From NCBI GenBank assembly GCA_030681645.1, contig JAUXRX010000057.1:372001-436000 (forward strand): a stretch of DNA of 64,000 bases, in the 5' to 3' direction. This stretch comes from Archangium sp. (GTDB lineage Bacteria > Myxococcota > Myxococcia > Myxococcales > Myxococcaceae). The notes under the pieces were generated by a model that saw only the letters and a program-made list of their open reading frames with translations, was not told the DNA's origin and searched no databases. Below, piece after piece: positions 1 to 64,000 of the stretch. The position numbers and the translations under genes are program-made. Position 1 is the stretch's first letter, and every line of letters begins with the position of its first letter.

Positions 1-127
1 GGAAGCCCGCGAAGAAGAAGCTCACCTCGAACGCGATGTGGTTGCGCTCTTTGAAGGCCTTGAAGCGCGCGGAGACCCCAGCGGGAGGCGGTGCAGGCGG
101 TGACGGAGCAGCTGCGTCGGCGCTCAT
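1..127 (-). CDS. N-terminus of a probable membrane protein (partial, runs off the left edge)
   Basis: An ATG at 127 on the minus strand opens a frame that stays open to base 1, giving 42 residues. It begins with an Ala/Pro-rich stretch, then a basic segment (FKAFKERNH) and the start of a hydrophobic helix (FEVSFFFAGF). It begins 16 bases after the glutaredoxin stop, so it is probably the next gene of the yqgE-bolA-grxD unit. The arrangement recalls DUF2914-type membrane proteins of myxobacteria, but too little is visible to assign a family. Confidence 0.55.
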   Translation of the reverse strand, partial: MSADAAAPSPPAPPPAGVSARFKAFKERNHIAFEVSFFFAGF

Positions 128-142
128 GCCCCGCGTTCTACT

Positions 143-466
143 TCAGGTTCCCTTGACCAGGGCTTCCAGTTCGCCGCGCTGCGCGAGCTCGTTGACGATG
201 TCGCTGCCGCCCACGAACTGCCCGCGAATGTAGACCTGCGGAATGGTCGGCCAGTTCGAGTACGCCTTGATGCCCTCGCGGACCTCGGGGTCGGCGAGCA
301 CGTCGACCGAGTGCACCGGGCCGAACGGCTTGAGCAGCTCCAGCGCGCGCGCCGAGAAGCCGCAGCGGGGGAAGAGCTGGTTGCCCTTCATGTAGAGCAC
401 CACCGGGTGCGCCTTGATCTCTTCGTCGAAGCGGGCCTTGAGCGTGTCGGAGATGGGGGTCGTCAT
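143..466 (-). CDS. grxD: Monothiol glutaredoxin, Grx4/GrxD type
   Basis: Cytosolic CGFS glutaredoxin of 107 residues, the normal length for the single-domain class. The family binds and transfers [2Fe-2S] clusters together with glutathione and BolA-type partners. The CGFS active site is at residues 35-38 after KGNQLFPR. The TIPQVYI segment with the cis-proline and the GGSDIV glutathione-binding motif follow. I chose the ATG at 466 because it overlaps the bolA stop in an ATGA arrangement and has AGGTGA just upstream; an upstream in-frame ATG at 487 lies inside bolA. Being encoded directly after a BolA protein fits the known physical Grx-BolA complex. The assignment is secure. Confidence 0.93.
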   Translation of the reverse strand: MTTPISDTLKARFDEEIKAHPVVLYMKGNQLFPRCGFSARALELLKPFGPVHSVDVLADPEVREGIKAYSNWPTIPQVYIRGQFVGGSDIVNELAQRGELEALVKGT

Positions 467-720
467 TTCTTCACCTGTTGGGCCCATTGCTCGGGCGTGT
501 ACGTCTTGAGGGCGAGCGCGTGGAGCTCACCGGTGGCCAGCACGTCTTTCAAGGGCGCGTAGACCAGTTGATGCGCGCGCACCATCGGCATGCCGGCGAA
601 CTGCGCGCTCACCACCCGCGCCTCGAAGTGATCGTTCGTGCCCGTGGTGTCGACCACCTCGACCTGGGCGCCCGGCAACGCGCTCAGCACCCGCTCTTTG
701 ATCCACTCTGGACTCAGCAT
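463..720 (-). CDS. bolA: BolA/IbaG-family protein
   Basis: 85-residue single-domain BolA-fold protein, the usual size. The family pairs with CGFS glutaredoxins in iron-sulfur handling and stress responses. The conserved core is visible: the HFEARVVS strand (residues about 31-38), the HQLVYAPL segment and the C-terminal LHALALKTYTPEQW motif, whose His is the conserved cluster ligand. Its ATG shares one base with the yqgE stop (TGATG at 722-718), and its stop overlaps the grxD start (ATGA), so three genes are translated as a coupled unit. The sequence looks closer to the IbaG-like short BolA group than to E. coli BolA itself. Confidence 0.9.
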   Translation of the reverse strand: MLSPEWIKERVLSALPGAQVEVVDTTGTNDHFEARVVSAQFAGMPMVRAHQLVYAPLKDVLATGELHALALKTYTPEQWAQQVKK

Positions 721-1265
721 CAGTTCACTCCGCCCGAGGGGACCAGCCAGCCGGGATCGATGCCCATGCTCTTAATCGTGTGCTCCCAGATCTGCTTGGG
801 ATCATCACGCAGCACCGCCTGCGGGTTCGCCTCGGTGAACAGCCAGCTGCCCTGCTTCATCTCGAGCTCGATCTGCCCCGGCCCCCAGCCGGCGTAGCCC
901 AGGCAGAAGCGCACGCTGGCCGACTCGTCGAGCAGCAGCGGCGTGAGCGCGTCGCTGGTCACCGAGAGGTAGAGCCCGGGGAAGACCTCGTTGCGCTCTT
1001 CGATGTGCTTCGAGTCGTGCAGCACGAAGCCGCGGTAGGGCTCGACCGGGCCTCCGTGGAAGAGCGCGTCGTCGCAGCGGGACGTGGCGACCTTGATCTC
1101 CTGGCTGCGCGCGAGATCACGAAAGGTCAGCGGCGCGGTGCGGTTGATCACCAGGCCCATCGACCCCGATTCCGAGTGCTCGATCATCAGCACCACGGCC
1201 TTCTCGAAGTTCGAGTCGAGTAACTGCGGCATTGCGATCAAGAACCCGGGGGCGAGCGACTTCAC
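720..1265 (-). CDS. yqgE: YqgE/AlgH family protein
   Basis: 181-residue protein of the UPF0301 (YqgE/AlgH) family, a conserved bacterial protein of unclear biochemical role, sometimes linked to transcriptional control of alginate genes. The N-terminal GFLIAMPQLLDSNF, the GSMGLVINR segment, the LFHGGPV motif and the CLGYAGWGPGQLE-type motif (here GPGQIELE) are all typical. I chose a GTG start at 1265 because it gives the family's usual N-terminus, a few residues before the conserved SLAPGFLIAMP; an upstream ATG would lie deep inside the divergent oxidoreductase gene. The gene is first in the coupled yqgE-bolA-grxD unit. Confidence 0.88.
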   Translation of the reverse strand: MKSLAPGFLIAMPQLLDSNFEKAVVLMIEHSESGSMGLVINRTAPLTFRDLARSQEIKVATSRCDDALFHGGPVEPYRGFVLHDSKHIEERNEVFPGLYLSVTSDALTPLLLDESASVRFCLGYAGWGPGQIELEMKQGSWLFTEANPQAVLRDDPKQIWEHTIKSMGIDPGWLVPSGGVN

Positions 1266-1305
1266 GGATCGAGCATAAACAAGAGACGGCGAGTATGGAG
1301 CGCCC

Positions 1306-2328
1306 ATGCGCGCGCTCGTGAACATCAAGGCAGGTGGTCCCGAAGTCCTCCAGGTGCAGCAGCGCCCCGACCCGATGCCGCAGCCCGGGCAGGTGCTGGT
1401 CCGCGTCAAACGGGCAGGGCTCAACTTCGCCGACATCTCCGCACGCGTCGGCCTGTATCCCGACGCCCCCAAGTTCCCCATGGTGATGGGCTACGAGGTC
1501 AGCGGCGTCATCGAGGCGCTCGGCAACGGCGTGACCAGCTTCAGCAAGGGCGACCGGGTGGTCTCGATGTGCCGCTTCGGGGGCCAGGCCGAGCTGGTGG
1601 CCATTCCCGAAGCGCAGGTGCGCAAGATTCGCGAGGGCTTGAGCTTCGACGAGGCGGCCGCCCTGCCCGTCAACGCCCTCACCGCGTTCCACATGCTCCG
1701 CTGGGTGGCCCCCATTCAGCCGGGCATGACCGTGCTCATCCACATGGCGGCCGGGGGCGTGGGCCTCCTCGCCATTCAGCTGTGTAAGGCGGTGTCGAAC
1801 ATCACCATCATCGGTACCTCGTCGGCGGCGAAGCACGACTTCCTGAAGACCCAGGGTGTGCACCACTGCATCGACTACCGCACGAAGGACTACGCCCAGG
1901 AGGTGATGGAGCTCACGAAGGGCCGCGGCGTCGATCGCGTGCTCGACGCGCTCGGCGGGCCCGACTGGGAGAAGGGCTACAACCTGCTCAAGCCCGGCGG
2001 CCACCTGCACTGCTTCGGCTGGGCGAACATGGTCGATGGCAAGACGCGCAGCCTCTTCACCGTGGTGAGCCAGTTCCTCAAGCTCAAGAAGTACAGCCCG
2101 ATGGAGCTGATGGACAAGAACCGCGGCGTCTCCGGCACCAACATGGGCCACCTCTGGGGCGAGGTGGAGCTGATGGCGCACCACCTCGACAAGGTCCTCG
2201 AGCTCAACGCCGGGGGCAAGCTCACCGCGCACGTCGACAGGGTGTTCCCGCTCGACAAGGCCGGCGAGGCCCACCAGTACGTCCAGGACCGCAAGAACGT
2301 GGGCAAGGTGCTGCTCGCCTGCGACTGA
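1306..2328 (+). CDS. VAT1-like medium-chain reductase (quinone oxidoreductase family)
   Basis: 340-residue NAD(P)H-dependent MDR-superfamily oxidoreductase of the zinc-independent quinone reductase branch, most like the VAT-1 subgroup. The N-terminal GroES-like domain carries GLNFADI and the MGYEVSGVIEA motif. The Rossmann nucleotide-binding loop reads HMAAGGVGLLAIQL (about residues 146-159). The zinc-ligand Cys/His set of alcohol dehydrogenases is absent. The ATG at 1306 follows a TGGAG ribosome site and lies 40 bases from the divergent yqgE start, so the short gap must hold both promoters. The physiological substrate cannot be told from sequence. Confidence 0.87.
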   Translation: MRALVNIKAGGPEVLQVQQRPDPMPQPGQVLVRVKRAGLNFADISARVGLYPDAPKFPMVMGYEVSGVIEALGNGVTSFSKGDRVVSMCRFGGQAELVAIPEAQVRKIREGLSFDEAAALPVNALTAFHMLRWVAPIQPGMTVLIHMAAGGVGLLAIQLCKAVSNITIIGTSSAAKHDFLKTQGVHHCIDYRTKDYAQEVMELTKGRGVDRVLDALGGPDWEKGYNLLKPGGHLHCFGWANMVDGKTRSLFTVVSQFLKLKKYSPMELMDKNRGVSGTNMGHLWGEVELMAHHLDKVLELNAGGKLTAHVDRVFPLDKAGEAHQYVQDRKNVGKVLLACD

Positions 2329-2354
2329 GCGTCGCTGCGAGCGTGGGCGCCCAT

Positions 2355-2382
2355 CCCCCGACTCCGCTCGGGACGAACGGGG
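2355..2382. repeat. Interspersed hairpin repeat (GACTCCGCTC...GACGAACGG type)
   Basis: Between the convergent oxidoreductase and glycosyltransferase genes lies a short element with the core GACTCCGCTCGGGACGAACG. It can fold as CCCGA / TCGGG around a 6-base loop. The core matches, from memory, a repeat seen between genes in many unrelated bacterial genomes. It could act as a bidirectional transcript end here. The window holds only one clear copy. Confidence 0.45.
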
Positions 2383-2391
2383 TCCCGGCCG

Positions 2392-3681
2392 CTACGCGCT
2401 GAAGCGCCGCAGCAGCTCAGCCGCGACGCGCGCGGCACCGTCTCCCGGGGGCAGCCGGGCGGCCAGCGCCTGCGCCTTCGCGCGCCGTTCGGGGTGAAGC
2501 GCCGCGAGCACCTCCCGTGCGACCGAGGCGGGCGCGAGGCGCTCGCCGTGCACCCAGCTCCCCACGCCCAGCGCCTCCACCCGCTGCGCGTTCGCGATCT
2601 GCTCACCCCCGAAGGGCACGAGCACCAGCGGCGTGCCGGCGCGCAGCGCCTCGTTGGTGCTGTTGTTGCCGCCGTGGCTGACGAACGCGGCCACCTTCGG
2701 CAGCAACGCGACCTGCGGGGCGAAGCGCACCACCACGTCACCGGGCCCCGCGGCCGCCCTCGCCGCGTCGAGCGAGTTCCCGGCCGCCACCACCGCGCGC
2801 GCCCCCGCGAGGTGCACGCCTTCGATGAGCGTGCGGTACAGCGCCGGGTGATCGTTGAAGACCGTGCCTAGCGACACGTACACCAGCGGCCGGCTGTCTC
2901 CCTCGAGCTCCTCCCAGGGGAAGTCCGTCGGGCCGGCAGCGCGCTGCCCCAGGCACGGGCCCGCCCAGAGAAGCGGCCCCCTCAGGTCAGGACGCGGAGG
3001 CTCGATCGCCTCGAAGCTGGTCAGCACGTTGAGCTCGGTCGCGTAGGGCCGGCCCAGCATGCCCGCCGGCACGGGCGTCAGCCCCAGTGACGCGCGCGCC
3101 TTGCCCAACGCGCGATCCACCAACTGGAGCAGGCGCGAGAGCCGCTGCTCGGCTTCCACCCACGAGCGGGGGTCGCTGCCCGGTGCGAGGCCGCTGCCGA
3201 ACGGCGGCTGCCCGGCGACCGGGAACGGCAGGCCCGAGTGGTACACGGCGACGAAGGGCACCTGGGCCACCTCCGCCGCGAGCCAGGCGCCGAAGAAGGC
3301 GTAGTCGGCGACGACGACGGCCGTGCGCTCCCGCTTCAGCGTCTCGAGCAGCACCCGGGCGCTCGCCAGCGCGTCGGCGGTGAAGAGGCGGCACGCCCAC
3401 TCGAGCTCGTCATAGCCGCGGGTGTTCGCGATGCGGCTCGCGGCGAAGGCGGCGCGCACCGAGAAGGGCGTGCGCACCAGCGAGAAGCCGTCGCGCTGCA
3501 CTCCCGCCACCACCTCGGTGGCCGCCCGGAGCGGCGCAGGGGTGGGAAGAAACGAAGGCAGCCAGGGAATTCGCGTGAGGGCGAAGTGCGCCCGGTGCCC
3601 CGCGCGCAGGAGCTCGCCCCCGATGGCCCGAAGCGCCTGGGTGTGCCCGACCGTCGAGTGCGCGGCGAAGAGGGCGTGCAA
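2392..3681 (-). CDS. GT1-family glycosyltransferase (MGT/UGT-like)
   Basis: 429-residue GT-B fold glycosyltransferase. The N-terminal domain starts with MHALFAAHSTVGHTQALRAIGGEL, typical of enzymes that bind a lipid or natural-product acceptor. The C-terminal nucleotide-sugar domain has PLVYVSLGT and FVSHGGNNSTNEALRAGTPLVLVPFGGEQ, the PSPG-like donor site with HGG and the closing E/Q. The likely reaction is sugar transfer from a UDP- or dTDP-sugar to a small acceptor. The start is a TTG at 3681, one base after the stop of the DsbA-like gene, so translation is probably coupled. The acceptor is unknown. A role in cell-envelope glycolipids or secondary metabolites is possible. Confidence 0.85.
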   Translation of the reverse strand: MHALFAAHSTVGHTQALRAIGGELLRAGHRAHFALTRIPWLPSFLPTPAPLRAATEVVAGVQRDGFSLVRTPFSVRAAFAASRIANTRGYDELEWACRLFTADALASARVLLETLKRERTAVVVADYAFFGAWLAAEVAQVPFVAVYHSGLPFPVAGQPPFGSGLAPGSDPRSWVEAEQRLSRLLQLVDRALGKARASLGLTPVPAGMLGRPYATELNVLTSFEAIEPPRPDLRGPLLWAGPCLGQRAAGPTDFPWEELEGDSRPLVYVSLGTVFNDHPALYRTLIEGVHLAGARAVVAAGNSLDAARAAAGPGDVVVRFAPQVALLPKVAAFVSHGGNNSTNEALRAGTPLVLVPFGGEQIANAQRVEALGVGSWVHGERLAPASVAREVLAALHPERRAKAQALAARLPPGDGAARVAAELLRRFSA

Positions 3682-3682
3682 C

Positions 3683-4711
3683 TCAGTCGGCGCCGAGGCG
3701 GGCCAGCTCTGCGTCGATCACCTTGCGGAAGGCCTCTTCAGGCTGCGCGCCCGAGAGCATGAAGCCGTTGATGAAGAACGCCGGGGTCCCGCTCACCCCC
3801 ACCTGCTGACCGGCCGCGACGTCGCGCTTCACCAGGGCCGCGGTGCGCCCGGAATCGAGGCAGCTGGCGAACTTCGTCTCGTCCACCCCGGCCTGCTTCG
3901 CCTGCATCTTGAGCGCGTCGACGTCGAGCTCCTGTGACTCGAAGAGCGCGTCGTGCAGCTCCCAGAACCTGCCCTGCTCGTCGGCGCACGCGGTGGCCTC
4001 CGCGGCCTTGGGCGCCTTGGGGTGGAAAGACAGCGGGTAGTGGCGGAACACCAGGCGCACCTTGTCGCCGTAGGCCTTGAGCACGAGCATCACCGTCTCG
4101 TGCGCCTTCGCGCAGAAGTGGCACTCGAAGTCGGCGAACTCGACGATCACCACCTTCGCGGCGGCGTTGCCCCGGCTGGGGCCCGTCGCGTCCACCGACT
4201 TGCGCGGCTTCACGGGGCCCTCGAGCACCATCACGAAGCCGGCTTCCTTCTTGAGCTGGCCGAACACCTCGCGGGCCCTGCGGGTGCGCTCCTCGCGCTG
4301 CACCGCCTTGCGGATCTCCGGCTTCACGTCGTCGAAGGTCACCTCGGGCGGGAGCCGGCCGCGCGCCTTCTCGAAGAGCGCGCGCATCTCGGCCTCGCTG
4401 GGCTCCTCGAGGCCGCTCTCGATGTTCTTCGCCAGCCACCCCTCTTCCGACTGGCCGGCCGCCTTCGCCTTCTGCGCCACCAGCGCCTCGATGGCGATAC
4501 GATCGGCCGCCTCGGAGCGCAGCTCGTACATCTGTTCCTGCAGCTTGCTCAGCTCGTCGGCGACCTTGGCGTCGACCTCGGCGAGGCGAATGACGCGCTC
4601 GCCGTACTTCGCCACCACGGGGGTCGGCCCTTCGCCCTGCTGGGCTGACTGGGTCGTGGCGCACGCCGAGAGGAACACTGCACCGATCAGGAAAAAACGC
4701 ATGACGTTCAC
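3683..4711 (-). CDS. DsbA-like thiol oxidoreductase lipoprotein with a SurA-type N-terminal region
   Basis: 342 residues. A signal peptide ends in the lipobox LSAC (Cys17), so the protein is a membrane-anchored periplasmic lipoprotein. Residues about 30-165 are charged and helical, like the chaperone part of SurA/PpiC proteins. Residues about 180-340 form a DsbA/thioredoxin_4 domain with FADFECHFC (Cys197 and Cys200) and the cis-proline loop GVSGTPAFFING. It should oxidise or isomerise disulfides in exported proteins. The upstream neighbour is a Cys-rich exported protein 10 bases away, a plausible client. ATG at 4711 was chosen; an ATG three codons later is equally possible. Confidence 0.86.
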   Translation of the reverse strand: MNVMRFFLIGAVFLSACATTQSAQQGEGPTPVVAKYGERVIRLAEVDAKVADELSKLQEQMYELRSEAADRIAIEALVAQKAKAAGQSEEGWLAKNIESGLEEPSEAEMRALFEKARGRLPPEVTFDDVKPEIRKAVQREERTRRAREVFGQLKKEAGFVMVLEGPVKPRKSVDATGPSRGNAAAKVVIVEFADFECHFCAKAHETVMLVLKAYGDKVRLVFRHYPLSFHPKAPKAAEATACADEQGRFWELHDALFESQELDVDALKMQAKQAGVDETKFASCLDSGRTAALVKRDVAAGQQVGVSGTPAFFINGFMLSGAQPEEAFRKVIDAELARLGAD

Positions 4712-4721
4712 TCTCTCACAG

Positions 4722-5057
4722 TCACTTCACCAGATGGTGCGCACAGACCAGCACCCGGGGGAACTCCGCAGGCCGGCCCGCCTCGGGTGAGAGGAAGCCC
4801 TTCTCGTCGACCCAGCGGCGGCAGGTCCACCCATTCGGGCAGCCCGCGTCGTCGACGCACGGCGGGCCGCACTGGCCGAACGAGGCGAAGCCATCACCCT
4901 TCGGGACCACCACGCACCGCTCGGGCGGGTCGCAGTCGTCGTGGGTCAGGCACTGCGCGAGCGGGTGAGGCCCGGGGGCGCGCTGGCTCGACATGTACCA
5001 GGCCAGCCCCAGCGACAGGCCGACCAGCGCGAAGATCAGCGTGCTCTGCCGGCTCAT
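4722..5057 (-). CDS. Small Cys-rich membrane-anchored protein
   Basis: 111 residues starting at an ATG at 5057 with GAGGAG nine bases ahead. A single hydrophobic helix (residues about 6-25) acts as signal anchor. The rest is periplasmic and has eight Cys, the first seven in a compact pattern (CLTHDDC, ERC, GQCGPPC, AGC, TC) like the short disulfide-rich modules common in myxobacterial surface proteins; the eighth is near the C-terminus. Four disulfides are possible. It sits between lon (46 bases upstream) and the DsbA-like lipoprotein (10 bases downstream). That position suggests co-expression with an oxidoreductase that could fold it. Function is unknown. Confidence 0.75.
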   Translation of the reverse strand: MSRQSTLIFALVGLSLGLAWYMSSQRAPGPHPLAQCLTHDDCDPPERCVVVPKGDGFASFGQCGPPCVDDAGCPNGWTCRRWVDEKGFLSPEAGRPAEFPRVLVCAHHLVK

Positions 5058-5103
5058 GGTCTCCTCACCGCGGCCAGCGCTTCCGCTGCCGGCTCGGCTC
5101 CGG

Positions 5104-7509
<2,406 letters not shown>

Positions 7510-7577
7510 GGCTGTGACGGGTTGTAGCGCTGAGGGCGCGATCCGTCACCTTTACCGACCCAGGTTTACAGGTCCGG

Positions 7578-9206
7578 TTACTCCGCGATGCTGGTGTACC
7601 GGTACTCGGGATCTTCGTCGGCCTTCTGCTTGCCCACCTCGGCGTTCGGCAAGGCCTTCTTCAGCAGGCCGGCGTCGCTGGTCGAGAAGTAGTTGTCCGA
7701 GAGGATGAGCTTCTTGAGGTGCTTGAACTTCGGGGCGTTGGCGATCAACGCCGCGGCGCCCTTGTCGGCGAGCACACCCATGCTCAGGTCGAGCGCCTCG
7801 AGCCGGGGGAGGATCTTCGAGGCGCAGATCGCCTTGATCAGGTCCTCTTCCCACTCGGAGTTCTTGAGGCCCAGGGTCTTGAGCGCCGGCAGGCCGCTAC
7901 CCTCGAGGATGCCCTTGAGGGAGGCGACGGTCGAGCTGCAGCCGTAGTCCTCTTTGCCGAAATAGAGCTCGAGGTGGGTGAGCTTCGGGAGCTTCGCCGA
8001 GCCGATCTGCGTGGGCGCGTTCTTGTTGAGACCGCCCGAGATGAAGATGAGCTTCTCGAGGTGAGGTGCCTCGATGTCGCCGAAGTCGATGGCCTCGCCG
8101 TCGTCGCTGCCCGCGGAGCCCCGGAGCAGCAGTTCCTTCAGGTGGGGCGCCGCAGCCCAGAGGCCGCTGATGTCACCGACCCGGCGCCACGATTCCTGGT
8201 CCATGTGCTCGGCGTTGGGGCTCATGTCGAGCGTCTGCAGCAGCGGCAGGGGGCCGCAGTCGCTGATCACGCTCGCCAGGCCCTCCATGTGCCACTCGAG
8301 GTCCTCGTGCGGGGGGAGGCCGAGGGTGAGCTTCTGCACGAAGCGGCCGGCCGGGTGCTTGAGGACCCGCTCGAGCGCCGCTTCCATCGCGCCCTCTTCC
8401 TCGACGTCGTCGGGCTGCAGGTCGAACTCGGCGATCACGCCGTTCTTCCAGACGATGTCGCCCTCGATCGAGCCGAGGAGCTCCTTCGCCACGTCGCCCT
8501 GCTTCTTCTTGTTCGGCTTGCCCTGCACTGCCAGCGCGATCATCTCGGCCCACGGCTCGCCCTGCTCGAGCAGCCAGTCGGCGAAGACGCGCCAGTTCTT
8601 TCCGTCGTCGGGGTTGGCGGCGATCGCGGCCTCCAGCGCCGGGTTGCTGGGCACCTTCTTCACGCCGACCTCGGCGTAGCCCTTGCCCGTCTTCTCGGCG
8701 ATCAGCTTCTTGGTGTCGGCCTTCGCTTCGCCGGCGCTCTCGAAGTCCTTCTCCTTGGTCTGGCCGGCGGTGCCGATCTTGCCGAAGCGAACGATCTGCT
8801 GCTCGCCTTCGACCTTCACTTCCCAGAACTTGCTCGACGAGCCTTCCACGAACTCGAAGCGGCGGAAGCCGGGCTCGACGGCGGCAGGCGCGGCGGCCTT
8901 GGCGGGCGCAGGAGGCGGCGTGGGTGCAGGCGCCTTCTTCACAGCCACCTTCGCCGGAGCGGGTGCAGCGGCAGGAGCAGCAGCAGCGCCGCCACCGCCC
9001 TTCTCGGCGTAGCCCTTCTTCGTCTTCTCACCGACGAGCTTGTCGTGGAGCTTCTGAGCGCCGGCCGGTGACCCCTCGTCCTTCACGGTGGTCTGACCAG
9101 CGGCGCCGATCTTCCCGTAGCGGGTGAGGACCTTGTTGCCCTCAGTCCAGACTTCCCAGAACTTGTTGGACGACCCCTCGGAAAACTCGAAGTAGCGCTT
9201 GCTCAT
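7578..9206 (-). CDS. Tandem WGR-domain protein with TIGR02996 and leucine-rich-like region
   Basis: 542 residues, ATG at 9206 after a GGGAGGGG ribosome site. Two WGR domains occur at residues about 1-70 and 110-195; each has the pattern EGSSxKFWEV, RYGKIG or RFGKIG, AGQT and a KGYAE end. They are separated by an Ala/Pro linker. A TIGR02996 repeat-companion domain follows (NPALEAAIAANPDDGKNWRVFADWLLEQGEPWAEMI). The rest is leucine-rich-like, with segments such as LLQTLDMSPN and LEALDLSMG. WGR domains bind DNA ends or nucleic acid in PARPs and in bacterial proteins such as MolR; no PARP catalytic domain is present here. The overall role is unknown. Confidence 0.85.
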   Translation of the reverse strand: MSKRYFEFSEGSSNKFWEVWTEGNKVLTRYGKIGAAGQTTVKDEGSPAGAQKLHDKLVGEKTKKGYAEKGGGGAAAAPAAAPAPAKVAVKKAPAPTPPPAPAKAAAPAAVEPGFRRFEFVEGSSSKFWEVKVEGEQQIVRFGKIGTAGQTKEKDFESAGEAKADTKKLIAEKTGKGYAEVGVKKVPSNPALEAAIAANPDDGKNWRVFADWLLEQGEPWAEMIALAVQGKPNKKKQGDVAKELLGSIEGDIVWKNGVIAEFDLQPDDVEEEGAMEAALERVLKHPAGRFVQKLTLGLPPHEDLEWHMEGLASVISDCGPLPLLQTLDMSPNAEHMDQESWRRVGDISGLWAAAPHLKELLLRGSAGSDDGEAIDFGDIEAPHLEKLIFISGGLNKNAPTQIGSAKLPKLTHLELYFGKEDYGCSSTVASLKGILEGSGLPALKTLGLKNSEWEEDLIKAICASKILPRLEALDLSMGVLADKGAAALIANAPKFKHLKKLILSDNYFSTSDAGLLKKALPNAEVGKQKADEDPEYRYTSIAE

Positions 9207-9270
9207 GGTGCCCCTCCCGGCGGTTGAGGGGCGGAGGTTGGCTCATCTACGGGCGCTACGCACCCATGAA

Positions 9271-9320
9271 ACCTCTCCCTGCGAAAGCGGGGAGAGGTCG
9301 GCCGAGGGCCGGGTGAGGGG
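9271..9320. repeat. Hairpin repeat of the CCTCTCCC/GGGAGAGG family, possible terminator
   Basis: Right after the prolyl oligopeptidase stop lies ACCTCTCCC (9271-9279) facing GGGGAGAGGT (9289-9298), followed by a G-rich arm GGGCCGGGTGAGGGG. This is a widespread intergenic repeat type in GC-rich bacteria. On the minus strand it would fold just downstream of the gene and could end transcription or protect the 3' end. A second copy sits on the other side of the same gene. Confidence 0.5.
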
Positions 9321-9321
9321 C

Positions 9322-11451
<2,130 letters not shown>

Positions 11452-11471
11452 GCCCGACACATACCCTGTCT

Positions 11472-11507
11472 CCCTCTCCCCGAGGGGGAGAGGGTTGGGG
11501 AGAGGGC
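11472..11507. repeat. Second CCCTCTCCCC/GGGGAGAGGG hairpin repeat
   Basis: A perfect 10-base stem CCCTCTCCCC (11472-11481) and GGGGAGAGGG (11485-11494) with a 3-base loop, followed by TTGGGGAGAGGG. It belongs to the same repeat family as the element at 9271-9320. It lies in the 84-base gap between the divergent oligopeptidase and the small gene at 11536, so it sits in or near both promoters. Confidence 0.55.
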
Positions 11508-11535
11508 AGACAAACAGGTCTGGTAGACTCAGCAA

Positions 11536-11808
11536 GTGCTTCCGTCTCCGCTCATCCCGCCCGAGGAACGCTTGATCGCAGCGTTCGAGCTGTTCGAGTT
11601 CGGACTGGCCATCAAGCGAGCCCAACTCGCCGCGCGCAGCCCCCGCGCTTCGGCGTCCACGCTCGAGAAGAAAGTGAATGCATGGCTCGCAAGCCACCCA
11701 CTACCGACCGTGCCGGGTCTCGTTCAGCGCCCCGTTCCACCTCGTTGGAGAGTGCCCTCGAAGAAACGCGGCGGGTCCTCGACGAAGAGCAGCGGCCGTA
11801 CGCGCTGA
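11536..11808 (+). CDS. Small helical protein overlapping a nucleotidyltransferase gene
   Basis: 90 residues from a GTG start. The N-terminal part (PPEERLIAAFELFEFGLAIKRAQLAAR...[15 protein letters not shown]) looks like a genuine conserved helical protein; similar short proteins with a PPEERL start and an AWL end occur, from memory, before nucleotidyltransferase genes in myxobacteria. Beyond residue about 55 the frame runs into the next gene for 127 bases with a basic, low-complexity tail. So either the overlap is real or the original stop has been lost. The pair may be an antitoxin-like and toxin-like couple, but the role is not established. Confidence 0.55.
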   Translation: MLPSPLIPPEERLIAAFELFEFGLAIKRAQLAARSPRASASTLEKKVNAWLASHPLPTVPGLVQRPVPPRWRVPSKKRGGSSTKSSGRTR

Positions 11809-12392
11809 TTGGCGGGCTCGCAATCTCGGCCCGCGCGACGCCCCGGTTCACCCATGACGTCGACTTCGCGCTGTTCTGTACCGATGCCGAAGCAGAGGGA
11901 CTGGTTGGTTCGTTCGTTCGCCGAGGGTGGGCGGTCGACGCGTTGCTGATGACGAAGTCCACCAACCGAATCGCGACGGTCCGGTTGACGCCACCGCGGT
12001 CAAAGGTCCTCGTCGATCTCCTCTTTGACTTCACCGGCATCGAGCGCGACATCGTCACGAGCGCGACGGATGCGCTCGTGCGCGACGGCCAGACGATGCC
12101 GGTCGCCACACGAGCACACATGATCGCGATGAAGGTCCTGGCGTTCCGACCCAAGGACAAAGTCGACGTCGACTACCTGCTCGACCGCGCCACCAAGCCG
12201 GAGATCGCGGTGGCACGGCGGGCGCTGGCGGAAATGGCCCGAGCGGGCAAGGAACCAAAGCGAGACCTCGTTGGGGATCTCGATGAATTGCTCGCGGTAA
12301 GAGCAGCCCGCCCGGTCGAGTTCGTCAAGGTCCCGCCTTCGAGGTGGCCGAAGGGATGGACTCGGCCGCCGAAAAAGCGCCCCAGCAAGAAG

Positions 12393-12404
<12 letters not shown>
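11682..12404 (+). CDS. Nucleotidyltransferase-fold protein (AbiEii/MNT-like)
   Basis: 240 residues. The minimal nucleotidyltransferase motif is present: IGGLAISAR (Gly44-Gly45), then DVD (Asp59, Asp61) and a third acidic residue in VLVDLLFD (Asp112). The family transfers a nucleotide to protein, tRNA or small molecules; members of the AbiEii class act as toxins. The C-terminus is basic ([12 protein letters not shown]). The start could be the ATG at 11682 or a TTG at 11745; both overlap the preceding small gene. The 3' end overlaps the convergent clpX by 12 bases. Target unknown. Confidence 0.75.
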
Positions 12405-13670
<1,266 letters not shown>

Positions 13671-13697
13671 GCGTCCTTGAGGTTAACCCTGACTGGC

Positions 13698-13724
13698 ACG
13701 CTGCGCCAAAGCCGGCCGCAGCGT
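13698..13724. promoter_or_regulatory. Inverted repeat between clpP and clpX
   Basis: ACGCTGCG (13698-13705) and CGCAGCGT (13717-13724) form a perfect 8-base stem with an 11-base loop in the clpP-clpX gap. The palindrome GGTTAACC (13681-13688) lies between it and the clpX start. No T-run follows on the minus strand, so it is less likely a simple terminator than an attenuator, RNA processing site or operator. It could explain different clpP and clpX expression levels. Confidence 0.4.
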
Positions 13725-13739
13725 CAGAACCCTGACGGC

Positions 13740-14342
13740 TTACTTCTTGGGTTCAGCCTTGTTGCGCACCGTGACGTCATCGATGAGCCCGTACTGCTTG
13801 GCCTCGGTGGCGCTCATGAAGTTGTCGCGATCGCAGTCCTTCTCGATGCGCTCGACCGAGTGGCCCGTCGCCTTGGCGAGGATCTCGTAGAGCACCTTCT
13901 CGAGGCGGGCCATCTCGGCCACCTGGATCTTCATGTCCCGCGCCTGACCCCGCGCCCCGCCCAGCGGCTGGTGGATCATGATGCGCGAGTTCGGCAGCGC
14001 CGAGCGCTTGCCCTTCATGCCCGCCGCGAGCAGCACCGCGCCCATCGACGCCGCCTGGCCCGTGCACACCGTGGCCACGTTGCAGCGCACGTACTGCATG
14101 GTGTCGTAGATGGCCAAACCGGCCGTCACCGAGCCACCCGGCGAGTTGATGTACATGGTGATGTCCTTGTCCGGGTCCTCCGACTCGAGGAACAGGAGCT
14201 GGGCCGTCACGCCGTTGGCCACGTCATCATCGATCTCGGTGCCGAGCATGATGATGCGATCGCGCAGGAGGCGGGCATACAGGTCCCACACGCGCTCGCC
14301 GCGGTGGGTGGTCTCGACGACGGTAGGCGGCCAATAGGGCAT
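13740..14342 (-). CDS. clpP: ATP-dependent Clp protease proteolytic subunit ClpP
   Basis: 200-residue serine peptidase that forms the tetradecameric ClpP barrel. The catalytic triad is visible: Ser99 in GQAASMGA, His124 in MIHQP and Asp173 in CDRDNFMS. The oxyanion segment [11 protein letters not shown] is conserved. The gene lies 22 bases after tig and 69 bases before clpX, the classical order. Length and start ([17 protein letters not shown]) are normal. Confidence 0.97.
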
Positions 14343-14364
14343 GACGTTCTCCGGTGGTGATCGT

Positions 14365-15636
14365 TTACGACTTCGCGTGCTGCTTCAAGAAGGCGATGAC
14401 CTTCTCTTCTTTGGTGCGGTTCTTGAGCGCGTCGCGGGCCTCGGCGCTCTGGTACTGCTTCTTCACCTGGTCCAGCGGCAGCCCGGAGTCGGTGGCGAGC
14501 TTCTCCAGCCGCGCGTCGACGTCGGCCTCGGCCACCTCGAGCTTCTCTTCCTTGCCCACCGCCTCGAGCAGCAGCTGCCCGCGCACCTCGAGGGCCGCCT
14601 TGGGGCGCAGCTCGTCGCGCAGCTTGCCCCAGTCGAGCTGGAGCATGTTCGGGTCCATGCCCGAGCGCATCAGGCCGCCGAGCGCGTTCTCGAGCATGAA
14701 GTCGACGCCGCGGTTCACCATCGCCGTGGGCACCTCGATGGGGTTCTTCTCGATGAGCGCCTTGAACAGCGCGTCACGCTCGTCGACCTCGACGCGGTTC
14801 TTCGCGGCCTTCTCGAGATCGCGGCGCACCCGCGCCTTGAGCGCGTCGGCGGTCTCCTCGCCCATCTCCTTGGCGAAGGCGTCGTCGAGCGCGGGCACCT
14901 TCTTCTGCTTGAGCTCCTTCACCGTCACCACGAAGTGCGCGGTCTGGCCCTTGATCTCCTCGACGCGGTAGTCGGCGGGGAAGGTGTAATCGAGCTCCTT
15001 CTTTTCCCCGACCTTCGAGCCCTCGAGGTCCGGCAGGTTCCCCTCGATGAGCTGGCCGTCGATCACCTCGACGGTGACGTCGCGGCCGGTGTTGCCGGGG
15101 AACACGGCGCCGTTCTTGGTGGCGTCGAAGTCGATGACCACGAGGTCACCCTTCTGCACCGTGTCGCGGCCCTCGACAGGCACCACCTGGGTGCGCTGGC
15201 TGAGCATGCGCTCGATCTGCTCGTTGACGCGCTCGTCGGTGACGCCGAGCTCGAACTTCGGCAGCTCGAGGCCCTTGTAGTCCTTCGCGTTGACGATGGG
15301 CTTCACCTCGACGCGCGCCGAGTAGCTGAAGGGCTTCTGCGACTCGATCTTCCCACCGGAGAAGGACGGATCGCCGACGGCGGCGACGTTGGTCTCCTTG
15401 AGGGCGTCGATGAAGCCGAGCAGCTGCACGCGCTTGACCACGTCGGCCTCGACCTCGCTCTTGAACTTCTGCTCGAGGATGCGGCGCGGGATCTTGCCGG
15501 GCCGGAAGCCGGGCACCTTCACCTGCCGCGAGAGGTTCGTGTAGGCGGCGGTGAGCTCCTTCTCGACGAGGGCGGGATCCACCTCGATGGAGAGGCGCTT
15601 CTCGATGCTGCTGACGTCTTCGACCTGAACCTTCAT
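14365..15636 (-). CDS. tig: Trigger factor (ribosome-associated chaperone and PPIase)
   Basis: 423 residues. The N-terminal ribosome-binding domain starts [19 protein letters not shown] and carries the signature loop GFRPGKIP. An FKBP-type PPIase domain occupies about residues 155-240 ([16 protein letters not shown]). The helical arms of the chaperone domain follow, and the C-terminus is [16 protein letters not shown]. It folds nascent chains at the ribosome exit. ATG at 15636 was chosen because it matches the family N-terminus and has AGAGGA upstream. It heads the tig-clpP-clpX cluster. Confidence 0.96.
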
Positions 15637-15691
15637 GGGGCCATCCTCTTTCAGTGAAATCGCGCGGTTCTTCCGCGAAAACGAAGAGGCG

Positions 15692-15720
15692 GCTTTAGAG
15701 GACGGGTCCGGGCGGGTCAA
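15692..15720 (-). promoter_or_regulatory. Candidate sigma-70-type promoter for tig-clpP
   Basis: On the minus strand TTGACC (15720-15715) and TAAAGC (15697-15692) are separated by 17 bases, about 55 bases before the tig start. The -35 box is good, the -10 box is weak. It is the best match in the 156-base gap upstream of tig. Confidence 0.35.
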
Positions 15721-15792
15721 CGTCTGTGTCCGGGGGAGGTCCACGCCGCCGGAGCATCACCGGGCGGGGTCCCTGGCACATCCCCCGTTCGA

Positions 15793-16200
15793 TCAGTTCT
15801 TCTGGAGGCTGACCCGCTCGATGGCGGGCCACTCGCCGATGCTCTCGACCTTGAGGAACGGCAGGCTGCTCGAGAGCGCGGCGATGCCTTCGAAGTTGTG
15901 CGACTGCCACCGCAGCGAGCCGTCGTAGTGCAGCGTCATGGGCAGCCCCAGCCGGCCGGCCTCGGTGACGATGCGCAGCAGGGCGGAGACGGTGGAGGAG
16001 TTGAAGAAGGTGAGCTCTTCGAAGTGCTGCTCGACCACGGCGTTGCGGCGGGCGGCTTCGGCGAAGACCACGTCGAAGAACGCCTTGAGCGTACTGCCGG
16101 GATCTCGCGTGTTGCTGGCGCCCTTCCAGCGCAGGACGATCCTGTCCGCCTCTGGTTCTTCCACCTCGATGGTGAGATCGCCGATGACCGTTCCGTGCAT
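15793..16200 (-). CDS. STAS-like small regulator (slr1659/SiaC-like)
   Basis: 135 residues, no signal peptide or membrane segment. The segment FEELTFFNSSTVSALLRIVTEAGRLGLPMTLHYDGSLRWQ resembles the core of slr1659/SiaC-type proteins, which are STAS-like phosphoregulated switch proteins in two-partner signalling. The Asn-Ser-Ser-Thr motif would hold the phosphorylatable residue. ATG at 16200 was chosen over 16224 because of the fit to the domain start. No kinase or phosphatase partner lies next to it, so its pathway is unknown. The long inverted repeat separates it from the PTS operon. Confidence 0.6.
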   Translation of the reverse strand: MHGTVIGDLTIEVEEPEADRIVLRWKGASNTRDPGSTLKAFFDVVFAEAARRNAVVEQHFEELTFFNSSTVSALLRIVTEAGRLGLPMTLHYDGSLRWQSHNFEGIAALSSSLPFLKVESIGEWPAIERVSLQKN

Positions 16201-16237
16201 GGTTGCCCCCGCTTCGGCGCGCACCCTACCCGCCGGG

Positions 16238-16322
16238 AGACAAAATGGGGACAGGCTGCTTTTCGGCCCCAGTGTCGATGCAGCCGCACCTGGCCGAAAA
16301 GCAGCCTGTCCCCATTCTGTCT
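16238..16322. repeat. Long inverted repeat, REP/RAYT-type palindrome or terminator
   Basis: Two 31-base arms at 16238-16268 and 16292-16322 are reverse complements with one mismatch, around a 23-base loop. The arm core is ATGGGGACAGGCTGCTTTTC. The element starts 2 bases after the stop of the PTS permease on the minus strand, so a strong hairpin would form at the end of the large operon. The GGGACAGGCT...TTTT core is, from memory, like palindromic repeats mobilised by REP-associated tyrosine transposases; no such transposase is in the window. Confidence 0.8.
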
Positions 16323-16324
16323 GT

Positions 16325-18118
16325 TCAGGTCGGCTGAAGCTTCATCGCCGCCGCGAGCAGGCCCGCCCGGGCACCCACGAGCAGGTGGAACACGTGGGGA
16401 CTGATGCGCATCACCGCCAGCACGCCAGCGCTCTTCGCGGCGGCCTCGTCGAAGCGGGTGGCGTCGGTCAGCTCCACCCTCAGCCGGGTGAGCGCGATGC
16501 CTTCCACGCCCTTCACGTTCGAGCGCCCGCCCAGGCTCAAGAGCAGCTCGCCCGCAGCGAGTCGATCGGCCGCGTCGACGATCACCCCTCGAGGCGCGAG
16601 TCCGCCGATTGCCCCACCCGGCGGCGAGGGCGCGACCCGGCTCTCGCTCTGCGCCTGCGCGCTCGCCAGATACTCCTGCATCTCGGTCTTCAGGTTCTCA
16701 GACAGCGGCCCGAACACCGCCTGCACCCCGTTGCCCACCGTCATCACCCCCGCCGCCCCCAACTGCTTGAGCCGCGTCGCGTCGACCTTCGACGGATCCT
16801 TCACCGTCACGCGCAACCGGGTCACGCACGCGTCGAGGTTCTCGAGGTTGGCCCGCCCACCGAACGCCAGCACCATCGCGCGCGCCCTGTGGCCAGCCGT
16901 CGTCGGCTCGGTGAAGAGCGGGCTCAGCGCCTCGCCCTCGGGGCCCTCCCGCCCCATCGTCTTCAGGTTGAACCAGCGGATCGCGTAGCGGAACGTGAAG
17001 AAGTACCCCACCCCGTAGAGCGGCCCCAGCACCAGCACCAGCCACCAGCGCTGGGCGTTCGGGTTGAGCACGTTGAAGAGCACGAAGTCGATGCCACCCT
17101 GCGAGAACGTGAAGCCCATGTGGGCGCCGAAGGTGTTCATGACGAACTGCCCCACGCCGGCGAGCAGGGCGTGCAGGAGGTAGAGCGGAGGCGCCACGAA
17201 GAGGAAGGCGAACTCGATGGGCTCGGTGATGCCCGTCACGAAGGAAGTCAGCCCGGCCGAGAGCATGATGCCGCCCACCTGCGCGCGCTTCTCGGGCGCT
17301 GCTTCCCGCCACATCGCGATGGCCGCGGCGGGCAGCCCGAACATCTTGAACAGGAAAGAGCCGCTGAGGATGCCGGCCGTCGGATCACCCGCGAAGTAGC
17401 GCTGAATGTCACCCGTCACCACCTTGCCCGTCGCGTCGGTGAAGGTGCCCACCTCGTAGAAGAACGGCGCGTTCCAGATGTGGTGCAGGCCGAACGGCAC
17501 CAGCAGCCGCTCCACGAAGCCATACAGCGTGGCCGCCAGCCGCGGGTCGCTCACCGCGGCCCAGTGCGAGAACGAGTTGATCGCGCCCTGCACCGGAGGC
17601 CACACCACCGACAACACCAGCCCCAGCGCGATCGCCGCGAGCGCGGTGATGATCGGCACGAAGCGCTTGCCGGCGAAGAAGCCCAGCCAGGTCGGCAGGG
17701 TGATCTTGTAGAATCGGTTGAACATCACCGCCGCGATGCCGCCGGCCAGGATGCCTCCGAAGACGCCGGTCTGCATCGAGGGAATGCCCATCACCGTCAC
17801 CGGCACCACCCCGAACACCTTCGCCATCACCCCCATCGTCCCCAGCAACACCACGTAGCTCACCGTGGCCGCCACCGCCGAGACGCCGTCGTTGTTCGTG
17901 TAGCCGAGCGCCACGGCGATGGCGAAGAGCAGCGCCATGTTCCCGAAGATGACGTCGCCCGACTGGCGCATCAGCAGAGAGACGCTCTCGGGCAGCCATG
18001 AGAAGTTGGCGGCGCCGATGCCCAGCAGCAGCCCGGCGACGGGCAGCACCGCCACCGGCAACATCAGGGCCTTGCCCATCTTCTGCAACGACGCGAACGC
18101 GTTCGAGGTCGAGGCCAT
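16325..18118 (-). CDS. PTS permease, glucose/GlcNAc family, EIIC-EIIB-EIIB
   Basis: 597 residues. The EIIC membrane domain (about 1-390) starts with the family motif [18 protein letters not shown] and carries the substrate-loop motif GITEPIEF (residues 296-303). A first EIIB domain (about 412-490) has the phosphorylated Cys431 in [11 protein letters not shown] second EIIB-like domain (about 522-597) has the same fold motif, but Ala542 replaces the Cys ([10 protein letters not shown]). The protein takes up and phosphorylates a hexose, most likely glucose or N-acetylglucosamine. The phosphate donor should be the EIIA part of the fused protein encoded 4 bases upstream. It is last in the GH3-porin-PTS operon. 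ATG at 18118 begins MASTSNAF. Confidence 0.92.
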
Positions 18119-18122
18119 CGGT

Positions 18123-20711
18123 TCACCCTCCCACGGCGAGTGCGGGCGCCGAGCGGAGCCGGCCTGGTTGCCAGCTCTTGAGCAGCGCGCGCACCTCGGC
18201 AGTGGTGGTCTGCCGCAGGACGTCGGTGGCGAGCTCCTCACACTCCGAGAACGGCCACCGGGCCAGCGCGGCCTTCACCGGCCCCACTGACGACGTGCTC
18301 ACCGACAGCTCGGTCACGCCCAGGCCCACCAGCAACGGCGCGGCCAGCGGGTCTGAGGCAATGCCCCCGCACAGGTGCACCGGGCGCTGGTGCACGCGCG
18401 CGCCGTCGACGGTGGCGGCGATCAGCTTGAGCACCGCGGGGTGCAACGCGTCGGCCCGCGAGGCGAGCTGAGGGTGCCCCCGATCCATCGCCAGGGCGTA
18501 CTGGGTGAGATCGTTGGTGCCGATGGAGAAGAAGTCGACCTCGCGGGCGAGGGCCTCGGCCATCACCACCGCCGACGGCACCTCGATCATGATCCCCACC
18601 TTGACCTGGGCCCGCACGTCGAGGGCGCGCTGCTCTTCGGCCAACATCTGCCGGGCGGCGCGCAGCTCCTCCATGCCGGAGATCATCGGGAACATGATGT
18701 GCAGGCGCGTCAGGCCCGCAGCCGAGAGGATCGCGCGGAGCTGGATGCGGAACAGCTGCGGCTGGTCGAGGCTGACCCGAATGCCACGCAGCCCCAGGAA
18801 CGGGTTCCCCTCGCGGGGCAGCGCCAGGTACGGCAGCGGCTTGTCGCCTCCGACGTCGAGCGTTCGCACCACCAGCGGACGGTCGGGTCCCACCACCTCG
18901 GCGATGGCCCGGTACACGAGGCGCTGCTCGTCCTCGTCGGGCGCGCTGTCGCGGTCGTAGAAGAGGAACTCCGAGCGCAGCAGCCCGATGCCCTCTGCCC
19001 CGCCGGCGATCGCCTCGCGCGCATCGTCGAGGTTCTTGATGTTGGCGACCACCTCGATCCGCCGTCCATCGCGGGTCTGCCCCACGTTCAGGGCCGCGGC
19101 CTGATCGCGCTTCCGCTCTTCGGCCAGCCGCGCGATCTGCTCGTTGAGCTTGCCGCGCGCGACGAGATCACCGGGGGCCGGCGCGAGCTCGAGCCACCCG
19201 GCCGCGCCGTCGAGGACCACCTCGAGGCCCTCGGCGAGCGCGAGCACCCGCTCATCGACGCCCATCACCGCCGGCACGCCCATGCCGCGCGCCAGGATCG
19301 CCACGTGGCTGGTCGCGCTGCCCGTGGTGGTGACCAGGCCCTTGAAGCGGTCCTTCGGGAAGGAAGCGAGCTGCGTGGGCGTGAGCTCCGCCGTGACCAC
19401 GATCGCGTTCTCAGGCAGTTCCCCGAAGCCCGCGGTGTCGCCCGTCAACACCTTGAGCAGCCGCAGCCCCACGTCGCGCACGTCCACCGCGCGCTCACGC
19501 AGCAGCGGCTGATCGAGCTGCTCCAGGTTCGCCGCCTGCGCGCGAAACGCGTCGTTCCAGGCGAAGGCGGCGCTCTTGCCCTGCCACACCACCCCGCGGG
19601 TGCGGGCGAGGATCTCCGGGTCTTCGAGCAGCTCGCGCTGAACGTTCAGAATGTCGGCGCGCGGGCCGCCTTCCTGGGCGGCGAGCGCGGCCAGCTGCGC
19701 CGAAGCGGTGACGATCGCTGCGTCCAGCTTCCGCAGCTCGTCGGGGACCGGCCCGCCCACCTCGGCGAAGCTCGGCGCGGTGCTGCCCAGCCCCACCACC
19801 CGGCCCAGCACCAGGCCCGGTGACGCCGACACGCCCTCGAAGACTCCACTGCGCGAGCTGGCCCGCTTGACCACCGGCACCACCGCCGGAAGGGGCGCCA
19901 TCGACGCTTCACCAGAGCCCTCGCGCAGGGTCTTCGACAGCGCCGCGATGGCCTCGGTGGCGTCGGCACCGCTCGCCTCCACCACCACCGCGTCGCCCTG
20001 GTGCGTGGACAGACCCATCACGCTCACCACCGACTTCAGGTTCGCCGAAGCGGTGCCGCGGAACAGCCGCACGGTGGAGACGAAGTGTTTGGCCTGCTGC
20101 GCCAACACCGCCGCCGGGCGCGCGTGCAGCCCGCTGGGGTTGGGCAGCACGATCGGCGCCGAGCGCACCACCGTGCCCGTGGTCACGCTGGGCGCGGCGG
20201 CGATGGTCACGCCTCGCGCGGCAACGGCCGGACTGGGGCTGCGTGTGGCTCGAGCGCCGGCCAGCTCGAGGGTGAGGAGCACCGAGCTGCCCGCCACCAC
20301 CTCGCGAGCCTTCGTGGGCATCAGCCGCTGACCATCTTTGAGGTTGGTGACCACCACGACCGTGATCAGGCTGCGCGCCGCGCGGCCGACCACGTCGGCA
20401 TCGAAGCGGATGAGCGGCTGACCCGGCACCACCACGTCGCCGAGCTTCGCCAGCGAGGTGAAGCCGTGGCCCTTGAGCGTGACGGTGTCGAGGCCCACGT
20501 GAATCAACACCTCGACGCCCTCGACCGAGGTGATCGCGAGCGCGTGCCGCGCCTGGTGCAGCTGCGAGATGGTGCCGCCGATGGGCGCCAGCACCTGGCT
20601 GGAGGTGGGATCGATCGCGAGGCCGTCGCCGACCAGCAACTGGGCGAAGACCTCGTCGGGCACCTCGGCCAGCGGCACCGCGATTCCCGAGAGCGGAGCG
20701 TGGATCTCCAT
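18123..20711 (-). CDS. PTS phosphotransfer fusion EIIA-HPr-EI
   Basis: 862 residues combining all soluble sugar-PTS steps. The EIIA-Glc-type domain (about 1-150) has His71 in [14 protein letters not shown] and His56. The HPr domain (about 183-268) has His196 in [10 protein letters not shown]. Enzyme I (about 290-840) has His469 in [12 protein letters not shown], the PEP-binding barrel with GLRGIRVSL and IMIEVPSA, and [10 protein letters not shown] near the C-terminus. It moves phosphate from phosphoenolpyruvate to the permease EIIB domains. The architecture matches NagF-type fusions. With it, the locus needs no other general PTS protein. It lies 4 bases before the permease gene and 8 bases after the porin gene. 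Confidence 0.94.
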
Positions 20712-20719
20712 GGGCGGCC

Positions 20720-21940
20720 TCAGTTGAACTCGTACGAGATGCGCAGGCGGAAGGAGTGGACGTAGTTTTCCCAGGTCGACCGGGTGTCGAGATCTTCGAT
20801 GTGCGCGAGCGCAAAGCCATACACGGCCTTGAGGCTCAGCCCCTGAATGGGAAGCCGGTACAGGTACGAGACGAAGGCCTGGTGATGGCGGTTGTTCTCG
20901 CCCTGCAGGTTGAGCTGGTTGGTGTGGTGGTAGCCCAGGCCGATCGACCCGTTCCAGAAGTCGATGTCTGCGAACCCGCCCACCGTGTACTTGTCGAGCG
21001 AACGGTCCGAGTCGACCAGGCCCTGGATGTCGATGGAGTTGACGAAGGTCTGGGCGAAGTTGACCCCGAGCGTCGCGTGCTTGAAGAACGTGTACTGCAG
21101 CCGCGCCGCGTAGCCGTGCGTGGTCGTCTGCACCTTGTCGGCGGAGGTCTGCGGGCGCAGCAGCAGCGTCTCGTAGCCCGCGAGGAACTGCAGGTCCTTC
21201 CAGGTGAAGTGCACCGCGGGCCGCACGCCGTAGTTGTTCTGGTTGTTCTCCTGCCCGTAGACCCCGGCCAGCTCGAACTTGAGGAACTCGAACGGGTAGA
21301 AGTGAATCGCGCCCTGCCCCGACTCGTTGCGGTACCCCCGCGTCAGGTCGAGCCAGTACAGCGAGGGGCCGCCGAGCGCGCCCGCCTCTTCCGCCGTCCA
21401 GAACTCGATGCCCTGGCCGCGGTGGTAGATCTCCCACGCGAGGAAGCGGCCCACCTGCACGTCGAACCAGCGCTTGTGACCGACGCGCACGTACGAGTCG
21501 AGGGTGTGCGGCTCGTACTGTGAGCGGGCGAACTCGTTGACCAGGCCGAGGAACTCCACCTTCGCCGAGGCGTAGAAGTCGCCGAAGGTGCGGGTGAGCC
21601 CCGCGCCGAGCACGAAGCGGCCCTGCAGGTAGCTGACCGATTGATCGTACTGGCCCTGCTGCGCGTTGGTGCGCGCCATGTACCCGGTGTCGCCCCAGAA
21701 GTAGCCGGACAGCACGATGTTCACGCCCAGCACCTGCGGGATCGCGATCTTCTGCGCGTCTTCGGCCGCGTTGGTGCTCTTGGTGCTGGTGGCGCTCTGC
21801 GAGGGCGCTGGCGGCACGAACGTCACCGGACCCGCGTCACTCACGTCGCCCGCGTCAGGAACGCCAGCGTCGGCGTCCTGGGCAGCCGCTGGCGAGGCGA
21901 CCCAGAGCAGCAGGAAGGACAGCGGAAGGTACGCGCGCAT
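20720..21940 (-). CDS. Outer-membrane beta-barrel, probable sugar porin
   Basis: 406 residues. A signal peptide (MRAYLPLSFLLLWVASPAAAQ) is followed by an Asp-Ala-Gly linker and then a long series of alternating amphipathic strands rich in Tyr, Trp and Phe. The C-terminal strand ends FRLRISYEFN, close to the usual outer-membrane barrel signature. I cannot name the porin family. Its position between three secreted glycosidases and the PTS genes argues that it admits the released sugar or oligosaccharide to the periplasm. Ten bases separate it from the GH3 gene upstream. Confidence 0.7.
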   Translation of the reverse strand: MRAYLPLSFLLLWVASPAAAQDADAGVPDAGDVSDAGPVTFVPPAPSQSATSTKSTNAAEDAQKIAIPQVLGVNIVLSGYFWGDTGYMARTNAQQGQYDQSVSYLQGRFVLGAGLTRTFGDFYASAKVEFLGLVNEFARSQYEPHTLDSYVRVGHKRWFDVQVGRFLAWEIYHRGQGIEFWTAEEAGALGGPSLYWLDLTRGYRNESGQGAIHFYPFEFLKFELAGVYGQENNQNNYGVRPAVHFTWKDLQFLAGYETLLLRPQTSADKVQTTTHGYAARLQYTFFKHATLGVNFAQTFVNSIDIQGLVDSDRSLDKYTVGGFADIDFWNGSIGLGYHHTNQLNLQGENNRHHQAFVSYLYRLPIQGLSLKAVYGFALAHIEDLDTRSTWENYVHSFRLRISYEFN

Positions 21941-21950
21941 GGGAATCCCC

Positions 21951-24239
21951 CTACTGAATGGTGAACGAGCCGATCTTCATCTGCGGGTCAGCGGCGTCGG
22001 ACGAAGGTCCCACCAGGAGCTGGTAGGCCATCTTCTCGACCGTCATCGCCTGGGCGGCGACGTCCCAGTACGCGAGGTCTTCGGCCTTCACCGTGAGCGT
22101 CGCGGTGCGGGTGGCGCCGGGCGCGAGGTCTGCGAGCCGCGCGAACGCCTCGAGCTGCTTCTTCGGCCGGCCCCAGCTGTCGGCGACCGCGGTGCCCTCG
22201 AAGCCCACGTAGAGCTGCACCACCTCGCTGCCTGCGCGCGGGCCCGTGTTCTTCACGTCGACCTTCACCTCGAGCGTGCCCGTGGGCCCGATGGCAGCGT
22301 TGGTCACCCGCAGGTTCGAGTACTCGAAGGTGGTGTAGCTCTGGCCGAAGCCGAAGGGGTACTGCGGCGCGATGTTGCGCTTCTCCAGCCAGCGGTAGCC
22401 GTGGAAGTAGTCGTAGGGGAGATCGCCGGTGACCGAGTTGTCGAAGGGCGGCAGATCGCTCTCCTGCACCGGCACGCTCTGCACCATCTTCGCGCTGGGG
22501 TTGGTGTCGCCGAAGAGGATCTCGGCCAGCGCCGTGCCTTCCTTCATGCCCGCGAACCAGGCCATCAACACCGCGTCCGCGCCGGCCACCCAGTCCGAGA
22601 CCAGCACCGCGCCGCCGCTCTTCATCACCACCACCACCTTGAGGTTGGGGTTGCCCGCCTTGAGGGCGACGGCGTTGGCGATGTTGGTGAGGTCGCGCTG
22701 CGGCAGTTGCATGCTGGTGCGATCCTTCCACTCCCCCTCTTCGCCCGAGCTCGAGCGCGCCAGGTCTGCGTAGAAGTACGCGCCGATCACCACCACCACG
22801 TCGGACGCGCCGATGGCCGCCTCGTTGCCCGCCACGTTCTCGTACGAGCGCACCTGCGCCGCCGTGCCGTCCAACGCCGCCTGGATGCCTTCGAAGGGCG
22901 TGATCACCAGCGCGCCGTCGACCACCCGCGCGTCAGAGCTGCCCTTGTCACCCATGTTCTCGCTGTTGGCGAACTTGCCCACCACCGAGACCCGGCTCAC
23001 CGAGGCCTTCGCCAGCGGCAGCACGTCGTCGCTCAGCGCCCGCGTCGGCCCGTTCTTGAGCAGCACGATGCTCTCGCGCGCCGCCTGCAGCGCCAGCGCC
23101 TGCGCCGCGTCGGCCTTGGTGAGGTACGGCCGCCAGTTGAAGTCGTGCGCGAGATCGCCGTAGCGCGTCTTGGAATAGAGGATGCGCAAGACCGCCTCGT
23201 CCACCACGTCGGCCGGCACCTGCCCGTTGTTCACCGCCGTCACCAGCGCGGCGCCGTAGAAGTAGGCGCTGTCGAACTGGCTGGGGAACGCGCCCGACGA
23301 GAAGGGCATCTCGACGTCGAGCCCCGCGGTCGCGGACGGCACCGTCTGGCCCTTGGCGAACCAGTCCGAGATGACGAAGCCCGAGTAGCCCCACTGCTTC
23401 TTGAGGATGTTGCGCACCAGTTCGGTGGAGAACCCGTTGTAGCTGCCGTTGACGCGGTTGTACGACGTCATCACGCAGGCCACGTCGGCCTCCACCGCCT
23501 TCTTGAAGTGCGGCAGGTAGACCTCGCGCAGCGTGCGCTCGTCGATCACCGCGTTCACGTAGATGCGCGTGTCTTCCACGTTGTTGGCCGCGTAGTGCTT
23601 CACGCACGCCTGGATGCGGTAGCTGTCTTCGGCCGGCTCGTCGGGCTCTGCGGGGTCGACCACCTTCGGGTCGAACTCGATGCCCTCGATCAGCGACACG
23701 CCCATCTTCCCCAGCAGGTGGGTGTCTTCGCCGTATGACTCCTGGGCGCGGCCCCAACGCGGGTGCGTCACCTGGTTGATGGTGGGCGCCAGCAGGACGT
23801 GGCGGCCCAGGTAGCGCATCTCGCGCGCCATGGCCTTGCCGATGCGGCGCTCGAGCTCGAGATCCCACGACGACGCCCGCGCGACCGCCGCCGGGAAGAC
23901 GGTGGTGCCGTAGTCGGAGTTGTACCAACGCACCCCGCGCGGCCCGTCCATGTACTTGAAGCCGGGAATGCTGAGCCGGGTGTTGTCTTCCTGGTCGAAG
24001 AAGTTGTTCGGGTTGTACGGCGGCCCGCTCATCTGCTGCACCTTCTCCTCGGTGGACATCGAGCGCAGCAGCTGCAGCGCCGACTTCGCGTCGGCTTCGG
24101 TGCAGTCGATGTGCGCGCGCGTCGAGAGGGTGTCGCACACGGGGCCACCGTCAGCGGTGCCGCCGTCGGTGTCGATGCCTCCGCGCGGGCAGGCGGTGAG
24201 CAGGAGCGCGACGCTGAAGGCCGGGACGATGCGATTCAT
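21951..24239 (-). CDS. GH3 beta-glucosidase-type lipoprotein (BglX-like)
   Basis: 762 residues, lipoprotein with lipobox LTAC (Cys17) and a Gly/Asp linker. The GH3 N-terminal barrel shows PTINQVTHPRWGRAQESYGED, CVKHYAANN and the nucleophile Asp292 in GFVISDW. The second GH3 domain and a C-terminal fibronectin-III-like domain (VKNTGPRAGSEVVQLYVG) follow, as in BglX-type enzymes. It should release terminal beta-linked glucose or related sugars from oligosaccharides at the cell surface. Its ATG overlaps the stop of the preceding GH3 gene (ATGA at 24239-24236), so the two are translationally coupled. Confidence 0.92.
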   Translation of the reverse strand: MNRIVPAFSVALLLTACPRGGIDTDGGTADGGPVCDTLSTRAHIDCTEADAKSALQLLRSMSTEEKVQQMSGPPYNPNNFFDQEDNTRLSIPGFKYMDGPRGVRWYNSDYGTTVFPAAVARASSWDLELERRIGKAMAREMRYLGRHVLLAPTINQVTHPRWGRAQESYGEDTHLLGKMGVSLIEGIEFDPKVVDPAEPDEPAEDSYRIQACVKHYAANNVEDTRIYVNAVIDERTLREVYLPHFKKAVEADVACVMTSYNRVNGSYNGFSTELVRNILKKQWGYSGFVISDWFAKGQTVPSATAGLDVEMPFSSGAFPSQFDSAYFYGAALVTAVNNGQVPADVVDEAVLRILYSKTRYGDLAHDFNWRPYLTKADAAQALALQAARESIVLLKNGPTRALSDDVLPLAKASVSRVSVVGKFANSENMGDKGSSDARVVDGALVITPFEGIQAALDGTAAQVRSYENVAGNEAAIGASDVVVVIGAYFYADLARSSSGEEGEWKDRTSMQLPQRDLTNIANAVALKAGNPNLKVVVVMKSGGAVLVSDWVAGADAVLMAWFAGMKEGTALAEILFGDTNPSAKMVQSVPVQESDLPPFDNSVTGDLPYDYFHGYRWLEKRNIAPQYPFGFGQSYTTFEYSNLRVTNAAIGPTGTLEVKVDVKNTGPRAGSEVVQLYVGFEGTAVADSWGRPKKQLEAFARLADLAPGATRTATLTVKAEDLAYWDVAAQAMTVEKMAYQLLVGPSSDAADPQMKIGSFTIQ

Positions 24240-26569
24240 TCGAACCTCGGGGTGGTCAGGCCGAAGCCCTTGATGAAGGTGGAGTGCGCGCCGTCGCCGG
24301 CCACGTCTTCGTGCTGGGTGGCGGCGGCCGCGTCGGAAGCCGGCACCGCGGTCGGCAACGTGCCCACGCCGCCGGCGATGCCGAAGGCGACGTCGAGGAA
24401 GGTCTTGTCGGCCGAGAGGTTGGTGGCGTTCGTCCCGTTCCAGACCACGTAGAGCCCGGCCGGGTTGAAGGCGAGCACCTCGTCGAGCACCGGCAGGCGG
24501 CCCACGTCGATGCCCACCACCAGCTGCGTCTGGGAGGCCGGCATTCCCGTCCAGGCGGTGATGGCCGCGCGCGCCGTCTGCAACGGCGCCAGCGTTCCAG
24601 CGTTGGCTGCGCCCGCGTAGCTGAGCAGCGGCGTGGGCAGGTTCAGGGCGCCGGAGTCGGGATCTGCCGTGAAGGGCGCGGCGATGCGCACGAACACGTA
24701 GTCCGACAGCGCGATCTTCTGGGCGTCGGTGCTCACCGGCACGCCTCCGATGGAGATCGCGTCGTTGGTGAGCTCGCCGTAGCCCGCGCTCACCGACCGC
24801 ACGTAGTCGAGGTCGAAGTCACCCATGATGAAGAAGCGGCACCCCGCCGACACGTACGGCTCGCCCGGGGGCGCAGGGAGCACCTTGAGCGTGCCGTTGC
24901 CGGCGTTGCCCTTGTCGCTGGTCTGCGTGCCATCACCCAGGCCGTTGAGCCACCCAGCGGGCTTGGGCTTGTTGACGAGCAGCACCATGCCGCGGTTCAT
25001 CGCGTCCAGGCCTGCGCGGTACGAGAGATCGACGTTGGTCGACCGCGGCGCCGCGGCGGCGTCGACGTAGGGGTCTTCGAAGAGCCCCAGCGAGAACACC
25101 AGCGAGAGCGCCCTGCCCGCCGACCCGTCGACCTGCACGTCGCTGAGGGAACCTGAAGTCTTCGCCGCCTGCAGCACGGCGATGTCCGACAGGCCTGCGA
25201 ACTGGTCGACGCCGGCGTTGACCGCCTTCGCCACGCGCGCGGCCGGGGTCAGCGTCTCCACGCCCCACGGCGCGCCCAGCGGCGCGAGCGCTGCGTCGGT
25301 GAGCACCCCGGGCGGCGCGATCACCAGGCCCGTGAAGCTCAGGCGCGTGCGCAGCACGTCGGTCACCAGCTTCGCGTTGAACGAGGCGCCCACCTGCTCG
25401 ATGGTCGTGCCCGACAGCGTGCCGGCCTGGCCCGTCCAGGCGCCGGTCTCGGGAATGGCGTAGCCCGTCATCACGCCTGCCACGCCCTGGCTGATGGCCC
25501 GCTGGAACGGCGCGAGGTGGGCGTCGATGTCGTTGCCCGGGTAGGCGGTGAACTTGCCCTTCGCGAGCCGCGCGTCGAGGCCGCCCTTCGCCGCGCCCGC
25601 GCCGGGGAAGGCGCTGACCACGGTGGCCACCGAGCCCTGGCCCAGCACGTCGCCCTGCATGCCCTTGACGTACGCGGCCACGAAGTTGCCGGCCTGCGTG
25701 CTGTCTTCGCCGAAGGTGAACTGCGCGCCGAACCAGCGCGGGTCCGTGGCGAGATCTGCCGACGGAGAGAGCGCCAGCCGAATGCCGATCGCCAGGTATT
25801 CGCTGGCGGCGATCTTCGCGAACTTCTCCACCAGCGCCGGGTCTCCTGACGCGGCCAGCGCCTGCTCGCTGGGCCACTGCGAGAACCCGGCCGCCTTCAC
25901 CCGGCCGTTGCCCGAGGCGTGCACGGGACGGGTCGAGAGCACCAGGGGAATGCCCAGCGCAGACTCCTCGGCCTTCTCCTGCAGCGCGTTGGCCCAGGTC
26001 GCCCGGGTGAGCACCGGGGTGGTGTTCGCGCTCGTCGTGGCGAACCGCACGTTTCCCGAGATCAGCGCCAGGCTGCCCGCCGACGGCACCGCGGTGGTGT
26101 CGGTGGTGGCGCCGTGGGCCATCAAGCCCAGCTTCTGATCGAGGCTCATCTTCGAGAGCAGATCGGTGGCACGCGCCGCCGGGGTGAGCCGCCAATCTTC
26201 ATACGCGTCGAGCGTGCCGTTGCCGTTGCTGTCCTTGAACTGCAGCGACACCTCGCACATCACCGTGGGGTTGCCCGCTTCGCTGGCGAAGCTGACCACC
26301 TCGGTCAGCAGCGTCTTCTTCTTCGTCTCGAGCGACGGCTGCGCGGCCAGCAACGCGGTCCGCCGCGCCACGTTGGCCGGCTCGCCGCATTCGCCCGTCA
26401 CCCCGCCACCACCGCCCGTCCCTCCGCCGGCGACGCCACCTCCGGCGCCGCCGCCGTCCACGCCGCCACCACCTGCGCCGCCGCCGGTCCCGCCATCCAC
26501 ACCCGGAGTGGGGCTACAGGCCGAAGCCAGCAGCACCACCGCCAACAACTGAGTCAATCGCGTCGTCAT
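24236..26569 (-). CDS. GH3-family lipoprotein without catalytic residues (probable pseudo-enzyme)
   Basis: 777 residues, lipobox LLASAC (Cys18), then a long Gly-rich linker (residues about 23-58). A calcium-type DSNGNGTLDAYEDW motif and the whole GH3 layout align with the next gene upstream. The key residues differ. The nucleophile motif TSDW is IAPP here (Pro419 in place of Asp). The KHFPG substrate motif is SAFPG (Ser319, Ala320). The DSH acid/base motif is DAR (Arg334). The frame is intact and in a coupled operon, so it is more likely a retained non-hydrolytic binding or scaffold protein than decay. This should be tested against close homologues. Confidence 0.85.
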   Translation of the reverse strand: MTTRLTQLLAVVLLASACSPTPGVDGGTGGGAGGGGVDGGGAGGGVAGGGTGGGGGVTGECGEPANVARRTALLAAQPSLETKKKTLLTEVVSFASEAGNPTVMCEVSLQFKDSNGNGTLDAYEDWRLTPAARATDLLSKMSLDQKLGLMAHGATTDTTAVPSAGSLALISGNVRFATTSANTTPVLTRATWANALQEKAEESALGIPLVLSTRPVHASGNGRVKAAGFSQWPSEQALAASGDPALVEKFAKIAASEYLAIGIRLALSPSADLATDPRWFGAQFTFGEDSTQAGNFVAAYVKGMQGDVLGQGSVATVVSAFPGAGAAKGGLDARLAKGKFTAYPGNDIDAHLAPFQRAISQGVAGVMTGYAIPETGAWTGQAGTLSGTTIEQVGASFNAKLVTDVLRTRLSFTGLVIAPPGVLTDAALAPLGAPWGVETLTPAARVAKAVNAGVDQFAGLSDIAVLQAAKTSGSLSDVQVDGSAGRALSLVFSLGLFEDPYVDAAAAPRSTNVDLSYRAGLDAMNRGMVLLVNKPKPAGWLNGLGDGTQTSDKGNAGNGTLKVLPAPPGEPYVSAGCRFFIMGDFDLDYVRSVSAGYGELTNDAISIGGVPVSTDAQKIALSDYVFVRIAAPFTADPDSGALNLPTPLLSYAGAANAGTLAPLQTARAAITAWTGMPASQTQLVVGIDVGRLPVLDEVLAFNPAGLYVVWNGTNATNLSADKTFLDVAFGIAGGVGTLPTAVPASDAAAATQHEDVAGDGAHSTFIKGFGLTTPRFE

Positions 26570-26611
26570 GGTTTGAGCTCTCGAGTGTGGGGCCGGCCCG
26601 GCGTGAAGCAG

Positions 26612-29242
26612 TCAGTACGTCGAGCCAGCGCCGATGACGTACGTCGGGCTGGCCGTGTCAGCGGGCATGTCTTCGAACTGCGCATCGACCTCAGCGTCGC
26701 TGCTGGGGATCTCGATGGGCAACCGGCTGCTGCCGTAGACGTAGTTGGCAGGGGTGGTCGGCACGTTCTTGTTGAAGAGCACGTCGAGCACGGCGCGGTC
26801 GAAGGCGCCGAACTCGCCCACCACCACGTCCACACCGCCCAGCCCGTCGGTGCGGATGTTCGCGGCGTCGGAGACGAGCGGGTAGCTGCCCGGCGTGCCT
26901 GGCGTCTCGTTGAGCGACACCAGGCCGTTGACGAAGGGCCTCACGATGCCTGGCCGGTCGAAGTGCACCACCAGCACGATCTTGAGGTTCGGGTTGGTGG
27001 GGGCGATCACCGTGCCCGCGCTGTCGGTGTAGCCGTCGCGCACGCGCAGCAGGTCGATCACCTTGCGCGCGTCCTTGACGGCGGCGGCGTAGGCGTTGTC
27101 AGTCGACGTGCCAGTGAACGGGGCGTCCCACGAGAGGGGCACGCCGCGGTCGAGGCCGCTGTAGGCTCCCTTGCGTGCGCTGATGCGCAGCACCGCGATG
27201 TCCGCCGCGGCAGGGCTGGCGGCCTCGGCGATGGGCAGCACCACGCCGCCATCGGCCAGCGTACCGGCGGCCGCCTTGTAGTCGTAGGCCTGCAGCGCGT
27301 CGTCGTAGATGTCGCCGCCCGCCAGCGAGTCGGTGACGCCGTCGAAGAAGACCTCGACCGTGCCATCACGATCGGCGTCGCACAGGGTGCCGCCGTCGGT
27401 CGCCTTGCGCGCGCCGTCGATGGGCAGGTACCTCGCGCCCGAGTTGGCCAACGTGGTGTGGTCGCGGTTCTTGAGCAGCACGATGGCCTTCTTCTGCGCC
27501 ACGAAGCCGGCGGTGCGGTTCGCGATGGAGCGGATCTCGAGGGCCGACGCGTCAGGGTCGATGTAGGGGTTCTCGAAGATGCCGAGCTTGAAGCTCATCT
27601 CGAGCACCTTCTCCGCCGCCGCGTTGATGTCGGCCTCGGTGATCAGGCCCTGGTCGAAGGCCGCCTGCATGATGGTCACCGAGTCGTTGCCGAGCTGATG
27701 CGAACCCGCGTGGAGGAACTGCGCGGCGCGCTGCGGCTGCGTGAGCGACTCGACGCCCCAGGCGCTGTTGCCCATGGTGCCCCAGTCGCTGGTGACCATG
27801 CCCGAGAAGCCGAGCGCCTCTTTCATGTACGTGGTGATGAGCCCGCGGCTGAAGGCGGCGCCCGCCTGCTCAGGGCTGTAGTCGAACTGGCCCTTGAAGA
27901 TGGAATAGCAGGGCATCACCGCCGCCGGCTGCGCGGTGAACGCGGCCCGGAAGGAGATCTGGTGGTACTCGAAGTAGTTGCCCGGGAAGACGTTGAAGCG
28001 GCCGGGCCGAGAGTGGCTGTCCATGCCGTCCTCGTCCGCGCCGGCGCCGGGGAAGTGCTTCACGGTCGCGGCGATGCCGTTCTTCAGGTCGCCGCCCTTC
28101 TGGAACGCGTCGATGCAGGCGCGCGAGTGGTTGCCCACGGCGTGCGCGTTCTCGCCGAAGGTGTTCTGCACGCGGGCCCAGCGGGGCTCGGTGGCGAGGT
28201 CGGCCATCGGTCCCAGCTGCCAGCGGAAGCCCATGGCCATGAACTCGCGGCGCACCGTGTCTCCGTAGAGCGTGGTGAGCGCGAGGTCGTTGGCGGCGCC
28301 CAGGCCCATCGGGTACGGCCAGGGCGAGACCACCGTGGGCGCGCTCAAGGTCTGCACGCCGGTGGTGGCGTTGGTGGACAAGCCGAAGCCGTGCACCGGG
28401 TCCGCGGTCACGACGAAGGGAATGCCGTGCGGCTCGGACTCGGCCAGCTTCTGCACGTTGTTCAGGTACACGGCGATCTCCCGGCCGCTGCGCGCCCCGA
28501 GGCGGATGAGGGCCTGGCGCAGGTGCAGCGTCTGGATGTTGGCCTTCGCGCTGTCGGTGAGCACGCCGTCGGCCGTGCCGCCGCCGATGCTGGCTGATTC
28601 ACCCAGCAAGCCGACCTTCTCAGGCACGCTCATGCGCGTGACGAGATCCCGCGCGCGGCAGGCCTCTGCCAGGCGCCAGTCCTCGTAGGGGTCGAGGGCG
28701 CCGTTGCCGTTGTTGTCCTTGAACTCCTTGCCCGCGACCGTCAGCTTCGCGCGGGTGTCGACGCCGATCGTCGGCTGCGCCGTGTAGATCTGCGTCAGGC
28801 ACGCGTCCTGCGGCACGCTGCCGCAGATGCCCGACTGGCAGACCTGGCCCTGGGGACAGGTGCCCGTCACGTTGGCGCTGCTGCACATGCTCGCCAGCGC
28901 CACGCAGCTGCCGGCCAGGCAGGTATTGCCGGTGTCGCAGGGGCCGGTGGGGCTGCCCGGACTGCAGAGCTTCGCGGTCAGCACGCAGCCGCCGGCGAAA
29001 CAGCTGGTGCCCGAGCCACAGGCGCCTGCCTCGTTGGTCGGGCTACACAGGGTCGCGGAGGCGACACAGGCCCCGTCCACACAACTGTTGCCAGCCTCAC
29101 ACTTTCCGTTCGGTGCGCCCGGACCACAGTCCTGGATCACCGTCACCGTGACTGTGTTCGTGATGGGGGTTGGTTCAGGACAGCCCGCGAGCAACGCGGC
29201 GGCGGCGAGAATGCTGAGCTTCGAGAGTGGAGCGTGCGTCAT
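26612..29242 (-). CDS. GH3 glycoside hydrolase lipoprotein with Cys-rich N-terminal repeats
   Basis: 876 residues, lipobox LLAGC (Cys21). Residues about 38-140 form Cys-rich repeats with pattern C-x-G-x-C-x2-G-x2-C-x-G-x-C, probably a surface spacer. The catalytic GH3 domain has DNNGNGALDPYEDW, KHFPGAGADEDGMDSH (Lys395, His396, His410) and the nucleophile Asp486 in GMVTSDWG. The KHFPG...DSH pattern puts it in the GH3 group of exo-beta-glucosidases with a NagZ-like loop, so glucoside or N-acetylglucosaminide substrates are both possible. It is the first gene of the operon, with AAGGGAG six bases before the ATG and a sigma-54 promoter just upstream. Confidence 0.9.
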   Translation of the reverse strand: MTHAPLSKLSILAAAALLAGCPEPTPITNTVTVTVIQDCGPGAPNGKCEAGNSCVDGACVASATLCSPTNEAGACGSGTSCFAGGCVLTAKLCSPGSPTGPCDTGNTCLAGSCVALASMCSSANVTGTCPQGQVCQSGICGSVPQDACLTQIYTAQPTIGVDTRAKLTVAGKEFKDNNGNGALDPYEDWRLAEACRARDLVTRMSVPEKVGLLGESASIGGGTADGVLTDSAKANIQTLHLRQALIRLGARSGREIAVYLNNVQKLAESEPHGIPFVVTADPVHGFGLSTNATTGVQTLSAPTVVSPWPYPMGLGAANDLALTTLYGDTVRREFMAMGFRWQLGPMADLATEPRWARVQNTFGENAHAVGNHSRACIDAFQKGGDLKNGIAATVKHFPGAGADEDGMDSHSRPGRFNVFPGNYFEYHQISFRAAFTAQPAAVMPCYSIFKGQFDYSPEQAGAAFSRGLITTYMKEALGFSGMVTSDWGTMGNSAWGVESLTQPQRAAQFLHAGSHQLGNDSVTIMQAAFDQGLITEADINAAAEKVLEMSFKLGIFENPYIDPDASALEIRSIANRTAGFVAQKKAIVLLKNRDHTTLANSGARYLPIDGARKATDGGTLCDADRDGTVEVFFDGVTDSLAGGDIYDDALQAYDYKAAAGTLADGGVVLPIAEAASPAAADIAVLRISARKGAYSGLDRGVPLSWDAPFTGTSTDNAYAAAVKDARKVIDLLRVRDGYTDSAGTVIAPTNPNLKIVLVVHFDRPGIVRPFVNGLVSLNETPGTPGSYPLVSDAANIRTDGLGGVDVVVGEFGAFDRAVLDVLFNKNVPTTPANYVYGSSRLPIEIPSSDAEVDAQFEDMPADTASPTYVIGAGSTY

Positions 29243-29275
29243 GGGGATCTCCCTTGCGAGGTGCCAGCGCCCTTG

Positions 29276-29291
29276 AGCAACGGACGGGCCA
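29276..29291 (-). promoter_or_regulatory. Sigma-54 (-24/-12) promoter of the GH3-porin-PTS operon
   Basis: Read on the minus strand the site is TGGCCCG-TCCG-TTGCT. It matches the sigma-54 consensus TGGCACG-N4-TTGCW at every position but one, with exact spacing of the GG and GC doublets. Transcription would begin near 29265 and give a 23-base leader holding the AAGGGAG ribosome site (29249-29255) of the first GH3 gene. The adjacent gene encodes an NtrC-type activator, which is what such a promoter needs. Confidence 0.8.
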
Positions 29292-29440
29292 CGCCTCGCG
29301 CGCCGTCGCTTGTGCCTCTTCAGCTCTTGACAACGCTTGCGCGGCGCTCACGAGTGACCCAGCGACGCGGCGTTGAGGCCGACGGCTTCAGCTCAAGCCC
29401 TGGGCCACTTCGGAGCGCGGGACCACGCGATCGGAGACGC

Positions 29441-29468
29441 GAACGCTGAGCGAGCACAAGTGAACGCT
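29441..29468. promoter_or_regulatory. Candidate activator-binding direct repeats
   Basis: GAACGCT occurs at 29441-29447 and again at 29462-29468, 21 bases apart, that is two helical turns. The pair lies about 150-190 bases upstream of the sigma-54 promoter, the usual distance for an upstream activating site of an NtrC-type regulator. The repeat is short, so chance is not excluded. Confidence 0.3.
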
Positions 29469-29497
29469 CCGCGTACATGACTCACTGCGGCACGCAC

Positions 29498-30803
<1,306 letters not shown>

Positions 30804-30826
<23 letters not shown>

Positions 30827-33080
30827 CAGCAAGCTCCGGTGCGCGGGTGGGGAGCCCGATGGTGAAGGTCGTGGTGTCGGCCCCGCGCCGGTATGACAGG
30901 CGCCCCCCCTGCACGGCCAGCAGCGCGTGCGAAAGGAAGAGGCCCAGGCCGGTGCCGTTCGGCTTGAGGCTGAAGAAGGGCTCGAAGATCTCGTGCTCGT
31001 GCGGCACGGGCACGCCCGGCCCGCTGTCTTCCACCAGCACCCGCACCTCGGCCGCGTCCGACTCGACGGTCAGCCGCACGGTGCCTCCGTCGGGGCTGGC
31101 GTCGATGGCGTTGGCGATCAGGTTGTCGATGACCCGGGTCAGGGTATCGAGGTTCCCCTGCAGCTTCGCCGCGCCCTCGCGGTGCAGGGTGATGCGCCGA
31201 AGCCCTGCCTGCGCCCTCACCCGCTCGAGCCGCTCGTCGACCAGCGCCTCGAGGGCGAGTTCCTGCCGCGCGCTGGAGTCGCTGCGGGCCACCACCATGA
31301 GCTGGCCCACCAGGCGATCGAGGCGGCCCAGCTCTTCCAGGCACACCGCGACGTCGCCGGTGGACACCTCGTCGAGGCGGCGCCGCGCCAGGCCGTCGAG
31401 GGTGAGCTTGATGCCGGTGATGGGCGTGCGCAGATCGTGCGCCACGCCCGACACCACCGCGCCCAGGCCGGCCAGCCGTTTCCCACGCTCCAGGTGGCGC
31501 TCGAGCACCCGCTCGCGCACCCGCGACTGGGCGAGATCATCCGAGAGCGTGGCGTGGTCGGTGGCGATGCGGGCCAGGGTGGCCGCGGCGGTGAGCTGGG
31601 CCCCGGAGGCCGGCAGGCCGGGCGGCCCGAAGATGCTCGAGCGCAGGTACTGCTGCATGTCGCTCTTGAGCGACTCGGACACGGGGCCGAAGATCGCCTG
31701 GATCCCGGTGCCGACCATCACCACCGCGGTGGCCCCCAGGGCCTTGAGCCGCTCGGGATCGACGTGGGCCGGGTCCTTCACCGAGATGCGCAGGCGGGTG
31801 ACGCAGGCGTCGAGCCCGGTGATGTTGTCCTGGCCCCCAAAGGCGGCCACCAGCAACTCCGAGCGCGTCTCGTCGGTCTCTTCGTCGGTGGCGATGACCA
31901 CCTCGGGCGCGCCCTCGCGGCCCGGTGTGAGGAGGTTGAAGCGGCGGATCGCGAAGGAGAAGACGCCGTAATAGAGGAAGCCGTAGAGCGGGCCGAGCAG
32001 CAGCACCCACCACACGCCCCGGCTGGTGGGGCTCCAGAAGTTGAAGGCCACCAGGTCGATCGCGCCCTGCGAGAAGGTGAAGCCCAGGTGCATGTCGAGC
32101 GAGTTGGCGAGGAACTGGCTGCTGGCGACCAGCGCCGCGTGCACCAGGTAGAGCGGCGGCGCCACGAAGAGGAAGGCGAACTCGATGGGCTCGGTGATGC
32201 CGGTGAGGAACGAGGTGAGCGCGGCCGAGAGCATCACCCCACCCACCTTGATGCGGTTCTCGGGCCTGGCAGCGCGCCAGATGGCGATGGCCGCGCCGGG
32301 CAGGCCGAACATCTTGAAGAGGTAGGCGCCGCCCAGGGTGCCCGCGGTGGGGTCGCCGGCGAAGAAGCGGTTGATGTCACCGTGCACCACGCGGCCGGTG
32401 GCGTCGGTGAAGGAACCGAACTCGAAGAAGAAGGGCACGTTCCAGATGTGGTGGAGCCCGAAGGGAATGAGGAGGCGCTCGACGAAGCCGTAGAGGGTGG
32501 CGGCGGTGCGGGGGTTGCTCACCGCGGCCCAGTGCGAGAGCGCCTGGATGCCGACCTGGAGCTGCGGCCAGAGAAACGAGATGAAGACCCCCAGCGCGAT
32601 CGCCGAGAGCGCGCTCAAGATGGGCACGAGGCGCTTGCCGGCGAAGAAGCCGAGCGCGGCAGGCAGGGCTACCTTGTGGAAGCGCCTGAAGAGGAAGGCG
32701 CTGGTGGCGCCCGCGAGGATGCCGCCGAAGACGCCGGTGTCGATCGAGGCGATGCCCAGCACCGGCGTGGTGGCGACGCCCAGCACCTCGGCCATGCCGC
32801 CCATGGTGGCGAGCATCACCGTGTACGCGATGACGGCGCTGATGGCCGAGGACACGTCGTGGTCCGCGAAGGCCAACGCCACGGCGACGGCGAAGATGAG
32901 CGGCAGGCTGCTGAAGATCACGCCCCCCGAGAGGCGCATCACGGTGCTGACCCCGGCGGGCAGGAAGCCGAAGTGGGCCGAGCCGATGCCCAGCAGCAGC
33001 CCCGCGACTGGCAGCACCGCGACGGGCACCATCAGCGCGCTGCCCGTGGTCTGCAGGAAGGCGAACAGCCGCTTGATCAT
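30804..33080 (-). CDS. PTS permease (EIIC-EIIB) fused to a sensor histidine kinase
   Basis: 758 residues in one uninterrupted frame. Residues 1-390 are a glucose-family EIIC with [18 protein letters not shown] and GITEPIEF (294-301). Residues about 407-480 are EIIB with the phospho-Cys426 in [11 protein letters not shown] helical linker (about 490-540) leads to a HisKA domain with His548 in GVAHDLRTPI, then a HATPase domain: N-box around Asn653 and Asn657, G1 EDSGPGVP (684-690) and G2 NGTGLGL (708-714). All catalytic residues of both halves are present. It should transport a sugar and report its presence, or its own EIIB phosphorylation state, to the regulator encoded next. ATG at 33080 was chosen for the family N-terminus; 33119 is an upstream alternative without support. 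Confidence 0.95.
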
Positions 33081-33136
33081 GCGCGATTGTGGGCGCGGGC
33101 TTCCGATGAAAGCCAGCAAGGACGAGGGATGAAGAG

Positions 33137-33215
33137 CGTCACAGTGTGGATGAACGGGGTGGGACCATGTGACGAAGTGGTCGGTGCCGGGTAGGCAACG
33201 GCTGTTGGAACAGCC
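33137..33215. promoter_or_regulatory. Inverted repeats upstream of the permease-kinase gene
   Basis: Two dyads lie in the 190-base gap between the kinase gene and the broken gene at 33271. CGTCACA (33137-33143) faces TGTGACG (33168-33174) with a 24-base spacer. GGCTGTT (33200-33206) faces AACAGCC (33209-33215) with a 2-base spacer. Either could be an operator for the divergent promoters. I see no clear -35/-10 or -24/-12 pair for the kinase gene. Confidence 0.3.
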
Positions 33216-33270
33216 TTTCCCCGGCCGGCGGGCGCCCCCGGCGTGTCAGTCCCCTTCGATAGGAGGAGGC

Positions 33271-33885
33271 ATGACCAATTGGGCGGCGGCGGAGCAGAAG
33301 GCGAAGGGGCAACGGGGAGCCCTACGTGCTCAAGGGGCTTCGGGTGACGCGCCTCGCGCGCACGCTGGTGGACATCGCGCCCCTCGTCTCCGAGGAGAGA
33401 CTCGAGACGATCCTCGACGCCGCTCAGCACCGGTTCAGCAGCCTGCCGCGCTGGCTCACCGAGGAGCTCATGCTGCACCAGGCGCCGCGCCCAGGCCTCC
33501 GCCGCCTCATCACGCTGCTCTCCCTGCGGCAGGGCATCGCCACCGAATCGCCGCTCGAGACGACGGTGCGCCGGCGCATTCGCGAGGCCGGCCGCCACAG
33601 CCGCAGCTTCAGTTCGAGGTCTTCGACCTCAACGGTGTCTACGTGATCCGCGTCGACTTCGCCTGGCCACTTCACCGGGTCGCGCTCCACGTCGACAGCT
33701 TCCTCTGGCACGCCCAACGTCAGGCGTTCGACCGCGACGCGGACCAACGAAGCAGGCTCGCGGGTCTCGGCTGGCTCTCGCTCTCGGTGACGAGCGCATC
33801 GCTCCGAGACAAGGGCTGGCTCGATCAACTGCGCAGGGCGCTCGAGCAGCGCGAGCCGCAACAATCGTTGTTCATCAGTCACTGA
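33271..33885 (+). pseudogene. Broken AbiEi/DUF559-like gene (internal deletion and frameshift)
   Basis: The ATG at 33271 has an excellent ribosome site (TAGGAGGAGGC, 33260-33270), but only MTNWAAAEQKAKG reads sensibly. Another frame then encodes GLRVTRLARTLVDIAPLVSEERLE ... RPGLRRLITLL (about 33332-33590), typical of the middle of AbiEi-type antitoxin/DUF559 proteins. A return to the first frame gives the nuclease-like C-terminus QFEVFDLNGVYVIRVDFAWP ... DSFLWHAQRQAFDRD (33617-33885). A full-length relative would also have an N-terminal wing of roughly 100 or more residues. The gene is therefore a remnant with one deletion near 33310 and a frameshift near 33595-33610. No partner toxin gene is adjacent. 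Confidence 0.7.
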
Positions 33886-33988
33886 TCCGAAGCCCGCGTC
33901 ACCAGAGTCACGAGACGTTCGCGCCGAGGGGCAAGCCCGGGTGAGGCGCGATCATCCAACAAACCGACCGCTTCTCTCAGTGCCGCCT

Positions 33989-34738
33989 TCAGAGCTTCTT
34001 CAGCGCGGCCTCGGCCTGTGCGGCCCAGTCGGCGCCATCGGCATCTCCGCGCGCCAGCCCAAGCGTCTTCGCCTTCAGGTACGCATCCTTCGCGCCTTCA
34101 GTGTCACCGGTGGCGGCGAGCCCTTCCGCGACGGCCAGCTGGTTCAGCGGGTGCGTCGGCGCGATCGCGAGCGCCTTCTGCGCCTCAGCAAGACCTGCGT
34201 CGGCATCACCCGGACCGACCGGCCAGCCCGGCGCGCGCAACAACAGCAGCGCCAGCACGCGCGACGGCCCGCCCTCGTCCAGCTGGGGCTGCGAGGCCTG
34301 CACCCGGCGCAAGAGCTCGATGATGACCTTGACCTCACCCAGGCCGGTGGTGGGGTTCTCCCTGGCGCCGAGCCCCTTCGCCACGGCCTGCCAGTAATCG
34401 CACTGCGGCGTGTTCGGCGCGCGCGCCTGGCACTGCGTCCCCGCCGCGAGCGCGGTGGCGACGAGGGTGCCCTTCTCTTCCTTCACGCCGTGCTCGAGCA
34501 GCCACGCCACCGTGCGGATGACGCCGAACGATCCTTCGACGCGCGTCTCGTCTGACAGCGAGGCTGACAGGAAGAGCGTCATCGCGCGGCGGACCTCGGC
34601 CACGTCGGGGCGGTGGGAGAACGCGGTCTCTGCGTCCGTGAGGGTGAGGGTGATCTGATCCTTCGTCACCAGGTTCGCGGTCGCCACGTGCGCGGGCGGG
34701 CAGGCCGTCAGCGCGAGCAGCAGCCAGAGGCGTCTCAC
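33989..34738 (-). CDS. TPR-like lipoprotein
   Basis: 249 residues from a GTG at 34738 that overlaps the stop of the preceding gene (GTGA). The start MRRLWLLLALTAC gives a lipobox with Cys13. The body is helical; residues about 200-235 (GLAEAQKALAIAPTHPLNQLAVAEGLAATGDTEGAKDAY) form TPR-type repeats. It is coupled to a periplasmic binding protein, so it may be its docking or assembly partner. The order recalls TRAP-associated TatT-like lipoproteins, but this is only a resemblance. Confidence 0.65.
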   Translation of the reverse strand: MRRLWLLLALTACPPAHVATANLVTKDQITLTLTDAETAFSHRPDVAEVRRAMTLFLSASLSDETRVEGSFGVIRTVAWLLEHGVKEEKGTLVATALAAGTQCQARAPNTPQCDYWQAVAKGLGARENPTTGLGEVKVIIELLRRVQASQPQLDEGGPSRVLALLLLRAPGWPVGPGDADAGLAEAQKALAIAPTHPLNQLAVAEGLAATGDTEGAKDAYLKAKTLGLARGDADGADWAAQAEAALKKL

Positions 34739-35571
34739 TTGCCGGCCCCGCCGAAGGACTTCGTGGCAGCCGCGAGCGCGGCGTCGTCGAGCGGGACGAA
34801 GCCCGTCAGCCGCACGCCCTCGAGCGCCGAGGTGGACACCTTCGAGAACGCCGCCGCGAGCACCTTCCACTCAGCCGCGCTGAGCTTCGCGCCCACCGTC
34901 GCCACCACCGCCACGGGCAGCCGGGGCCCGGTGTGCACCACCTCGAGCTCGGCGCCGAAGGGCAGCGACGCGAGCGAGGCGGCCTGCTCCGAGTCGACCA
35001 GCACCGCCAGCTTCTGCGTGCCAGTGGCCGCCTTGCGCAACGCGGAGAGCACCTGGCCCCCCGTGGTGACCTTCACCGACGCCGGCAGCGCGTAGCCGGC
35101 GAGCGCGGTCTTCGTCACGAAGTCCGGCGCGTAGCCCGCGGTGGAGAAGAGCTGCCACCCCTCGAGATCCGCCGCCGACTTCACCGTGCCCTTCTTCGCC
35201 ACCAGGGCCCAGGCCTGCGTCGCCTCGAGGCCCTTCTGCACCACGGCCAACCGCGGGGTGAGCTTGAGGGTGGCCTGGTGTTGCAGGAAGAACGGCAACG
35301 GCACCAGGGCGATCGCCGCGTCTGCCTCGGCGAGGCGCGCCAGGCCGGCCTTTTCCTGAGGGAAGTACGTGGCCGACAACCGGTCCTTCGGCCAGCCCGA
35401 GAGCTCGCCCAGCGAGCCGGCGATCTCGTCCATGCGCGACTGGGCCTCTTCGGTCGTGCCGGGGTAGCCGGGGGCGCAGAAGACGAGCGCGGCCTTGTCG
35501 GGGGGCGCCCCGAGGCAGAGGGCCGCAGTGAGGGCGACGAACGGGACCAGCACGCGGGTGAAGGTGCACAT
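34735..35571 (-). CDS. PhnD-like periplasmic substrate-binding protein
   Basis: 278 residues with a signal peptide (MCTFTRVLVPFVALTAALCLGA). The fold resembles phosphate/phosphonate ABC binding proteins: a YFPQEKAGLARLAEADAAIALVPLPFFL segment, then AWALVAKKGTVKSAADLEGWQLFS and a C-terminal helical part. No ABC permease or ATPase genes are next to it. The ligand is therefore open; an orphan sensor or binding role is possible. ATG at 35571 gives the signal peptide. It is divergent from the exporter at 35652 with an 80-base shared control region. Confidence 0.65.
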   Translation of the reverse strand: MCTFTRVLVPFVALTAALCLGAPPDKAALVFCAPGYPGTTEEAQSRMDEIAGSLGELSGWPKDRLSATYFPQEKAGLARLAEADAAIALVPLPFFLQHQATLKLTPRLAVVQKGLEATQAWALVAKKGTVKSAADLEGWQLFSTAGYAPDFVTKTALAGYALPASVKVTTGGQVLSALRKAATGTQKLAVLVDSEQAASLASLPFGAELEVVHTGPRLPVAVVATVGAKLSAAEWKVLAAAFSKVSTSALEGVRLTGFVPLDDAALAAATKSFGGAGK

Positions 35572-35651
35572 GGGCCCAACGTAACGAAGCAACCGATTGC
35601 CGTCGCGATGTCGAGTCTGGGAGGCGCGGTTCTGTTATCGGCACCATCACC

Positions 35652-37946
35652 ATGGGCGCACCTCCACGACTCGAGCGGCTCCTGGCGGCAATCATCAACC
35701 GCCGCTGGATCGTGATCATCGTCTGGCTCGCGCTGGTGCCGCCATCGATCTGGCTGGCGCTGCAGCTGCCCAGCGACGGCGCCATCGATCGCCTGGTGGT
35801 GGAGAGCGACCCCGACGTCGTCCTCACCCGGTCCTTCCAGAAGGTCTTTCCCGAGGGCAAGCAGGTGGTGCTGCTGTTCGAGCCGGCCGAGCCCTTCACC
35901 CCGGCGGCGGTGAGCGAGCTGGCGGCGGTGGAAGACGGGTTGGGCCAGGTGCCCGGCGTCATCACCTTCTCGGCGCTCTCCATCTTCCGGCGCACCACCC
36001 CCGACCTGACGGCGCCCGACTTCGCGCAGCGCTACCAGGCCTTCGCCACCGGCACCGAGCTCTTCCGCCGCCAGGGGCTGGTGGGCGACCACCACGCCTC
36101 GCTCGCCGTGACGTTCGAGGCGAAGAGTCCGCACGAGCGCGACGGGAAGCTGAAGGAGATCGACCAGGTGCTGGGCGCGGTGAAGTACCCGACGCTGGGC
36201 CCCGTCCACCGCGTGGGCCTGCCCTACGTCGAGCAGTGGCTCGAGACCGAGACGACCGCCTCGTCGATCCGCTACTTCCCTCTCTTCGGCGCGTTCGTGG
36301 TGATCCTCGTGCTGGCGCTCTACCGCTCGTGGCGGGCGCTGCTGGCGATCCTGATCACGCTGGGGGTCACGGTGGTGCTGGCGATGGCGCTGGGGAGGCT
36401 GTTCGGCTTCTCCCTCACCATCGTGTCCGAGCTGGTGCCGCTGGTGGTGCTGGTCACCGCCACCGCCACGCTGGTGTACCTGCATTCCCGCTACATCCAG
36501 CAGCCGCCCGGCCTGCCGCTGGAAGAGCACCACGTGGTGGCGCTCGCCAACAAGGCGCTGCCGGTCTCGGCGTCGGTGCTGGCGGCGCTGCTGGGCTTCG
36601 CGGCGCTGGCGGTCTCGCAGATTCGGCCGATTCGCGAGATGGGGGTGTGGACGGCGTCGGGCCTCGCGCTCTCGTGGCTGACCGCGTTCACCTTGTTCCC
36701 CGCGCTGCAGCGGGCCTTCAAGGCGCCGACGCGACAGGGCATGACGCCGGCGGGCAAGCTCTACGTGCGCTTCGCCGACGCCGTTCCCCGCTTCACGTAC
36801 CGCTTCCGCTGGCTGATCCTCGCGATCACCGCGGCGATCGCGGCGGCCGGCGGGGTGGCGCTCTTCGGCTTCCCCGGCGTGGTGGCCCCGATGCGCATGG
36901 AGGTGGACGCGACCGACTACATCGACCCCGACCTGCCGCTGCGCAAGGACATGGCGGCCTACGAGAAGGCCATCGCCGGGCTGGCGCAGGTGCGGGTCTG
37001 GGTGAAGGTGGACGAGGGCACGGTGACCGAACCGGCGGTGCTGCAGGCGCTCGACCGGTACTCGACGGCCATCGGCGCGGAGCCCGGCGTCTCTTCGGTG
37101 ATCGGCCCCACCACGCTGCTGCGCATCCGCCGGTACCTGGCTGGGCAGGGCGACGTGCTCCCGACGGACCCCGAGGCGTTCGCGGCGGTGACGTCGGACT
37201 TCGAGCAGCTGTTGCTGACCGAGAAGGAGATGCGGGGCTTCATCGACGTGGGCTCGATGAGCCAGGCGCAGGTGATGGTGATCACCGCGCGCGGCGACTC
37301 GGCGGCCTTCGAGCTCACCCGGCGGCGGCTCGAGGCGTTGTGGAAAGAAGAGCAGGCGCGCACGCCTGCGCTGGAGAAGTCGACCGTGGCGGTGGTGGGC
37401 GAATCGATCCTGCAGGCGAAGATCGCCGAGCACCTGGTGCCGACGTTGACCGAGAGCTTCGGGCTGACGGCGGCGCTGATCTTCCTCACCTTCCTGGCGG
37501 TGTTCCGCTCGGGCGCGGCGCGGGTGATGGCGATGGTGCCGTCGGTGTTCGCCATTCTCGCCACGTTCCTGGTGATGCGGCTGACGGGCATTCCGCTCAA
37601 CGTGGCGACGATCCTGATCGCCACCACGGTGCTGGGCACCACCGAGAACGACCAGGTGCACTTCTTCCATCACTACCAGGAAGCGAAGAAGGACGGCGCG
37701 AGCGCCGAGCGGGCGATGCTGCACACGCTTCACGTGTCGGGCCACGCCATCATCTACGCGACGTTGATCAACGCGAGCGGCTTCCTCGCGCTCGCCTTCA
37801 GCCACCTGCCGCCGATGAGGCAGTTCGGGCTGGTCACCAGCATCGCGTTCGCGTTCTCGATGATCGCCGACTTCACCGCCCTGCCCGCCGCGCTGTGGAT
37901 CGTGATGCGCGAGAAGCCCGAGCCGGAGGGCACGCAGAAGGGCTGA
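35652..37946 (+). CDS. RND/MMPL-superfamily exporter
   Basis: 764-residue inner-membrane protein with the duplicated six-helix plan of RND transporters. A first helix (RRWIVIIVWLALVPPSIWLALQL) precedes a periplasmic loop, followed by five helices (about residues 215-360), then a second helix, loop and five helices. The motif VLGTTENDQVHFFHHY in the second half corresponds to the conserved proton-relay GxxxDY/xxDH region of MMPL/HpnN-like proteins. It is half the size of AcrB pumps and has no adaptor gene next to it, like lipid or hopanoid exporters. Substrate unknown. Confidence 0.85.
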   Translation: MGAPPRLERLLAAIINRRWIVIIVWLALVPPSIWLALQLPSDGAIDRLVVESDPDVVLTRSFQKVFPEGKQVVLLFEPAEPFTPAAVSELAAVEDGLGQVPGVITFSALSIFRRTTPDLTAPDFAQRYQAFATGTELFRRQGLVGDHHASLAVTFEAKSPHERDGKLKEIDQVLGAVKYPTLGPVHRVGLPYVEQWLETETTASSIRYFPLFGAFVVILVLALYRSWRALLAILITLGVTVVLAMALGRLFGFSLTIVSELVPLVVLVTATATLVYLHSRYIQQPPGLPLEEHHVVALANKALPVSASVLAALLGFAALAVSQIRPIREMGVWTASGLALSWLTAFTLFPALQRAFKAPTRQGMTPAGKLYVRFADAVPRFTYRFRWLILAITAAIAAAGGVALFGFPGVVAPMRMEVDATDYIDPDLPLRKDMAAYEKAIAGLAQVRVWVKVDEGTVTEPAVLQALDRYSTAIGAEPGVSSVIGPTTLLRIRRYLAGQGDVLPTDPEAFAAVTSDFEQLLLTEKEMRGFIDVGSMSQAQVMVITARGDSAAFELTRRRLEALWKEEQARTPALEKSTVAVVGESILQAKIAEHLVPTLTESFGLTAALIFLTFLAVFRSGAARVMAMVPSVFAILATFLVMRLTGIPLNVATILIATTVLGTTENDQVHFFHHYQEAKKDGASAERAMLHTLHVSGHAIIYATLINASGFLALAFSHLPPMRQFGLVTSIAFAFSMIADFTALPAALWIVMREKPEPEGTQKG

Positions 37947-38111
37947 TCGACCCGTGGTCTCGCTCCGAGCGCGAGCTCGAGGCTGCCCAATGGCAATACC
38001 TTGAAGGTGGAGCTCCCGGAAGGTGAGTGGCATTGTCGCGCCGCCCCACCCCTTCAACCATTTGCGACTTTCGTTGGACGGGGGCCTCGTATCGTCGAGG
38101 ATTCACGGCCT

Positions 38112-40883
38112 GTGGAGACAGAGATCCCGAGGCGGTGGGTGGAGTTGCAGGTGCGGGTGGACTCGCGTGGCAACATGTGGCTGTCGTTCCTCGACTCGCG
38201 CGGCGTGACACTGAGCCCGCATGTGACCCGGCGCGTCGCGAGGCAGGCCTGGTACGCGATGTGGTTCTTCGAAGGGCGCGCGGTCTTGGTGCCCGACAGA
38301 TTTCAGGAGCGACTCGACCGCCTGGTGGCCGAGATGCCCGAGCGATATCGGCCGCACACGGGCATGCGGCCAGCCGTGCTCCCGGTCTTCGTCTCAGCAA
38401 GGGCGATGGGGGCCGACCGCGCGATCCAGATCGTCAGCCAGACGCTCGCCCGCATCCTTCCGCTCGAGACCTTCGAGGTCACGCGCTTGCAGCAGGCGCC
38501 CGCCACGCGGCCGGCCTTCCGCATGCCCCTCGACATGCTCGCGGTCGAGTCAGAGGCCGCGGTGGCGGCACTCGAGGGCGAGCAATGGGCAGACGAGCTG
38601 CGGCAGACGAGTGGCCTCCAACTCGACAACGTCCGCGCCAACCAGGTCCTCAACGCCCTCCGGCGGCGGCCCCGCGACGTTCTCGTCGGGCCAGCCGACC
38701 TGCTTCGAGAGCTGTCCCCGGAACTCCACACGCTCGAACTCTCACATCAGCCTCGCTTGGTGGTGACGCTCGGAGATCGCGGTCCCCTCCGCCACACCCG
38801 GCTCGCCCCTGCCGCCGCTACGCTCCGAACCAACATCCCTCCCACCCGGCCCGGCCCGATGCTCAAGGACCTCGTCCTCGGCGTCGCGCACGACCTCCCC
38901 CTGCACGAGGTGCTCGTCGAGGTGCGGCGGGCCAGCCCTCCCGGCGACCACTTCGAGCTTCGCGCCGATCCCCACACCAACCACGGGCTGCGAATGAGCG
39001 ACGCCTACAGCGGCATGATCGAGGACGCGCTCACGCTTCACTCCCGCCTACCCGAGGGCATCGGCGACGACGTCCTGCGCATCGCGTCGTTGCCTGCAAA
39101 CTTCCAGGGCGAGACGACCGGCATGGTGCCGATCTCGAGAGCAGAGCGCGCACTGGCCTCCACGCGCGAACGGGTCACGGCGCTGCCCGTTCGCGCTGCT
39201 CCTGAGCCCGATGGACCTCGCCGAGTCGATCTCCGCCTCAAGCGGCGCGAGTTCAGCCCGGCCCTGGGTACGGCCTCCGTGCGCGATCCCTTGCAGGTCC
39301 TCTGGGTCGGGCGCGACGTCACGCTCGCCGCGAACACGCCATACGCACTCGAAGTGCAGGTCGGCGGCCGTCACCCGGCGACCCTGTTCACCAGCCCGCC
39401 GCCGGGTCTTGACGAGCTGCTCCAGCCTTCGCGTGAGACGCACCTGCTCGACGTCGTCGTGTTCGGCCTCGACTTCCGCATCATGGGCAGCTGTCGCGCC
39501 GTGATGGAGCTCGCCAGGACCGGGGCCGGTCCTGTGATCACCTTCGAGGTGAAAACGCCCCGTTCGCCTGGGCGTGCCCGGCTGCGCGTCTGCATCTACG
39601 AGGGCAACCACCTGCTGCAGTCATTCGTGCTCCGAGCCGACGTCCAGTCCGAAGAGCGTCTCGGCACAAGCGTGCTCGAAGTCGTGACAGAGTTCTCCCG
39701 CTCCGACCGGATGAGCGATCTGAGCGCCTTCAAGAATCGCGAACTCTCGATCGCGGTCAACGACGACCCTTCCGGCTCGCATACCCTCACCTTCAAGCGC
39801 GACACCACCTCGGGCACCGTCCGCTTCAGCGAGCGGCAGCTCGAGAAGCCGGTTGCACGGATACGCGCGCTGCTCCGCGAGGCGGCCTTCGCCGACGACG
39901 GGCAGCGGTTCCCCGCCAACCAGGCCTCCGTGGCCCAGCACTTCGACGCGACGATCTTCGCCCTCGCCAGCGAGGGCAAGGCGCTCTCCCGCGCCCTGAA
40001 GATCAACGCGCCTGGGCTGGAACGCGTCCTCAGCGAGGTGGCCGAGACCGAAGGAGAGACCCTCCAGCTGGTGCGGCTCCGGACGTCCTACGCGTTCCCC
40101 TGGGCCCTCCTTTACGACTTCGACCTGCCGAGCGCCGCCCAGCCGATTTGCCGGGGCGTCGACGCTGCCGGCGAGGCCTGCAAACACAAGGCGAGCAGCC
40201 GTGCGTATTGCATCAACGGCTTCTGGGGTGCGCGGCACTGCATCGAGGAACTGGTGAGCCTCTCCAACGTCAAGCCCCCGCCCCCACTCCCCCGGGTGCC
40301 GCTCACGCTCGCACTCGGCGTCAACGACGCCTTCACCGCGAGCCTGTCGACCAGCCTCAGGGCGCTCACGCCCGACTTCGGCGAGCACGACGTCACCACG
40401 CCGCTGATCGATGCGCTGTCGTCCGACTCGCGACGCCCTTCCCACCTGATCGTGCTCGGCCACCTCACCGTCGTCGACCAGGACCTCGGCGTCATGAGCA
40501 TCTCGCCTGAGGCAGGCCCCGCGCTCCTCTCCACCACGGAGCTCACCGACCGCATGGGCCCCGAGGGATGGCAGACGCCCAGGCCCCTCGTCCTGATCAT
40601 GGCCTGTGCCTCGGGCGCGACCACCGTCGCGACGCTCAACGACCTCGTGCTCACCGTGTCCCGTTGTGGTGCTGCCGCGGTGGTCGGCACCGAGTGCGAC
40701 AGCTACTCGTCGGTTGTCGCCCGCTTCGCGAAAGATGTGACGACAGACCTCTGGGCCGGGGGAACCCTCGGCCGGGCGATGCGCGACTTCCGACGAACGC
40801 TGCTGCGGGCCGGAAACCCGCTGGGTTTCGTCTTCAACTCCGTCGGTCACAGCGAGTTGAGCTTCGCCCCGGAGGCACCATGA
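38112..40883 (+). CDS. CHAT-type caspase-like protease with a large N-terminal region
   Basis: 923 residues. The C-terminal region (about 700-923) has CHAT features: His784 in LIVLGHLTV, Cys832 in PLVLIMACASGAT, and the typical end AVVGTECDS...VARFAKDVTTDLWAGGTLGRAMRDFRRTLL. The first 700 residues match no family I know; they contain beta-rich segments and no membrane helix. I chose the GTG at 38112 because GAGGA lies ten bases upstream and third-codon-position GC rises only here; a TTG at 38001 is possible but its extra codons look non-coding. The stop overlaps the next start (ATGA at 40880-40883), tying it to the membrane protein. Confidence 0.75.
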   Translation: METEIPRRWVELQVRVDSRGNMWLSFLDSRGVTLSPHVTRRVARQAWYAMWFFEGRAVLVPDRFQERLDRLVAEMPERYRPHTGMRPAVLPVFVSARAMGADRAIQIVSQTLARILPLETFEVTRLQQAPATRPAFRMPLDMLAVESEAAVAALEGEQWADELRQTSGLQLDNVRANQVLNALRRRPRDVLVGPADLLRELSPELHTLELSHQPRLVVTLGDRGPLRHTRLAPAAATLRTNIPPTRPGPMLKDLVLGVAHDLPLHEVLVEVRRASPPGDHFELRADPHTNHGLRMSDAYSGMIEDALTLHSRLPEGIGDDVLRIASLPANFQGETTGMVPISRAERALASTRERVTALPVRAAPEPDGPRRVDLRLKRREFSPALGTASVRDPLQVLWVGRDVTLAANTPYALEVQVGGRHPATLFTSPPPGLDELLQPSRETHLLDVVVFGLDFRIMGSCRAVMELARTGAGPVITFEVKTPRSPGRARLRVCIYEGNHLLQSFVLRADVQSEERLGTSVLEVVTEFSRSDRMSDLSAFKNRELSIAVNDDPSGSHTLTFKRDTTSGTVRFSERQLEKPVARIRALLREAAFADDGQRFPANQASVAQHFDATIFALASEGKALSRALKINAPGLERVLSEVAETEGETLQLVRLRTSYAFPWALLYDFDLPSAAQPICRGVDAAGEACKHKASSRAYCINGFWGARHCIEELVSLSNVKPPPPLPRVPLTLALGVNDAFTASLSTSLRALTPDFGEHDVTTPLIDALSSDSRRPSHLIVLGHLTVVDQDLGVMSISPEAGPALLSTTELTDRMGPEGWQTPRPLVLIMACASGATTVATLNDLVLTVSRCGAAAVVGTECDSYSSVVARFAKDVTTDLWAGGTLGRAMRDFRRTLLRAGNPLGFVFNSVGHSELSFAPEAP

Positions 40884-42982
40884 AGGCTGGTGCAGTGGTC
40901 GCGCTCCTCCTCCTCGCGTCGAAAGGGTTCGCTGGCGAACTGGTCGAAGTGCTGTCTTCGCGCAGCGCCCTCGTCGGCGGCGGGGGGTCGCGCACGGCGC
41001 ACTTCGAGGCGAGCCGTGATCAGGCGTACCAGAGCTTCGACGAGCTCAGGCTGCTCGACGTCGTGCAGGGTGGATTCTCGCTGGGCGACCATGAGCGCGC
41101 GGCCTTTTCGGTGGTTTGGGCCGACGGGGGTATCGACCTCAAGATCGAAACTGATCAGCTCTCGCAGGGGCCCTACACGGTCCGCTCTCGCGCGCAGGCG
41201 ACGCTCCCCGACGGTGGAGTCGGTGCCACGACGCTGAGCTTCGAACTCCTGATCGCGCCGGCCACCGTGTCCCTCGATGCGTCGAAGCTTCGGGTCAGAG
41301 AGAGCTGGAGCCTCTCCGGGTGGCCAGAGGATGGCGGTCGTTTCGTGCTGCGAGAGGGGTCGCAGCGCTCGCGCGCTCGAGCGATCGTCAGCTCCGAGCC
41401 GGAAGGGGCAACCAACGGAACGGACAACTTCGATCGCGCTCTGCTGATCGAGCCCGTGTCGCTCGACGCTGGTCAGACACTGAGCGTCGGCTACCATCTG
41501 GCTCCAGAGGTTGGGCTGGGGAAGACCACAGGCAAGCTCAAGCTCGCGTCGAGGGATCTCGCGGCGGACGTGGTCGTCGACTACGAGATCATCCGCCGTG
41601 TCGAGCCTCCGTGGATCCTCGCCGTGGTCTTGCTCGGCTGCTTCGCCGGCTACCTCACGCGCACCGTGCTGGCGCGCGCCGTCGAGAAGCTGCGCAGACG
41701 AGAGGAACTTGCGCGCCTGATTATCGAGGTCGAACGTCAGCTCGTGCTCCACCCTGACGCTGAATATCAGCGACGCGTGAGCACGAGCCTCACCGCGTTG
41801 AAGACCCTGCCCCCGGACGACGCGGAGGCCGTCGATTCGCTCTTGAAGGCGACCCATGAGGAGCTCTCGGCGGCCGTCGCCGACATCGGAACGAGGCGCC
41901 CCGCCGCGGTGGCACTCCTCGTGAAGCTGCGCTCGCACCTCGGCACCGGGGGGACGCTCCCGAAGGCGGTGAGCGAGGCGCTCGCCGTGCTCGCGGCGCC
42001 CGTCGCATCCGCCGCGCTCGTCCTCGAACGCGACGAGGTGGCCCAGGCCCAGGCGATACTCGAGGCGGCGCAGAAGAACCTCTCGTCGCAGCTGGCGGCG
42101 GCCGCAGAGCCCTTCTGCGATGAGGCGACGGCGCTGATCGACGCGGTCGCCGTGCGGCAGCTGCCCTTCGCGAGCGCCGGTCCCAAGGCGGGCTTCGCCG
42201 CCGCACAGAAGGCCCTCGACGAGTTGGGCAAGGCCGAAGCAGAGCCGGGCACGAAGCTGGAGAGGTTCTGGGACGCACTGCGGGCCCTGCGCGCCCTCGT
42301 GCAGGAGCTCTTCCGCGGGGCCGCGACGGCAACCGCGACCGTGCTCGAATACGCCTCCGGGCTCACGACGGAAGAGCGCCGACAGCTCGACGCGGCCGTG
42401 ACGAAGCTCCAGGCGGTCGCGAGGGAACCCTGGGCAGAAGCGCTGGCCCAGGGATCGCTCCTCTCGAATGTCACCCAACAACTGCGCACGGCGCTCGAGC
42501 GGCTGGTGACGGCCGCTGCGTCCCCCGCGGCCCTCAAAGCGCTCCTGGACGCGGGGAATTTCGTAGACCTGGCGAAGGCGCTGCCGCGGCAGTCCGCGTC
42601 CGCGGGGACTGCGCTGGGGGGAACGAAGGCGGGAGACCCGGCCCTCACCGGACGAATCGAGCTGGGCGCCATCGGATGGTCGCCTTTCACGCAGGTAGTC
42701 CCGAACCTCGGCACCGGCCACGTGACGCCCGTGGCCCCGCCCTTCGCCGGGCAAAGCAGATGGTCGCGGCTGGGCAAGATGGTCGATGTCAGGTGGCTGC
42801 AGACCGGAGTCGTCTGGTTCTTCGTCGCCATGGCCGCGTGCGTCTCCTTCGAATCGACCTTCGGCTACAGCTACAAGGACATCTTCTCGGTCTTCGCGTG
42901 GGCCTTCGGGCTCGACCTCGCCTCCGCGGGGCTGGTCGCCACGTACCGTACGGTGGGCTCGACCCGCGAGAAGCAGTTCTAG
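40880..42982 (+). CDS. Large membrane-anchored protein coupled to the CHAT protease
   Basis: 700 residues. A signal peptide (MKAGAVVALLLLASKGFAG) is followed by a beta-rich exported domain (about 20-240), a transmembrane helix (about 245-262), a long Ala/Leu/Glu-rich helical cytosolic region (about 265-630) with coiled-coil character, and two further hydrophobic segments near the C-terminus (about 643-690). No family recognised. The layout, an outside sensor-like domain joined to a long inside helical domain, fits a signal-transducing partner of the cytosolic CHAT protease to which it is translationally coupled. That role is inference. Confidence 0.75.
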   Translation: MKAGAVVALLLLASKGFAGELVEVLSSRSALVGGGGSRTAHFEASRDQAYQSFDELRLLDVVQGGFSLGDHERAAFSVVWADGGIDLKIETDQLSQGPYTVRSRAQATLPDGGVGATTLSFELLIAPATVSLDASKLRVRESWSLSGWPEDGGRFVLREGSQRSRARAIVSSEPEGATNGTDNFDRALLIEPVSLDAGQTLSVGYHLAPEVGLGKTTGKLKLASRDLAADVVVDYEIIRRVEPPWILAVVLLGCFAGYLTRTVLARAVEKLRRREELARLIIEVERQLVLHPDAEYQRRVSTSLTALKTLPPDDAEAVDSLLKATHEELSAAVADIGTRRPAAVALLVKLRSHLGTGGTLPKAVSEALAVLAAPVASAALVLERDEVAQAQAILEAAQKNLSSQLAAAAEPFCDEATALIDAVAVRQLPFASAGPKAGFAAAQKALDELGKAEAEPGTKLERFWDALRALRALVQELFRGAATATATVLEYASGLTTEERRQLDAAVTKLQAVAREPWAEALAQGSLLSNVTQQLRTALERLVTAAASPAALKALLDAGNFVDLAKALPRQSASAGTALGGTKAGDPALTGRIELGAIGWSPFTQVVPNLGTGHVTPVAPPFAGQSRWSRLGKMVDVRWLQTGVVWFFVAMAACVSFESTFGYSYKDIFSVFAWAFGLDLASAGLVATYRTVGSTREKQF

Positions 42983-43051
42983 GTTTTCGGAAAGACCGGG
43001 CCCAGCAGCACGACCTGACCACGCCTCACCCTCTCCCTCGGAGATCCCATC

Positions 43052-45940
43052 ATGACGACGTTGACCACGGACGAAGCCCGCGCCCTCGAGTCCACCTTCA
43101 CGGGTCGAATCACTCCCCTGCACGAGGCTCACCCCGAGTTCCCGGGGAAGCCTCCGGTGCTCATCCCTGAGTCCGTCAAGGACCTCGAGGTGGCCCTGCA
43201 GTTGGCGAAGGCGGCCGATCGGAAAGTCTTCGTGCAGAGCGGGCACAGCGTCTCGCGCTCCGACGTGGTGAGCCCGGTCTCGGGCGCGGTCATCAGCATG
43301 GAGGCGTTCGGCAGCGTCGAAGTCGACGGGCGGCGCATCATCATCGGAGTGGCGGCGACAAACGGCGATGCGGCCCCGAAGCTCATGGACACCGCCAACT
43401 TCCTGCCGATCGACGACGATCCGACGCAGAGCATTCTCTCGGCCGTCCTCGGCAACCAGGCGACGCCCTTCCCGCGCAGCGCACGCGGCCTCCCGCCGCT
43501 GCGGGGCGGAGTCGTCCAGGCGCAGGTCGTGCCGACCACGGGCGCCGGAGCCGGCGCCGAGAAGACCCTGCTCGCCCCCGACCTTCCCGACCTCTGGGCC
43601 GGACGCGGTAGCGCGGTCGTCACGAGGCTCGTACTCGACGCCACGAAATGGGACCGGGCCGCGGCGCATCGCTGGCTGCGGGTCTGGGTGATCGACTACT
43701 CCGCTACGACGTTCACAGCCGCGTGCGATGCGCTGTTTGCCAGGGCGGGCATCTCGGAAGACATCGACCTGAGTGTCCGCGTCACCACGGCGTCCTTCGG
43801 GATGACGCTGGTCATCGTCCGGGCGACGGGTTGCGGCGACGCCGACCGGCAGGAGGCGGAGGCCTTCGTCCAGCGAGTGACGCAGGCCGCTGGCTCCGCG
43901 CTCCTCTCGTCCCACCAGGTGGACGGCGCGGGTTCGAGCGTGGCGGCCTGGGTGACCACCGGCCCCGGCCGCGCGTCCGCGAACGGCGAGGTCCAGACCC
44001 GCTACGCCAGCAGCGCACCGCGGCCGTTCGCCGACTTCCGCAACGCCTTCTACGAAGCGGTCGACTTCGCGATGGGAGTCGACGGCGAAGGGCATGAGCG
44101 CGCACGGGGCGTCGATGCGTGGGCCGAGCTGCGACTCGTTCCAGGGGGTGACGTGGAAGCGCGCGCCCGCATCGCGGACGCCAGGGCTGATGCGACAGCA
44201 GCGAAGGTCGCCCGCATCCTCATGGACTCGGTCTTTCCCGCCCCCCCGATCGTCGAGATGCCTGCGGCAAGGGGCGCGTTGCGCGGCGTCGAGGTCCTGC
44301 CGGAGCTCTCGTCGGTGGCTGCCTTCGATCTCGCACCCAGCAACCGGGTCGGGGCGATGATCCCTGACTTCGAGGGCGACGCCTTCGCGAGGAACAGCGG
44401 CGAGGACTACCGCAAGGCGGCGGCTCGACAGTATGCCGCCAGTTCCTACGACAGTGCCGTCGTGCAGCAGAGGATGAGCCCTGCCTTCATCGCAGAGCCG
44501 CTGCACGCCAGGGACGTCGTGGCGGCGGTGACGTTCGCCGCGGCCCAGCGCCTCAAGGTGGTGACCCGATCCGGAGGCCATCAGTACTGCGGCCTCTCCT
44601 CTGGCGGTGACCGCACGCTGGTCCTCGACATGAAGCGGTTCAATTCGGATCCCGTCTTCTCCGAAGATGGAACCCAGGTCACGGTAGGCCCGGGGGTGAA
44701 GCTGCGCGACCTCTCGTGCCACCTGCGAAGAAGGAAGGTCGTCATTCCGCACGGCGAGTGTCCACTCGTGAACCTCGGGGGCCACGTGCAGACCGGCGGT
44801 ATCGGTCACCAACTCCGCAGCTTCGGCCTTACCCTCGACTGGGTCCGCTCGTTCAAGATGGTGACCGCCACGCGCGCGGCGGGTGGCGGCTACGAGGAAC
44901 GAACGTTCACCCGACCGGCAGCGGGAGCGGCCCCGGGTGCCGCCCCCGGTGACGCGGACGTCTTCAGAGCAGTCCTCGGTGGCGGTCCCGGGAGTTGGGG
45001 CGTGCTGACGGAGATCACCTTTGGGCTCGTGCGCGACCAGGACTGCCCGAACTCGTACGGCTATTCCGGGACCTACCTGTACGAGAAGGACGCCTTTCGG
45101 GTTGCGATGGAGCACATGCGCCTGTGGACGAAGCGCGCTGAGGCCGGCGAACTGCCGGCGGGTATCGACCTCTTCCTCAGCGTCGTGTCCGGAGAGTTCA
45201 GCTTGTCCCGGCCCAACGCCCTCCTCCGACCAGGCGTGCTCCTGGTGGAGCTGATGGCGAAGGACGAGACCGGCATCCAGGAGGTCACGGAGGTCGTCCG
45301 GGCGGTGGAACATGAGCTGTCGCTCCGTGCTCGGCTGTCGGGGAAACTGTCGATCCTCGCCCAGGGCGTCAAGGGACGCACGCCGGTCTCGGTGATCGGA
45401 GACGAAGGCGTCCGCAACATCGGCGCATTCGGCCTGCCCAAGAGCGGCCGCGAGTTCGACCTCCCGTACAAGAAGTCGTGCAACGTCACGATGCGTCCGT
45501 TGACGGAGAAGTTCTGCGACAAATTCGTCGACCTGGTGCACCGGGTCAACGCCACCCGGGGCCTGAACGTGGTGTTCCAGGGGATGGTCTGCGGTGGGGA
45601 GGTCGCGATGAAGGCGGGAGCGACCCACATGCAGCGGCGCGACGGTCTCGTGCAGCTCGTGTTCGACGTCTTCTACGAGCCGGAGAAGAAGGCCGCCGCC
45701 GAGGCCTTTCAGGCGGAAATGAAGACCCTGCTGGGGGATTTCAGCGGCGGCCCGAGCCATCGCATGTTCTGGGGCACGTTCGAGGATCCTGACGGCGGCC
45801 AACTGGACATGAGCAAGGAGAGCGTCCAGCAGCTGTATTACGACTCCCCGGACGAATACCGGCGCCTCCAGCTGATCAAGAAGTACGTCGACCCCGACGA
45901 CCTCTTCCACACGTCGTTCACCGTGAAGTTGCCGGGTTGA
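43052..45940 (+). CDS. Tandem-duplicated BBE-type FAD-linked oxidase
   Basis: 962 residues. The C-terminal half (about 440-962) is a complete berberine-bridge-type flavoprotein: RSGGH with His510, then CPLVNLGGHVQTGGIGH with Cys570 sixty residues later, which is the spacing of the bicovalent FAD linkage, and a C-terminal YVDPDDLFH motif like the BBE end. The N-terminal half (about 1-430) has the same start (VFVQSGHSVSRSD, His65), but its second FAD loop reads DDDPTQSILSAVLGN without Cys or GG-rich turn. So one catalytic and one degenerate copy are fused. There is no signal peptide. It should oxidise an alcohol, sugar or amine with oxygen; the substrate is unknown. Confidence 0.85.
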   Translation: MTTLTTDEARALESTFTGRITPLHEAHPEFPGKPPVLIPESVKDLEVALQLAKAADRKVFVQSGHSVSRSDVVSPVSGAVISMEAFGSVEVDGRRIIIGVAATNGDAAPKLMDTANFLPIDDDPTQSILSAVLGNQATPFPRSARGLPPLRGGVVQAQVVPTTGAGAGAEKTLLAPDLPDLWAGRGSAVVTRLVLDATKWDRAAAHRWLRVWVIDYSATTFTAACDALFARAGISEDIDLSVRVTTASFGMTLVIVRATGCGDADRQEAEAFVQRVTQAAGSALLSSHQVDGAGSSVAAWVTTGPGRASANGEVQTRYASSAPRPFADFRNAFYEAVDFAMGVDGEGHERARGVDAWAELRLVPGGDVEARARIADARADATAAKVARILMDSVFPAPPIVEMPAARGALRGVEVLPELSSVAAFDLAPSNRVGAMIPDFEGDAFARNSGEDYRKAAARQYAASSYDSAVVQQRMSPAFIAEPLHARDVVAAVTFAAAQRLKVVTRSGGHQYCGLSSGGDRTLVLDMKRFNSDPVFSEDGTQVTVGPGVKLRDLSCHLRRRKVVIPHGECPLVNLGGHVQTGGIGHQLRSFGLTLDWVRSFKMVTATRAAGGGYEERTFTRPAAGAAPGAAPGDADVFRAVLGGGPGSWGVLTEITFGLVRDQDCPNSYGYSGTYLYEKDAFRVAMEHMRLWTKRAEAGELPAGIDLFLSVVSGEFSLSRPNALLRPGVLLVELMAKDETGIQEVTEVVRAVEHELSLRARLSGKLSILAQGVKGRTPVSVIGDEGVRNIGAFGLPKSGREFDLPYKKSCNVTMRPLTEKFCDKFVDLVHRVNATRGLNVVFQGMVCGGEVAMKAGATHMQRRDGLVQLVFDVFYEPEKKAAAEAFQAEMKTLLGDFSGGPSHRMFWGTFEDPDGGQLDMSKESVQQLYYDSPDEYRRLQLIKKYVDPDDLFHTSFTVKLPG

Positions 45941-45987
45941 ACGAACGCTGCGTGGGACGTGCACCCTCTCGACTAGCCTGCGCGTTC

Positions 45988-46506
45988 ATGATGCCCCTTC
46001 GGATTCTCGGTACCTCGTTGCTCTTGGGATGCATCACCTCGCCGCAGCCCCTGGCCCCTCCGCCCGCACCGACAAGGGCCACGGCAGCGGCGATCACCGG
46101 GTGCTTCCTTGAGTCCCAGCCGCCCAGTGCTCGGCAGGCCGACGTCCTTGTCCAGTCTGAGACCTGCGCCGCGAAGTTTCACTTCGTGGAAATCACGGGT
46201 GAGTGTCTGGCTGCCGAGCAGACCCAGCGGCTCATCCTCACCACCGCAAACGGCATGAACGTGCACCTGGGCTGTGTCGCAGGGATGAACGGGCCGTGCG
46301 AACTCGGGAGCCGGTACACACTGACCGGGTCAGTCACCACGGTCGTCGATCGCCGAGCGTTCATCGACGCCGACTGCCCGATGTCCAAGGACCTCATGCG
46401 CGTCGCAGGCTGTCAGGAAGCGCGCGCCATCCCTCTGCGCATTGTTTTGAAGGAGGGATGCACTGTTCGTCGCGACCCGGGGGCCTCAGTCAAACTCGAT
46501 TACTGA
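45988..46506 (+). CDS. Small Cys-containing lipoprotein
   Basis: 172 residues. MMPLRILGTSLLLGC gives a lipobox ending at Cys15, then a Pro-rich linker. The remaining domain has several Cys (CFLES, ETCAAKFHFVEITGECL, LGC, PCELGSRYTLTG, DADCP, AGCQEA) and looks like a small beta-barrel, OB-like periplasmic domain. No family recognised. The start could also be the second ATG at 45991. It follows the oxidase gene by 47 bases on the same strand. Confidence 0.65.
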   Translation: MMPLRILGTSLLLGCITSPQPLAPPPAPTRATAAAITGCFLESQPPSARQADVLVQSETCAAKFHFVEITGECLAAEQTQRLILTTANGMNVHLGCVAGMNGPCELGSRYTLTGSVTTVVDRRAFIDADCPMSKDLMRVAGCQEARAIPLRIVLKEGCTVRRDPGASVKLDY

Positions 46507-46599
46507 GTGACTTTCGGGCCGAACGCGAATCGCTTGTCCCTGTGGTCAGCGCATGTCAGCGTAGAGTTTCAACTGTCTACCAACTCCTCAGAGGCCCTG

Positions 46600-47103
46600 A
46601 TGGACGCCATTCAGTATGTCAGTAGTGGAGTAACACTTGCGGCGTTCATTGCCGCGATCGTAAGTGGCATTGTCAGGCGTCGGATCGACGCCCAGAAGAA
46701 CCTGATCGAGTCTGCACAGGAGCAAGACCGAGCGCCACTTGTGGACAAGGCGCTGGAAGCATTCACGATCGAAACATCCAATCTCACCAAGGAGCAGAAG
46801 TACACTCTGGCGTTGGAACAACTCTACGAGCGACGGCGGCGCGTGCGCGAAGTTCTCATCGCATTCGTCGCACTGGCGCTCCTCGGGGGCGGGGGGTTCG
46901 TCTATGCGACTGGTTCGCAAATCTGGCCTGTTCGACCGGACACAGACCCTCCGCTGAGCCAACCGTTCTGTATCAAGCACAAGCCAGACGGTCGGATCGT
47001 GTTCTGCAATCACGCCACGCTCGCCGCTTGCGAGGCGTACCTCCATAAGAGACCCGGCAGTCCCTTCGAGCAGAACCATGAGTGCATTGAGCGCAAGCTC
47101 TGA
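46600..47103 (+). CDS. Small two-helix membrane protein
   Basis: 167 residues, ATG at 46600 with AGAGG upstream. The first helix is in YVSSGVTLAAFIAAIVSGIV (residues about 6-25). A charged stretch follows (NLIESAQEQDRAPLVDKALEAFTIETSNLTKEQKYTLALEQL), then a second helix (VLIAFVALALLGGGGFVYA) and a Cys-containing exported tail. I recall similar SSGVTLAAF...LTKEQ proteins beside caspase- or NACHT-type genes, but cannot confirm that here. GC content is only about 53-58 %, well below the neighbours, which points to a separate origin. Confidence 0.7.
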   Translation: MDAIQYVSSGVTLAAFIAAIVSGIVRRRIDAQKNLIESAQEQDRAPLVDKALEAFTIETSNLTKEQKYTLALEQLYERRRRVREVLIAFVALALLGGGGFVYATGSQIWPVRPDTDPPLSQPFCIKHKPDGRIVFCNHATLAACEAYLHKRPGSPFEQNHECIERKL

Positions 47104-47120
47104 CCCCGAGGAAACACCAC

Positions 47121-47450
47121 ATGACTGACGCGAAGAAGGACAAGGTTCTATTCGTGGTTCGTTGGACTGGAACCCAGAAGGCGCAGCTCCTCTATTTGAT
47201 CGACAATGGGGTGGCCGTGGTCGACCCGACTGACGACGAGCGCAAGCGATCGACCATCAGCATCGAGTACGAGGCGGGGACGGCGGCGGTGCGCCACCTC
47301 GAGTGGTCGGTCTGGTTTGCCAACAAGGAAATCGAGGACCTCGAAGCCGTCGTCTCCATCAACGACGGAAAAGAGCAGTCCCTCGACACCGCGGACTCCA
47401 TGGAGAACCGGTGGGCCTCCGAGGGCAACGCCAGGAGGGTCGCGAAGTGA
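47121..47450 (+). CDS. Small soluble protein, unknown
   Basis: 109 residues, 17 bases after the membrane protein gene and overlapping the next start by GTGA. Predicted beta-rich and acidic (DKVLFVVRWTGTQKAQLLYLIDNGVAVVDPTDDE). No signal peptide, Cys or known motif. Its place between a membrane protein and an exported protein suggests a part in the same complex or pathway. Lower GC, like its upstream neighbour. Confidence 0.6.
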   Translation: MTDAKKDKVLFVVRWTGTQKAQLLYLIDNGVAVVDPTDDERKRSTISIEYEAGTAAVRHLEWSVWFANKEIEDLEAVVSINDGKEQSLDTADSMENRWASEGNARRVAK

Positions 47451-48916
47451 CCCTGTCAGTTGCGCTCGCCCTGGCGTTCTGTGCGACACCTGCCGAACGT
47501 TTCGACTCGATGCTCGCGCAAGGAGTCGAGGCGCGCCGCAAGCTGATCGAAGAGCAAGGGAGAGAGTTCAGCCCCGACGCTGGAACCGTGACGCCCCAGA
47601 GGCCGGAAGCGATGAGGACGGCGGAGACGATCAACCTGCTCGAGACCGCAGACGAGAAGCGGGACCGGATTGCGTACAAATCAGTCGCCGCGCCTGCTCC
47701 GTCGCTCAATCAGATGCAGACTGCGACAGCCATCGCGGCCGCAACTGCAGCCATTGACACCTCGCTCGAGGGCGTGGAAGCGGGCCTTTCGGTGTCGCCG
47801 TTTCTCGTGGCAGGCAAGTTCGACTGGGTCGTTCAGCCCAGCCTCACGCTCGCCGCATTGGAGAATGGTGGTGCCCGGTTCGGCCTCGGCTTCGCGAGCA
47901 GGTTTGGTGAGGAGCCCATCGGCCCGCGCGACCTGGGACTCACGGCCTGCGTGCCTTCTGCGGAAAAGCTGACGCCCGCTTTCGAGAAGTACCGGCTCGC
48001 CTACCTCACCGTGTGCGAGGCCGTGGCGCTTCCGGCCGTGTCGGCCGGGATCGACGCCAACCTGCTCGCCGAGGTGGGGCAGGCCTGCGGTACCGGCGAC
48101 GGAGAGGAACTGCCCTTCGTTCGGGCCATGAGCGTGCTGGCAGTGACGGCGAAGGACCTCGGCAAGCTCGGTGCCCCTGTCTTCAAGACCACCGAAGACC
48201 TCGAGCGCCGGCAGAAGGTGGCCCAGGCCGGCGCCGCCCTGGAAAAGCTCGACCTCCCCACGGTCGACGACTGTTGGACCGACGAGGATGTAGCCAACGC
48301 GAGCGCTGCCGCAGCCGCAAACGCGAGGACCTTGAACGTCGGCCTGTCCGCCAACGTCGACCTCCTCCCGATTCAGTGGGGCTTCGCCGGCGACTCGACG
48401 CTCTCCAGGGGTGAGTACCGCGCCTGGGAGGTTCGCACTGAGCTGCGCTGGGCGCAGCATGGGTACGAGTTGGGGGCTTCGCTCGGGTTCAGCCGGTCGA
48501 GAGAGGAGCTGGGCAAGCCGCTCTACAACTCACTCGCCGCCCAGGTTCGCGTGTCGATGATTCTCGCGTCGCTCACCGTCGATTCCGTTCGGGGGGAGGG
48601 GGGTGCTCTTCGGGTCGTCGATGGCGAGCTGCCGCCACACCTGGTCCTGGGCCTGGTGGTGAGCACGAAGGCGGCGCTGACCCGGCCCGAGACGCAGCTG
48701 ACTCCGCTCAACGAGTTCGAGGTCGCCCCGTACGTCGAAGCCCATTTTGGGGAGAAGCTTGCCGTGCGGCTGGGCATCCCAGTGCGCGCGCGGGTGGTGA
48801 CTCGGGCAGCTGTCTCCGAGGCGGACGCCACGGACACCAGGCCCGCGGGCCCAGAGGTTCGGGACCTGCAGTGGTCCATTCCTCCAACCATCACCACGGT
48901 CCTCAAGATCGACTGA
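47447..48916 (+). CDS. Exported protein, possible outer-membrane barrel
   Basis: 489 residues from a GTG at 47447 in a GTGA overlap, with CAGGAGGG upstream. MTLSVALALAFCATPAERF is a short signal peptide. The body has Ala-rich helices (NQMQTATAIAAATAAIDTSLEG) and beta segments such as FGLGFASRF, WEVRTELRWAQHGYELGASLGFSRS and LAVRLGIPVRARVV, which may form an outer-membrane barrel or a large periplasmic sheet. No family recognised. It closes the seven-gene rightward set that begins with the CHAT protease. Confidence 0.65.
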   Translation: MTLSVALALAFCATPAERFDSMLAQGVEARRKLIEEQGREFSPDAGTVTPQRPEAMRTAETINLLETADEKRDRIAYKSVAAPAPSLNQMQTATAIAAATAAIDTSLEGVEAGLSVSPFLVAGKFDWVVQPSLTLAALENGGARFGLGFASRFGEEPIGPRDLGLTACVPSAEKLTPAFEKYRLAYLTVCEAVALPAVSAGIDANLLAEVGQACGTGDGEELPFVRAMSVLAVTAKDLGKLGAPVFKTTEDLERRQKVAQAGAALEKLDLPTVDDCWTDEDVANASAAAAANARTLNVGLSANVDLLPIQWGFAGDSTLSRGEYRAWEVRTELRWAQHGYELGASLGFSRSREELGKPLYNSLAAQVRVSMILASLTVDSVRGEGGALRVVDGELPPHLVLGLVVSTKAALTRPETQLTPLNEFEVAPYVEAHFGEKLAVRLGIPVRARVVTRAAVSEADATDTRPAGPEVRDLQWSIPPTITTVLKID

Positions 48917-48927
48917 CCTGCTTCAGG

Positions 48928-48939
48928 CTGTGGCCACAG
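48928..48939. terminator. Possible bidirectional transcript end (palindrome)
   Basis: The perfect 12-base palindrome CTGTGGCCACAG lies in the 28-base gap between converging genes. It has no loop bases and no T-run, so the assignment rests mostly on position. Confidence 0.25.
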
Positions 48940-48944
48940 GCTGG

Positions 48945-49802
48945 CTAGGGTTGGTTGGCTTTCGAGAGGCGCTCGACCAGCTCCTCGAGCGCCTTGGTGC
49001 GGGCCTCGGCGGTCAGTCGTTGCGCCAACCGCGGCCGGACCGACTCGAACGTCTGCGTGAGTCCGGGCTGACGGCCGCGAAGGTAGAACACCACGAAGCC
49101 GCGCTCGGTCTCGAGCAGCTCGCTGAGCTGTCCTGGCTGTTGCAGCGCCGCCACCGCGCCCTCGATGCCGCCGCCGAAGAGCGCCGCGAGATCCTCCGGA
49201 GTCCGCGGGCCGAGATCGCCCCCCGCATCGCGAGAAGCCAGGTTCGCGCTCTGGCTGCGGGCCACCGCCTCGAACGCCCCTTCGCGAGCCGCAGGCTTCG
49301 TCGCCGTGAGCCTCGCGAGGGTCGCGCGTGCGGCCTTCTCCACCACCGGGCGGTCGCCGGCGTCCCGCGCGCTCGCCCAGAAGACCGCTCGCACATGAAG
49401 CCGATCGGGCCGAACGAACTCGTTCTGCGCAGCTTGATAGGCGGCTCGCAACGAAGCCTCGTCAGGCGCGGCCAGCTCGAGCTGCTCGGCGAGCTTCTGG
49501 ACCAGCAGCCGGTCGACCATCGCCTTGACCGCGGGGTCATTGTCGAGCCCGCGTCGACGGGCTTCCTGGACCAGGAGCTCACTCCGCGTCAGTTGGTCGA
49601 GCCAGGCCGCGCGGCCCGCGGCCGTCCCGTAGTGGGCGCGGATCGCTTCCGGTTGCTGCGCGATCAGCGCGTCGATGTCCGCAGACGTGAACGAGCGGGT
49701 GCCCACCTTCAGCACGATCGGCGGCCCCGCATCGGCACTCTTCGAAGCCGACGAACACCCCAACCAACTCACCGCCGCGCACATGAGCAGACGACTCAGC
49801 AT
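48945..49802 (-). CDS. PpiC/SurA-type peptidyl-prolyl isomerase lipoprotein
   Basis: 285 residues. MLSRLLMCAAVSWLGC gives a lipobox at Cys16. A SurA-like N-terminal helical region follows (LKVGTRSFTSADIDALIAQQPEAIRAHYGTAAGRAAWLDQLTRSELLVQEARRRG), then a parvulin-type rotamase domain (about 130-250, RLHVRAVFWASARDAG ... GGDLGPRTPEDL ... ERGFVVFYLRGRQPG). It should act as a periplasmic folding helper. It is divergent from a second protein of the same kind with only 73 bases between them, so both are probably controlled together with the giant protein. Confidence 0.85.
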   Translation of the reverse strand: MLSRLLMCAAVSWLGCSSASKSADAGPPIVLKVGTRSFTSADIDALIAQQPEAIRAHYGTAAGRAAWLDQLTRSELLVQEARRRGLDNDPAVKAMVDRLLVQKLAEQLELAAPDEASLRAAYQAAQNEFVRPDRLHVRAVFWASARDAGDRPVVEKAARATLARLTATKPAAREGAFEAVARSQSANLASRDAGGDLGPRTPEDLAALFGGGIEGAVAALQQPGQLSELLETERGFVVFYLRGRQPGLTQTFESVRPRLAQRLTAEARTKALEELVERLSKANQP

Positions 49803-49875
49803 AGTCCGCGCCTCATACAGAACATTTGAGACGTTGTACGTTGTACTGGGCACCGAGGTGATCAAGGATTCACCC

Positions 49876-50739
49876 ATGGGACGGGCGTGGGGGGCGAGCA
49901 TGGGGTGGCTCTGTGTCGTCGTCGCCACCGCTTGCAGTCCCGCTCCTGTCACTCCATTCCCCGCCGCCTCCACCGCAGTCGCGACCTGGGACGGCGGCGT
50001 GGTCACCGCCGCCGAGGTGAGGACGGCCGTTCGCCTCCTCGGTCCCGGGCTGCGCGAACAGTTCGACACCCCCGAAGGAAGAATCCAATTCATCGATGCG
50101 CTGGTGGCGAAGCGGCTGCTCGCCGCCGAGGCACGGCACCAGAAACTCGACCAACTCCCGGAAATTCGCGCACAGGTCGCCGAGCTCGAGGAGCGGCTGC
50201 TCATTCAATCGCTCCTGGCTGAAGCCGAGCGCTCCGAGCCTCCACTGCCCGAGGCTGACCTGCGGGCGTACTTCGACGGGCACCGCGAGCTGTTCTTGCA
50301 GGCCGCGGCGGTGCGGGTCGCGCGGGTGCTCGTCAGAAAGGGCGCGAAGCCCGACCTGTCGAAGGCGAAGCTCGAGCGCCTGCGCCAGCGTCTGCTCAAA
50401 GGCGAAGAGCTGGCTCGCGTGGCGGCGGAAGGCGAAGGCGGTGAGCGGAGTGAGGGGGGCGTGGTGGGGTGGATGGACGATCCCTCGACCCCCATCGGCC
50501 GGGTTGCCCTGGCGCTGGAGAAGCAGGGGCAGGTCTCGGCCTTGATCGAGCTGGATGACGCCTGGGCCTGCGTGGTGGCGCTGGAGGTTCGGCCCGCGAG
50601 GACACCTGCGTTCGAAGAGGTGCGTGAGCAGGTCGTCTCCCGCCTGCACCCCACCGGTCAGCGACGGGTCTTCGACCGCCTCGTCAAGCGGCTCATCGGC
50701 GAAGCGGGCGTTCGCATCAACCCGGCGGGCCTCGATTGA
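49876..50739 (+). CDS. PpiC/SurA-type peptidyl-prolyl isomerase lipoprotein coupled to a giant protein
   Basis: 287 residues, ATG at 49876 with AAGGA upstream (49900 is an alternative). The lipobox VATAC is at Cys20. The SurA-like region has FDTPEGRIQFIDALVAKRLLAAEARHQ. The rotamase domain has VRVARVLVRKGAKPD ... GGVVGWMDDPSTPIG. The stop overlaps the TTG start of the giant secreted protein (TTGA at 50736-50739), so the isomerase is made in step with it and is probably its dedicated folding or secretion chaperone. The 73-base divergent gap upstream holds a tandem ACGTTGT ACGTTGT (about 49832-49845) that may be an operator. Confidence 0.85.
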   Translation: MGRAWGASMGWLCVVVATACSPAPVTPFPAASTAVATWDGGVVTAAEVRTAVRLLGPGLREQFDTPEGRIQFIDALVAKRLLAAEARHQKLDQLPEIRAQVAELEERLLIQSLLAEAERSEPPLPEADLRAYFDGHRELFLQAAAVRVARVLVRKGAKPDLSKAKLERLRQRLLKGEELARVAAEGEGGERSEGGVVGWMDDPSTPIGRVALALEKQGQVSALIELDDAWACVVALEVRPARTPAFEEVREQVVSRLHPTGQRRVFDRLVKRLIGEAGVRINPAGLD

Positions 50740-53700
50740 GGCCCACCACTCGCTTCTTGCTCGGGTCGATCGCGCTCGTCGCCGGGCTCGCCCACGCTGC
50801 GCCCACCATCAACGCCATCAGCCCGCGGCAGCCGATTCAGCAGGGCGCCACCAGCGTGGATCTCGGCATCGGCGTGGAAGGCGAAGCGACCCGGGTGGAG
50901 TTTTCGATCTCGGGCACTTCGGCGTCGGGGCCGCTGGTGTCGATCAGCGACCTCACCCTGAGGGCCGAGCTGGGCGCGTCCCTTCCCTTTCACATGCTGG
51001 TCCCCCTCCAGCGGCCCTTCCCCACCGACGGGGCGCTCGTCGTCAGCGCGACGCCCATTGCCGCTGACGGGAACCGCGGGGCGACCGTCACCCGCACCTT
51101 CCGGGCAGCAGACCCGGGGCCCGGCATCGTGGGCGCCCCCACCGTCCAGGCCACGCCCGAAGGCAGGTTGATCGTCTCGATGATCGGCGCCGGCTCGATC
51201 GCCTTTGCCGAGGGCACCATCATCGGCATCAGCAGCCAGACGCTCCGCTCGGCGGGCGGCAGCCTCCGGCAGGTGTCTTCGAAGGCGTTCGCGGAAACAC
51301 GCCGCGCTCGCGCCTACCCCGACCCCACCACGGGCGCCCTCCAATGGATCCTCGAGCCGCGCGCGGTCATGCCGCTCGACGGCGTGGTGGTCGCCGACCT
51401 GGTGCTCGAGGACGCCTTCGGCCGGCGCACCACCCGGTCGATCGTCGAGTTCCTCGGGGACGCGCTCGACTCCGTGTCGGCGATCAGCGTCTCTCCGTCG
51501 ACCGCGCTCCTGTCGGGTGGCTACGGAACGCAGGTGCCGCTGCGGGTCGTCGCGAACTTCGTGCTGGCCGGGCCCGCCACCCTCCCCCTCCCCTCGGCGG
51601 GGCTCACCTTTCATTCCCGCGACGAAGCCATCGCGATGGTCACGGAAGACGGCAGGCTGATCGCCCGCCAGAACGGTGAGACGGCCATCGACGTCGCATT
51701 CGCGGGCCGGCAGGCGACCGTTCCCGTCATCGTCGATTCGAACGCCTCGCTGACCGGGCTGAGCATCGCGCCCGCCACGGCCGAGATCCCCGCCGTGGGC
51801 GCATCCCTCGACTTGTTGCTGTGGGGCGCGTTGACGACGGGGGCGCAGGTCGACCTCTCGGACGGCGTGCTGGGAACACAGTGGTTCAGCGACGACGCCA
51901 CCACCGCGACGGTCTCGAACAATGGACGGGTCACCGGGTTGCGGGCCGGCACCACCACCCTTCGTGCCCGGCACGGAGGGTTCGAGGCGTCCCGCACGGT
52001 GTTGATTCGCGACGCCCTCCCCACCCTCGCCCTGAGCGCGCCGGGCTCGGTGCAGGCCGAACAACCCTTCGAGCTGGTGGCCAACCCCTCGGACGACGTG
52101 GGGATCGCCCGGGTGGAGTTTTCCATCAACTCGGTGCCGGTGAGCATCGATGAGACGCCCCCCTACGTGCTGCGCTACCGCGCTCCTGCCAACGCGGGCA
52201 CGGTGCTGCGGCTGGCGGCGACGGCGGTCGACAGCCGAAATCAACGCTCCGCCAGGAGCGAGGTCACCGTCACGGTGGTCGGGGCGAGCGGCGCGGGATC
52301 ACTGACGCCGGTGTGGGAGATGCCCACGGTGGGGAGCGTGGCGCCGGTGGGCAGCCCCCTGACCCTGCGGGTGCTCAGCGGAATCTGGGACAGCGACCCG
52401 TTCACCTTGAGCCCGCTCGACTTCCAGGCGGTGCGCTTCACCGTCGACAACGCGCCGGTCGCGACCGTGACACTGGCGAGAATGGAGCCCCGGGTCACCC
52501 GGACCGGCGCCACCGTGCTCGTGCCACTCTGGGAAACGACGTGGATTCCGCCCACCGGGCGCGAGGGCACCTCTGCCGTGCTGCGCGCCGAGGCCATCGA
52601 CCGCAACGGGCTGGCCTCACCGATCATCGCGCAGATCATTCAGCTCGGCGCGGATACGCCGCCCTTCCTCACCCACCCGCTGCCCTCTCCGAGCGCCGCA
52701 GTCACCGCGACCGCCGGAGCTCGGCTCACCTTCAGCGGCACGGTAGGCGACGACACCCTGGGCCTGGGGGTCACGGTCGAGCTGCGGGTCGATGGGGCCA
52801 CGGTCGCCACCAGCCAGATCCTCGGCGGCAATCGGTCGACGACGTCGGGGAGCAGCCCCTACAGCCTCGGCTGGACGCCGGCGGCTCCCTCGCCCACGCC
52901 CCGGCGCGTCGAAGTGGTCGCCACCGATCGCTCCGCGCTCACCGCCACGCTCCGCTACGACGTCACGGTCGTCGCAGACCGGCCGCCAGCCATCAGCGTG
53001 ACCGCGCCTGCCGACCAGGCCGTCGTCACCGCGGGCTCACGCATCGTGATGGAGGCCTCCGTCCTCGACGATTCCACCGGCACGCCCACCGTCACCTGGC
53101 GCGCTGACGGAGTAGTGGTGGGGCAAGCCTCGAGCCGCCCGTACACCACCGCCTGGGTGGTGCCCGCCGGGAGAGCGGGCCAGACGATCGAGATCCGCGG
53201 CGAGGCGATCGACAGCACCGGCCAACAGGGCGTCGCCGCCATCCGCCTCTCCGTCGCAGCTGACACCAGTCGGCCGACCGTTTCGCTCGTCTCCCCCGCT
53301 TCGGGCACGACCATCGCCTCGAGCCAGGACCTCACCGTGAGCCTCGGCGCCCACGACGACGTGCGGGTGACGCGGCTGGAGTTCCTGCTCGACGGGCAGG
53401 TGGTCTCCACGAACAACGCGCCCTCGGCGGCGGGCCCGACCTCGGTCGCCGATCACCTGGTGCTCACGCATCAGCAGTTGGCGGGCGCCACGACCCACCG
53501 GCTCGGCGCACGGGCCTTCGACGCCGCCGGCAACGTGGGTAGCGCCCCCGAGGTCACGCTCACCATCCAGTCCGATGCCCCCCCGACTGCCTCGTTCACG
53601 GCGCCTGCCTCGGGCGCGGAGTGGCTGGCCGGCACCTCACAGTTCGCGCAGATCAACGCCACCGATGACGTCGCGGTCCGCGAGGTCGAAGTCCGCCTGG

Positions 53701-56700
53701 ACGGCGCGAGCGTGGGCACCCGCACGCTCCCGCCCTTCCAGTTCGTCATTCCGGTGGCCGGTGCGCCCCGCTCGGCCACCCTCGAGGCGGTCGTCACCGA
53801 CAGCAACGGCGCCGCGGTCACCGCCACCCGAACCGTGTCCATCGTCGCTGACAGCGAGGCGCCCCTGGTGGCCATCGTCAGTCCGCTGCGCGGCACGCGG
53901 CTCTTCGGCAATCGCACCGTCGCCGTGGCGGTGATGGGCACCGACAACACCGGCGTCACCCGGGTCGAGCTGGAGGTCAACGGCGCGGCGGCGATCACCT
54001 CGAGCAGCTTCACCACACAGGGAGTGGGCAGGCTCTTCTCCTTCAACGTCCCCGTGCTGCAGGCCTGGGTGGGCCAGAGCATCCCCTTGCGTGCGGTGGC
54101 CTTCGATCAGGCGGGCCTCAGCGCCGAAGCCAACACCACGGTGAACGTGGTGGACGATCTCCCGCCGGTGGTGACGCTGCTGGCGCCGCCGCGCGCTTCC
54201 ACCTGGAAAGAAGGGGCGGAGATCGCCGTCACCGGCACGGTGCAGGACGACGACGGGGTGGTCTCGCTGGTCGGCCGCAGCGGCGACGCTGAATACGAAG
54301 CCCTCGCCGACGGAGGCTTCGTCGACACCTCCAGCCAGCAGCTCCGGCGGGTGCGGGCGCCGAGGATCTCGCGAGGCGAGGCGCCGACGGTGGGCTTCGC
54401 CGCCCGCGACACCTCAGGGCAGGTCTCGCGCCAGGACGTCGTGCTCAACGTGCTGGCCGACACGGAGCTGCCCCTGGCGAGGCTCGTGCTCCCCACGGTG
54501 CCTGATGGGGGCGTGTTCGACGTGCCGCTCAACGCCACCCTCTCGCTCCAGCTCGAGACCTCTGACGACGTGTTCGTCGCGAGCGTCAGAGCCATCGTCG
54601 ACGGAGGCGCCCCGCCGGACGACTTCACCACCACGAATGGGCGCGTCGAATACACCCAGGTGGCTGACCCGAATCAGCCCGGCACCATCATCACGCAGCA
54701 GCGCTACCTGGCCACCTTCACCGGCTCGGTGAAGGGCCCCACCGCTCCGGGCACGCGCAGCTTCGCCATCGACGTCGAGGACTACGCCGGCAACGCGGTT
54801 CACCTCGGCCCCTGGCTGCTGCGCTCGACCGCCGTGCTCGACACCTCGCCCCCGGTGCTCTCGCTGGAGCTGGCGGGCACCCCGGGCCCTGAGAGCTGCG
54901 TCGAAGGCGCGCCCCTCGACCTCCGCGTCTCGGCGGTCGACGAGAGCCCCCTGCAGAACGTCACGCTGACCCGCGACGGCACCCCGATTCCCCTGCCCAC
55001 CACGGCCGGGGTCCGCAGCTTCGCGGTAACCCTCGCCGTCACCGCGCCCACCCGGGCCGCACTGGCGGGCGATTTCGTGACCTGGCGGCTGACCGCGGAA
55101 GACCCGGGCGGACGGCTCAGCGTCGCGACGGCGGGGTGTGGCCTGGTGGACAACGCCACGCCCGTCGTCAGCTTCAGCGGGCCGGCTTCGCAGGCCGCGC
55201 TCACCCTCGAGCGCCGGGAGTCGTGGAGCGTCGACGTCTCTGACGACACGCCGCTGGCGCCGGTGCAGGTGGTGTTGGGCGACGTGCCGGCGATCAGCAC
55301 CGACGCTGGCATCTTCCTGCCTGCTTCGGGGGCGGCGGTTCACGACACCGGGCTGGTGGTCAACGGTTGGCCCGTCACGCTCTCCAGCACGGGGACCGGG
55401 CTCGGCGTGCGGCAGGGCGTCTTCACGCGGGGGGCCCCAACGCTCGACATCACCCTGGGAGAACCTGGGCAGGTCGAGGCCCGCTACCGCTGGCTGGCCC
55501 AGGATCCCCAGGCGCTCGCCGTCACCACCTTCCTCGCCTCGGCGCCTGGTGGCGTTCGCACCCAGACGACCTCGACGCCTCCGTACGCGCTCCACTTCGA
55601 CCTGCCCCCGGGACCCGTCGAGGTGCTCGAGGTGGAGCTCACCGTCACCCGCGCCAGCGCCGAGGTGGAGCGGTACGTGATCGGCACCCGGCCCGGCGCC
55701 GAGCGGGTGTCCGCAGAGGTCGGCGGCCGGCGGGTCTTCTTCGGCCCGTGGCAGCCGATCAGCCAGCCGACCCGCACGCTCCACGTCTCCGACGGCGTGG
55801 TGGTGACGCCCCCCGGAACCGCCCCGCTGGTGTTCTCTGCGCTCGCCTGTGACGGCTTCGCGCGGTGCAGTCTCGCCACCCGGGCCGTGACCACCCGCCC
55901 GGACGCGGCGCCCCCCACGGCGACCATCTCGAGCGTGCAGCAGGTCATCACCGGGCAGGACTACCTGGTGTCGATCTCCGCGACCGACAACGTCGGTGTC
56001 GACCACCTCGAGCTGCTCGTCGACGGAGTCGTCATCGCCGAGCGCGTCGGCTTCTCCTTGAGCAACTGGTCTGCCCTGCTCAGGGCGCCTCCTCCCTCGA
56101 ACACCCCGCTGACGCTCACCGTGAGGGCGACCGATCGCGCGGGCAACGTGAGCACCTCGAGCCCCTCCTTCGTCACGGTGGGGAACGACCAGGGCCCCTC
56201 GATTCGCTTCGACACGCTGAGCTCGGCCGTCGAGTCGATCTCCGCGATCGAGCTGCAGAGCGGGCTGGTGCGGCTGCTCCAGGGCCAGCCGGCCTCGCTG
56301 CACTTCAGCGCGCAGGACGATCTCCGCCTCGCTCACGTCGAGGTCCTCTTCAACGGAGCGCCGGTGCTCTCGCAGGCCCTCACCAGCTCCACCGCCGGGC
56401 TCGCCGCGAGCTTCATTCCGCCAGCGGGCGCCGAGGACTCACCCTCGATCCTCGAGGTGCGGGTGGAGGACTCCAACGGAGCGAGCGCCAGCCGGCAGCT
56501 GTTGATCCAGGGCCGGCGCCCGACGGCGCCCGCCCTGGCGCTGGTGCTGCCGAAGCTGGCGGTGACGGCGGGCAGCATTCAGCTGGTGGTACGCGCCCTG
56601 GCCGGTGACGACACCGGCATCGCCTTCGTCGATGTCTTCCTCAACAATCAACCCGCGCTGCAGTTCTCGGCGCAGCAGGCGACGGCGATCCCCGTCAGCA

Positions 56701-59700
56701 GCGTCGACGCCGATGGCAACCCCTTCGCGGCGGACCCCGACGACCGCGCGGCGCTGCTGGGCATGCCCGAGCCGTTCTCCGATCCCTACCGCTCGCGGAG
56801 GTACCAGAGCACCATCCAGCTGCCGCCGGGCCTGCTCCAGCCTGGCACGCGCGGTTCCATCGACCTGCGGGTGGTGGCGACCGACCGCGAGGGCAGCCAG
56901 TCCATCATCACCCGCACGCTCACGGTGCAGCCCGACGAGGCCAACCCGGCGGTCGTGATTCAGACGCCCACCACCGGCCAGCAGATCACCGAGGGCACCC
57001 TGCTGCGGGTCGAGGCGCTCGCTTCCGACAACGTCTTCGTCGATCTGGTCGAGGTGCTCACCGGGCCGACGATGCAGTCGTTGCAGCTCGTGCACAGCGC
57101 CACCGGGTTTTCTCCGGTCAACGCCCTGCCCGGCGCCGACTTCACCATCTATGCCCCCGTGGTCAGCGCCGACGTGGTGATGCCGCGGCTGGCTGCACTC
57201 GGCGTGACTGACTCGTCGCCCTACATCGTCGCCAGCCGGGCCCGGGACACGGCGGGCCGGTGGAGCCCCTTGATGGTGAAGCAGATCGAGATCATCGCGG
57301 ACCTCCCCCCCACGGTCGCCATCGTGCGGCCTGTGGAAGGCGCGCCGGCGGTGCTCGGCCACTTCGTCGACGTCGACGTGCTCGCGCAGGACCCCGACGT
57401 GGCTGTCACGAGCGTGGAGCTGTCCGTCGACGGGGCCGTCTTCCCCATCATCCGCCAGACCCCTCCCTTCGTCTTCCGCGTGCCCGTACCCACCACCGGC
57501 ACCGAGCTGCTCCTCCAGGCCCGGGGCGTCGATTCCTTCGGTCACGTGGTGCCCAGCCAGATCGTCCGGCTGCCGCTCGTGGTGGACCAGCCGCCGACCC
57601 TCGCCATCTCTCTGCCGATCGACGGTTCGACCCTCACCGAAGGGCGCTTCTTCACCGCGGTGGTCGCAGCCACGGACGACATCGCCGTCACCGCGATCGA
57701 GCTGCAGGTCGACGGGCTCGTGGGTGGCCGGCTGCAGCTCACCAGCGGGGCCAGCCCCTACCGGTTCGAGATTCCGCTCCCGTTCGGCTCGGCGGGCCGG
57801 CAGGTGTCGCTGTCGGCGAAGGCGACCGACAATCAAGGCCACCAGACCAGCAGCGCCACCACCACCGTCTCGGTCGTGGCCGATCAGCAGGCCCCCGTCG
57901 TCAGCTTCCGCACCCCGGCCAACGGCGCTCAGGTCGCCGCAGGCCAGCCCGTCAGGGTCGATCTCGAAGCCATCGACAACGTCGAGGTGGTGTCGGTCGA
58001 GCTGCGGCTCAACGGCAACCCGCTCGCGATGCTGGCGGCGGCGCCCTATCGGTTCGACTTCACCACGCCCCGAACGAGCGCCCCGGGGACGACGCTCGCC
58101 TTCGAGGCCGTCGCGCGCGACACCTCGGGCAACACCAGCACGGCCGCCGCCTCGGTGCAGATCATCGCCGACACGCCCCCGACCATCTCGCTCGCGCTGC
58201 CTGCCTTCGTGACCGCCGGTCAGCCGTTCCTGCTCCACGCCAACGCGGCCGATCTGCAGGGCATCGCGCGGGTGTTCTTCGAAGCGGGACCAGCGCCGGG
58301 CGCGCTGACCGAGGTGGGCCAGCGCTACGTGCTCCCCTACGAGGCGGCGGTGATGGCGCCGTCGACCGCCGGCACGCTCTTCGTGCGCGCGACGGCGATC
58401 GACTCCGCAGGCCAATCATCGAGCACGATCATTTCCGAGCTGACGGTGCGCGCCGACCAACCGCCGCTGGTGGCGATGGTCAGACCCGGCCCGGGCAGCT
58501 TCGTGTTCGAAGGTCGCCCGCTTCGCATCGAGGTCGACGCCAGCGATGAAGAGGGCCCCATCGACCAGGTCGCCTTCCTGGTCGACGGGGTCCGGGTCTC
58601 GGTGAGCACCGCGCCGCTGGGCCTCGCCGGCGCCGCCTCGCGCTACGCCGGCCAGTGGATCCCTCCGGTGGGGAGCGGGAACCGGACGTTCGTCATCACG
58701 GCCGTGGCACGAGACCGGGCCGGCCACGAGTCGGTCACCGATCCCGTGGTGGTGGGCGCGGTCACCGACACCGTCCCGCCCGAGGCGCAGCTGATCGAAC
58801 CGGCCGAGGGCGAGCTGATCACCCGCGGCGAGCAGACCCTGCTCCAGGCGGTCGCCATGGACAACGCGAGCATCGCGGCCGTGGAGTTCTTCGTCGATGG
58901 CCTCCCGGTCGGAACCACCGCGACCGCCACCTCGAGCGTCTCGAACCGCCCCGCGTACTCGGTCCCCTGGCTGGCGCCCTCGACCGGCGCCACGGCGACC
59001 GTGGGAGCCCAGGCCAGCGATCCGGCAGGCAACCGGGTCTCGGCGGCGCCGGTGAGCGTCGAGCTGGGCCTGAGGCCCGATCGCGTCGTGGCGCACCCCG
59101 ACGGCCTCGAGCTCGAGGCCCTCACCTCGGTGCGCGCCGACGGCACCTTCTGCGCCGTCACCCGGGGCGGCGCGACGCCGCCCTCGCTGTCGCTCTTCCA
59201 GATCACCGCGGCGGCCGCCGTCCACCGCGGGACGCTCGCGACCTCGTTTCAGGAGTCCCTGACGCAGGTGGCCTGGCTCGAGGCCGGCCCGGAGGCGCCT
59301 GCCCCCTTCGGAAATCTGGTCCTCGCCACCATCGCCGCAGCGGGCGGGGCGGAGCCCACGCGGCTCACCGTCTTCGACGTGAACTCCCCTGCGCTCCCGC
59401 GGCGACTGGGCGCCATCGAGCTGCCGGGCCTCGACGTGGGGGGGATCGCGAGCAGGGGGCGGCTGGTCTTCGTGGCCGACGGCACGGCGGGAGTCGTGGT
59501 CATCGACGTCTCGGATCCCCAGGCGCCCCTGCGCCTGGCCACCATTCCGGTGGTCGGCTCCGCCCTCGGCGTCGCGGCCGATGAGCACCGCCTCTACGTC
59601 GCCTCGGGTTCCGCCGGGCTCAGAGTGCTGGATCTCCACAGCCCCACCCTGCAGGAGCTCGGCTTCCTCGCGCTGCCGGGGAACGCGGTCTCCGTCTCCG

Positions 59701-62700
59701 TCGAGGGCGCGACGGTGCTGGTCGGCTGCGAAGCGCCCGGCGCCCCGCTGGCGCGGGTCGACGTCAGCGTGCCCGCCCAGCCCACGCTGCTCAGCCTCAG
59801 CCGCCAGGGCATCGACCGGGTCGACCGGCTGGCGCTCTCTGCCGCCCACGTGGCTCAGCGAGGCCAGCTCGCCGTCAGCTCCCAGATGCTGGTCGACCAG
59901 GACGGCGTGGCCGACCGGTCGACGATGCAGATCTCGGTGCTCAAGCGCGATGGCACGCTGCAGCGCCTGGCCCGCGCCAACCTCTTCGTTCCCAACCGGC
60001 ACACCGCCACGCCCGTGACCCTGAGCCCGCTGGGCCCCCTCGCGGCGGTGAACGATGGCAGGGCCGCAGGCGCGTTCTCACTGCCGGGTTTTGCGCTCTC
60101 CGACAGCGCCCCCCGGACCGAAGAGCGCGACGTGTTGCCGTCGAGCGCGGTGGCGCTCGACTTCACGGGTGTGCCCGACGCCACGGGGGTGGCCGGCGCA
60201 GTCAGTATCCGCGTGGGCGATGCGCGGCTGGGCCCCGTGGTGCCGTTCACCAGCTCGGTCAATGGCCAGCGCCTCACGGTGGTGCCCTCATCGCCTTTCC
60301 CGCTGTCGGCTGACGTCTTCGTCACCGTCACCGGGCTCAGCTCGATCACCGGGCTCGCGCTCGCCGAGCCGGTCGCGCTCCATTTCCGCACCTCGGCCTC
60401 GGCGCAGGCCCCTCCCCGCCTCCACGCCGTCAGCCCCAACGCGGGTCCCGTCGGGGGAGGGACGACGGTCACTCTCGCCGGCCTTCGCTTCGAGCCAGGC
60501 ATGCGCGCCTTCTTCGGCACCGAGGAAGGCACGCGGGTGCAGGTGGCCCCTGGCGGCGAGGCGCTCACCGTGCTCACCCCCGCCAACCTGGAGGGCCCTG
60601 CGACGGTTCGGGTGCTCACCCCCGACGGCCGCGAGGCGTCGCTGGTGGGCGGGTTCATCTACGTGCCCGTACTCGACCTCGCCTACGTGGCACCCGCGGG
60701 CGGACCGCTTGCGGGAGGCACGCACGTCGAGCTGGTCGGCTCGGGCTTCATGCGCGGCATGCGGGTGTGGTTCGACGGGGCCGAGGCCACCAACGTCGTG
60801 GTGCGGTCGCCCGGGCGCCTCGATGCAGAAACGCCACCGGGGAGCTTCGGGCCGGCCGATGTCCAGCTCGTCGCGCCGGACGGTCGCGTCGCGTTGGCAG
60901 AACGGGCGTACTTCTACACCGACGTCAGCGTCACCGGCCGGGTGGCCCGCTACGATCCCAACATCGACGGGCCGGTGCGCTCCACGGACAAGCTGGGTCA
61001 GGGCGCCGTGCTCGACCTGCAGTTCTCCGGGCAGATCGTCTGGGTGGTCCAGGACGGGTCGATTCCCGCCCAGGCGCTCACGCTCGAGGAACTGACGGGA
61101 AGTGCGCTCCTGGGCAGCGTGGCCCTCGTCGACGTCGCGGACCGGGCCCATCCCCAGGTGCTCGGCGGTGTCTCTCTGCCGCCCCCGTTCCTGCCGCGCG
61201 GCGTGGCAGTGCGCGGCAACCTCGCGTGGGTCAGCGCGGTGGGCAAAGACGTCGCGGGCATCGAGCTCGAGGGCGAGGGACGCTCGGCGCTCTTCCTCAT
61301 CGACGCGAGCAGCCCGATCGCCCCCGTCATCGTCGGTCGGGTGCCCTTCAATGGCACCGCGGGGACGGTGGCCGTCGCCGACGATCTCCTGCTGGTCGCC
61401 AGCGGAGAGGCGGGCCTCACGGCCTTTTCCATCACCCAGCCTTCCCAGCCGGTGCTGCTGGGGGCGACCAGCCACTTCGTGCTCGGGGGCAACTCGACGC
61501 CGCTGGCGATCTCGAAGGTCGCGGTCTCCGGACGGCACGCGGTGCTCACCACCCCGTCCCTCGGCCAGGATCCCGAGCTGCTCCTGATCGATCTCGCGCG
61601 CTCGAGCCCCCTCACCGTGGCCCGGATCCCGGGGGCCCAGCTGTCGCTGGTGGGGAGCACCGGCCTGGTGGGCGTCCCGGGCGCGGCGAGCGTCGACGCC
61701 CTGCCCCGCGACCGGCTCCGCACTCTGGCGACGCTGCCCAGCGGCCTCGCCGGCCCCACTGTCGCCGTCTCGGCGCAGCCGCACCTCTCGGTGGTGGGCG
61801 GCGCGCGCAACGGCGCCCATCTGCAGTGGTACTCGCTCGAGGACGGCGCGACCCCGCGGCTGGTGACCGCCGTCGACCTGTTCCCGGTCGAGACGTTCAC
61901 GGCGATGGCCACGCAGGGTGACCTCGTGGCGGTCGGCGCCACGAAGACGCTGACCCGCCCCTTCTTCCCCTCAGCCACCGACTGGCTGCTGCTGGTCGAT
62001 CTCCCCTTCCCGGCGGTGGTCGGGTCCACCCCGAGCCTCGCGGCGACCGGCGTGCCCGTCACCACGCCGCTGCGGGTCACGCTCAACCGGCCGGTCACGA
62101 CGCCCTCGGCGGCGATGGTGTCGCTGGTTCGGGAAGACGGGAGCAGCAGCGGAACCCCCGTGCCGGTGGTCGTGGCCCTGAGCGGCAACGTGCTCGAGGT
62201 CGCCGCGCCCGGAGGCCTGAGCGTGTCCACCGGCTACCGGCTCGTGATCGAAGGCCTCGTCGACGCGGCCAACGGCGCGCTTCAGCCCGCCCGCTTCGTG
62301 CTGCCCTTCTCCACGGCCAGCACCCTCGACGCGCGCGCCTTCGCGGTCGACGGCCTGAGCCCGAGAGAGGGTCCGGTGGCGGGGGGCACGACGGTCACTG
62401 TGACCGGGAGCGGGTTCGACGCCACCACCGTGGTGCGCCTGGGCGGCACGCTGTGCCAGGTGACCACCGTCGCCGGAGACGGGAGCGCGCTGTCGTTCGT
62501 GACGCCGCCCGGGGCGAGCGGGAGCGCGGGCCTCGAGCTGAGCTCGTCGGCGGGCCCGTCGCTCTTTCACGCAGGCGCCTTCATCTACATCGACCCGCTG
62601 CAGGTGCTGGCCGTCACCCCGGCGGTGGGCGGGACCTCAGGCGGCACGCCGGTGGTCATCTCGGGGCGGGGCTTCAGCACCACCGGCGGTGTGTCGGTGA

Positions 62701-64000
62701 CCTTCGGTGGCAGCCCGGCGCTGTCGGTTCGCGTCACCGGGACGGGCACCATCGAGGCCGTGACGCCGCCCGGCCAGCGCGGTGCGGTCGACGTGCAGGT
62801 CACCAACCCCAGCGGGCTCACCGCCACCCGCGCCGCCGCCTTCACGTACCAACAGCCCGCGACCGCGTCGGTGAAGCTGGGCGGCGAGGTCAACGACGTG
62901 CTCGTCATCGGCCACACCGCCTACCTCGGCACCAACCGCGGCCTGGTGCTGATCGACCTGAGCGGGCTCGAGCGGCGCGGCGCCTTCGCAGGTCAGCCCA
63001 TCCCCCCCAGCCAGCGAGGCGGGCTGGTCGATCGAAACGGCGATCGCGAGGACGATCGCATCATGGCCACGGTGGGGGCGGGGCGCGTCACCAGCCTCTC
63101 GTACCCCCCGGGTGGAGGTCAGCGCATCTGGGCCACCACCGCCGACTTCGACGCCCTCAAGGGCAAGTGGTCGGGGGGGGTCACCGCGTTCCGGCCGGTC
63201 TTCACCTCGAATGGGCTGATCGAAGAAGTCACCCTCGCCACGGACGTGGGCGTCGCCGCCCCTGAGGGCGCCTTCGGAGCGGACGCCCGCGACGATCAGC
63301 TCGTCACTGCGCTGCATCGCCGCGGCCTGCAGCGCTACGACATCACCGGCCCACCGTTCCCCGTGAACACCCTGACGCAGGCGACAGGGGGCCTCGGGCT
63401 GGCCGTGGGCAACGGCTTCGCGCTGACGGCCTCGGGTATTCGCGACCCCTTCACCCTGAAGCTGTCGAACGGCTCGCTCCACCGCGTCGCGCTCGATGGA
63501 GCGCTGACCATCACCGACTCGGTGACGATCGACGCGCAGTGGGTTCGCCTCTCGGGCGAGCTGGCGGTGGTCGCCGCGGGCCCCGAAGGGCTGGTGCTGC
63601 TCGACGCGTCCGGGCAGCTGCTCAGCCGTCGCGCTGCGCTGGCGCTGGGGGGCTTCGCCCGACATGTCACTCTCCAGAACCAGCTCGCCTATGTGGCCGT
63701 GGAGGGGGTCGGCACGGTGGTCGTCGACCTGACGGATCCCGACAGTCCGCAGCGGCTCTTCACCTTCGCCGGCGGCAACGCCACGGCGAGCGGCGCCTGG
63801 GGCGGGCAGGTGCTCTCTGCGTCCATCGGCACCGAGGGTCCCCGTCTCCAGTTCGGTCCGCTCGCCGAGCTGACGGTGCTCTCGAGCTCGGTCACCGGAG
63901 GACAGCTGGTCGCGCCCTCCGTGCCGGCCTTCACCCTCATTCTCTCCACGACCGTCGAGGCAGCGTCGGCGACGCAGGCCTTCTCGCTCGTGGCCGACGG
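50736..64000 (+). CDS. Giant exported Ig/LVIVD/IPT repeat protein (partial, runs off the right edge)
   Basis: The frame starting at TTG 50736 is open for 13,265 bases, at least 4,421 residues, with no stop before the edge. MRPTTRFLLGSIALVAGLAHA is a signal peptide. Near the N-terminus is a BIG2-type Ig domain (about 51.75-52.0 kb). Then about twenty Ig-like domains of roughly 100 residues follow to about 59.0 kb, marked by DDVGIARVEF, DDVAVREVEVRLDG, DNVGVDHLELLVDG, DNASIAAVEFFVDG and similar. After that come LVIVD-type propeller repeats (VVIDVSDPQAPLRLATIPV), SbsA-like Ig domains and IPT/TIG domains (GPVGGGTTVTLAGLRFEPG; GPVAGGTTVTVTGSGFD). It is probably a cell-surface fibre or adhesin; a toxin or anchor domain could lie beyond the window. 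Confidence 0.9.
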   Translation, partial: MRPTTRFLLGSIALVAGLAHAAPTINAISPRQPIQQGATSVDLGIGVEGEATRVEFSISGTSASGPLVSISDLTLRAELGASLPFHMLVPLQRPFPTDGALVVSATPIAADGNRGATVTRTFRAADPGPGIVGAPTVQATPEGRLIVSMIGAGSIAFAEGTIIGISSQTLRSAGGSLRQVSSKAFAETRRARAYPDPTTGALQWILEPRAVMPLDGVVVADLVLEDAFGRRTTRSIVEFLGDALDSVSAISVSPSTALLSGGYGTQVPLRVVANFVLAGPATLPLPSAGLTFHSRDEAIAMVTEDGRLIARQNGETAIDVAFAGRQATVPVIVDSNASLTGLSIAPATAEIPAVGASLDLLLWGALTTGAQVDLSDGVLGTQWFSDDATTATVSNNGRVTGLRAGTTTLRARHGGFEASRTVLIRDALPTLALSAPGSVQAEQPFELVANPSDDVGIARVEFSINSVPVSIDETPPYVLRYRAPANAGTVLRLAATAVDSRNQRSARSEVTVTVVGASGAGSLTPVWEMPTVGSVAPVGSPLTLRVLSGIWDSDPFTLSPLDFQAVRFTVDNAPVATVTLARMEPRVTRTGATVLVPLWETTWIPPTGREGTSAVLRAEAIDRNGLASPIIAQIIQLGADTPPFLTHPLPSPSAAVTATAGARLTFSGTVGDDTLGLGVTVELRVDGATVATSQILGGNRSTTSGSSPYSLGWTPAAPSPTPRRVEVVATDRSALTATLRYDVTVVADRPPAISVTAPADQAVVTAGSRIVMEASVLDDSTGTPTVTWRADGVVVGQASSRPYTTAWVVPAGRAGQTIEIRGEAIDSTGQQGVAAIRLSVAADTSRPTVSLVSPASGTTIASSQDLTVSLGAHDDVRVTRLEFLLDGQVVSTNNAPSAAGPTSVADHLVLTHQQLAGATTHRLGARAFDAAGNVGSAPEVTLTIQSDAPPTASFTAPASGAEWLAGTSQFAQINATDDVAVREVEVRLDGASVGTRTLPPFQFVIPVAGAPRSATLEAVVTDSNGAAVTATRTVSIVADSEAPLVAIVSPLRGTRLFGNRTVAVAVMGTDNTGVTRVELEVNGAAAITSSSFTTQGVGRLFSFNVPVLQAWVGQSIPLRAVAFDQAGLSAEANTTVNVVDDLPPVVTLLAPPRASTWKEGAEIAVTGTVQDDDGVVSLVGRSGDAEYEALADGGFVDTSSQQLRRVRAPRISRGEAPTVGFAARDTSGQVSRQDVVLNVLADTELPLARLVLPTVPDGGVFDVPLNATLSLQLETSDDVFVASVRAIVDGGAPPDDFTTTNGRVEYTQVADPNQPGTIITQQRYLATFTGSVKGPTAPGTRSFAIDVEDYAGNAVHLGPWLLRSTAVLDTSPPVLSLELAGTPGPESCVEGAPLDLRVSAVDESPLQNVTLTRDGTPIPLPTTAGVRSFAVTLAVTAPTRAALAGDFVTWRLTAEDPGGRLSVATAGCGLVDNATPVVSFSGPASQAALTLERRESWSVDVSDDTPLAPVQVVLGDVPAISTDAGIFLPASGAAVHDTGLVVNGWPVTLSSTGTGLGVRQGVFTRGAPTLDITLGEPGQVEARYRWLAQDPQALAVTTFLASAPGGVRTQTTSTPPYALHFDLPPGPVEVLEVELTVTRASAEVERYVIGTRPGAERVSAEVGGRRVFFGPWQPISQPTRTLHVSDGVVVTPPGTAPLVFSALACDGFARCSLATRAVTTRPDAAPPTATISSVQQVITGQDYLVSISATDNVGVDHLELLVDGVVIAERVGFSLSNWSALLRAPPPSNTPLTLTVRATDRAGNVSTSSPSFVTVGNDQGPSIRFDTLSSAVESISAIELQSGLVRLLQGQPASLHFSAQDDLRLAHVEVLFNGAPVLSQALTSSTAGLAASFIPPAGAEDSPSILEVRVEDSNGASASRQLLIQGRRPTAPALALVLPKLAVTAGSIQLVVRALAGDDTGIAFVDVFLNNQPALQFSAQQATAIPVSSVDADGNPFAADPDDRAALLGMPEPFSDPYRSRRYQSTIQLPPGLLQPGTRGSIDLRVVATDREGSQSIITRTLTVQPDEANPAVVIQTPTTGQQITEGTLLRVEALASDNVFVDLVEVLTGPTMQSLQLVHSATGFSPVNALPGADFTIYAPVVSADVVMPRLAALGVTDSSPYIVASRARDTAGRWSPLMVKQIEIIADLPPTVAIVRPVEGAPAVLGHFVDVDVLAQDPDVAVTSVELSVDGAVFPIIRQTPPFVFRVPVPTTGTELLLQARGVDSFGHVVPSQIVRLPLVVDQPPTLAISLPIDGSTLTEGRFFTAVVAATDDIAVTAIELQVDGLVGGRLQLTSGASPYRFEIPLPFGSAGRQVSLSAKATDNQGHQTSSATTTVSVVADQQAPVVSFRTPANGAQVAAGQPVRVDLEAIDNVEVVSVELRLNGNPLAMLAAAPYRFDFTTPRTSAPGTTLAFEAVARDTSGNTSTAAASVQIIADTPPTISLALPAFVTAGQPFLLHANAADLQGIARVFFEAGPAPGALTEVGQRYVLPYEAAVMAPSTAGTLFVRATAIDSAGQSSSTIISELTVRADQPPLVAMVRPGPGSFVFEGRPLRIEVDASDEEGPIDQVAFLVDGVRVSVSTAPLGLAGAASRYAGQWIPPVGSGNRTFVITAVARDRAGHESVTDPVVVGAVTDTVPPEAQLIEPAEGELITRGEQTLLQAVAMDNASIAAVEFFVDGLPVGTTATATSSVSNRPAYSVPWLAPSTGATATVGAQASDPAGNRVSAAPVSVELGLRPDRVVAHPDGLELEALTSVRADGTFCAVTRGGATPPSLSLFQITAAAAVHRGTLATSFQESLTQVAWLEAGPEAPAPFGNLVLATIAAAGGAEPTRLTVFDVNSPALPRRLGAIELPGLDVGGIASRGRLVFVADGTAGVVVIDVSDPQAPLRLATIPVVGSALGVAADEHRLYVASGSAGLRVLDLHSPTLQELGFLALPGNAVSVSVEGATVLVGCEAPGAPLARVDVSVPAQPTLLSLSRQGIDRVDRLALSAAHVAQRGQLAVSSQMLVDQDGVADRSTMQISVLKRDGTLQRLARANLFVPNRHTATPVTLSPLGPLAAVNDGRAAGAFSLPGFALSDSAPRTEERDVLPSSAVALDFTGVPDATGVAGAVSIRVGDARLGPVVPFTSSVNGQRLTVVPSSPFPLSADVFVTVTGLSSITGLALAEPVALHFRTSASAQAPPRLHAVSPNAGPVGGGTTVTLAGLRFEPGMRAFFGTEEGTRVQVAPGGEALTVLTPANLEGPATVRVLTPDGREASLVGGFIYVPVLDLAYVAPAGGPLAGGTHVELVGSGFMRGMRVWFDGAEATNVVVRSPGRLDAETPPGSFGPADVQLVAPDGRVALAERAYFYTDVSVTGRVARYDPNIDGPVRSTDKLGQGAVLDLQFSGQIVWVVQDGSIPAQALTLEELTGSALLGSVALVDVADRAHPQVLGGVSLPPPFLPRGVAVRGNLAWVSAVGKDVAGIELEGEGRSALFLIDASSPIAPVIVGRVPFNGTAGTVAVADDLLLVASGEAGLTAFSITQPSQPVLLGATSHFVLGGNSTPLAISKVAVSGRHAVLTTPSLGQDPELLLIDLARSSPLTVARIPGAQLSLVGSTGLVGVPGAASVDALPRDRLRTLATLPSGLAGPTVAVSAQPHLSVVGGARNGAHLQWYSLEDGATPRLVTAVDLFPVETFTAMATQGDLVAVGATKTLTRPFFPSATDWLLLVDLPFPAVVGSTPSLAATGVPVTTPLRVTLNRPVTTPSAAMVSLVREDGSSSGTPVPVVVALSGNVLEVAAPGGLSVSTGYRLVIEGLVDAANGALQPARFVLPFSTASTLDARAFAVDGLSPREGPVAGGTTVTVTGSGFDATTVVRLGGTLCQVTTVAGDGSALSFVTPPGASGSAGLELSSSAGPSLFHAGAFIYIDPLQVLAVTPAVGGTSGGTPVVISGRGFSTTGGVSVTFGGSPALSVRVTGTGTIEAVTPPGQRGAVDVQVTNPSGLTATRAAAFTYQQPATASVKLGGEVNDVLVIGHTAYLGTNRGLVLIDLSGLERRGAFAGQPIPPSQRGGLVDRNGDREDDRIMATVGAGRVTSLSYPPGGGQRIWATTADFDALKGKWSGGVTAFRPVFTSNGLIEEVTLATDVGVAAPEGAFGADARDDQLVTALHRRGLQRYDITGPPFPVNTLTQATGGLGLAVGNGFALTASGIRDPFTLKLSNGSLHRVALDGALTITDSVTIDAQWVRLSGELAVVAAGPEGLVLLDASGQLLSRRAALALGGFARHVTLQNQLAYVAVEGVGTVVVDLTDPDSPQRLFTFAGGNATASGAWGGQVLSASIGTEGPRLQFGPLAELTVLSSSVTGGQLVAPSVPAFTLILSTTVEAASATQAFSLVAD
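52050..58990 (+). repeat. Tandem Ig-like domain array inside the giant gene
   Basis: About twenty divergent units of roughly 300 bases. Each has a D-D/N-x-x-V/I-x-x-V-E-x-x-x-D-G core and ends in an A-x-D-x-x-G-x segment followed by a D-x-x-P-P/x-V-x-L linker. The units are degenerate in sequence but regular in length, as expected of protein domain repeats rather than recent DNA duplication. Confidence 0.75.
59040..64000 (+). repeat. Super-repeat: propeller, SbsA-like Ig, IPT, IPT
   Basis: Three successive modules in the same order. Module 1: LVIVD propeller about 59040-60100, Ig-like 60100-60400, two IPT domains 60405-60910. Module 2: propeller 60910-62000, Ig-like 62010-62310, IPT pair 62330-62860. 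Module 3: propeller 62860-63870, Ig-like from 63870 into the edge. The period is about 1.9 kb. Confidence 0.7.

Follow-up and report, generated by a model that had tools for sequence, protein, structure and literature searches.

A glucose-family PTS permease and a histidine kinase joined in one protein of Archangium and its relatives, with a putative role in controlling a GH3-PTS operon

We analysed a 64-kb stretch of an Archangium genome (the window; the genome is G000 below) and found that a single minus-strand gene joins a complete glucose-family PTS permease (EIIC-EIIB) to a complete histidine kinase. The fusion is confirmed by the same full-length frame in four further assemblies. Its gene overlaps that of an NtrC-type response regulator, and a sigma-54-type site separates the latter from genes for three glycoside hydrolase family 3 (GH3) proteins and further PTS components. 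Taken together, these features make it probable that the protein is a membrane sensor kinase which uses its PTS permease as the sensor and would control the GH3-PTS genes as an operon via the NtrC-type regulator.

Anatomy and authenticity of the fused gene

The fusion gene (30804..33080, minus strand), as delimited by its open reading frame, Pfam, the PtsG model and alignment, is one frame that begins with an ATG at 33080, has its last stop-codon base at 30804 and encodes 758 amino acids; an alternative upstream start (TTG at 33119) would give 771. Read on the plus strand, 30804-33080 is interrupted by a stop; the sequence-only reading had given no strand. Along the protein follow a glucose-family EIIC (residues 1-390, 31911..33080), an EIIB (residues 408-482, 31635..31859, with Cys426 at 31803-31805), a linker in which no domain was recognised (residues 483-540, 31461..31634), a HisKA domain (residues 541-602, 31275..31460, with His548 at 31437-31439) and a HATPase_c domain (residues 644-745, 30846..31151), all on the minus strand. 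The four Pfam domains all exceed their cut-offs and are nearly full length: PTS_EIIC at residues 13-317 (E 4.5e-69, profile positions 1-317 of 319), PTS_EIIB at 410-441 (E 6.4e-13), HisKA at 541-602 (E 6.9e-11) and HATPase_c at 644-745 (E 7.1e-20). Residues 1-481 match the PtsG model PRK11089 from end to end and narrowly miss the NCBIfam equivalog cut-offs for PtsG (614 bits against 647 for PRK11089, and 578.9 against 591.8 for TIGR02002). The sequence-only reading, which had placed a complete glucose-family EIIC in the same frame as a kinase, is thus borne out by both the Pfam profile and the PtsG model. It had also assigned a phospho-cysteine, Cys426, to the EIIB, in agreement with the alignment of this residue to the cysteine of the DAC-TRLR motif in E. 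coli EIICB and with the invariance of Cys426 and its DACVTRLR surroundings in all five fused copies. The GITEP motif of EIIC is kept as well.

The kinase half is complete, as had been read from the letters alone: the alignment displays an intact His548 and intact N (DNLIANAIDAS), G1 (GPGVP), F and G2 (GTGLGLF) boxes. Its best NCBIfam kinase matches are AtoS and ZraS, with scores far below the cut-offs of those families. The nearest solved relatives of the protein are PtsG for the EIICB part and the ZraS core for the kinase part, both by sequence and by the fold of the AF2 model. After alignment of the five copies, the histidine stands in HDLRT in the three close ones and in HEVRN in the two distant ones, motifs which suggest that the fused kinase is bifunctional and also acts as a phosphatase. 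Sensory domains such as PAS or HAMP were not recognised by Pfam anywhere in the protein, and between residues 442 and 540 it gave no match at E 0.001. Since no other sensory domain was recognised, the EIICB half is the likely sensor.

The region between the two halves had been described as a helical linker. Its columns 498-545 are gap-free in all five fused copies, and the AF2 model does place helices at residues 495-507 and 514-531, but the pLDDT is below 50 there and the heptad test was unconvincing, so that the linker can be called helical only with low confidence. No significant heptad periodicity appeared in the window, L041 or L040 (807, 654 and 787 of 2000 shuffles as high, in the order window, L041, L040), and it was weak in L042 and L043 (106 and 89 of 2000). 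The AF2 model, built from 52 sequences, reached a pLDDT of 70.8 and a pTM of 0.49, with EIIC and EIIB for the most part modelled well, as were parts of the ATPase domain, and the linker and HisKA modelled poorly; it is a monomer model and carries no information on the signalling joint.

The same full-length, stop-free frame is present in G095 (locus labels L011/L041, 91% identity), G011 (L012/L040, 83%), G105 (L042/L137, 65%) and G103 (L043/L145, 64%). By their titles, these four genomes are metagenome-assembled and carry the names uncultured Archangium, Myxococcales bacterium and, in two cases, 'Deltaproteobacteria'. Even the two most distant copies (G105 and G103) carry the same four Pfam domains. 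Against the 91% relative, dN/dS was 0.13 for EIIC, 0.09 for EIIB, 0.20 for the linker, 0.04 for HisKA and 0.32 for HATPase, and over the five segments it ranged from 0.23 to 0.32 against L040 and from 0.25 to 0.56 against L042 and L043; these NG86 figures are rough because third positions are about 95% G+C. All five assemblies are multi-contig (66 to about 1070 contigs), four of them are metagenome-assembled and G000 is marked 6.66% contaminated, all of which could favour an assembly or frame artefact joining two genes. But the same joint recurs in all five assemblies, the other copies being 64-91% identical to that of the window, it is free of stops, and dN/dS is low across it. We therefore rejected the artefact, which is scarcely conceivable given a full-length frame in all five. 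The sequence-only reading had named two findings that would speak against a fusion, namely a break in the frame between the halves and homologues in which the halves are always separate genes; no break occurs in the five assemblies, and the halves stay joined in five genomes. The other kinase matches listed in 96 genomes of the family are only 32-39% identical, and thus no near twin of the kinase half alone was seen in them.

The adjoining regulator, sigma-54-type site and GH3-PTS genes

The response regulator gene (29498..30826, minus strand) directly follows the fusion gene in all five loci and in the window overlaps it by 23 nt. Pfam, NCBIfam and alignment identify a receiver with Asp52, a sigma-54 AAA+ domain with a GSFTGA loop and a Fis-type HTH, which together mark an NtrC-type activator, and its best family matches are NtrC and AtoC. 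The receiver Asp, Walker A and the sigma-54 loop are kept in five of five, the loop reading GSFTGA in the window and GAFTGA in the other four. Sigma-54 itself is matched once in the genome.

Further down the minus strand, after 255 nt, lie GH3a (26612..29242, a GH3 protein with the SDW motif), GH3b (24236..26569, a GH3 protein lacking it), GH3c (21951..24239, SDW present, with C-terminal and Fn3-like domains), a putative porin-like protein (20720..21940), an EIIA(Glc)-HPr-EI fusion (18123..20711) and EIICB2 (16325..18118), a separate glucose-family EIIC-EIIB with a second EIIB-like domain devoid of the cysteine. From GH3a onward the intergenic gaps are 42, -4, 10, 8 and 4 nt, and we infer that the genes from GH3a to EIICB2 form one operon. 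The order of all eight genes, from the fusion to EIICB2, is complete in three of the five fusion loci (G000, G011 and G105), and the contigs of G095 and G103 end inside the set. EIIA(Glc) occurs only twice in the genome, both times within EIIA-HPr-EI fusions adjoining GH3 genes. Hence these two would be the donors if EIIB takes its phosphate from an EIIA of matching type, and one of them is encoded in the operon probably governed by the fused kinase.

Two members of the set deserve separate mention. In the window and seven other distinct copies compared, GH3b lacks the (S/T)DW nucleophile motif and reads AP plus one of P, R, T, W or A at that site, with L043 excepted, whose copy gave no aligned motif; GH3a keeps SDW or ADW. 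GH3b thus appears to be a conserved pseudo-enzyme of the GH3 family that may bind glucan. The porin-like protein gave no Pfam or PDB sequence match, and its gene is present in the related clusters compared, except for the one on contig C25 described below. Elsewhere in the window, a plus-strand open frame (50736-64001) of over 4400 codons reaches the window end.

Between the regulator and GH3a, a search by sequence match revealed a sigma-54-type -24/-12 site, TGGCCCGTCCGTTGCT (29276..29291, minus strand). A match of 11 of 12 positions is found between the regulator and the first GH3 gene in all five fusion loci, its first base lying 49, 46, 51, 201 and 137 nt before the next ATG (window, L040, L041, L042 and L043, respectively; in the window this is the GH3a ATG). 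Shuffles of the five regulator-GH3a stretches reached a score of 11 in 10, 8, 11, 17 and 9 of 3000. The site is the only one of score 11 in the 64-kb window on either strand, but window shuffles give a mean of 1.03, so that the count (1) equals the shuffle expectation and only the placing of the site is informative. Four other sites in the window score 10. Other sites of score 10 or 11 number five in L138, two in L146 (one of them scoring 11) and one in L137, and L139 to L143 have none that reaches 10. Upstream blocks that resemble one another, and could be regulator-binding repeats, were seen by eye in the three closest loci, with none clear in L042 and L043. The overlapping regulator would be the partner of the fused kinase and the sigma-54-type site its target, and the latter is likely a switchable promoter for the genes of the sugar-releasing enzymes.

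Related clusters also occur without the fusion. In G128, a divergent gene of the AraC family (L142 2296-3195, minus strand) stands upstream in place of the fusion system, and neither strand of 17 kb (L142, L139) bears a sigma-54-type site scoring 10 or higher; G131 resembles it within the available contig, which starts inside the cluster. Both had been considered as further fusions because of long open frames over EIICB, but these contain no kinase. A second GH3-EIIA/HPr/EI-EIICB cluster occurs in G000 itself on contig C25 (L144, L141), where neither the kinase half nor the regulator has a match in 28 kb and the porin-like gene is also absent. A weaker sigma-54-type site (score 10) precedes the first GH3 gene of this cluster by 38 nt, and the cluster may answer to the regulator of the fusion locus or to another.

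Distribution and divergence of the fused permease

The fusion was found in 5 of the 195 Myxococcota genomes searched, which belong to four genera in two families, and in none of the 395, 396 and 398 genomes sampled from three other phyla (those of Desulfocurvus, Holophagaceae and Paraburkholderia). EIICB matches at E up to 1e-150 were obtained in 8, 5 and 27 of these genomes, respectively, and none extends past query residue 507; this search scored at most two first-look candidates per genome, and its threshold would miss fusions whose EIIC is more distant. EIICB and a kinase share one frame at no fewer than four loci among 80 of the 398 confirmed loci, the other 76 being unfused, in a contig scan that used BLASTP with the kinase half at 1e-5 and was not exhaustive. 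In a quick EIICB tree of 49 rows (the 5 fused copies, 6 from related clusters and every second of the 76 others; no bootstrap), a branch with an SH-aLRT of 99 sets the five fused EIICBs apart from all other rows, and another (99) does so for the six EIICB2 proteins of the clusters. The simplest reading is a single origin of the fusion. For M. xanthus, by comparison, a single sugar-transporting PTS system has been reported, which belongs to the mannose family (PMC3924187).

At the 203 positions conserved among the unfused relatives, the fused EIICBs show 8-21 departures, and unfused rows left out singly show 0-12. Because of these departures, the fused EIICB may not transport. Ten substitutions are common to all five fused copies, each at a position with 85% or higher conservation among 82 unfused relatives. 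Four of the ten fall in residues 59-100 around TM2-TM3 (P 0.006; P 0.014 for residues 42-107), with the caveat that these regions were chosen post hoc and the rows are related. In V. cholerae, EIIC of the PtsG type is a dimer with TM2-TM3 at its interface (PMC12900739). A tail of at least 60 amino acids follows EIIB in 77 of the 82 unfused relatives; 76 of the 77 tails match the EIIB profile, and 73 have alanine at the would-be cysteine site (EIICB2; L044-L119). In the fused copies, the kinase sits where the unfused relatives have this second EIIB-like tail. The divergence fits, but does not show, that the fused EIICB is a copy specialised for signalling next to a plain EIICB2.

Proposed signalling and its relation to known systems

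In the mechanism that we propose, the PtsG-type EIIC would bind, and perhaps carry, glucose or a similar sugar. The EIIA-HPr-EI protein of the same cluster would charge EIIB at Cys426, and passage of sugar would discharge it. Either the occupancy or the phosphorylation state of EIIC-EIIB would be passed through the linker to the kinase, which would set the phosphorylation of the overlapping NtrC-type regulator by the balance of its kinase and phosphatase activities. Together with sigma-54, the regulator would then drive the operon of three GH3 genes, porin-like gene, EIIA-HPr-EI and second EIICB. The signal could be a glucose-like sugar freed by the GH3 enzymes, or the EIIB state left by sugar uptake; whether sugar turns the system on or off is not readable from sequence. 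For the proposal of the sequence-only reading that kinase activity is set by the flux of sugar, the lack of another recognised sensory domain, the overlapping NtrC-type gene, the sigma-54-type site and the EIIA-HPr-EI gene of the operon are circumstantial support. That histidine kinases are dimers, as is EIIC of the PtsG type, also favours the mechanism proposed here. The more specific form, in which the PTS relay ends in the kinase and the charging and discharging of Cys426 switches it, and with it an operon that makes its own phosphate donors and a sister transporter, is a tentative possibility that we take seriously.

The permease could instead serve as a ligand-binding receptor only, with the fused EIIC binding sugar, EIIB acting as a passive joint and EIICB2 doing the transport. 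The presence of a second, less divergent EIICB in the same cluster is in its favour, as are the ten shared substitutions with their four around TM2-TM3. A passive joint, however, would not need an invariant Cys426 and DACVTRLR in five of five copies, nor the low dN of EIIB (0.037 against the 91% relative, the second slowest of the five segments), and we regard this alternative as somewhat unlikely. CbrA provides the precedent for a kinase that answers a cytoplasmic signal while the permease merely tunes it (PMC7096432; PMC7918813). In CbrA, the transporter domain modulates the kinase but is not required, since its removal left signalling in place, and histidine had no effect in vitro (PMC7096432); this counts against the permease as sensor. 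Yet such a signal could enter CbrA through its PAS domain, which also binds the substrate (PMC7096432), and no PAS domain was found in the fusion protein, which makes a merely tuning permease rather improbable here. If phosphate passed straight from Cys426 of EIIB to the kinase or the regulator, two phosphorelays would be joined chemically, and both phosphoacceptors do lie in one chain. But a kinase with a complete ATP-binding domain needs no other donor, and we know of no precedent for such a transfer, so that it seems very improbable.

Among known regulators in which the state of an EII protein governs transcription, as proposed for the fusion, BglF-BglG and PtsG-Mlc use a separate regulator that is bound or phosphorylated by the EII, whereas the output of the fusion is the fused kinase; the solved EIIB entries 3bp3 and 3bp8 belong with these regulators by their names. 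Kinases of the ZraS/AtoS type have a sensor region of their own and work with NtrC-type regulators; the fusion resembles them in its kinase half and regulator family, but scores far under their family cut-offs and has EIICB as its sensor region. With PtsG (E. coli 8qsr, V. cholerae 9lgt) it has in common GITEP and the phospho-cysteine, the E. coli protein aligning end to end, and it differs in the histidine kinase after EIIB and in the changed conserved positions given above. That transporter-kinase fusions exist, as the earlier reading stated, is correct: the closest known kind is CbrA, in which an SLC5-type transporter of histidine is joined to a kinase (PMC7096432; PMC7918813). CrbS and RpuS are reported to be of the same kind. 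CbrA/CbrB and the other SLC5-STAC kinases (CrbS/MxtR, RpuS) share with the fusion an N-terminal transporter, a kinase, a partner regulator and control of carbon use. They differ from it in that the transporter is an SLC5 symporter and not a PTS EIIC-EIIB (PTS_EIIC being the only domain in the membrane part of the fusion), in that CbrA and MxtR have STAC and PAS domains (PMC7918813), neither of which Pfam found in the fusion, and in that the permease of the fusion carries a phosphorylatable domain of its own. In a full-text search of the open-licence literature, judged by titles and the beginnings of abstracts, no PTS-kinase fusion came up, an absence that is weak evidence.

How transporters signal to kinases remains an open question, and for CbrA the picture is complicated by the substrate-binding PAS domain (PMC7096432). 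In the fusion no further sensory domain was recognised, structures of its permease family are solved, the chemistry of phosphorylation in that family is defined, and a probable regulator and promoter adjoin it, so that the question could be tested here by single-residue changes. If our proposal is true, the protein would link the PTS directly to two-component systems, and it looks like a transporter turned sensor for its own supply line.
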